A stretch of DNA of 35,193 nucleotides from Gammaproteobacteria bacterium (GTDB taxonomy: Bacteria; Pseudomonadota; Gammaproteobacteria; Steroidobacterales; Steroidobacteraceae), in NCBI GenBank assembly GCA_028293765.1, contig JAQGOG010000002.1, positions 1-35,193 on the forward strand, in the 5' to 3' direction. The position numbers and the translations under genes were made by a program. Below the pieces are notes generated by a model. The model ran no database searches. It saw only the letters and a program-made list of their open reading frames with translations, and had not been told where the DNA came from. Shown here in pieces: positions 1-35,193 of the stretch (positions within the stretch are counted from its first letter, which is position 1; every line of letters starts with the position of its first letter).

Positions 1-115
<115 letters not shown>

Positions 116-161
116 TTATTTATAGAAAGATGTTACGAGGATTCGCGGCAGGATAGGATTT

Positions 162-177
162 TGCAGCTTTCATGCCA
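162..177 (-). promoter_or_regulatory. Sigma-54 (RpoN) -24/-12 promoter of the P-II gene
   Basis: On the minus strand this reads TGGCATGAAAGCTGCA. It keeps the invariant GG and GC doublets with exactly 10 nt between them, as in the consensus TGGCAC-N5-TTGCA. Transcription would start near 150, giving a leader of about 65 nt before the ATG at 85. The downstream gene is a P-II protein, a classic RpoN/NtrC target, which strengthens the call. Confidence 0.75.
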
Positions 178-239
178 CGTTATGGAAGGGGCGTAAATCC
201 CTGAGTTGCGGCGATGTTCTGCGACATGTAAGACGCTTT

Positions 240-255
240 TGCACCATTCTGGCGC
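240..255. promoter_or_regulatory. NtrC-like enhancer site
   Basis: The sequence TGCACCATTCTGGCGC matches the NtrC dyad GCACCA-N3-TGGTGC with one mismatch in the right half. It lies about 65 bp upstream of the -24 element, a normal distance for an activator of sigma-54 promoters. It also lies about 70-85 bp before the divergent flavoprotein gene, so an effect on that gene cannot be excluded. I saw only one copy. Confidence 0.6.
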
Positions 256-324
256 GGCCCGTCGCGCCGCTTGCTCACCCGTGGTGCGGTGAAAACCCCC
301 GCTCATAGGCTATCCTTCGCGCCG

Positions 325-1548
325 ATGTTCGAAAAAATTGTCATCGTGGGGGCCGGCCAGGCGGCGGTCCAGGCCGTCGATACACTACGCCGCAAAGGGT
401 TCACGGGGAAGCTAGCTGTGGTCGGCGACGAGCCGTGGCTGCCCTACCAACGCCCGCCTCTGTCCAAGAAGTACCTTGCAGGTTCGCTGGAGCGCGACCG
501 GCTGATGATCCGCCCGGCGCAGTTCTACGCGGACCACTCGGTGGAGACGCATCTCGGTCGACGCGCGGACGAAATCTCGAGGCGCGAGCAGCGCCTTCGC
601 CTCGACGACGGATCGACGCTGGCGTATGACGCGTTGCTGCTGGCCACCGGCAGCCGGCCGCGCAAACTCGTTGCACCCGGCGCCGACCTGGCCGGGGTGC
701 ATTTCTTACGCACCATCGCAGATGTCGAGCGGATCCGGGCGGACTTTGGGCCCGGGCGACGTCTGGTGATAGTCGGGGGCGGATATATTGGGTTGGAGGT
801 CGCCGCGACAGCGCGCGAGCTCGGCATGGATGTGACGGTGCTCGAGATGGCCGAGCGCGTCATGAATCGGGTCACGTGCTCGGAAGTCTCCTCGTTCTAC
901 GAGAGAGAACACGCCCGGCACGGTGTGCGGATCATTTGCAATTCGCGGGTTCGCGCCCTCACGGGGGACTCTCAGTCCGGTCGCATCCGCGCGGTGCTCA
1001 CGGAGGACGGCGCGGAGCATCCGGCCGACGTGGTGATCGTAGGCGTGGGCGTGCTGCCCGTCGATGAACTGGCGGTCGCCGCCGGAATCGAATGCTCGAA
1101 CGGCATAAGCGTCGATGAGCATTGCAGGACCTCGGATCCGCTAATCTACGCCGCTGGGGACTGCACGCATCATCCGAATCGGCATTACGGCCGCCGCCTG
1201 CGGCTGGAGTCGGTCGACAACGCGTTCGAGCAGGCGACGACCGCGGCGCTCAATCTTCTCGGAACCCCCACGGCTCACGACAAGGTGCCGTGGTTCTGGT
1301 CGGATCAGTACGATCTCAAGATGATCATCGTCGGGATCTGCCACGGCCACGACACAGTGGTGACGCGCGGCAACCCCTCGTCCCGAAGCTTCAGCGCTTG
1401 CTATCTACGTGAAGGCGAACTCATCGCGATCGACAGCGTGAATAGCCCGAAGGACCAGATGGCGGCCCGGAAGGTCATTGCCGCGCGCGGCCGGCCGAAC
1501 CTCGACAAGCTCGCGGATGCGGGAATCGCACTCAAAGACGCGGTCTGA
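325..1548 (+). CDS. FAD/NAD(P)-dependent ferredoxin (rubredoxin) reductase family protein
   Basis: This 407-aa flavoprotein begins MFEKIVIVGAGQAAVQ, a GxGxxA/G dinucleotide fold for FAD. A second fold, VIVGGGYIGLEVAA, near residues 148-161 serves NAD(P)H. The YAAGDCTHH segment is the usual FAD-contacting GD motif. The C-terminal part, with PWFWSDQYDLK, matches the Reductase_C domain of putidaredoxin/rubredoxin reductases, which pass electrons from NAD(P)H to a small iron-sulfur protein for a P450 or dioxygenase. No ferredoxin or oxygenase gene is adjacent, so the partner is unknown. I chose the start at 325 because homologues begin just before the FAD fold. The frame is open upstream to 271, and no clear ribosome site decides between them. 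Confidence 0.85.
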   Translation: MFEKIVIVGAGQAAVQAVDTLRRKGFTGKLAVVGDEPWLPYQRPPLSKKYLAGSLERDRLMIRPAQFYADHSVETHLGRRADEISRREQRLRLDDGSTLAYDALLLATGSRPRKLVAPGADLAGVHFLRTIADVERIRADFGPGRRLVIVGGGYIGLEVAATARELGMDVTVLEMAERVMNRVTCSEVSSFYEREHARHGVRIICNSRVRALTGDSQSGRIRAVLTEDGAEHPADVVIVGVGVLPVDELAVAAGIECSNGISVDEHCRTSDPLIYAAGDCTHHPNRHYGRRLRLESVDNAFEQATTAALNLLGTPTAHDKVPWFWSDQYDLKMIIVGICHGHDTVVTRGNPSSRSFSACYLREGELIAIDSVNSPKDQMAARKVIAARGRPNLDKLADAGIALKDAV

Positions 1549-1579
1549 AACGGCCATCGTGGGCGTCGCTCTGAGTTCT

Positions 1580-3013
1580 ATGGCAAATCGCACGATGCAC
1601 ACAGGGGGCGCGGTGCTCGCCTGTTTCGCGCTCGTGGCAGCGGTAAAGGCGCAACCCACATTCAAAGTTCTCTACCACGAGCGGCTCGCGCTCGAATCTC
1701 GTGCCGACGTCGACGGACAGCAGCATCTGAGCTTCGATGCCTACGGCCGGCGCTTCGATCTCGATCTCGAACCGAATGACGACATCGGTCATGCGGTCTC
1801 AGCGAACCGCTCGGACATCAAGCCGTACCGCGGCACCGTCGCGGGACAATCGGGCTCCTGGGTACGGTTGACTCACACTCGCAACGGCTGGCGCGGCCTG
1901 TTTTCCGACGGCCACGAGTTGTATGCGATCGATCCCGAGAGTGAATTGGCAGCAGTTGCCGTACAACCGCTCACCGATCCTTCCAGCTCAGCACCAGTCA
2001 TGTATCGTCTGGCGGATGCCCTCATGCCGCTCGGCGCGGGATTCTGCGGAACCGACACGGACGAAAGCGTCGCGTCGGGGTCGGAGCAACCTACCGCACT
2101 CAAGGCTTTCACACGCATAGCCGAGGATCTCGCGGTGCATGCCCCCACGATTCCGACGCGGCGGCTGGTCGTGGCGGTCGTAGCGGATCATCAATTCGTC
2201 GATAAGATCGGCTCGGATCCCGAGGGTGCCATCATCGCACGCATGGATATCGTCGATGGCATCTGGTCCTCGGAGGTCGGCATCAGGATTGCGCTGGCGC
2301 CGCTGACGATTTTTCCCCGGCTGCAGGATCCTTTCAGCGCTACGACAGTTCCGACCGGTCTGCTGGCCGAGCTTCGTAGTTATCGCGGCGGCCTGTCCGC
2401 GCATTTCCAGAGCGGCGTGACTCACCTCATGACAGGCCGTGAGCTCGACGGAAACATCATCGGCATCGCCTATCTCGGCGCCGTCTGCAACGGTAACTCC
2501 TCTGCCAGCCTGTCGCAGAGCACTGGCTCGACGACGATGGCCGCGCTCGTCGCGGCCCACGAGCTCGGACACAACTTCAGTGCGGTGCACGACGGTGTAC
2601 CCGGAGTTTGCGCGACGGTTGCGCAGACTTACCTGATGGCTCCGTTCATCAACTTCAGCAATCAGTTTTCTTCCTGTAGTCTCAAGCAGATCGATGCGCG
2701 AGCCGCTACCGCGCAGTGCCTTGCCGACCTCGCGCCAACCGGGGCCCGTCCGCCACCGACCTCGGTCGGGAATGGGAGCGCTACGGCCAGCGATGGCGGC
2801 GGTGGCCGGCTCGATCTGACTCTGCTGACCATTCTGGGTAGCATGCTGGTATTGCGGCGGGTACGAGCGCTGCTACCGCTTGCCGCAGAGACGACTTCCG
2901 ATGAACTTCGCAGCAACGCCCGCCCGGATCGCCGTAGGCGTCATCGTAGCGCTCGCGGTCGTGATCGCAGCCTTTCTGGCATTCGCATGGCGTTCGGCCG
3001 TCGAGCCTATTGA
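1580..3013 (+). CDS. Secreted ADAM-like (M12B, reprolysin-type) zinc metalloprotease with GlyGly-CTERM-like tail
   Basis: The N-terminus has a signal-peptide pattern (AVLACFALVAAVKA, probable cut before QPTF). A region resembling the M12B propeptide follows, then a catalytic domain with the extended zinc motif HELGHNFSAVHD near residues 329-340. The Met-turn region is LMAPFINFSNQFSSCS. The motif has Ser where most family members have the conserved Gly. Near the C-terminus a GGGG stretch is followed by a hydrophobic segment and LRRVR. This is the three-part layout of GlyGly-CTERM sorting signals cut by rhombosortase, so the enzyme is probably processed at the membrane and displayed or released. 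The open frame then runs about 45 further Arg-rich residues and overlaps the next gene by 113 bp, which is odd (see findings). The start at 1580 is uncertain; ATG at 1595 also leaves a signal peptide. Confidence 0.8.
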   Translation: MANRTMHTGGAVLACFALVAAVKAQPTFKVLYHERLALESRADVDGQQHLSFDAYGRRFDLDLEPNDDIGHAVSANRSDIKPYRGTVAGQSGSWVRLTHTRNGWRGLFSDGHELYAIDPESELAAVAVQPLTDPSSSAPVMYRLADALMPLGAGFCGTDTDESVASGSEQPTALKAFTRIAEDLAVHAPTIPTRRLVVAVVADHQFVDKIGSDPEGAIIARMDIVDGIWSSEVGIRIALAPLTIFPRLQDPFSATTVPTGLLAELRSYRGGLSAHFQSGVTHLMTGRELDGNIIGIAYLGAVCNGNSSASLSQSTGSTTMAALVAAHELGHNFSAVHDGVPGVCATVAQTYLMAPFINFSNQFSSCSLKQIDARAATAQCLADLAPTGARPPPTSVGNGSATASDGGGGRLDLTLLTILGSMLVLRRVRALLPLAAETTSDELRSNARPDRRRRHRSARGRDRSLSGIRMAFGRRAY

Positions 3014-4205
3014 GCCTCCTGCTGCGAGCGGCTTCGATCGTTCCCTGATCCGGCACGGCGCCGAGCTGGCCGCCCTAGGTGACTGCAGTGCCTGCCACAC
3101 GGCGAGGGAGGGACGGGTTTTCGCGGGCGGGAGACCGATAGGGACGCCCTTCGGGACGATCTACTCGACCAATATCACTCCGGACCCATCGACGGGGATC
3201 GGGCGCTGGTCGCAGGTCGCGTTCACGCGGGCGATGCGCGAAGGCGTCGACCGCAACGGCCGCCATCTGTACCCGGCGTTCCCGTATGACCACTTCACGC
3301 TCATTTCCGATGCTGACATCAAGGCGCTGTACGCTTACCTGATGACGCGTCAGCCAATTCAGGCGCCGGCACACGCCAACGAGCTCCCATTCCCGTTGAA
3401 CGTTCGTCCCTTGCTGGCCGGGTGGAAGCTGCTGTTCTTTCGGGAAGGTCGATATCGTGCGGACAGCGGACATGACTCCACCTGGAACCGAGGCGCCTAC
3501 CTCGCCGCGGGCCTTGCGCATTGCGGCGCCTGCCACACCCCGCGCAACCGGCTAGGCGCGGAGAAAGACAACCGGCTCTTCGGGGGTGGCGACAGCGAAA
3601 ACTGGCACGCCTATGCGATCAACACGGAGTCGCAGTCGCCGGTGCCCTGGGACGCGAGTGCGCTGCAGTTTTATCTGCGCAACGGATGGCATGCGCTGCA
3701 CGGCGTTGCGCGCGGCCCAATGGCGCCCGTAGTGGAGAACCTGGCGGGCGTACCGGAAACGGACCTCGTGGCGATTGCTGCGTACGTGGTCTCCGTGATG
3801 GGAAATCCAACACCAGCACGGCTTCAGCGCGCCGCTGGTCTCACGGCAACCGCCTCCCGCAACACTGCAGGCTCGAGCCCGCAGTCAGCACTAGCCAACG
3901 ACGTGGGGGCCACGATTTACGCTGCTGCGTGTGCCAGCTGTCACGAGTCCGGCCAACCCCTGCCGTTCGGCGGCATCAATCTCGCGCTCAGCATCGACGT
4001 GAGTGGCGAAGAGCCCACGAACCTCATCCACGTAGTGCTCGATGGGCTGCCCGCAACCGGTGAGGTCCAGATCCCGATCATGCCGGGTTTCGCGAGCACC
4101 CTGTCGGATCGACAGCTGTTGGCGTTGTTGACCTACCTGCGCGCCCGGTTCGCCGGTAAGCCGCTGTGGAACGATGTCGGGAAGAGCATTGGCGACGCGC
4201 GGTAA
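2901..4205 (+). CDS. Tri-haem cytochrome c subunit of a molybdenum hydroxylase
   Basis: This 434-aa protein has an N-terminal membrane anchor or signal (residues about 9-30) and three CxxCH haem sites: CSACH (62-66), CGACH (208-212) and CASCH (344-348). Three-cytochrome subunits of this type take electrons from periplasmic alcohol/aldehyde dehydrogenases and nicotinate-type hydroxylases to the respiratory chain. The gene lies 24 nt before the 2Fe-2S subunit and heads the set, so it is the likely electron exit of that enzyme. I prefer ATG 2901 because the signal then starts MNFAATPARIAVGV; a TTG at 2880 is the alternative. The start lies inside the upstream protease frame. Confidence 0.85.
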   Translation: MNFAATPARIAVGVIVALAVVIAAFLAFAWRSAVEPIEPPAASGFDRSLIRHGAELAALGDCSACHTAREGRVFAGGRPIGTPFGTIYSTNITPDPSTGIGRWSQVAFTRAMREGVDRNGRHLYPAFPYDHFTLISDADIKALYAYLMTRQPIQAPAHANELPFPLNVRPLLAGWKLLFFREGRYRADSGHDSTWNRGAYLAAGLAHCGACHTPRNRLGAEKDNRLFGGGDSENWHAYAINTESQSPVPWDASALQFYLRNGWHALHGVARGPMAPVVENLAGVPETDLVAIAAYVVSVMGNPTPARLQRAAGLTATASRNTAGSSPQSALANDVGATIYAAACASCHESGQPLPFGGINLALSIDVSGEEPTNLIHVVLDGLPATGEVQIPIMPGFASTLSDRQLLALLTYLRARFAGKPLWNDVGKSIGDAR

Positions 4206-4217
4206 AGAGTGCGCAAC

Positions 4218-4222
4218 AGGAG
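4218..4222 (+). promoter_or_regulatory. Ribosome binding site fixing the 2Fe-2S subunit start
   Basis: AGGAG lies 7 nt before ATG 4230. This favours that codon over the in-frame GTG at 4209, which has no ribosome site and overlaps the end of the cytochrome gene closely. Confidence 0.6.
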
Positions 4223-4229
4223 AGTGGCG

Positions 4230-4709
4230 ATGATGGAACTCAAGGTCAATGGCAGGGTTCACTCGGTCGACGCCGCTCCCGATACGCCGTTGCTCTACGT
4301 GCTTAGGGACGACCTCCAACTCAACGCTGCCAAATATGGATGCGGACTCGGGCAGTGCGGGGCCTGTACCGTGATCGTCGACGGTGAGGCGGTCTTTTCC
4401 TGTGTGATACCCATCCTGCTGCTCCAGGGCAAGGAGATCACGACAGTGGAAGGTCTCGGCTCCATCGACCAACCCGGACCGATGCAGCGCGCGTTCATCG
4501 AAGAGCAGGCGGCGCAGTGCGGTTATTGCATCCCTGGAATGATGATGCGCGCGCAAGCGCTGCTTCAGAAGAACCCGCTGGTGTCCGACGAGGAGATCCG
4601 ACGGACGCTCGAACAGAATCTGTGCCGCTGCGGGACACACATGCGAATTCTGCGAGCCGTGCGCCGGGCCGTGCAATTGATGCAAGTGGCCACGCCGGCC
4701 CGGACGTGA
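4230..4709 (+). CDS. 2Fe-2S subunit of xanthine-dehydrogenase-family molybdenum hydroxylase
   Basis: This 159-aa protein has the two-cluster architecture of small subunits such as IorA/NicA. A plant-ferredoxin-type domain carries Cys 38, 43, 46 and 58 (CGLGQCGAC and a later C). A helical domain carries Cys 97, 100, 132 and 134 (CGYC and CRCG). It carries electrons from the molybdenum site in the large subunit to the cytochrome encoded just upstream. It has no signal peptide. By analogy with the family it would be exported bound to the Tat-tagged large subunit. The length is normal for the family. The large-subunit gene starts 10 nt after its stop. Confidence 0.93.
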   Translation: MMELKVNGRVHSVDAAPDTPLLYVLRDDLQLNAAKYGCGLGQCGACTVIVDGEAVFSCVIPILLLQGKEITTVEGLGSIDQPGPMQRAFIEEQAAQCGYCIPGMMMRAQALLQKNPLVSDEEIRRTLEQNLCRCGTHMRILRAVRRAVQLMQVATPART

Positions 4710-4719
4710 GGCGCTGCAC

Positions 4720-6987
4720 ATGACGGCTCTCCTCCCCAACGACACCGCTTCGGCTCACATCTCCCGGCGGGCAGTCCTGCAGGGCGCTGGCGCGCTGATC
4801 GTCAGCTTTACGATCTCCCCGGCCGCCTCGTCGCAGGATAAAGGCCGGGCCAAGGCCGCCGGTACCGCGGTAAAACTGGCCGGCAGTCTTACCAACACTC
4901 CCTACCTGGACGCGTGGATCCGCATCGACGCCGACGGCTCGGTGACGGCATTCACCGGCAAGGCGGAGCTCGGCCAGGGTATCAAGACCGCGCTGTTGCA
5001 GATCACGGCTGAAGAGCTGGAGGTGCCGCTCGACCATTTGACGCTCATCACCGCGGATACGGCGTTGACGGCGAATGAAGGCTATACGGCCGGAAGTCAT
5101 TCAATGCAGGACAGCGGCACGGCGCTTCGCAACGCGGCCGCGCAAGCCCGCGAGATTCTGATCGGCGTAGCCGCGAGCCGCATGAACGTGCCGGCGGCGC
5201 AACTGAAAGCTGCGAGCGGGGTAGTGATTGCGCCCAGCGGCGCCCGTCTTTCTTACGGCGAGCTCGTCTCCCCCACCCTGCTGCACGTGCAGGCGCAACC
5301 TGTCTCGAAGCTGAAGGACCCGGCGAGCTTCCGAGTCATGAATCGGTCGCAGCCGCGCATCGACATTCCGGGCAAAGTGACCGGCGGGAGTGTCTACGTA
5401 CAGGACATGCGCCTGCCGGGGATGTTGCATGCGAGAGTCGTGCGGCCACCGAGTTACGGAGCGCAACTCGCAGCTGTCGACAGCGCCGCGGTCGAGCGCA
5501 TGCCCGGCGTCATGAGCATCGTACGGGATGGCAACTTTCTGGCGGTGGTGGCCGAGCGCGAGTACCAGGCCATCAAGGCCATGCGCTCGTTGGCGGCAGG
5601 CTCGAAATGGCAGGAGCAGTCCACTCTTCCAAAGCAGGCGGAGCTCGCCGCGACGCTCTCGGGGCTGCCTTCGCAGGAGTTTAGGATTTTCGAGAAGCCC
5701 GAATCCTCTCCTCCTGACGCCGCAGCGACGGCGCTCGAGGCCACTTACACGCGCCCTTACGTGGCACATGCGTCCATCGGTCCTTCCTGCGCCGTTGCGC
5801 AACTGCGGGACGAAACGCTGACGGTTTGGACACACACCCAAGGCGTTTATCCCGACAGGCAGGCGATTGCCGAAATGCTGAGCCTGCCGCCGGACAGGGT
5901 GCATTGCATTCACGTGCAGGGTTCCGGGTGCTATGGCCACAACGGGGCGGATGATGCCGCGGGCGACGCGGCTCTCATCGCGAGCAAGATGCCGGGCCGG
6001 CCGATCCGCGTGCAGTGGATGCGCGAGCAGGAATTCGCGTGGGAGCCGTTCGGTCCGGCGATGGTCGCGAAGGCGCGCGCCTCGCTCGACTCGTCGGGCC
6101 GAATCGCCGACTGGGAGTACGGTGTGTGGAGCAACACTCACTCGATGCGACCCGGACCGGCGGGCGCGTTGCTCGCCGGCCAACACATGGCTCTCGCCTT
6201 GCCTCCTCCGGCTCCGAAACCGCTTCCGCAGCCTGAGGGCGGCGGCGATCGAAATGCGATTCCGCTGTACGCCCTGCCCCACGCGAAGGTCGTACACCAC
6301 TTCATACCATCGATGCCCCTGCGCGTCTCCGCCCTGCGCTCGCTCGGCGGTTACATGAATGTCTTCTCTATCGAAAGCTTCATGGACGAACTCGCGCTGG
6401 CCGCCGAGACGGATCCCGTGGCGTTTCGTCTGAAGCACCTCGATGATCCACGCGCCCGCGAAGTCGTGACAGTCGCAGCCGACCGTTTCGGCTGGAGCGG
6501 ACGGCAAAAAGGGGGCAGTGGCCGTGGGTGCGGCTTCGGTTTCGCCCGTTACAAAAACCTCGCCGCTTACTGCGCGATCGCGATGCAACTCGCGGTCGAG
6601 CACGAAACCGGCCGCATCCGGGTCGAGCGTATCGCTGCGGCCGTCGACACCGGGCAGGCGGTAAACCCGGACGGCATCAGAAACCAGATCGAGGGCGGCA
6701 TCCTGCAATCGATGAGTTGGACCCTCTACGAGGCGGTCAGCTTCGACGACACCCGTATCCTATGCGTCGACTGGTCGACCTACCCTATCCTCCGCTTCGG
6801 TTCGGTTCCCAACAGTCTCGACGTGCATATCGTCGAACGCCCCGGCCAGCCCTTCCTCGGATGCGGTGAAGCGTCCCAGGGTCCGGCCAGCGCCGCTCTC
6901 GCCAACGCCGTCGCCGACGCCACCGGCAAACGTCTACGCGATCTCCCGCTCACGGCAGCACGGTTGAAAGCGGCGATAGGAGTCTAG
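4720..6987 (+). CDS. Molybdopterin-binding large subunit, isoquinoline/nicotinate/aldehyde oxidoreductase type
   Basis: This 755-aa protein opens with a Tat signal (SRRAVLQGAGALIVSF, residues about 15-30), so the folded enzyme should act in the periplasm. The body matches the IorB/NicB-like branch of the xanthine dehydrogenase family: GKAELGQGIKTALLQ, the MQDSGTALRNAA segment, GPSCAVAQ and GCGEASQGPASAALANA. Glu 717 in the last motif corresponds to the catalytic base of the family. Substrate cannot be read from sequence; aldehydes or N-heteroaromatic compounds are typical. With the cytochrome and 2Fe-2S genes it forms a complete three-subunit enzyme. No XdhC-type maturation factor or molybdenum cofactor gene is in the window. 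It converges on the pyruvate carboxylase gene with a 68-nt gap. Confidence 0.88.
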   Translation: MTALLPNDTASAHISRRAVLQGAGALIVSFTISPAASSQDKGRAKAAGTAVKLAGSLTNTPYLDAWIRIDADGSVTAFTGKAELGQGIKTALLQITAEELEVPLDHLTLITADTALTANEGYTAGSHSMQDSGTALRNAAAQAREILIGVAASRMNVPAAQLKAASGVVIAPSGARLSYGELVSPTLLHVQAQPVSKLKDPASFRVMNRSQPRIDIPGKVTGGSVYVQDMRLPGMLHARVVRPPSYGAQLAAVDSAAVERMPGVMSIVRDGNFLAVVAEREYQAIKAMRSLAAGSKWQEQSTLPKQAELAATLSGLPSQEFRIFEKPESSPPDAAATALEATYTRPYVAHASIGPSCAVAQLRDETLTVWTHTQGVYPDRQAIAEMLSLPPDRVHCIHVQGSGCYGHNGADDAAGDAALIASKMPGRPIRVQWMREQEFAWEPFGPAMVAKARASLDSSGRIADWEYGVWSNTHSMRPGPAGALLAGQHMALALPPPAPKPLPQPEGGGDRNAIPLYALPHAKVVHHFIPSMPLRVSALRSLGGYMNVFSIESFMDELALAAETDPVAFRLKHLDDPRAREVVTVAADRFGWSGRQKGGSGRGCGFGFARYKNLAAYCAIAMQLAVEHETGRIRVERIAAAVDTGQAVNPDGIRNQIEGGILQSMSWTLYEAVSFDDTRILCVDWSTYPILRFGSVPNSLDVHIVERPGQPFLGCGEASQGPASAALANAVADATGKRLRDLPLTAARLKAAIGV

Positions 6988-7055
6988 GAACTCGTCGGGC
7001 GCACCGCGAGGCTTTCGGATAAAGGTGAGCGCTGGGGCCCGAGGCGCGTTGTTAC

Positions 7056-10000
7056 CTACGCAAGCACCACCAACAGATCCTTCGCATCCACCTGCAGCCC
7101 CGGCTTCGCGAGCACCTCGGCGACTTCGCCGTCCATTTCGGCGCGCACGGCGGTTTCCATCTTCATCGATTCGAGCGTAGCGAGCACATCACCGCGCGCC
7201 ACTTTTCGCCCGACTGCTGTTGTGACTGTGGCGATCGTGCCTGGCATTGGAGCGCCCAAATGCTTGGGGTTGCCGGGCTCGACCTTTCGCTGTGGGGGAC
7301 GTTTCGCCACTTGGCTGCGATCGGGCACGCGGATTGACCGTGGCTCACCGTTCAGTTCGAAGTACACCGTGCGGGTACCATCTTCGTTCAACTCGCTCGT
7401 TGCAGCGTGGCGCACGATCAGGGTCTTACCACGCTCTATGTCGACCGTGATTTCCTGGCCCTGCTCCATGCCATAGAAGAATACCGGCGTTGGCAAAATA
7501 GCTACGTCGCCGTACTGCGAGCGGTCGGCGGCGTAGTCCGTCCATACCTTCGGGTACATGAGGTACGATGCGAGATCGTCGTCGGTTACTGGGCGCGGCA
7601 ACTTCTGTTGAATCTTGGCGCGCTCGGCGGCCAAATCCGTCGGCGGCAGTTCGGCACCGGGCCGCTGCGTGAGCGGTTTCTCGCCCTTGAGCACTTTGCG
7701 CTGCAGCGCTTCCGGGAAACCCCCGTAAGGCTGCCCGAGGTCGCCGCGAAAGAGTTGTACGACGGATTCGGGAAACGCGACGTCTGTCTGCGGATCGAGC
7801 ACCCTCTCCTTGGTCAGGCCGCTGGTCACCATCATCAGCGCCATGTCACCGACGACTTTCGAGGTTGGCGTGACCTTCACGATGTCGCCGAACATGGAAT
7901 TGACGTCGGCATACGTTTGAGCCACTTCGGGCCAGCGCGCGGCGTCGATACCGAGAGAGCGTGCCTGCTCACGCAAGTTCGTGTATTGGCCACCCGGCAT
8001 ACCGTGCACGTACACCTCGGATCCACCCGCACGAATATCGCTCTCGAAAGCGGCGTAAAGCTTGCGCACCTGTTCCCAGTAAGAAGAGAGCAAGCGCACG
8101 TTAGCCGGATCAATGCCCGAATCCCGCGGACCGTGCCGCAGCGCTTCGACAATAGAGCCGAAGTTTGGTTGAGAAGTGAGCCCGCTCATCGCATCGACTG
8201 CACAATCGACCGCATCCGCGCCCGCGTCGATCGCGGCGAGCACGCTCGCTCCCGCGATTCCGCTCGTGTCATGCGTATGGAAATGCACGGGCAAGCCAAT
8301 TTCCTCTTTCAACGCTTTCACCAGCGTAAAGGCCGCGTGCGGCCGGCACAGTCCGCCCATGTCCTTGAGCCCCAAAACGTGCGTACCCGCGGCTTTGAGC
8401 TCACCCGCCAACTTCAGGTAGTAGTCTAGTGTGTACTTCTTCTCGTGCGGATCGCTCAGATTCCCCGTGTAGCAGATTGCCGCCTCGCAGAGCTTCCCCG
8501 CTTCGAGGACGGCGTCGATAGAGACGCGCATGTTCTCGACCCAATTCAGCGAGTCGAAGATCCGGAACACGTCGATACCGCGCTCGGCAGCCCGCGCCAC
8601 GAAGAACCGCACGACGTTGTCGGGATAGTTCGCATAGCCCACCGCGTTCGCGGAACGCAGCAACATCTGCAGGAGCAAATTCGGCAGCCTCTCGCGTAGC
8701 GACGCAAGACGCTTCCAGGGATCTTCGCGCAGAAAGCGCATGGCAACGTCGAATGTGGCGCCGCCCCAGCATTCCACCGAGAACAGCTGCGGGAGCAGAG
8801 TGGCGTAGTAGGGAGCGATGGACGTCATGTCGATCGTACGCATGCGCGTTGCGAGCAGCGACTGATGCGCATCCCGCATTGTCGTGTCGGTGATGAGCAC
8901 GCGTTGCTGTTCCAGCATCCACTTCGCGAACCGTTCGGGACCGAGCTCGTCGAGCTTCTGCTTGGTGCCCGGCGGCGGGTCTCCCAACGTGACTTGCGGC
9001 AACCTCGGGCGGTCGAACTTAGCCGGTCGGTCGCGGTTCCGGGTCTCTGTGTTTCCGTTGACGATGGTCTCGCCGACAAACGTGAGGATGCGCGTCGCGC
9101 GGTCCTGCTTACGCGGCCAACGGAAAAGCTCCGGCGTGTCGTCAATGAATCGGGTGGTGTATTCGCCGATGGCAAAGCGCGGATGTGTGATGACCTGATC
9201 GAGAAAGCGAAGGTTGGTGACGACGCCCCGTACGCGGAATTCCCACAGCGCGCGGTGCATTCGCGCGATGGTCTCTTCCGGGGTGGGCGCCCACGCCGTC
9301 ACCTTGACCAGCAGGGAATCGTACGAGCGCGTAATGATCGCCCCCGTATACGCGGTGCCGGCGTCGAGACGAACGCCGAAGCCCGCCGGGCTACGGTAGG
9401 CGGTGATTTTGCCGTAGTCGGGGATGAAGTTGTTTTCCGGATCTTCGGTCGTGATCCGGCACTGAAGCGCGTGCGCGCTGATGCGAATGTCTCGTTGCGC
9501 GGGCACGCCGCTTTCCGGCGTGCCAATGCGGGCGCCACCTGCGATACGGATCTGCGCCTTGACGATATCGATGCCCGTCGCACACTCCGTCACCGTGTGC
9601 TCGACCTGTATCCGCGGATTTACTTCGATGAAGTAGAACTTGCCGGTTTCCGCGTCCTGCAGAAACTCGACGGTGCCGGCATTTAGATATTGCGAAGCCC
9701 TGCCGATTGCGAGAGCAGCACTACACAACTCGGCGCGTTGCTGATCCGTGAGAAACACGGCGGGTGCACGCTCTACTACCTTCTGGTTGCGCCGCTGCAC
9801 CGTGCAATCGCGTTCGAAAAGATGCACGAGCTCGCCGTGGCTATCGCCGAGTATTTGCACCTCGATGTGCCGTGCTCGTCTTACGAGCTTCTCCAGATAG
9901 ACCTCGTCGTTTCCGAACGCGGCCTTCGCCTCGCGCCGGGCTACGGGAAGGACCTCCGCAAGTTGCTCGTCGCTCTCCACCACACGCATGCCGCGGCCAC

Positions 10001-10502
10001 CCCCACCCCAGCTCGCTTTCAGCATCACCGGGTAACCGATGCCACGCGCAAGCTGCGCGCACTCATCAATACCGGCAGGCAACGGTGGCGTTGCGGGCAT
10101 CGTCGGCACGCCGGCCGACGTGGCGAGGTTGCGCGCCGCCACTTTGTTACCGAGGGTTCGCATCGTCTCTGGTGTCGGGCCGATGAAGACGATTCCCGCG
10201 GCAGCGCAGGCCCGCGCGAATTCCGGATTTTCGGACAGGAACCCGTATCCCGGGTGGATGGCGTCCACGCGTGCTTCGCGAGCGATGCGCAGGATATCGT
10301 CGATGAAGAGGTAAGCCTCGACCGGCCCCTTGTCGCGGCCAACCAGGTAGGCCTCGTCGGACTTGGTCCGGTGCAACGAGAAGCGATCCTCCTGTGAATA
10401 GATCGCAACGGTGCGCAGGCCGAGCTCGGTGGCGGCCCGCATGACGCGAATGGCGATCTCGCCACGGTTGGCGACCAGAATGCTGCGTATCCGCTGCGGC
10501 AT
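7056..10502 (-). CDS. pyc: Pyruvate carboxylase, single-chain
   Basis: This 1148-aa enzyme carboxylates pyruvate to oxaloacetate with ATP and bicarbonate, an anaplerotic reaction in the cytoplasm. Domains run in the usual order. Biotin carboxylase comes first (start RIRSILVANRGEIAIRV, ATP-grasp glycine loop KASWGGGGRGMRV, then EVNPRIQVEHTVTE). The carboxyltransferase follows (about residues 540-820, with DTTMRDAHQSLLATRMRT and the metal-site HFHTHDT), then the PYC/OADA linker. A C-terminal biotinyl domain carries ESMKMET, biotinylated near Lys 1114. Length and order match alpha4-type enzymes, not the two-subunit PycA/PycB form. I placed the start at ATG 10502, next to the first conserved strand. 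ATG 10532 and an upstream open frame to 10568 are possible, with no strong ribosome site at either. Confidence 0.95.
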   Translation of the reverse strand: MPQRIRSILVANRGEIAIRVMRAATELGLRTVAIYSQEDRFSLHRTKSDEAYLVGRDKGPVEAYLFIDDILRIAREARVDAIHPGYGFLSENPEFARACAAAGIVFIGPTPETMRTLGNKVAARNLATSAGVPTMPATPPLPAGIDECAQLARGIGYPVMLKASWGGGGRGMRVVESDEQLAEVLPVARREAKAAFGNDEVYLEKLVRRARHIEVQILGDSHGELVHLFERDCTVQRRNQKVVERAPAVFLTDQQRAELCSAALAIGRASQYLNAGTVEFLQDAETGKFYFIEVNPRIQVEHTVTECATGIDIVKAQIRIAGGARIGTPESGVPAQRDIRISAHALQCRITTEDPENNFIPDYGKITAYRSPAGFGVRLDAGTAYTGAIITRSYDSLLVKVTAWAPTPEETIARMHRALWEFRVRGVVTNLRFLDQVITHPRFAIGEYTTRFIDDTPELFRWPRKQDRATRILTFVGETIVNGNTETRNRDRPAKFDRPRLPQVTLGDPPPGTKQKLDELGPERFAKWMLEQQRVLITDTTMRDAHQSLLATRMRTIDMTSIAPYYATLLPQLFSVECWGGATFDVAMRFLREDPWKRLASLRERLPNLLLQMLLRSANAVGYANYPDNVVRFFVARAAERGIDVFRIFDSLNWVENMRVSIDAVLEAGKLCEAAICYTGNLSDPHEKKYTLDYYLKLAGELKAAGTHVLGLKDMGGLCRPHAAFTLVKALKEEIGLPVHFHTHDTSGIAGASVLAAIDAGADAVDCAVDAMSGLTSQPNFGSIVEALRHGPRDSGIDPANVRLLSSYWEQVRKLYAAFESDIRAGGSEVYVHGMPGGQYTNLREQARSLGIDAARWPEVAQTYADVNSMFGDIVKVTPTSKVVGDMALMMVTSGLTKERVLDPQTDVAFPESVVQLFRGDLGQPYGGFPEALQRKVLKGEKPLTQRPGAELPPTDLAAERAKIQQKLPRPVTDDDLASYLMYPKVWTDYAADRSQYGDVAILPTPVFFYGMEQGQEITVDIERGKTLIVRHAATSELNEDGTRTVYFELNGEPRSIRVPDRSQVAKRPPQRKVEPGNPKHLGAPMPGTIATVTTAVGRKVARGDVLATLESMKMETAVRAEMDGEVAEVLAKPGLQVDAKDLLVVLA

Positions 10503-11088
10503 GACGGGTTTCACTCTAGGAAGTACGGACATTCGAAGGACCCATCCGACGGCAGAACAGGCGGTCAAGTCGGCACGGGGAAGTCGTTTTCATCATAGCC
10601 GGTGAAAGGAGAGTAGCCACTCATTACGGAGCCGGGGCCGAGGCGCCGTGCCAGTCGCGAGACCGCCCTGACGCTTCGGCTGCACCACCTTCCGCCAGGA
10701 GGGCGCCTCAAGCCTCGAGGCCCGACATATGTAATGTAGTTGAACGGCCGCGAACCTGCGGCACGAGAAATGCTACACGGTATGGTTGGTGGGGCAGGGC
10801 GCGAGAGCGGGGTTAGTGCTTTGAAAACGGGGGTTGCAGAGTCATGGGCTTCAGGACCGAAGGTATGTGGGGAGGCGAGCGCGATTCCGCAACGGGCCGC
10901 GAGGTAGCCGTCTACTGAAAAGCAAGTAACGTGCGAGACCGCCGCCTTTTGGCCCTCAACCTCCGCCGGACATCGATTCGTACGCCAGCCGCGCATTCCG
11001 CGGCCGGGCGCCGCAAGCTCGTGGGAGCCGGCTTTTTCCCGCTCGCGGCGCGCCCGAACGACGCGCCATTTCGGGGGGCCCGGTAGCA
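10503..11088. other. Intergenic region between divergent pyc and histidine kinase genes
   Basis: These 586 nt must hold the promoters of both divergent genes. The only AT-rich patch is around 10724-10745, with an 8-bp palindrome ACATATGT at 10725-10732. I could not assign convincing -35/-10 pairs. A 19-codon minus-strand reading frame (10565-10624) ends just before pyc but has no ribosome site. The remainder is GC-rich and shows no protein I recognise. Confidence 0.4.
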
Positions 11089-13020
11089 ATGGAGCGCAGC
11101 AGGCTGGACGAGCCGCAGGGAGCCGACGAGGAGAGCGAAGAGACCTCCATCCTGCGCCACTTCGGACAAATCGTGGCGGGGGTCAAGGACTACGCTGTTT
11201 TCACCCTGGACGTCGCCGGCCATATCACGAGCTGGAACGCCGGCGCTGAGAACATCAAAGGCTACAAAGCCGAAGAGATAATCGGCAAACACTTCTCCCG
11301 GTTCTACCTCCCCGAGGCGATTGCCCGCAACTGGCCCGAGCAGGAATTGAAGATCGCCGCCGGCCAGGGACGGATCGAGGAAGAAGGCTGGCGCCTTCGC
11401 AAGGACGGCACGCGCTTCTGGGCAGATGTGGTGATCACGGCGCTGCGCAATCCCGCCGGGCGGCTCACGGGGTTCCTCAAAATCACCCGCGATCTCACCG
11501 AGCGGCGCCGCCACGAAGAGACGCTGCGGGAGAGTGAACAACGATTTCGACTCCTCGTCGATAGCGTCAAGGAATACGCGATCTTCATGCTCGACACCGA
11601 AGGCCGGGTCGCGAGTTGGAATCTTGGCGCCGAGCGCATCATCGGCTACACGGCCGCCGAAATCATCGGCCGCCACTTTTCGTGTTTCTACCCCGCCGAA
11701 GCGGCGGAGCGCGGGGCCGCTCAGCAGGAGCTCGACGCGGCGATCGCCTACGGCAGCCTCGAAACCAACGGGCGGCAGGTCCGCAAAGACGGCAGTCGCT
11801 TCTGGGCAAACGTCGTCATCACGGCGGTTCACGATCTCGATGGAAAACTGCGCGGGTTCGCCAAGATCACACGGGATCTCACCGAGCGGAAGCAGTTCGA
11901 GGAACTCGAGGAATCGCGGCAGCGGACCCAGGAATTTCTCGCGATGTTGTCGCATGAATTGCGCAATCCGCTGGCGCCAATGCGGACGTCGGTGGATATC
12001 CTGCGCATGCGCGCGCTCACCGACCCGGTCGTGCTGCGGGCCCGGGACGTCATTGAACGCCAGGTGCTGCACCTGACGCGCCTGATTGACGATCTGCTGG
12101 ACGTAAGCCGCATCACCAGCGGCCGGATCCGGCTCTCGAACGAGGCGATGGAACTCGAGACGGTCATCGACCGCGCGGTGGAGGCGGCGCGTCCGCTGAT
12201 CGACACAAAGGGCCATTCGCTCGAAATCAAACCGCTCAAGTCACCTGCCTGGATCCGGGGCGATCCCACCCGCCTGACGCAGGTGTTCGTGAACCTTCTG
12301 AACAATGCCGCGAAGTACACGCCCGACCGCGGACACATCGAGATAGAAATCGCCGGTTCGGATGACGACGCGGAAATTCATATCCGTGACAATGGCGTGG
12401 GCATCGCCGCCGAGCTGCTGCCCCGGGTGTTTGATCTATTTACACAGGGGCATCGCCCGTTGGACCGCGCGGATGGCGGCCTCGGTATCGGCCTCGCACT
12501 CGTGCATAGAATCGTCAGTCTGCACGGCGGAACCGTAAAGGCGCTCAGCGCCGGGACCGGTCGCGGCAGTGAATTCGTCGTGACGCTCCCCATATTCTCC
12601 CAGGAGACTTCCATGAATGCGGTGCCTTGCGAACCGACCGGACAGCAGCCAAGGCGCCGCCGCCTCATGGTGATCGATGACAACAAAGACGCAGCCGAAA
12701 GCATGTCGATGCTGCTCGAGCTGTGGGGTCATGAAGTCGTTTGTGCCTACGACGGGCGCACCGCGCTGGAAGCGGCCGCGAAATATCATCCCGATGCCGT
12801 GTTTCTCGACATCGGATTGCCGGGTATGAGCGGGTATGAGATTGCCGAACGCCTGCGCGAATTGCCGGAGTCGGCGCGCGCCGTCCTGATCGCGATCACC
12901 GGGTATGGCCAGGACGACGACCGGCGCCGCTCACGCGATGCGGGCATCGATCATCATCTGGTCAAGCCCGTGGCGCCGGAGACCCTCCACAATCTGCTCG
13001 ATTCGCTCGAAGTGCACTGA
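11089..13020 (+). CDS. Hybrid sensor histidine kinase, PAS-PAS-HisKA-HATPase-REC
   Basis: This 643-aa cytoplasmic protein has no membrane segment. Two similar PAS domains (about residues 25-140 and 150-265) share the segments YAVFTLD/YAIFMLD, SWNAGAENIKGY/SWNLGAERIIGY and FAKITRDLTER, so they look like an internal duplication. HisKA follows, with the phospho-accepting His 289 in MLSHELRNPLAPM. The ATPase domain has N box FVNLLNNAAKYT, G1 DNGVGIA and G2 GGLGIGLALVHRIVSLHGG. A C-terminal receiver (about 522-640) has acidic pair IDDN, phospho-acceptor Asp 574 in FLDIGLPGMSG, and Lys in LVKP. It has no DNA-binding output, and no response-regulator gene is adjacent, so its target is unknown. PAS domains of this type often sense light, redox or small ligands, but no cofactor motif is obvious. 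Confidence 0.93.
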   Translation: MERSRLDEPQGADEESEETSILRHFGQIVAGVKDYAVFTLDVAGHITSWNAGAENIKGYKAEEIIGKHFSRFYLPEAIARNWPEQELKIAAGQGRIEEEGWRLRKDGTRFWADVVITALRNPAGRLTGFLKITRDLTERRRHEETLRESEQRFRLLVDSVKEYAIFMLDTEGRVASWNLGAERIIGYTAAEIIGRHFSCFYPAEAAERGAAQQELDAAIAYGSLETNGRQVRKDGSRFWANVVITAVHDLDGKLRGFAKITRDLTERKQFEELEESRQRTQEFLAMLSHELRNPLAPMRTSVDILRMRALTDPVVLRARDVIERQVLHLTRLIDDLLDVSRITSGRIRLSNEAMELETVIDRAVEAARPLIDTKGHSLEIKPLKSPAWIRGDPTRLTQVFVNLLNNAAKYTPDRGHIEIEIAGSDDDAEIHIRDNGVGIAAELLPRVFDLFTQGHRPLDRADGGLGIGLALVHRIVSLHGGTVKALSAGTGRGSEFVVTLPIFSQETSMNAVPCEPTGQQPRRRRLMVIDDNKDAAESMSMLLELWGHEVVCAYDGRTALEAAAKYHPDAVFLDIGLPGMSGYEIAERLRELPESARAVLIAITGYGQDDDRRRSRDAGIDHHLVKPVAPETLHNLLDSLEVH

Positions 13021-13040
13021 CCGGGCCGGCCTCTGTCAGG

Positions 13041-14000
13041 TCAATGGGCGCCTTCGCGAGCTCTAAAGGCGCTCGGGGGCTGCGCCTCCCAGCGAGACCA
13101 TACGCGGCGGAGGTGCTGCGCCGAGCGGAAGCCGGCTTTGGCCGCCACCCGCTCGAGATCGAGCCTGCTCTGAGTGACGAGCTCCTTTGCGAAGGCAAAA
13201 CGTATGAGTTGCACATAGTCCAGAGGCGAGCATCGCGCGTGCTCCGCGAAGAGTCGGGCCAAGTTGCGCGAGCTCGTGCACGCGACGCCAGAGAGGTCGC
13301 GCGAACTCCATGCGGCTGTCGGGTCACGCACAACGGCGTCCTGCACGCGATGTACGGCGGGGTGAAGGTGATTGCGGTGTGCAACCCACGGGGACAGGGC
13401 CGGGTCACTCCCAGAACGCCGTAGGTACACGACGAGCTCCCGCGCCACCTCCGCGGCGACTCGGGGCCCAAGCTGCTGCCCGATGACGTAGAGGCTGAGG
13501 TCCAGACCGGCGGTCACCCCCGCGCTGGTGAACACTGAGCCGTCTTCGACAAAAATACGATTGTCGAGCACTCGCGCCTGAGGCTCCACTCTGCGCAGCT
13601 CATCGATGTGAGCAAAATGCGTCGTACACTCGCGGCCGGCAAGCAGACCTGCCTTAGCGGCCACCACACTGCCGCCGCACACACACAGCAGTAGCCCGTT
13701 TCGCGTAACGCCCGATGCCAACCACTCGATCACCTGCCTGGTCTCGGGCCGCTCGAGCTTCATTGACTCGCCGGCAACACCGGTGAGCACCACCATCGCG
13801 CCGTCCGGCAATGTCGGGGGCAGCGGTTCCAGCGCACCGAGCTCCAGTCCGCCGGCGGCCTGTATGCTCCGCGTTGGCGCTACGAAGCGCAGCCGATAAC
13901 TGTCCGGCACCTTCTGGTTGGCATTTCGGAAGGCGTCGGAAGGACCTGCCAGGTCGAGCAGCACTACGTTCGGCAGTACTGCGAAAACAACATCTCTCAC
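13041..14000 (-). CDS. GlxA-family transcriptional regulator (DJ-1/PfpI domain plus AraC-type HTH)
   Basis: This 319-aa protein has two parts. Residues about 1-190 form a DJ-1/PfpI-like domain with the nucleophile-elbow-like CVCGGS (Cys 108) and the ECTTHFAH segment typical of GlxA regulators. Residues about 210-315 form an AraC-type double helix-turn-helix (LFAEHARCSPLDYVQLIRF, then AGFRSAQHLRRVWSRW). Such regulators control choline, carnitine, glycine-betaine or other amine metabolism, and sometimes a neighbouring hydrolase. The start codon is GTG at 14000, 7 nt after the stop of the isochorismatase-like gene, so the two are co-transcribed and probably linked in function. Confidence 0.88.
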   Translation of the reverse strand: MRDVVFAVLPNVVLLDLAGPSDAFRNANQKVPDSYRLRFVAPTRSIQAAGGLELGALEPLPPTLPDGAMVVLTGVAGESMKLERPETRQVIEWLASGVTRNGLLLCVCGGSVVAAKAGLLAGRECTTHFAHIDELRRVEPQARVLDNRIFVEDGSVFTSAGVTAGLDLSLYVIGQQLGPRVAAEVARELVVYLRRSGSDPALSPWVAHRNHLHPAVHRVQDAVVRDPTAAWSSRDLSGVACTSSRNLARLFAEHARCSPLDYVQLIRFAFAKELVTQSRLDLERVAAKAGFRSAQHLRRVWSRWEAQPPSAFRAREGAH

Positions 14001-14007
14001 GGCGGTC

Positions 14008-14568
14008 TCACGCGAGAGCGTCCGCAGTTGTCACGATGCGTGCGAATCGTCCGTCGAGCACGAGTTCGGTCCGTTCGCGGATTTCGGCGGCGGAGAATTC
14101 GCGCCCGGAACGCGCTTGCATCGGAAACGTGAGCGTTGCGTCGGCGACATAGCGCACCCCGAATCCGAGATCTGAAGCGTGCCGCGTCGTGGTTTCACAG
14201 CACTGTTCGGTGCGTATGCCAGTCACCAGGACCTCCTCCACGCCGCGGTGGCGCAACCAGGCCTCGAGTGTGATGCCGTCGGCGGTTTCTGCAAACATCG
14301 CGGAGTGAACGTGTTTGTGGAAAACGGCGTCGGCGCGAAGAGAGAGCTCCGGCATTGCCCGCACTAGCCCGGAGCTTCGGGAGAAGGCATCGGAGGCGTC
14401 GTCCGTAAGCTCCTGATGAAACACCTGGAGAATCGGAATGCCTCGCGTGCGCGCGAGGTCGATCAGTGACTGCACATTGGCGAGGAATGCGGGCAGCTCA
14501 TCGCCACGCCAGTACGGCCGTTTGCGAAAGGATTCCTGCACATCGATGACGATCAGCGCCTGCTTCAT
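14008..14568 (-). CDS. Isochorismatase-fold cysteine hydrolase
   Basis: This 186-aa protein has the family catalytic triad: Asp 9 (LIVIDVQESF), Lys 85 (FHKHVHSAMF) and Cys 123 (GIRTEQCCETTTRHA), preceded by the usual cis-peptide region LVTGIRTE. Members hydrolyse amides or enol ethers (nicotinamidase, isochorismatase, N-carbamoylsarcosine amidase, ureidoacrylate hydrolase); the sequence does not settle the substrate. A GGAG ribosome site lies 9 nt before ATG 14568. It is the first gene of a two-gene unit with the GlxA-type regulator, which may control it. Confidence 0.88.
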   Translation of the reverse strand: MKQALIVIDVQESFRKRPYWRGDELPAFLANVQSLIDLARTRGIPILQVFHQELTDDASDAFSRSSGLVRAMPELSLRADAVFHKHVHSAMFAETADGITLEAWLRHRGVEEVLVTGIRTEQCCETTTRHASDLGFGVRYVADATLTFPMQARSGREFSAAEIRERTELVLDGRFARIVTTADALA

Positions 14569-14892
14569 GGCCGGTGGCTCCAGTGATTATTCGGAAGCAT
14601 CATCCGGCACACGGCACCGCGTCGCCAGCACTGCGCGGGACAGTCGACGCTCAAAAACGGACAGCAAGTGGTGAGCCCCCAGCGCGTTCGGCGGGGCTAT
14701 AGTTTTACATAAGGGTGGCCGGGCCGTGAGGGGCCGTGGGCGATCGGCGATGGATTCCGGCATCGCACCGGAGTGACCGGCTCAAATCCGAGCGGACTAA
14801 ATGCCGCTGGGAGCTCGATCAAACCGGTGCGACCCGAGTGTTACGCTACCGCGCTACACGCGAATTCAATCGGAGCGCAACACCCACCTCAA
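14569..14892. other. Gap between isochorismatase-like gene and rcnB-like gene
   Basis: These 324 nt should contain the promoter of the hydrolase/regulator pair and the end of the rcnB-like transcript. A short AT-rich patch with CTATAGTTTTACATAA lies at 14698-14712. I found no coding frame with recognisable protein and no strong hairpin. Confidence 0.35.
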
Positions 14893-15426
14893 CTAGAAGG
14901 CGTGGTACACCGCGTCCAACACGATCCCTGTCGCGACCGCCGCGAGCACAGCGTTACTGTCGACTCGCACCCAGCGGTAGCCACGAGGCGGCGCGTAAAG
15001 ACCGCAATCACGATAGTCGTCTATTACGTATGCCCGGCCGTAGTACGCGACAGGAAGGCGGTCTCCACGTCGGAAGTCATATCGTCCGTAGGGCCGTTCG
15101 TAGTAAACAGCCGGGGGGCGGTCACCGCGCCAGAAATCAGCCCGTTCTTGGGGCCGCACGTAACGATCATCGAACCGCCCGTAGTGGTCGTCGTAGCGCT
15201 CACGCTCGATGCGGCGGTGGTCGTCGCGATAGAAGCGATCATCATTGTGATAGACCTCGCGCGGCGGGCCCCGATGATCGCCCTGACTCCAGCGACCCTC
15301 CCGCTGCCCGTCACGATGCTCGGACGCCCCATCGCGGCCGTGATCCCGATCGAAATGCGGATCCGCCATGGCTGCGGAGCCGCCCAGAACCGAAAGGATG
15401 GCCAGGATACCTGCAACGCGTTTCAT
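14893..15426 (-). CDS. RcnB-like small periplasmic protein
   Basis: This 177-aa protein starts MKRVAGILAILSVLGG with a signal peptide probably cut after SAAMA. The mature part is extremely rich in Asp, Arg, His and Tyr with little hydrophobic content. The C-terminus carries LYAPPRGYRWVRVDSNAVLA and a final hydrophobic stretch (AVATGIVLDAVYHAF). That PPxGYRWVR-xxx-AVLxAxATGxI block is the hallmark of the RcnB/DUF-type family, whose E. coli member affects nickel/cobalt export by RcnA. No rcnA-like gene is nearby, and a metal role is unproven here. ATG 15426 is chosen because it begins the signal peptide and has GGAG 6 nt upstream. Confidence 0.8.
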   Translation of the reverse strand: MKRVAGILAILSVLGGSAAMADPHFDRDHGRDGASEHRDGQREGRWSQGDHRGPPREVYHNDDRFYRDDHRRIERERYDDHYGRFDDRYVRPQERADFWRGDRPPAVYYERPYGRYDFRRGDRLPVAYYGRAYVIDDYRDCGLYAPPRGYRWVRVDSNAVLAAVATGIVLDAVYHAF

Positions 15427-15736
15427 GAGAGTCTCCGCTTCGCTGCGAACTGGTGTGTCCGCGGATACAGCATCGCGCAAGTCGCCTGACGCAGACCTGA
15501 ACGGCGGACTTCATGCGCCGTTCAGCGAGGCAGCGCGGCAATTCGAGCCCGAATCGGGCAACACACAACGATGCCGCCCAAAGAATAATTGAGCGCCTTC
15601 AGACTGCGATATTCTGCAAAGTGGAGACAGATACAACTCAGTGATGGGAAATTCTGCTTGGGGCGCTGCCGGGACGCATGAAATGTGCAATCCGCCCGCA
15701 TTCGGGAAGGCGCGCTGCCCGGTAAGGCGGGTTAGT
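15427..15736. other. Upstream region of the rcnB-like gene
   Basis: These 310 nt lie between the rcnB-like start and the stop of the unknown minus-strand gene. A modest AT-rich patch at 15585-15595 could hold a promoter for the rcnB-like gene. I see no gene, hairpin with T-run, or repeat. Confidence 0.3.
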
Positions 15737-16417
15737 TCACGGGGTGCCTCCCGCTGAAAGAATCGTTGCGTTGCGGGAATCGGCGGCGAGGAGTTGCAGG
15801 CCGTGCATGCGGGCGCGTTCGAGAGCAACACCTTCGCCCGATGCGGCGGCGAGCAGGAGCTCGCGCCAGACTTTTACGCGAGCGGGCCAACGAGGCTTCA
15901 GCCATTCCGGATGACGCTCCGCGAGCTCGTGAATCTGCGGTAGCGTGCAGGCACTGATGAGATTGGTGCACTGCACCGGCATGCCCAGAAGCAGGCGCGT
16001 GGCGGCGCTTTGCGTGCGTGCGAGATGCCACGCGTAGATAAAAACCTGCCGCGCGACGCTGGCCGCCCGCGGGACGGTAAAGAACGATGAGTAGGGGGCG
16101 GGCTCGACCTCGTTTATGTGTTGACCGTCCGCCCAGCGCCAGCGCTTCGAATCCGAAAAACCAGCATCGACGAGCAGATAGGGGCACGCCGCCGCGCGCT
16201 TGCGTGCGCTCGGATCGAGCGCACGCCAGAGCTCTCCGACCTGCCGCAACAGGAGATTCCCTTGCGCGGGATGCACCAGCGACTGCTCCGCCAGTAACTC
16301 CAGACACTGTCCGTTCAACTCCACCAGCGACTCGTACGCCTCGGAGCGCAGCCACGAGGCCGCCAGGCTCGCAAACTCCCCGTCCAACCCCGCTTCCATT
16401 TCGCGCTGCAACACCAT
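15737..16417 (-). CDS. Hypothetical protein divergent from the FlhC-like regulator
   Basis: I do not recognise this 226-aa protein. It looks soluble and mostly helical, with no signal peptide or membrane span. It is rich in Leu, Ala, Arg and Glu in the first 65 residues, has a Trp/Asp-rich middle (SKRWRWADG) and a second helical half with CTNLISACTLPQIHELAERH. I chose ATG 16417 because AAGGGGAG lies 8 nt upstream. An ATG at 16453 has no ribosome site, and the frame is open to 16579, which would overlap the divergent gene's leader. It shares an AT-rich divergent promoter region with the flhC-like gene, so the two may be co-regulated or functionally linked. Confidence 0.65.
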   Translation of the reverse strand: MVLQREMEAGLDGEFASLAASWLRSEAYESLVELNGQCLELLAEQSLVHPAQGNLLLRQVGELWRALDPSARKRAAACPYLLVDAGFSDSKRWRWADGQHINEVEPAPYSSFFTVPRAASVARQVFIYAWHLARTQSAATRLLLGMPVQCTNLISACTLPQIHELAERHPEWLKPRWPARVKVWRELLLAAASGEGVALERARMHGLQLLAADSRNATILSAGGTP

Positions 16418-16479
16418 GGCTCTGGCTCCCCTTCCCTTTACCCCGGGTGCCATCGTAGCGGAGTACGTTCGTACAGCGT

Positions 16480-16495
16480 CCCCCTTATTTGGGGG
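16480..16495. repeat. Short inverted repeat in divergent promoter region
   Basis: CCCCC-TTATTT-GGGGG is a perfect 5-bp dyad with a 6-nt AT centre in the gap between the unknown gene and the flhC-like gene. It could be an operator half of the larger dyad array downstream. Confidence 0.45.
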
Positions 16496-16521
16496 TTTTT
16501 CACCAAATTTAGCGCAGTTGT

Positions 16522-16545
16522 TTTTTGGGAATTTTTTCCCAAAAA
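16522..16545. promoter_or_regulatory. 10-bp perfect inverted repeat upstream of the FlhC-like gene (putative operator)
   Basis: TTTTTGGGAA-TTTT-TTCCCAAAAA has two perfectly complementary 10-nt arms around a 4-nt centre, in one of the most AT-rich patches of an otherwise GC-rich window. It ends about 32 bp before the chosen start of the flhC-like gene, where a repressor or autoregulator would block transcription. It could also form a weak RNA hairpin. Confidence 0.55.
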
Positions 16546-16577
16546 TGGACGCCACCCAACAACTCAGGAAGAACAGC

Positions 16578-17132
16578 ATGCGTATCTCGGATGATCGCTA
16601 CAGCCGCGAGCGGCTCTGCCTACAGCTCGCGTTGCGCTTTCTGGAGCATGAGGCGCGCACGCAGACGATTCGTGCCTGGACCGGTCTGAGCGACGACAGG
16701 ATCCGGAAGCTTTATCGCTCATACATAACTCGCGCGCGGCGCTACGTCCCGCGCCATCGAGGCAAGTCACCTCATCAGGTCGCTTACTTCACGCGTTCCC
16801 TCAGAGTGCAACAGGAGACCGCGTGGCTTGCGAGCCTGTTGTCACTGTTCGGGGCAGTCCCGGCGCAGCCGACCGCGGACGCCGCCAGTGCGTTGCCCAG
16901 CGTGGCGCGCGGTGAGCTGCTGTGTCACGCGTTCGAGGTCTATCGGGAGATGATCCCGTCCTCACAGATCTCGTTCGAGCACACCGTATTTCTCGCGACG
17001 GCGCTGTCCCGGGGCGAGCAGCTGAGACTCGGCGGCTGCTCCGAATGCGGGAGCCTCGTGGTAACGGAGCGTTTCCCCATCCGCGTCAAGCGCTGCCATC
17101 AGTGTGCGAGCCCGCCGCCACCCCGCTGCTAG
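16578..17132 (+). CDS. FlhC-like transcriptional regulator
   Basis: This 184-aa protein is close in length to FlhC (about 190 aa). It has the helical N-terminal half (LQLALRFLEHEARTQTIRAWTGLSDDRIRKLYR) and the C-terminal zinc site of that family: Cys 154, 157, 173 and 176 in CSEC and CHQC. FlhC with FlhD forms the master activator of flagellar genes in enterics. No flhD and no flagellar gene is in the window, and the upstream slot is a divergent unknown gene. This may therefore be a stand-alone paralogue with other targets. ATG 16578 has AGGAAGA 5 nt upstream; an ATG at 16545 overlaps the operator-like palindrome. The Pro-rich end (SPPPPRC) is slightly unusual. Confidence 0.8.
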   Translation: MRISDDRYSRERLCLQLALRFLEHEARTQTIRAWTGLSDDRIRKLYRSYITRARRYVPRHRGKSPHQVAYFTRSLRVQQETAWLASLLSLFGAVPAQPTADAASALPSVARGELLCHAFEVYREMIPSSQISFEHTVFLATALSRGEQLRLGGCSECGSLVVTERFPIRVKRCHQCASPPPPRC

Positions 17133-17167
17133 AATCTGCGGCAGCTTCCTTTGGTTAAGATGCCCTC

Positions 17168-18067
17168 ATGGATCAGGATCGGCCGAATTTCTTCTCGGGC
17201 CCGTATATCGACCGTCGCGCGGAAGTGCGCGAGGACCCTGGCTGGCTAGAGGCCGCGTTGTCGGACCCGGCGACGCTTTATATGCTGGGGAGGGGTACCA
17301 CGCAGTTGGTGCAAACGAAGCCGGAGCCTCGGATCGCGTTCGTCACCCGCGAGCACCCCATCGTGCGGGAAGTGGATCCGCGGCAATTCGTACTGCTCGG
17401 CTGGTTCCGGGGTACGCGCTGCGTGCTCATCCAGCTCGAGGCCGAGCGTTCCGTGGACGTGCCCCCGGGGGCGACCTTCGAAGAGCTGCGGCCCCTTTCT
17501 CCACTCCTGCGTGGTGACGAAGCGGGCCTCCTTGCATACGCGCGCGCGCTTTCAATCTGGCGAACGCGACAGCGCTTCTGCGGTGTGTGTAGCGCACCGA
17601 CGCTCCCTGAACGTGCGGGGCACGTCATGCGCTGTACGAATGAGATCTGCCAGCACGAATTCTTTCCGCGTATCGATCCGGCGATCATCGTGCTCGTCAC
17701 CGATGGTGAGCGCGCCTTGCTGGGACGGCAGTCGACCTGGCCGCCCGGCCGTTATTCCACAGTCGCGGGCTTCGTCGAGCCGGGCGAGAGCCTGGAGGAT
17801 GCGGTGGCGCGCGAGGTCCTGGAGGAGACCGCTGTGCGGGTGACGGGCGTCCGCTACGATTCGTCGCAACCCTGGCCGTTCCCATCATCGCTGATGATCG
17901 GATTTCAGGCGACCGCGGAATACGGCAGCCCGGTGCAGGTGAGCGGTGAGCTCGAGGCGGCCGGCTGGTTCACGCGGGAACAGATCGAGTCCGGGGTGGC
18001 GCTGGTACCGCCCTCACACTCCATTTCATATCGCCTCATTTCCACGTGGCTGAAAGGCCGGGGATAG
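17168..18067 (+). CDS. nudC: NADH pyrophosphatase / NAD-cap decapping hydrolase NudC
   Basis: This 299-aa Nudix hydrolase splits NADH into NMNH and AMP and can remove NAD caps from RNA 5' ends. It shows the NudC N-terminal domain and then a zinc ribbon (CGVC and CTNEIC, near residues 139-162). The Nudix box is GFVEPGESLEDAVAREVLEE with TA. The NADH-specific motif SQPWPFPSSLM follows the box. Length is typical for NudC of Proteobacteria. It begins 35 nt after the flhC-like stop and ends one base before the NRDE gene, so the latter is probably co-transcribed. Confidence 0.95.
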   Translation: MDQDRPNFFSGPYIDRRAEVREDPGWLEAALSDPATLYMLGRGTTQLVQTKPEPRIAFVTREHPIVREVDPRQFVLLGWFRGTRCVLIQLEAERSVDVPPGATFEELRPLSPLLRGDEAGLLAYARALSIWRTRQRFCGVCSAPTLPERAGHVMRCTNEICQHEFFPRIDPAIIVLVTDGERALLGRQSTWPPGRYSTVAGFVEPGESLEDAVAREVLEETAVRVTGVRYDSSQPWPFPSSLMIGFQATAEYGSPVQVSGELEAAGWFTREQIESGVALVPPSHSISYRLISTWLKGRG

Positions 18068-18068
18068 C

Positions 18069-18878
18069 GTGTGCCTGCTCGTTCTGGCCTGGAAGGCGCA
18101 TCCTCGCTACCGGCTCGTGGTGGCCGCGAATCGCGATGAGTTTCACGAACGCCCCGCCGCCGCGCTCGCGAAATGGTCGCCGCCCGATGACATCATTGCC
18201 GGCCGGGATCTGCGCGCCCAGGGAACCTGGCTCGGCTTGGATCGCCGTCGCCATTTTGGCGTCGTAACGAACTTCCGCGAGCTGCAACGCCCCCGCGACG
18301 ACGCACCTTCGCGAGGCGACCTGATTCCTCGCTACCTGCACGCCGCCGACGGCGCGGGGAACTTTCTGGCACGCCTCGAGCCCGAAGCGTCCCGTTATTC
18401 TGGCTTCAACCTGTTGCTGACCGACGGCGATTCGCTTTGGTACGCCTCGAACCGCGCGGAGCGGTTCGCCCGTCCATTGCCCCCGGGGGTGTATGGACTT
18501 TCCAACGAGTTCCTCGATACCCCCTGGCCGAAGCTCCGGCGGGTACGACGGCGGTTCGAGTCCTGGTTGAGCGATTCCACCAATGCTTCGGCGGCCGGAC
18601 TGTTTTCCCTCCTGAACGACCGTACCACCGCGGCCGCGGATGAGGAACTGCCGCAAACGGGCCTAACGCCGGAGTGGGAGCGCATTCTCTCCGCACCGTT
18701 CGTCGTTCACCCGGATTATGGAACGCGCTGTTCGACGGTCCTGCTGCTGGAGTCTTCGGGCGCTGCTTACCTCGCCGAGCGGCGTTTCGATGCACGGGGC
18801 GCGCAGAGCGGACAAAGTGAGTTCGCGCTCAACGCCGGGGAGTTCCCCCAGCAGCCGCCTGCTGAGGCTGCTTTGTGA
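18069..18878 (+). CDS. NRDE-family (TANGO2-like) protein
   Basis: This 269-aa protein starts MCLLVLAWKAHPRYRLVVAANRDEF, the defining N-terminus of the NRDE family (DUF833, bacterial relatives of eukaryotic TANGO2). Cys 2 directly follows the start Met, as in N-terminal nucleophile hydrolase folds. Internal conserved blocks include LGLDRRRHFGVVTNFR, GVYGLSNEFLDTPWPK and the late YGTRCSTVLLLE. Biochemical function is unsettled; haem handling and lipid roles have been proposed for relatives. The start is GTG 18069, 1 nt after the nudC stop, which suggests translational coupling. Confidence 0.9.
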   Translation: MCLLVLAWKAHPRYRLVVAANRDEFHERPAAALAKWSPPDDIIAGRDLRAQGTWLGLDRRRHFGVVTNFRELQRPRDDAPSRGDLIPRYLHAADGAGNFLARLEPEASRYSGFNLLLTDGDSLWYASNRAERFARPLPPGVYGLSNEFLDTPWPKLRRVRRRFESWLSDSTNASAAGLFSLLNDRTTAAADEELPQTGLTPEWERILSAPFVVHPDYGTRCSTVLLLESSGAAYLAERRFDARGAQSGQSEFALNAGEFPQQPPAEAAL

Positions 18879-18921
18879 GACTGTCGAGGAACCCACGCCA
18901 GTTGTGTGAACCTAATGACGA

Positions 18922-18953
18922 AGAGCTTCGAGCGAGTCCCCGCGCGAGGCTCT
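18922..18953 (+). terminator. Stem-loop between the NRDE gene and tamA (possible terminator or leader hairpin)
   Basis: AGAGCTTCG (18922-18930) pairs with CGAGGCTCT (18945-18953) over 9 bp with one G-T wobble and a 14-nt loop. No clear T-run follows directly, so it may be a weak terminator, a leader structure of tamA, or chance. Confidence 0.3.
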
Positions 18954-18987
18954 AGAATCCTGGGTTTTCGTCCAATCGCACGTTTAG

Positions 18988-20823
18988 ATGGCGTATCGCA
19001 ACTCCCTCACACGGGCCCGACGGCACGGCCGGGCCTGGATCGCCGCGGTGTGCCTCATTGCTTCCCAGCTTGCGAGAGCGGATGTCGATGTCGAGATCAG
19101 CGGGATCGACGACGACCAGCTGCGCACGAACGTCCTCGCGTACCTCAGTTTCGAACGCTACAAGCAGCGCACTGACATCACCGCCGACACCGCCGAGCGG
19201 CTTCATAACCGAGTCGAGCGCGAGGTGCAGGCCGCCCTCAAGCCGTTCGGTTACTACGAGCCGCGGGTGAATTCCGAGGTCAAGGACTTGGGGCATGGGG
19301 ATTGGCGGGTTACGCTAGACATCGACCCGGGCATGCCTGTGCTCATCGACAAAATCGACGTGCGGGTGCAGGGCCCAGGGGCGAGGGACCCCCTGTTCGA
19401 ACGCATCACTTCGAATCCGCCGCTGCACTCCGGTGATCGCCTGAGCCATGCCGCGTACGAGGGCATCAAGAGCGATCTGCAGCGGACCGCGGCCACGTTT
19501 GGTTATCTCGATGCCAAGCTCACTCGCAACGAGCTCGTGGTCGACCCCAAGAATCACAAGGCGAACGTGACGCTCGAGATGCAGACCGGCGATCGTTATC
19601 GCTTCGGCGCGACGACTATCGAGCAGACGTCGGTAAACGACGCGCTCGTGCGCCGCTACCTGCGCTACAAGGAAAACGAGCCTTTCGACCTTACGCAGGT
19701 CCTGCGAACGCAGTTCGCGCTGGACGATGCGCAATATTTCACCAACCTCGAAGTGTTACCCGCAGAGGCGGACCGCCAGACGCACGTGGTGCCCGTGACC
19801 ATTCACGCCGACAAGAGTCGCCGCAACCGGTATTCGTTCGGCGCCGGTTACGCCACTGACACCGGCGTGCGCGGCACGCTTACGTGGGAGAACCGGAGGC
19901 TGAATACGCGGGGACACCGGTTCAACGTACAGATCGAGGCCTCGCAAATAGAGCGCTACCGTCTGCAGAGCCGCTACATCATTCCCATCGGCGATCCCGC
20001 GGTCGAGAACCTGACTTTCCAGAGTACGATCGAGCAGCTCCAACTCGCGGACGTCACGACGAGAACCGAATCCATCGGGCCGAGCATCACCAAGGTCGCA
20101 GACAACTGGCAGTACGTTTGGTTTGCGAATGCGATGAAAACGACCGGCGAATCCGCGGCCGGAACGACCACCGACCGGCTGCTCGTGCCGGGCATCGACA
20201 TCGCCTCGGTACCGAAGGGCTATCTCGGCGAGCCGATCTTTCAACATCCCTTCTTTGCGGAACTGCGCGGCTCGGACGCCGTGATCGGCTCGGACGCGAA
20301 TTTCATTCAGCTGAAGGTCCAGGCGGAGCGCGTGTTCCCCATGGGACAGAAATGGCACCTGCTCCTGCGCGACGAGATCGGCGCGAGTCTCGTGTCGCGG
20401 TTCAGCCAACTGCCTACGGTGATGCGCTTCTTCGCAGGTGGCGACAACAGCGTGCGCGGCTTCGCCTATAACGAGCTGTCGCCGAGCCAGGACGTCTGCA
20501 CGACTGATAAGATCACCGGTAAGCCCATGCTGACGGCGACCGGGCAGTGCGTGCAGGTGCAGCAGACCGTCAAAGTCGGCGGCAAGAACCTCATCACCGG
20601 AACGGTCGAAGTCATCCGCGATCTGCCGCGGAACTTCGGCGTCGCTACGTTCTTCGACTACGGCAACGCGTTCAATCGCTGGGGCGATCCGCTCGAATAT
20701 TCGGTCGGCGTCGGCTTTCGCTTGCGACTGCCCGTCGTGACGCTGGGTATCGATGTCGCGGAACCGCTGTCACGGCCGGGCGCAAGCCCGCGACTGCATA
20801 TCAACTTCTCGCCGAAGCTGTGA
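18988..20823 (+). CDS. tamA: Translocation and assembly module outer-membrane protein TamA
   Basis: This 611-aa Omp85-family protein has a signal peptide (cut probably after SQLARA). Periplasmic POTRA-like domains follow to about residue 265, then a 16-strand beta-barrel with the conserved loop-6 motif VRGFAYNELSP. The end is HINFSPKL, consistent with a barrel C-terminal strand. TamA sits in the outer membrane and works with TamB in outer-membrane protein assembly and phospholipid transfer. The tamB start lies 3 nt after the tamA stop, so they form one unit. The length is slightly longer than the 577 aa of E. coli TamA. Confidence 0.95.
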   Translation: MAYRNSLTRARRHGRAWIAAVCLIASQLARADVDVEISGIDDDQLRTNVLAYLSFERYKQRTDITADTAERLHNRVEREVQAALKPFGYYEPRVNSEVKDLGHGDWRVTLDIDPGMPVLIDKIDVRVQGPGARDPLFERITSNPPLHSGDRLSHAAYEGIKSDLQRTAATFGYLDAKLTRNELVVDPKNHKANVTLEMQTGDRYRFGATTIEQTSVNDALVRRYLRYKENEPFDLTQVLRTQFALDDAQYFTNLEVLPAEADRQTHVVPVTIHADKSRRNRYSFGAGYATDTGVRGTLTWENRRLNTRGHRFNVQIEASQIERYRLQSRYIIPIGDPAVENLTFQSTIEQLQLADVTTRTESIGPSITKVADNWQYVWFANAMKTTGESAAGTTTDRLLVPGIDIASVPKGYLGEPIFQHPFFAELRGSDAVIGSDANFIQLKVQAERVFPMGQKWHLLLRDEIGASLVSRFSQLPTVMRFFAGGDNSVRGFAYNELSPSQDVCTTDKITGKPMLTATGQCVQVQQTVKVGGKNLITGTVEVIRDLPRNFGVATFFDYGNAFNRWGDPLEYSVGVGFRLRLPVVTLGIDVAEPLSRPGASPRLHINFSPKL

Positions 20824-20826
20824 GCG

Positions 20827-23800
20827 ATGCGCCGCCTGCTCCTCCTCACCGCCGGCTTCCTGATCTTCCTCGCGGTGGCCGTGCCGACGGCGGCCGTTTA
20901 TTACTTGGTATTCACAGAGGGCGGATTCCAGCTCATCGTGCGTCACATCCCGCGCAAGATCGGGGGCACGCGGCTCGATATAGTCAATCCGGGCGGCACC
21001 ATTGCACACGGCATTCACGTCGAGCGGCTCGAAATCGAACACGATCTCGTTCATCTGCGCATCGAAGACATTCGCGGCCGGGTCAGGTTGGCGCCACTGC
21101 TGTTGCAGACCATTCGCTCCCCGGATGCCTACATAGGCAGCGTTCACATCCAGGTAAAGCGGCGTACCAAGCCGCCGCTTCCGGGCCAGCCGCTATTCGT
21201 GCCCCGATGGCTGATCGTCAACGCGGAACACACGCGTATCGCCAATGTCACGCTTGACGTACCGAACGGTTTCCATCTCGAAGCGACGGATCTTTTGGGT
21301 TCCGCCGTCATTCGCCATCGCACGATCCGCCTCTTCGACGCCCAGGTGCAGTGGGGCGACGCGCATGTCTCGGGTATCGGTGTGTTGCGAGCCGCCGATT
21401 CCTTGGCGTTCGATGTCGACGGCCGCATCAACTGGGACCCCGTAGGGCAGCCTGCATGGGCCGTCTTCGGCACGGCCAAGGGAAATCTGAGCGCGGCGTC
21501 GATCGTCGCGCACACCACCGCACCGTTCCGGGCCGACTTTACGGGCCGCGCACTCGATCTCACCAATCGCTGGCATTGGCTCGGGAACGCGGTGGTGCAT
21601 GACTTCGATCTGCGCTCGTGGGGCGTTGGCGGGCCACTCGGAATCATCACGGGCGAGTTCGTCCTACACGGGAATTCCGCGGGCTTCGGCGGAAGCGGTC
21701 CCGCGCATCCGACCGGGCTGCATGCAGGCCTGTTTCAGGCGGAATTTGACGGGAAGTATGCCAACCACGTGCTGACGGCGAGGCACATGGAGGCCCGGCA
21801 CATCGCCTCCGGCGCCACCGTCGCCGGCACCGGCACAATCGAGGTCGTAAAGAACGGACCGCGCCTGGATCTGCAAGGCAATTGGCATGACTTCCGCTGG
21901 CCGCTCATCGGGAAGGAGGTTCCTTTCCGCAGCCCGTCCGGCGAGTTCACGCTGCGCGGAATTCTGCCGTATGACGTGCACTTGAACGGAATCGCCAGAG
22001 TGCGTGACCTGCCACCGATGCCGGGGCAGGTTGACGGGTCGCTCGGGAAAGATCACTTCGCGTATACGAGGGCGGAAATCGACCTGTTCACCGGGCATGC
22101 GAGCTTGAACGGGCTGGTGACCTGGGCGCCGGGAAATACCTGGTCGACCGCGGGACAGGCGACCGGAATCGATCCGAGTTACTTCCGCCCGGACCTGCCC
22201 GGCAAGTTGGATTTTACGCTCGCGGCTGCAGGGCAGAGCTTCGATCCCAAGGGCGACGTTACGCTGCAGTTCCAGAGCTTGAGCGGCCGGCTGCGCGGGG
22301 CGACCGCGAGCGGCGGCGGTAAACTGTTCTACTCCGGGACCGGCTGGGGTTTCGACAACGTCCGCGTTGGGCTCGGGCGTACGAGCCTCGCCCTGGATGG
22401 CCATATCAACAAAGATGTCGATCTGCGCTTCGCCGTAGCCGCCGAGGATCTCAGTCTCCTCGCACCGGAGAGCCGCGGCCAGCTCAAGGCGGCGGGCACG
22501 GTTCGCGGCACTCTTGCGGATCCGATGATCGCTGCCACGGCTCATGGCAGCGGCATTCACCATGAAGGGATCACACTCGACAGCTTCGACGCCGCTATCG
22601 ATTTCGACCCTCACCCGGAACACGACTCCAGGATCGATGCGCATCTGCGCAACCTCACCTACCAGGACCGGACTTTCCAGAGTGTTGCCTTCACGCTTGG
22701 CGGAAAACCTGCGAACTACGGCGTGCGGCTCGACGTCAAAGCCCGGGGGCTCGCTGCGACCGCCAAGGCGACGGGCGCATTCGCCCAAGGGATTTTCCGC
22801 GGGGAACTCAACGCCCTCACGATCGAGGGCAACGAGCCACTGCGGCTCCAGCTCGAGAGGCCGGTGGGGCTCCTCGTGTCGCAGTCCGAGGCGCGGGTCG
22901 AATGGCTCTGTCTCGTCGGGACACCGGCGAGCGTCTGCGCGGACGGCAACTGGAATCCTGCGCAGTGGTCGGCCACGGTTACCGCCAACCAACTGCCGAT
23001 CAACACGCTCACAGCGGGATTAACTCCGTCGGTGGATTACCAGGGCACGATTAGCATCAATGCCCGCGTTTTCGCCGAAGGACAGGACCCGGTGCAGGGG
23101 ACGGCGCGCCTGGAGCTCGCCGATGCGCAGCTCTCGCACAAATTATTGAGTCATCGAGTCGAGCACACCACGCTCGGCTCCGGCACTGTGAATGTGACCG
23201 CTGCACGCACGGCAATCAACGCCGAAGCCGTGCTCGAAGACGGCGAGGTCGGCACGATCAAAGCCAATTTCACCGCACAGCGCAACACATCGCAATGGCA
23301 GAACATACCGGTCCGGGGCGAGATCCACGCGCAGACGGCGGAGCTCAATTTGATCTCCCTCTACATGCCGGACATTGACCGTGCCGCCGGCCAGCTCACG
23401 GTGGACGTACAGATCACGGGAACACTGGGCACGCCGCTGGTGAACGGCCTGGTTAAGGTTTCCGATGCCGAAGTCGATCTCTACCAGGTCAACCTCGGGT
23501 TGCGTCAGCTCGGCCTGGAAGCGCGCCTCACCGATAATGGCCTCAACTTTACCGGGTCCGCGCGCGTTGGATCGGGGACGGCCACTGCAGGCGGCCATCT
23601 CGAGTGGCGCGAGTCGCTGCCTTATGGGAAATTCTCTCTGAAGGGGACGAATCTGCGCGTCGTGGACGTCCCGGAAGCACAGATCGACGCGTCGCCGGAT
23701 CTCGACTTCAACGTCAATGGACGCAAAATAGAAGTCACGGGCAGCGTCAAAGTACCCAACGCCAAGATCGAACCTAAGGATCTGACAGGCGCGGTTCGCG

Positions 23801-24546
23801 CCTCGTCCGATGAGGTGGTCATGGGAGATGAAGAGGAGGACCCCGCGAAGCGGTTTACGGTAGTCAGCACGATTACCATGAGTCTGGGCGATCATGTGAG
23901 CATGCAGACATCGGGACTGACCGGAAGGCTCACTGGAAACATCACTGTCCGCAGCGGATACGACGCCATCACGCGCGCGACGGGCGAGCTTTCGGTCGAG
24001 GAAGGCAAGTACACGGCCTATGCACACAACCTCGACATCCAGCGCGGGCGCCTAATTTTTACGGGCGGCCCTGTCGACGATCCCGGCATCGACATCCGCG
24101 CGATACGGAAATTTCCGGACGTCACTGCAGGCGTGAACGTCCGCGGCACACTCCTGCAACCTCGATTGTCGTTCTTCTCCGAGCCCTCCCTGGCGCAGTC
24201 GGAGATCGTCTCGCTCATCCTATCCGGGTCGCTGTCCACGGCGCAGACCCGGCAGAACGGCGCTGGCAATGCCGCGCTGGTTCAGGGCGGGGCCATGCTC
24301 GCGCAGCAGCTTGGATCGCATGTCGGGATCCAGGACGTGGGCGTCGAGTCGGACCTGCTGACGAACGACACGTCGCTCGTGCTGGGAAGATACCTCTCGC
24401 CGCGGCTGTATGTGAGCTACGGCGTCAGCCTCACCCAGCAGCTCAACACGTTGAAGCTGCGATACAGCCTTGGAGATCACTGGGTCGTAAGGACCGAGGT
24501 GGGACAGGCGCGGGGTGCGGATTTGATTTACAGCATCGAGAAGTAG
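20827..24546 (+). CDS. tamB: Translocation and assembly module protein TamB
   Basis: This 1239-aa protein has one N-terminal inner-membrane anchor (MRRLLLLTAGFLIFLAVAV). A very long beta-rich periplasmic body of repeated strand pairs follows, as in AsmA/TamB bridge proteins. The C-terminal DUF490 (TamB) domain includes GKYTAYAHNLDIQRGRLIF, GPVDDPGIDIRA and LFSEPSLAQSEIVSLILSG-like segments. It ends GADLIYSIEK. TamB spans the periplasm, contacts TamA and forms a hydrophobic groove for phospholipids. Length is close to E. coli TamB (1259 aa). It converges on argH with a 67-nt gap in which I saw only a weak 5-bp stem. Confidence 0.95.
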   Translation: MRRLLLLTAGFLIFLAVAVPTAAVYYLVFTEGGFQLIVRHIPRKIGGTRLDIVNPGGTIAHGIHVERLEIEHDLVHLRIEDIRGRVRLAPLLLQTIRSPDAYIGSVHIQVKRRTKPPLPGQPLFVPRWLIVNAEHTRIANVTLDVPNGFHLEATDLLGSAVIRHRTIRLFDAQVQWGDAHVSGIGVLRAADSLAFDVDGRINWDPVGQPAWAVFGTAKGNLSAASIVAHTTAPFRADFTGRALDLTNRWHWLGNAVVHDFDLRSWGVGGPLGIITGEFVLHGNSAGFGGSGPAHPTGLHAGLFQAEFDGKYANHVLTARHMEARHIASGATVAGTGTIEVVKNGPRLDLQGNWHDFRWPLIGKEVPFRSPSGEFTLRGILPYDVHLNGIARVRDLPPMPGQVDGSLGKDHFAYTRAEIDLFTGHASLNGLVTWAPGNTWSTAGQATGIDPSYFRPDLPGKLDFTLAAAGQSFDPKGDVTLQFQSLSGRLRGATASGGGKLFYSGTGWGFDNVRVGLGRTSLALDGHINKDVDLRFAVAAEDLSLLAPESRGQLKAAGTVRGTLADPMIAATAHGSGIHHEGITLDSFDAAIDFDPHPEHDSRIDAHLRNLTYQDRTFQSVAFTLGGKPANYGVRLDVKARGLAATAKATGAFAQGIFRGELNALTIEGNEPLRLQLERPVGLLVSQSEARVEWLCLVGTPASVCADGNWNPAQWSATVTANQLPINTLTAGLTPSVDYQGTISINARVFAEGQDPVQGTARLELADAQLSHKLLSHRVEHTTLGSGTVNVTAARTAINAEAVLEDGEVGTIKANFTAQRNTSQWQNIPVRGEIHAQTAELNLISLYMPDIDRAAGQLTVDVQITGTLGTPLVNGLVKVSDAEVDLYQVNLGLRQLGLEARLTDNGLNFTGSARVGSGTATAGGHLEWRESLPYGKFSLKGTNLRVVDVPEAQIDASPDLDFNVNGRKIEVTGSVKVPNAKIEPKDLTGAVRASSDEVVMGDEEEDPAKRFTVVSTITMSLGDHVSMQTSGLTGRLTGNITVRSGYDAITRATGELSVEEGKYTAYAHNLDIQRGRLIFTGGPVDDPGIDIRAIRKFPDVTAGVNVRGTLLQPRLSFFSEPSLAQSEIVSLILSGSLSTAQTRQNGAGNAALVQGGAMLAQQLGSHVGIQDVGVESDLLTNDTSLVLGRYLSPRLYVSYGVSLTQQLNTLKLRYSLGDHWVVRTEVGQARGADLIYSIEK

Positions 24547-24613
24547 CAGACCCCGCTCTGCCCAGGGCTTGCGCTTACGAGCTGCGCGACGCGGCAGCGT
24601 GCAGCGATCTCGG

Positions 24614-25798
24614 TCAACCTTTGAGTTTCGCCGCGACGCGCTTATAGGCTTCCCGAAAAGGAATACCTTCCGTGACGACCAGGCGGTTCGCTTCTTCAGC
24701 AGCGTGGATCGCCGGATCGAGTTTGATCCGATCGGGACGAAACCTCATCGCGTCGATGGCGGGTGGCAGGATGTCGAGCGTCTGGAGCGCGAGGTCGATG
24801 CCGCGGAACAACGGGAATTTCAGCAGCTGCAGGTCGCGTTGGTAACCCGAAGGAAGCTTGGCGCAGATGCTGAGCGCCTCCGTGAGGCACGCCTGCGCGC
24901 TGGCCGAACGCCCCCGGATGAGCTCGAAAACGTCGGGGTTGCGCTTTTGCGGCATGATCGAGGAACCGGTCGTGAAGGCCTCTGGCAGCTCGAGGAAACC
25001 AAATTCCTGCGTAAAGAACAGGAGCGTGTCCGCCGCGAAGCGGCCGAGGTCCTGCATGAGCAGTGTGATCTCGAAAAGCAGCTGTGACTCAGCTTTACCG
25101 CGCGAGAGTTGTACCGCCGTCACCGGTTCCTGCGCGACGGCAAACCGCAGTTTCGCACGCGTTGCCTCGCGATCGATCGGCAGGCCGGGAGTGCCGTAAC
25201 CCGCGGCGGAACCCAACGGGCTCTTACCGTTTCGACGCTGCACGGTGCGCAGACTCTCGGCGTCGTCCCGGACCTCAGCCGCAAATCCCCCCGCCCACAA
25301 GGGTACCGAACTCGGCATCGCCTGTTGCATGTGAGTGTAGCCGGGAAGGGTCGTACTCTGCTCACGCGTCGCCAACCGATCGAGGGCCTCGGCAACGTTC
25401 GTGGCACCGGCACTCAGCTCGTCGATCGCGTCACGCAGGTAGAGCCGAATCGCCGTAAGCACCTGATCGTTGCGCGAGCGGCCCAGATGAACACGCCCGC
25501 CGGCAGCCCCGATGCGTTCGGTCAGGCGCCATTCCAACGCGGTCTGGCCGTCTTCGTCCGTAAGCTCGATATGCCAGAGGCCGCGGGCATGTTCATCGGC
25601 CAAGGCGGTGAGTCCGGAGCGGATTGTGTCCAAATCCTCGGCGGACAGCAGCTTCTGCGCCTGAAGCATCTCCGCATGGGCGATCGACGCCTGCACGTCA
25701 TAGCGCACCAGCCGCTCATCCAGCCCGTAATCCTCGCCCGCCGTGTAATTCAACACGCGATCATCGAGCGGCGCTCCCTTGTCCCAGAGGCGTGTCAC
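24614..25798 (-). CDS. argH: Argininosuccinate lyase (short form)
   Basis: This 394-aa enzyme splits argininosuccinate to arginine and fumarate, the last step of arginine synthesis. It shows the superfamily blocks GRSRNDQV (107-113), GYTHMQQAMPSS (153-164, His 156) and the signature GSSIMPQKRNP (278-288). It stops at AYKRVAAKLKG, where ordinary ArgH (about 460 aa) continues for 60-70 residues, so the C-terminal helical cap is missing. The stop is real in this sequence and is followed by tamB in the opposite direction. The start is GTG 25798, 4 nt after the argB stop. It is the last gene of the operon. Confidence 0.93.
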   Translation of the reverse strand: MTRLWDKGAPLDDRVLNYTAGEDYGLDERLVRYDVQASIAHAEMLQAQKLLSAEDLDTIRSGLTALADEHARGLWHIELTDEDGQTALEWRLTERIGAAGGRVHLGRSRNDQVLTAIRLYLRDAIDELSAGATNVAEALDRLATREQSTTLPGYTHMQQAMPSSVPLWAGGFAAEVRDDAESLRTVQRRNGKSPLGSAAGYGTPGLPIDREATRAKLRFAVAQEPVTAVQLSRGKAESQLLFEITLLMQDLGRFAADTLLFFTQEFGFLELPEAFTTGSSIMPQKRNPDVFELIRGRSASAQACLTEALSICAKLPSGYQRDLQLLKFPLFRGIDLALQTLDILPPAIDAMRFRPDRIKLDPAIHAAEEANRLVVTEGIPFREAYKRVAAKLKG

Positions 25799-25802
25799 CT
25801 TA

Positions 25803-26747
25803 TCAACCGCCCGCCTGTGCGCTTTCCTGCTCGGCGGGCGTGAGGGCGTTGATGTCGGCGACGATCAACGTGCCGGTGCCTTCGTTCGTGAACACCTCGC
25901 CGAGAATTCCCTCGGGGGCCTTGTACGAAACGACGTGCACCCGGCGTACCCCGCCGCGAATCGCATCTTCAATCGCCTTGGCCTTCGGAAGCATGCCATC
26001 CAGGATACGACCCTCTTCGCGCAGACGCTTGAGCCCGGGCAGATCCGTGTAGGAGATGAGCGAGCCCGGGTCCTCCACGTTGCCCAGGATGCCAGGGGCG
26101 CCCGTGCACAGAACCAGCTTTTCCGCACCGAGTGCGGCACCGATCGCAGCGGCGACGGTATCGGCGTTGATGTTGAGGAGAACGCCTGTCTGGTCGGCCG
26201 ACAGCGGACTTACTACCGGCATCAGGCCGTTGTCGAGAAGCTTGCGGATCACCGTCGCGTCCACGGCATCGATGTCGCCGACGAAGCCATAGTCAACCAT
26301 CTCGCCATTGGCGGCGACTTTCACCGGCGGCCGCTTGTGAGCGCGTACCAGCCCGGCGTCGACACCGCTGATCCCGACGGCGTCGATATCCAGATCGCGA
26401 CAGATTCCGAGAATTCGCGTGTTGATGAGACCGTTCAACACCATCGCAGTCACGTCGATGGACTTCTGATCGGTGACGCGCCGGCCCTCCACCATCCGTG
26501 TCGTCAGGCCCAGTGCATCGGACAGCTCCGTGAGCTGCGGGCCGCCGCCGTGAACCATTACGACGCGCACGCCAAAGTAATGGAGAATGGCGATCTGCTC
26601 GATGAGGACGCGTGTCGACTCGGTGTCGGCGAACACCCCTCCGCCCGCTTTGACCACGAAGGTCTTGCCCTTATACATCCGGATGTACGGGGCAGCGCTT
26701 TTCAATGCGCGAATCGCGAGGGTCTGGTCGCCTTTGTGCATGATCAT
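25803..26747 (-). CDS. argB: N-acetylglutamate kinase-type enzyme (stand-alone)
   Basis: This 314-aa amino-acid kinase phosphorylates N-acylated glutamate. The motifs are FVVKAGGGVF (Lys for phosphate binding), VVMVHGGGPQL, the LNINADTVAAAIG substrate segment and the late KAKAIEDAIRGGVRRVHVV. It ends soon after the kinase fold and has no GNAT domain, unlike the fused kinase-synthase of Xanthomonas. It therefore cannot supply acylglutamate itself. Given the carbamoyltransferase next door, the acyl group could be acetyl or succinyl. ATG 26747 has AGGA 6 nt upstream; an ATG at 26741 is nearly equivalent. Confidence 0.93.
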   Translation of the reverse strand: MIMHKGDQTLAIRALKSAAPYIRMYKGKTFVVKAGGGVFADTESTRVLIEQIAILHYFGVRVVMVHGGGPQLTELSDALGLTTRMVEGRRVTDQKSIDVTAMVLNGLINTRILGICRDLDIDAVGISGVDAGLVRAHKRPPVKVAANGEMVDYGFVGDIDAVDATVIRKLLDNGLMPVVSPLSADQTGVLLNINADTVAAAIGAALGAEKLVLCTGAPGILGNVEDPGSLISYTDLPGLKRLREEGRILDGMLPKAKAIEDAIRGGVRRVHVVSYKAPEGILGEVFTNEGTGTLIVADINALTPAEQESAQAGG

Positions 26748-26755
26748 TGGAGTTC

Positions 26756-27757
26756 CTACATTCCCTTCAACAGTTTATAGAGCACCGCCATCTGGACGAC
26801 CAGGCGGTTGTATGCCTCGTGTTGGACGGCGCTGCGGGGGCTGTCTAGCACTTCGTCGGCTACGGCTGTGTTACGTCGTACGGGCAGGCAGTGCATGAGG
26901 CGGCAATCCGTAGCCGTGCGGGCAAACCAGTCATTGCGAACGCACCAACTCGTCAGCGCTTTGCGCAGGCCCGCGTCACCCTCGGCATTGCCGTAGCACG
27001 CGGTCGCACCCCACTCCTTCGCGTAGACGATATTAGCGCCAGCGAGGGCGTCTTCGCGGTCCGTTGTCTCGCGTACCGACCCGCCAGACAACGCAGCGGC
27101 GCGGCGCGCCCTCTCCATGATTTCCGGCGGTAGCGCGAAACCGTCTGGCCGCAGCACGATCACTTCCATGCCCCGATATGCCGCCATGTGAACGGCAGCC
27201 GAGGGTACGGCGAGCGGCAGCGCGCGCGGGTGGTAGACCCACGAAAGCACGAAGCGGCCGTCTCGCGGCACGCCGAGATCGTCCATCGTCTTCCAGTCGG
27301 CAAGCGCCTGGCAGGGATGGTTCATCGCCGACTCGAGATTCACGAGCGGTTTGTCGACGAGCGCCGCCATCGCGTTGAACGTAGTCTCCGCGAGATCGCT
27401 CTTCAAGTCCTTGCCGTCGGCGAAGGCGCGGATACCTAGAGCATCACAATATGAAGCGAGCACGGGTATGCCCTCGCGCACATGCTCAGCCGCGGCACCG
27501 CTCATCTCGACACCGAGGCGCGTCTCCAGCTGCCAGGTGCCCTGACCGGGCGTGATGACGAACGAGCTGCCGCCCAGCCGCGCCATCCCCGCCTGAAACG
27601 AGGCGAGGGTCCGCAACGACGGATTGAAAAACACCAGGCCGAGGATTTTCCCGGCGAGGGCCTGGGGCTCGGGGTGCTTTTCCAGCCGGCGCGCGAGCTC
27701 GAGCAGCGCCACGACCTCGTCGCGCTCGAGATCGGCAAGATCAAGAAAGCGCCTCAT
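26756..27757 (-). CDS. argF': N-acyl-ornithine carbamoyltransferase (N-acetyl/N-succinylornithine type)
   Basis: This 333-aa transcarbamylase resembles the Xanthomonas acetylornithine and Bacteroides succinylornithine enzymes more than ordinary OTCase. Shared blocks are FFNPSLRT (43-50), TPGQGTWQLETRLGV (69-83), AEHVREGIPVLASYCD, NHPCQALADW, WVYHPRALPLAVP and HCLPVRRN. By my colinear alignment, the acyl-selecting position (Glu 92 in Xanthomonas, Pro 90 in Bacteroides, recalled) is Ala 90. The region after LPVRRN lacks the modified Lys of the Xanthomonas enzyme. The usual SxRTR carbamoyl-phosphate motif reads SLRTL here. The product would be an N-acylcitrulline needing deacylation before ArgG. 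ATG 27757 overlaps the argD stop by 4 bp (ATGA). Confidence 0.85.
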   Translation of the reverse strand: MRRFLDLADLERDEVVALLELARRLEKHPEPQALAGKILGLVFFNPSLRTLASFQAGMARLGGSSFVITPGQGTWQLETRLGVEMSGAAAEHVREGIPVLASYCDALGIRAFADGKDLKSDLAETTFNAMAALVDKPLVNLESAMNHPCQALADWKTMDDLGVPRDGRFVLSWVYHPRALPLAVPSAAVHMAAYRGMEVIVLRPDGFALPPEIMERARRAAALSGGSVRETTDREDALAGANIVYAKEWGATACYGNAEGDAGLRKALTSWCVRNDWFARTATDCRLMHCLPVRRNTAVADEVLDSPRSAVQHEAYNRLVVQMAVLYKLLKGM

Positions 27758-28929
27758 GCAGGCAGGTCCGCCAGGGTGTCCCTCAGCATGTCGACGTGCT
27801 CTTCTTCCAGAATGAACGCCGGCAGAAGTCGCAGGACATTCGGATCGCTGGCGGTACCGGCCAGAATGCCGCACTCGAGCAACTCGGCCTGAATCTCCTT
27901 GGCGGGGCGGCTCGTGCGCAGCCCGGTCAGAAAGCCGGCGCCCTGGTGCCCCGTGATCGGCCCGACGATGCAGGTTTCCCGAATGTAGCCGGCCACGCGC
28001 CGCACACGCTCGAGCAGGTTTTCCGACTCGATCGCTTCGATCACCGCTTCCATCACCGCGCAGGCCATCGGGCCCCCGCCGAACGTCGTTCCCAGCAGAT
28101 CCAACTTCAGCGCGGCGGACACCTTCGCGGTGGTCAACAGCGCCGCGCAGGGGAAGCCGTTTCCGAGAGCCTTCGCCGTGGTGATCATGTCCGGCATGAC
28201 GCCATACAAGTTGGCGGCGAACGGATGCCCCGTTCGGCCGACCCCGCACTGGACTTCATCGAAGATCAACAGTGCGCCCACTTCGTCGCAACGGCGGCGC
28301 AGTGCTTCGAGAAACGGGGCGCCGAGATCGATTGCGCCGGCCAGACCCTGCACCGGCTCGACGATCACGGCGGCGGTCTTGTCCGCAACGTGTTGGTTGA
28401 TCGCGGCGAGGTCGCGTCGTGGAATGAAGCTCACATCGAACGGCGCGCGCGGAAAGTTGTACCACTTCTGCATCGCTCCCCACGTGACGGCACCGGCGGC
28501 CGCGGTGCGGCCGTGGAAGCCCCCCTCGATCGCCGCGATGTGGGGTCGGGAAGTCATGCGGAAAGCGAGCTTCATCGCGTTCTCGTTCGCTTCCGCGCCG
28601 CTGTTCACGAAGAACACGCTGGTGAAGTCGAGTTTCGAGAAGCGTACGAGGCGCTCCGCCGCACGGACTCGAACCTGCATAGGCACGGCGTTCGTCTGGA
28701 AGTTGCACGACTGCGCCTGCTTGGTCAGTGCCTCTGTCCAGCCAGGATGCCCATAGCCGAGGGAGGCGACGGCGTGGCCGCCGTACAGATCGAGCACGCG
28801 CTCGCCTCTGCTGTTCATCAGCCAGACCCCCTGAGCCGATACGACTTCGAGCGGGTATTGCGCAAACACCGGCGCAAGATAGTCATGGGCGGGCGTGCCG
28901 GGCTGCGCTGCTGAGAGTGCGTTATTCAT
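27754..28929 (-). CDS. argD: N-acylornithine aminotransferase
   Basis: This 391-aa class-III PLP aminotransferase converts N-acylglutamate semialdehyde to N-acylornithine. It has the GAEANENAMK cofactor region (111-120), GFHGRT (138-142), Asp 224 in FDEVQCGVGRTG for the pyridine nitrogen, and Schiff-base Lys 253 in TTAKALGNGFP. Length is typical. The start at ATG 28929 lies 11 nt after the argC stop. An ATG at 28950 would overlap argC and has no ribosome site. Specificity for acetyl- or succinyl-ornithine is not evident from sequence. Confidence 0.93.
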   Translation of the reverse strand: MNNALSAAQPGTPAHDYLAPVFAQYPLEVVSAQGVWLMNSRGERVLDLYGGHAVASLGYGHPGWTEALTKQAQSCNFQTNAVPMQVRVRAAERLVRFSKLDFTSVFFVNSGAEANENAMKLAFRMTSRPHIAAIEGGFHGRTAAAGAVTWGAMQKWYNFPRAPFDVSFIPRRDLAAINQHVADKTAAVIVEPVQGLAGAIDLGAPFLEALRRRCDEVGALLIFDEVQCGVGRTGHPFAANLYGVMPDMITTAKALGNGFPCAALLTTAKVSAALKLDLLGTTFGGGPMACAVMEAVIEAIESENLLERVRRVAGYIRETCIVGPITGHQGAGFLTGLRTSRPAKEIQAELLECGILAGTASDPNVLRLLPAFILEEEHVDMLRDTLADLPA

Positions 28930-28940
28930 AGCGTCTCGTT

Positions 28941-30002
28941 TCAAGTCCATCCGGGAGCCGGTGCCGTGAGACCGGAATCTTCCGGCAGATCGAACATCCG
29001 GTTCATCCATTGCACGGCGCCGCCTGCGGCACCTTTGTTGAGATTGTCGACGGCGCACATTACTGCGACGGTACGGCCATTGGCCGCGGCGGAAAGATGT
29101 GCATAGTTGCTGGTCGCCACTTCTTTCACGCGCGGGGCCCGGTCCGTTACGCGGACAAAAGCGGAACCAGCATAGAAGTCGCGCAGGGCCGCCAGCACGC
29201 GCGCGGTGTCGAGCGGGGACTTGAGAGACGCCTGCACGGTGACGTGAATACCGCGCGCATAGGGTCCCGAATGAGGAACGAACGCGAAGTCCGCTTCGAC
29301 TCCCGATGCGGCACGCGCGCAAGCCGCAACTTCCGGCGCGTGACGATGAGACAGAGCGTTGTAGCTATAGAGATCGCTATGGCGGACGGGGTGATGCGTT
29401 CCTTCGATCGGCTTGCGTCCCGCACCGGTGCTGCCGGTTACGCCGCTGACAAACAGAGTGGGCGGCACGAGTCCGAGTGCGAGCAATGGAACGCTCGCGA
29501 GCAGCGTTGCCGTAGCAAAGCAGCCCGGGTGGGCGACGTGCGGCGTTTCGAGCTTCTGCAGATGCTCGGGTACGGCGCACGTAAATTCGCCGATGCGCCC
29601 CGGAGCGCCATGTGGATGCTTGTAAACGGCCTCATACGCCTGCGCCGAGCTGTAGCGGAAATCCGCGGAAATATCGACCACTCGCGGTCGGGTTCCTGCT
29701 CCGGACGCAGCCTTCAACAGCGAATCGATCAGAGCCGCGGAAACGCCGTGGGGCGCGGCCGAGAACACCGCGGCCTGCGGCGTCCCCACGATCAGCTTCT
29801 CGACCTCAGCCTGCGACTTGAAGCGGGTATCCGCGAAAATGCTCGCCAGGTGAGGAAATGCAGTTCCGAGCGGCTCGCCCGGCTGGCTATCCGACATCAC
29901 GGCAGCGAGCTGGAATTGCGGATGACCGGCAATCAGACGCAGCAGTTCGCCGGCCACGTAACCGGTGCCGCCGAGGACGACAGCGGGAATCGTCGCGCTC
30001 AT
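28941..30002 (-). CDS. argC: N-acetyl-gamma-glutamyl-phosphate reductase
   Basis: This 353-aa enzyme makes N-acylglutamate semialdehyde with NADPH. It has the N-terminal Rossmann motif VVLGGTGYVAGELLRL, the catalytic Cys 161 in VAHPGCFATAT, GVTGSTGAGRKP, the HRHAPEV segment and the late DNLNKGAAGGAVQWMN. Length matches the long (type 1) ArgC form. ATG 30002 overlaps the stop of the upstream P-loop gene by 4 bp (ATGA), indicating translational coupling of the two. Confidence 0.95.
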   Translation of the reverse strand: MSATIPAVVLGGTGYVAGELLRLIAGHPQFQLAAVMSDSQPGEPLGTAFPHLASIFADTRFKSQAEVEKLIVGTPQAAVFSAAPHGVSAALIDSLLKAASGAGTRPRVVDISADFRYSSAQAYEAVYKHPHGAPGRIGEFTCAVPEHLQKLETPHVAHPGCFATATLLASVPLLALGLVPPTLFVSGVTGSTGAGRKPIEGTHHPVRHSDLYSYNALSHRHAPEVAACARAASGVEADFAFVPHSGPYARGIHVTVQASLKSPLDTARVLAALRDFYAGSAFVRVTDRAPRVKEVATSNYAHLSAAANGRTVAVMCAVDNLNKGAAGGAVQWMNRMFDLPEDSGLTAPAPGWT

Positions 30003-31075
30003 GGCGCCGGCGCTGCCTTCAGGCCAATCGCCTCGATCACGCAGTCGCCCAACGCCGCCCCGTCCGTGATTGCATTGAACGCGGCCACACCCAGTTGCGA
30101 TGTAATGATTTCCACGCCCACCTGATTGTCGGTGGAGGGCCCGGTCACGACACACGGCTCGATACCGAAGCGATCGCGCAGCAGCTTTACGCCGCCCCAC
30201 GCCGCGACCGGATCGTTCGCGGAGAGAATGACTCCCGTGAGCGCGGCGCGGATGTCCGGGCACTCGAGAATGGCGTCGACGCCGTAGGTGCCGAGGATTC
30301 CGTCACCCAGTTCGAACACGATGACGTCCGGCTTTCCCGTGGAAAGATCGGTCAACATGGTGCGTGTGAGCGCGGGGCCGTTAACCTTCGTCGTGGTCAC
30401 GATGCCAAGATCTGTGAAAATCGCCGAGCGGCGCGCACCCGAGTCCTCCATCGCGAGAATGTCGCGGCGGAGCGAGACGCCCGTTGCCTTGAACGCGTCG
30501 ATCACCAGGCCCCGATGGCGCATGCGGCTGATGACCGCACAAGCGGCGGCCGTCTTCCCGGCTTCCATACAGGTTCCCGCGAGAGCCACTACGGGGACGC
30601 CGCGCGTCTCGAGCTTCGCATCGAAGTCGAGCGGCTTGTGGCCCACACGCGCCGGCACGCCGATACGCTCGCCGAGATAGGGGAAATGAAGCACCACACC
30701 CAGTACGCGGCAGTCGAATGGCTTGCCCTTGTCCGGGTTGATCGAATCACAGATTCCCAGCACCCCGCCGATATTCAACATCTGAATGATGTCGCCCGGC
30801 TTCACCGCCGGCGGCACGTGGCCGGAGTAGCCGAACAGCGCCTTGCGATGACCGAGCGCCCCTACGACAATGTCGCCCTTGCCTACCTTGGCCATGCGAC
30901 CGCTGGTCAGCTCGAGCGTGTTATAGGTCGACTTGTTGGTCAGCACCTCGACGACCACGACGACGCCTTCCTCGGAAGGAATATCCGCGGCGATCCGCAC
31001 TTCGTGAGAGAGGCCGCACGCCTGCGTGACCGAGGCAACCTTGTCGACGACTACGCTTCGCATTCCGTTGACCAT
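29999..31075 (-). CDS. P-loop NTPase-like protein of unknown function inside the arginine operon
   Basis: I do not recognise this 358-aa protein by name. The N-terminal half (about 1-155) is beta-rich with KPGDIIQMLNIGGVLGICDS. The C-terminal half opens with a Walker-A-like loop GTCMEAGKT (167-175), then DAFKATGVSLRRDI, TDLGIVTTTKV and PDVIVFELGDGILG. This layout recalls DUF1611-type proteins and dethiobiotin-synthetase-like folds. It lies 2 nt after argG and overlaps argC by 4 bp, so it is firmly part of the pathway transcript. As I recall, a DUF1611 protein (DgcN) acetylates glutamate. The operon lacks a glutamate N-acyltransferase and an acylcitrulline deacylase, and this protein could fill either gap, which is inference. 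ATG 31075 has AAGGA 10 nt upstream. Confidence 0.75.
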   Translation of the reverse strand: MVNGMRSVVVDKVASVTQACGLSHEVRIAADIPSEEGVVVVVEVLTNKSTYNTLELTSGRMAKVGKGDIVVGALGHRKALFGYSGHVPPAVKPGDIIQMLNIGGVLGICDSINPDKGKPFDCRVLGVVLHFPYLGERIGVPARVGHKPLDFDAKLETRGVPVVALAGTCMEAGKTAAACAVISRMRHRGLVIDAFKATGVSLRRDILAMEDSGARRSAIFTDLGIVTTTKVNGPALTRTMLTDLSTGKPDVIVFELGDGILGTYGVDAILECPDIRAALTGVILSANDPVAAWGGVKLLRDRFGIEPCVVTGPSTDNQVGVEIITSQLGVAAFNAITDGAALGDCVIEAIGLKAAPAP

Positions 31076-31077
31076 CT

Positions 31078-32313
31078 TTACGCGTCCTTCGCGTGTTCGC
31101 CGGCACGACGGTGAAACACACCGGTGAGCGACACGATCTTTGAAAAGCCCAGCGCGTCCGCGGGCGACCATTCGCCGACGGACTCTCCATAGACGCCCTT
31201 GGACGCCGCCATGAGCGAGTAGGGGGACTCGACGCCCTCTATGAACAGATTTCCTGGCCGTAGCAGGATGTGCACGTCGCCAGTTACGCGTTCCTGCGAG
31301 GACAGAAGCAGAGCCTCGATGTCACGACAGACGGGATCCAGCAGCTGCCCCTCGTGCACGAGATCGCCGTAGGGCTGCGCCACGAGCTCCTTGATGCGCT
31401 GTTGGCGGCCCGTCAACACGAGCTTCTCGAGCTCACGATGAGCGGTGAGCAGGGCCTCCGCGGCCGGAGCTTCGAATGCCACGCGACCTTTGGTGCCGAT
31501 GATTGTGTCGCCGAGATGGATGCCGCGCCCGATCCCGAATGGCGCGGTCACAGACTCGAGCGCCTCGATCACCGCAACCGGCGACAGAGACTTGCCATCG
31601 AGCCCAACGGGACGGCCATTTTTAAACGTAATGACATGACGCTCGGGAGTGCGTGGATTCGTGAACGCGTCGCGCGTGAGCACCCACGCGTTGTCGGGAA
31701 TGCTGCCTGCCGAGGTGAGTGTTTCCTTGCCGCCGATAGTAACGCCCCACAAGCCGCGGTTAATGGAATAGGCGGCACCGAATGGCGGCACCGGGAGGCC
31801 ACGCTTTTGCAGGTATTCCAGCTCCTCCTGCCGCTTGAATGCGCGGTCCCGCACCGGAGCGATCACTTCCAGCTCCGGCGCCAGCGTGCGCAGGGCCACT
31901 TCGAAGCGCACCTGGTCGTTACCGGCGGCAGTGCAGCCGTGAGCGATGGAGTTGGTGCCGAGCTTGCGCGCCATGTGCGCAATGGTTTGCGCCTGCATGG
32001 CCCGCTCGGCGCCCACGCATAGCGGATATAACTGTCCGCGCTTGACGTTTCCCATGATGAGAAAGCGCAGCACCTGCTCGAAGTAGTCCGCGCGAGCGTC
32101 GATCTGGTGATGTTCCACGGCGCCCAGCGCTCGAGCGCGCTCGCCGAGCGTGCGCGCGGTGGCCTCGTCGATACCGCCAGTGTCGACGGTTACCGTGATT
32201 ACCGGGCGGCCGTAATTCTCGGCGACCCACGGCACCAGAAATGAAGTGTCGAGCCCACCGGAATAGGCAAGGACAATGGGCTTGGCGCCCGCGCTGGAAG
32301 CGGTGTTGGGCAT
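31078..32313 (-). CDS. argG: Argininosuccinate synthase
   Basis: This 411-aa enzyme joins citrulline and aspartate with ATP. It shows the N-type ATP-pyrophosphatase loop AYSGGLDTSFLVPW, the citrulline/aspartate-site block HGCTAAGNDQVRFE, SINRGLWGVTIGGKE and the late GDTIIGTKGRVAFEAPA. Length is normal for bacterial ArgG. It begins 8 nt after the argR stop and ends 2 nt before the P-loop gene. Whether it accepts free citrulline only, or tolerates an acylated form, cannot be told from sequence; known enzymes use free citrulline. Confidence 0.95.
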   Translation of the reverse strand: MPNTASSAGAKPIVLAYSGGLDTSFLVPWVAENYGRPVITVTVDTGGIDEATARTLGERARALGAVEHHQIDARADYFEQVLRFLIMGNVKRGQLYPLCVGAERAMQAQTIAHMARKLGTNSIAHGCTAAGNDQVRFEVALRTLAPELEVIAPVRDRAFKRQEELEYLQKRGLPVPPFGAAYSINRGLWGVTIGGKETLTSAGSIPDNAWVLTRDAFTNPRTPERHVITFKNGRPVGLDGKSLSPVAVIEALESVTAPFGIGRGIHLGDTIIGTKGRVAFEAPAAEALLTAHRELEKLVLTGRQQRIKELVAQPYGDLVHEGQLLDPVCRDIEALLLSSQERVTGDVHILLRPGNLFIEGVESPYSLMAASKGVYGESVGEWSPADALGFSKIVSLTGVFHRRAGEHAKDA

Positions 32314-32321
32314 GCTGTTCT

Positions 32322-32774
32322 CTAAACTCGAAAGATCGCTTGCAGGCGGCTGACCAGCTCGTCCTGCGCGCGCGCATTCGCGGTTGCTATGAATATCGTG
32401 TCGTCGCCGGAAATCGTTCCGGCCACTTCAGGCCATTCGGCCTTGTCGATCGCTACGGCGACGCTCTGAGCCGCGCCGATCGTCGTCCTCAGCACGGTAA
32501 TCGACGGACCGGCACGCTTAAAGCCGCGCACGAACTGCGCGAGCATGCCGAAATCGCCGTTCGCGCGTGTCACCTCGTCCGGAGGCAGCACATACCGGCC
32601 GCTCGCCTTCAGAACACCCAGGTCGCGCAGATCCCGGCTGATCGAGGACTGCGTCACCTGGTGCCCTTGCTGCTGCAGAAGGCGTACGAGATCTGCCTGC
32701 CGGCGCACGAGTCCGTCCCGCAGGATGCGCATAATCGCGCCCTGCCGTTCGATCTGCTGCGCGTCGGTCAGCAC
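32322..32774 (-). CDS. argR: Arginine repressor ArgR
   Basis: This 150-aa protein has an N-terminal winged helix (AIMRILRDGLVRRQADLVRLL, then the recognition helix QSSISRDLRDLGVLK). The C-terminal arginine-binding hexamer domain has AVAIDKAEWPEVAGTISGDDTIFIAT. Length matches E. coli ArgR (156 aa). I chose GTG 32774 because the predicted promoter covers the region further upstream. A GTG at 32783 and an open frame to 32825 exist, but the latter would begin inside the promoter. It heads the arginine operon, so it likely represses its own transcript in response to arginine. Confidence 0.92.
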   Translation of the reverse strand: MLTDAQQIERQGAIMRILRDGLVRRQADLVRLLQQQGHQVTQSSISRDLRDLGVLKASGRYVLPPDEVTRANGDFGMLAQFVRGFKRAGPSITVLRTTIGAAQSVAVAIDKAEWPEVAGTISGDDTIFIATANARAQDELVSRLQAIFRV

Positions 32775-32792
32775 TTCCCGCACTCTATTCGC

Positions 32793-32821
32793 ATAATAGT
32801 GCGTGCATTGTGCATATTCAT
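32793..32821 (-). promoter_or_regulatory. Predicted promoter of the arginine operon with ARG-box-like half-site
   Basis: On the minus strand, TATTAT (32793-32798) fits a -10 box. A 17-nt spacer separates it from a weak -35 (ATGAAT, 32816-32821). Transcription would start near 32786, just before the chosen argR start. The dyad TGCAT-GAAT-ATGCA (32811-32824) overlaps the -35 and includes TGAAT, half of the ArgR operator consensus. The second half-site is poor. Confidence 0.45.
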
Positions 32822-32884
32822 GCACGGGACGTCAAGCACCGCGGCGCCTGTGGGGCTTTGACTCTTACGTGGCTTCAGACTAGG

Positions 32885-32902
32885 CTACTGACTAGTTCGT
32901 AG
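32885..32902. promoter_or_regulatory. Interrupted palindrome over the antitoxin start region (putative operator)
   Basis: CTAC-TG-ACTAGT-TC-GTAG is symmetric about 32893.5 with only the TG/TC positions mismatched. It touches the AGGAG ribosome site (32901-32905) of the antitoxin gene. Phd/YefM antitoxins, alone or with toxin, repress their own operon by binding such palindromes. Confidence 0.55.
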
Positions 32903-32910
32903 GAGTCTCT

Positions 32911-33168
32911 ATGAAATCCTGGCCGGTTCAAGACGCCAAAGCGCGCTTCAGCGAGTTCCTGAAAGCAAGTCTCACGGAGGGACCGCAAATCGTCACGCTA
33001 CGCGGCGTCGAAGCAGCGGTTCTCGTGCCGATGCAGGAGTGGCGCAGCTTGCGTGAGCGGGCCCGTCCGAGTTTGAAGACGTTGCTCCTTGCCCCAGAAG
33101 CTCGAGGCGACCTGAATATCCCTGCGCGCGGGCGGCTGCGGCGGCGGGCACCACGAAACATAGACTGA
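32911..33168 (+). CDS. Type II antitoxin, Phd/YefM family
   Basis: This 85-aa protein starts MKSWPVQDAKARFSEFLKAS, the typical Phd/YefM DNA-binding fold. TLRGVEAAVLVPMQEWRSL follows. A basic, probably disordered tail (RGRLRRRAPRNID) would wrap the toxin. It neutralises the VapC-type toxin encoded 3 nt downstream and probably autoregulates the pair through the palindrome at 32885-32902. ATG 32911 has AGGAG 5 nt upstream. Confidence 0.9.
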   Translation: MKSWPVQDAKARFSEFLKASLTEGPQIVTLRGVEAAVLVPMQEWRSLRERARPSLKTLLLAPEARGDLNIPARGRLRRRAPRNID

Positions 33169-33171
33169 TCT

Positions 33172-33600
33172 GTGTATCTCCTCGACACGAATGTCGTCTC
33201 CGAGCTGCGCAAGCGCAAGCCGCACCAGGGCGTGGTGACCTGGATTCAAGCTGTGCCGGAGGAGGCGCTGTACTTATCTGCCGTGACGATTGGCGAGATA
33301 CAGGCTGGGATAGAAATTACCCGCCAACAGGACGCCGAGAAGGCCGAGGAGATCGAGACTTGGGTGGATGCTGTCGCGCAAAGTTATAGCGTCCTGTCAG
33401 TGGACGCTCCCATCTTCCGTCGCTGGGCACAACTTACGCACGGCAGGCCAGATCACCATCTCGAAGACGCGCTCATTGCTGCCACCGCCTTGGTGCGTGA
33501 GCTAACGGTGGTCACCCGTAATGTAAGTGACTTTGAGCCCTTCGGTGCCCCCCTGATCAATCCGTTTACAAGCCCCGCAATTACGCGCAAATCGGTCTGA
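33172..33600 (+). CDS. vapC: VapC-type PIN-domain ribonuclease toxin
   Basis: This 142-aa PIN protein carries the acidic metal-binding residues Asp 5 (YLLDTNVVSE), Glu 42 (TIGEIQAGIE), Asp 99 (HHLEDALIAATA) and Asp 120 (TRNVSDFEPFG), all intact. Toxins of this type cut tRNA or rRNA when freed from antitoxin. The start is GTG 33172, 3 nt after the antitoxin stop, so the toxin is translationally coupled. Pairing of a Phd-type antitoxin with VapC is common. Confidence 0.92.
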   Translation: MYLLDTNVVSELRKRKPHQGVVTWIQAVPEEALYLSAVTIGEIQAGIEITRQQDAEKAEEIETWVDAVAQSYSVLSVDAPIFRRWAQLTHGRPDHHLEDALIAATALVRELTVVTRNVSDFEPFGAPLINPFTSPAITRKSV

Positions 33601-33608
33601 AAGCGCAG

Positions 33609-33629
33609 GCGGCCTTCCGCGAGGGCCGC
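33609..33629. terminator. Stem-loop in the convergent gap between vapC and the exporter gene
   Basis: GCGGCC (33609-33614) and GGCCGC (33624-33629) form a 6-bp GC stem with a 9-nt loop. It fills the 31-nt gap between two converging genes. No T-run follows, so a shared bidirectional terminator is only plausible. Confidence 0.35.
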
Positions 33630-33631
33630 AG

Positions 33632-35193
33632 TCAGTGCGCATCCGCTGGAGGCGCGCCAGGCGGTTTGACCTTTTGCATCAGCGGGATCAGGACCGTTGC
33701 GATGGCGAGGCAGACCATGATTGCGAGGAACGCGTCCGCGAACGCTTGAGTTTGCGCTTCGCGGAAGGTGATCGACCACAACTGACGCAACGCTGCCGTG
33801 GCGCCGTGCACTGCGTCGCCGTTCCAACGGGATGTATCGGTGGCCGCGACGCGCGCCAGGAGACTTTGCGCACTCGCATTGGCACTGTTCAGGTGCTCTG
33901 CCAGATGCAGGAAATGCAGATTCGAGCGGTCGTTCAGGATCGTTCCGCAGACGGCGATGCCGATGGCGCCCCCGAGATTGCGCATCAGGTTGAACAGGCC
34001 CGAGGAGAGCTTGAGCCGTTCCGGTGCCAACGCCCCCAGCGTCAGCGTCACGGTCGGAGCCACCGCGAATTGCTGGCCGAAGCCGCGCAGCGCCTGCGGC
34101 AGCAACAGCTCACGCCAGCCCCACTCGTGGGTGATGGGTGCAAAGCTCCACAAGCTCAACGTAAAACACGCAAAGCCAAACATCATCAGCCAGCGCAAGT
34201 CGATGCGCCTGGCGAAGTATGTGTAGATCGGAATTGCGCTGACTTGAAAGAGGCCGGTCGAGAAGACAGCCAGACCGATCTGCCACGCGCTGAAACCGCG
34301 GACGCGACCGAGGAACAGCGGAGTCAGGTAGATCGTCGCAAAAATGGCGATGCCGCTGACGAAGGAGAACAGGCAGCCGAGCGCGAAGTTGCGGATCTTC
34401 AGAGCGCCTAAATCAACGATGGGGTGTGGATGCGTCAGACTTCGCCAGACGAACGCCACTCCCGCGAGAACCGAGATCCAGGCCGTTGTGCGAATGGTGT
34501 CGTCGCTCAGCCAGTCCCAGCGGGCGCCCTCCTCGAGGGTGTATTCCAGGCAACCCAGGCAGAGCGCCATCAACACCATGCCGAGATAATCGGCACCGCG
34601 TAACAGCGACAGGTTCGGTTTGTCCACCCGCACGAGGATCGGCACCACCACGGCCACGAAGATACCGGGGACGAGATTGATGAAGAACAGCCAGTGCCAG
34701 GAGTAGTGGTCGGTAATCCAGCCGCCGACGGTCGGCCCTAGTGTCGGCGCCAGCGAGGAGATCGCCCCGACCGTCGCGGCGGCGATGACGCGCTGGTTTC
34801 CGGCGAAATAAATGAAGGCCGTCGTAAACACCGTCGGAATCATCGAGCCGCCGAGGAAGCCCTGCAGCGCGCGAAAGACGATCATGCTGTGGATGTCCCA
34901 GGCGGCGCCGCACAGCAGGCTGGTCGCGGTAAAACCCACCGCGGAAGCGCAGAACAGCCAGCGGGTCGACATGACTCGGGACAGCCAGCCAGAGAGCGGG
35001 ATGACGATGATCTCGGCGATCAGATAGCTGGTTTGCACCCAGGCCGTTTCGTCGGTGCCGGCCGAGAGGCCACCGCCGATATCGCGAAGTGAAGCGGATA
35101 CGATCTGGATGTCGAGCAGAGCGATGAAGAAGCCGATGCACATCGCGCCGAAGGCGAGCACCTTCGCCGGCGTCGAGAGCTCATCGGGACGCA
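33632..35193 (-). CDS. DHA2-family MFS drug exporter (EmrB/QacA type), 5' end beyond window
   Basis: At least 519 residues are visible. The frame stays open to the right edge (RPDELSTPAKVLAFGAMCIGFF), so the start is outside the window; a GTG at 35161 is an internal candidate only. There are about 14 hydrophobic segments. Segment 1 has FFIALLDIQIVSASL and segment 4 the FRALQGFLGGSMIPTVF motif of DHA2 proton antiporters. GPTVGGWITDHYSWHWLFFIN follows. Members pump drugs or metabolites out, often with an EmrA-type periplasmic partner, which would lie to the right. The Pro-rich C-terminus (KPPGAPPADAH) is cytoplasmic. Confidence 0.9.
   Translation of the reverse strand, partial: RPDELSTPAKVLAFGAMCIGFFIALLDIQIVSASLRDIGGGLSAGTDETAWVQTSYLIAEIIVIPLSGWLSRVMSTRWLFCASAVGFTATSLLCGAAWDIHSMIVFRALQGFLGGSMIPTVFTTAFIYFAGNQRVIAAATVGAISSLAPTLGPTVGGWITDHYSWHWLFFINLVPGIFVAVVVPILVRVDKPNLSLLRGADYLGMVLMALCLGCLEYTLEEGARWDWLSDDTIRTTAWISVLAGVAFVWRSLTHPHPIVDLGALKIRNFALGCLFSFVSGIAIFATIYLTPLFLGRVRGFSAWQIGLAVFSTGLFQVSAIPIYTYFARRIDLRWLMMFGFACFTLSLWSFAPITHEWGWRELLLPQALRGFGQQFAVAPTVTLTLGALAPERLKLSSGLFNLMRNLGGAIGIAVCGTILNDRSNLHFLHLAEHLNSANASAQSLLARVAATDTSRWNGDAVHGATAALRQLWSITFREAQTQAFADAFLAIMVCLAIATVLIPLMQKVKPPGAPPADAH

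Follow-up and report, generated by a model that had tools for sequence, protein, structure and literature searches.

The first step of arginine synthesis commits glutamate to the pathway. For Bacteroides, it is also a step at which the annotation of prototrophs fails (PMC7311316). The window analysed here, a stretch of 35,193 nucleotides from a genome of the family Steroidobacteraceae, raises the question of which enzyme performs this step: its arginine operon encodes none of the known ones, and it includes a P-loop protein of 358 residues, here called X. Known synthase types are classical ArgA, ArgJ, ArgO and S-NAGS, to which Corynebacterium adds a GNAT; the types named in that account are ArgJ or GNAT-containing, apart from ArgO, whose fold is not stated there (PMC3827942). 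X is probably an N-acylglutamate synthase of a new P-loop type, neither GNAT nor ArgJ, a reading that we hold with good confidence. The reaction is what we infer from operon membership, phyletic replacement, co-transfer and a predicted P-loop fold. Most likely, the step is a known one and the enzyme type is new, no known enzyme for it having been found in the genome.

The arginine gene block

X belongs to a block of eight genes on the minus strand, in the order (5′ to 3′) argR-argG-X-argC-argD-carbamoyltransferase-argB-argH (Table 1). The coordinates agree with the initial annotation, which had described a 358-residue protein with the motif GTCMEAGKT, starting 2 nt past the argG stop and overlapping the argC start by 4 bases with its own stop. 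The operon members it had named (argC, argD, a carbamoyltransferase, argB and argH) are assigned to the same families by NCBIfam and Pfam, and scans with both collections likewise find no NAGS, no GNAT fusion on ArgB and no ArgE/DapE-like deacylase in the operon. No M20 deacylase was found in the window; the 12 M20 matches of its own assembly (G000; 6.64 Mb, 211 contigs, 98.8% complete) all lie on other contigs.

Table 1. Features of the arginine block, with positions in the window
Feature	Position	Strand	Remarks
argR, arginine repressor, first gene of the block	32322..32825	-	both Pfam domains over cut-off; NCBIfam below cut-off
argG, argininosuccinate synthase	31078..32313	-	TIGR00032 over cut-off
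X	29999..31075	-	358 aa; proposed N-acyl(succinyl)glutamate synthase
P-loop GTCMEAGKT of X	30551..30577	-	residues 167-175
argC, N-acylglutamylphosphate reductase	28941..30002	-	TIGR01850 over cut-off
argD-type acylornithine aminotransferase	27754..28929	-	PF00202 over cut-off; best NCBIfam ArgD models below their own cut-offs
N-acylornithine carbamoyltransferase, predicted succinyl-type	26756..27757	-	NF003384 'N-acetylornithine carbamoyltransferase' over cut-off
Ala90 codon of the carbamoyltransferase, acyl-specificity column	27488..27490	-	Glu in the Xanthomonas acetyl enzyme
argB, N-acylglutamate kinase	25803..26747	-	314 aa, without GNAT domain; TIGR00761 over cut-off
argH, argininosuccinate lyase	24614..25798	-	without S-NAGS fusion; TIGR00838 over cut-off

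The block is flanked by an MFS transporter gene (window 33632-35161) and a TamB gene (20827-24546). A Phd/YefM antitoxin and PIN-domain pair, encoded on the opposite strand, lies directly upstream of argR (32911-33600).

Domains and predicted fold of X

The predicted model of X has two domains: a beta-rich part (residues ~1-150) and a P-loop domain (residues 155-358). In the first AlphaFold model the N-terminal half was poor, with a mean pLDDT of 72; this rose to 95 once the alignment was made more diverse. Gly173, Lys174, Thr175, Lys196, Asp205 and Glu255 are invariant in 90 aligned sequences.

By sequence, X is isolated. Its sole Pfam match is DUF1611 (PF07755), over residues 153-199, at 13.9 bits (E 0.035) against a gathering cut-off of 25 bits, and membership of that family was rejected because the score lies under the cut-off. 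Among 10 X orthologues, DUF1611 matches two at E<=1 (best E 0.0023) and MobB matches eight (best E 0.0011). No NCBIfam model matches X at E<=0.1, and X and profile A3, when searched against the sequences of solved structures, returned weak, unrelated matches and nothing else.

Structure comparison is more informative. The predicted P-loop domain resembles DUF1611 proteins, DgcN and dethiobiotin synthetase, the three that the initial annotation had proposed for comparison, both comparisons having mainly covered this domain and not residues 1-150. The P-loop fold of the model is shared with the solved DUF1611 members (PDB 2OBN, 2G0T) and with the DgcN structure (PDB 7XRJ, 'N-acetyltransferase DgcN-25328'), to which X is 12% identical. 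The earlier lead to DgcN and DUF1611 thus stands at the level of the predicted fold and falls at the Pfam cut-off. Dethiobiotin synthetase (BioD) and CTP synthase, also among the closest known proteins, differ in having other substrates and no part matching the N-terminus of X, at 10-20% identity. DgcN and DgcA form a route from D-glutamate to L-glutamate, whereas X is proposed to act on L-glutamate and is tied to arginine genes: no dgcA racemase gene stands beside it, the other seven genes of the block being arginine genes.

Distribution of X and its linkage to arginine genes

Of 60 related genomes, 47 carry an X orthologue: 36 of the 37 in its own genus (a count that includes the window's genome and in which a few matches are fragments at contig ends) and 11 of 23 elsewhere in the order, where identity is 58-70%. 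Another two of the 60 hold only relatives at 31-34%. A sample of 299 genomes across the phylum gave five matches, namely the window's own genome, one genome of a distant family (G268, 70% identity) and three at 37% or less. X relatives on plasmids (7 records) are all below 60% identity.

Linkage is strict at the loci seen. The full eight-gene block is present at 22 of the 23 X loci fetched with flanks, the exception being G268, which has argR-X-argC-argB. A scan of named contigs confirmed at least 389 relatives, and the best 80, ranked against the X of G268, were analysed; they include Steroidobacteraceae, Steroidobacter, Peristeroidobacter agariperforans, metagenome-assembled genomes (MAGs) titled by phylum or class and a few unlikely titles. 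Among these best 80 of at least 389, arginine genes adjoin X at every locus; the full block is present at 60, argC directly follows X in 79 (the remaining contig stops there) and argB is found in 67 (the other 13 contigs stop before it). Within the same best 80, argD is absent from three loci (L176, L189, L206), and one (L195) reads argR-X-argC-argB up to the contig end. These variants indicate that argG, argD and the carbamoyltransferase can be absent from the block, and X, argC and argB were never separated in the loci seen. The arrangement is no matter of chance, given orthologues in most relatives and arginine neighbours at all the named loci analysed. A Steroidobacteraceae-type operon is also found in MAGs under the titles Klebsiella pneumoniae (L186, L204) and Janthinobacterium lividum (L188), which are probably wrong.

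At nine loci of more distant relatives (~28-32% identity; L086-L094) nothing matches the arginine proteins of the window, which makes the arginine link specific to the X clade. Five of these loci (L088, L089, L091, L093, L094) share a recurring trio of a 201-212-aa protein, an M20 protein and the X-like protein; the first is flavin-reductase-like over cut-off in L089, and the M20 call comes from PF01546 for L088, L089 and L091 and was made by eye for L093 and L094. Another X-like protein (25% identity) lies on a plasmid of Priestia megaterium KF18 (NZ_CP085446.1, 1700-10388; L253). The annotated cluster there encodes an ornithine carbamoyltransferase and an M20 protein, two proteins each of the ATP-grasp and thiamine-pyrophosphate kinds, a flavin-dependent oxidoreductase and a member of the isocitrate lyase/PEP mutase family; an IS6 transposase comes after it. 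Judged by eye, it resembles a cluster for a phosphonate product, and its carbamoyltransferase may serve self-protection.

Known synthases and X within the order

The synthase domain PF04768, which Xanthomonas-type operons carry as a fusion with ArgB, is found in nine of the 60 relatives and never together with an X orthologue (47 versus 9 of 60). These nine are the model's only positive control, since none of 14 control genomes matches it. A Fisher test on the counts 47/0/0/9 gives p 1e-10 and ignores the relatedness of the genomes; because operon types change as wholes, the exclusion represents few independent events. Eight of the nine PF04768 loci were fetched with flanks and read carbamoyltransferase-argG-ORF-argB-argC-argH where complete. 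Like the X operon, this Xanthomonas-type operon, which sister families within the order possess, follows an acylated carbamoyltransferase route; unlike it, it has PF04768 on ArgB and Glu at the specificity column of the carbamoyltransferase. A further difference is the ORF between argG and argB, which in L069, L070 and L076 is 359-377 aa long and related by BLAST to M20 deacylases.

Four of the 60 relatives (G343, G346, G356 and G329) have neither an X orthologue nor PF04768. G329 is 72% complete. In the other three, TIGR01890, which detects ArgB and matched the other 28 of 31 genomes, found nothing, nor did the ArgJ model PF01960, and the two searched for a carbamoyltransferase (G343, G346) gave no match. 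Apparently without ArgB, these three are probably arginine auxotrophs.

Of the genome searches suggested earlier for the window's genome, those for argJ and argA were run on 31 genomes including that one: ArgJ (PF01960) was found in 0 of 31, with matches in 10 of 14 controls, and none of the 31 has a match over the TIGR01890 cut-off for classical ArgA, against one of the 14 controls. In the open-licence PMC literature searched, no paper tied a DUF1611 or P-loop protein to the start of arginine synthesis. The arginine prototrophy of Steroidobacter was sought in the same literature and not established.

X in place of ArgJ in a distant family

G268 belongs to a family outside the class of the window. 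ArgJ (PF01960) is present in 58 of 59 genomes of this family, and the exception is G268, which is also its only genome with an X orthologue. Two other genomes of the family have 27-29% relatives of X plus ArgJ. In the tree, the X of G268 nests inside the Steroidobacteraceae sequences, several enclosing nodes having support of 0.87-1.0 and others of 0.13-0.60.

The G268 block lies on a 137-kb contig amid non-arginine genes, and no argG, argD or carbamoyltransferase gene was found in the 19.5 kb fetched around X. The sole TIGR01890 match of the genome is the argB of this block. If X is the synthase, the transferred unit consists of the regulator and the genes for precisely reactions one to three, and ArgJ is gone. 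The ornithine carbamoyltransferase (OTC) of G268 is canonical (TIGR00658 over cut-off), and no further match to the carbamoyltransferase of the window was found in the genome, so it should contain no acylcitrulline.

The carbamoyltransferase and the acyl group

Serine, proline, alanine or valine at the position equivalent to residue 90 of the Bacteroidetes enzyme BT3717 favours succinyl substrates, as set out for that enzyme (PMC7311316). The carbamoyltransferase of the window has Ala90 in this column, in line with the succinyl type. The Xanthomonas enzyme has Glu; variants in the PDB have Ala or Ser, and we take these to be designed E92 mutants. Alanine is found in 22 of 22 readable sequences from the fetched X loci, which number 23 with G268, whose stretch lacks this gene, and in 69 of 69 readable among the best 80 of at least 389 named loci, two sets that overlap in some genomes and assemblies. 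Seven of seven readable sequences from eight PF04768-type loci have Glu. The type of carbamoyltransferase thus follows that of the synthase, a pattern that suggests succinylated intermediates alongside X.

On this one residue, the carbamoyltransferase of the X operon is predicted to be of the succinyl type. The initial call of an acylornithine carbamoyltransferase holds and is refined: NCBIfam labels the protein acetyl-type and the residue indicates succinyl-type. If X is an N-acylglutamate synthase, the acyl group is rather likely to be succinyl. The Bacteroidetes succinyl arginine pathway (BT3761, BT3717) shares the succinyl-type carbamoyltransferase residue with the X operon, and there too the first enzyme is encoded near argG. 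BT3761 is more than 50% identical to the synthase Cabys_1732 (PMC7311316).

The deacylation step

Among the 12 M20 matches of the window's own genome, DapE (TIGR01246 over cut-off) is the only ArgE/DapE-type protein without a leader, leaders having been judged by eye throughout. One other M20 protein (L008) has no leader and matches neither ArgE nor DapE queries, and the leader of another (L011) is ambiguous. In a small genome with the full X operon (G339; 1.6 Mb, 98% complete), the M20 matches are DapE and one other protein, which by eye has a leader, and a gene for a DapD-like succinyltransferase (by eye) lies ~6 kb from its DapE. The lysine enzyme DapE removes succinyl groups, which makes its double use attractive. 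DapE as the sole deacylase candidate throughout was dropped, since one X genome each of two families (f72, f81) also has an ArgE-type M20 protein over cut-off and G268 has an additional M20 protein without evident leader; the proposal is limited to the window's genome and G339. In the window's genome, DapE is the most likely candidate for the deacylase, an assignment made with less certainty than that of X.

Alternative roles of X

X could be an ArgJ-like transacylase that takes the acyl group off N-acylcitrulline or N-acylornithine and passes it on to glutamate, first step and deacylation in one. Such a role would explain both activities missing from the operon, it fits the position of X where ArgJ is missing in G268, and the two genomes in which DapE is the lone leaderless ArgE/DapE-type M20 protein are in keeping with it. 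Yet the same enzyme, at 70% identity, would need acylcitrulline in Steroidobacteraceae and acylornithine in G268 with its canonical OTC, and the ArgE-type M20 proteins in X genomes of f72 and f81 also count against it. The nucleophile of ArgJ is an autocleaved Thr, in place of which X has a P-loop. A transacylase is improbable.

X might also be an accessory or regulatory P-loop protein, the true acyltransferase being an unlinked GNAT that escaped detection. Room for one is left by nine PF00583 matches in G268 and by 10 of 21 X-orthologue genomes, the window's own included, in which the ArgA model is weakly matched at its GNAT end; PF00583 is a single GNAT Pfam model and was searched in two genomes (G339, G268). 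Against it, the other 11 of the 21 match TIGR01890 once only, in ArgB, and the one PF00583 match of G339 is RimI, over the TIGR01575 cut-off. A regulatory role would moreover leave the loss of ArgJ in the one X-gaining genome of its family unexplained. We give this reading a slim chance.

Removal of the acyl group from N-acylcitrulline by X, the second function considered in the initial annotation, is very improbable: the operon is without ArgE and some X-like relatives adjoin M20 proteins, which ties the family to acyl-amino-acid chemistry, but those M20 neighbours would be the hydrolytic partners, the first pathway step would stay unfilled, the best-named structural relative is an N-acetyltransferase, and G268 has X with a canonical OTC and no acylornithine carbamoyltransferase found. 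Acylation of glutamate, the other function then considered, is the one that gained support, from the absence of the known synthases searched for, the exclusion of PF04768, the replacement of ArgJ and the co-transfer of X with argR, argC and argB.

Proposed pathway and its significance

With X as the synthase, arginine synthesis would proceed as follows. X would, most likely, succinylate L-glutamate at its amino group. N-succinyl intermediates would then pass through ArgB, ArgC, ArgD and the Ala90 carbamoyltransferase as far as N-succinylcitrulline; from this, a deacylase not linked to the operon (here most likely DapE) would release citrulline, and ArgG and ArgH would complete arginine. By analogy, X may work like DgcN. 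The donor, inferred with less certainty, would be an acyl-CoA, since DgcN is named an N-acetyltransferase, or ATP plus the free acid, since a dethiobiotin-synthetase-like P-loop domain would allow ligation. A fuller version is tentative and carries clearly less than even chances: X would make N-succinylglutamate, perhaps as an ATP-driven succinate-glutamate ligase, DapE would be shared with lysine synthesis, and a transferable X-argC-argB unit would displace ArgJ.

If the proposal is true, the gap in arginine synthesis of the Steroidobacteraceae would be closed by a P-loop synthase. The DUF1611-like superfamily would gain a role with an L-amino acid beside that of DgcN, and a succinylated arginine pathway would be placed in the Proteobacteria.
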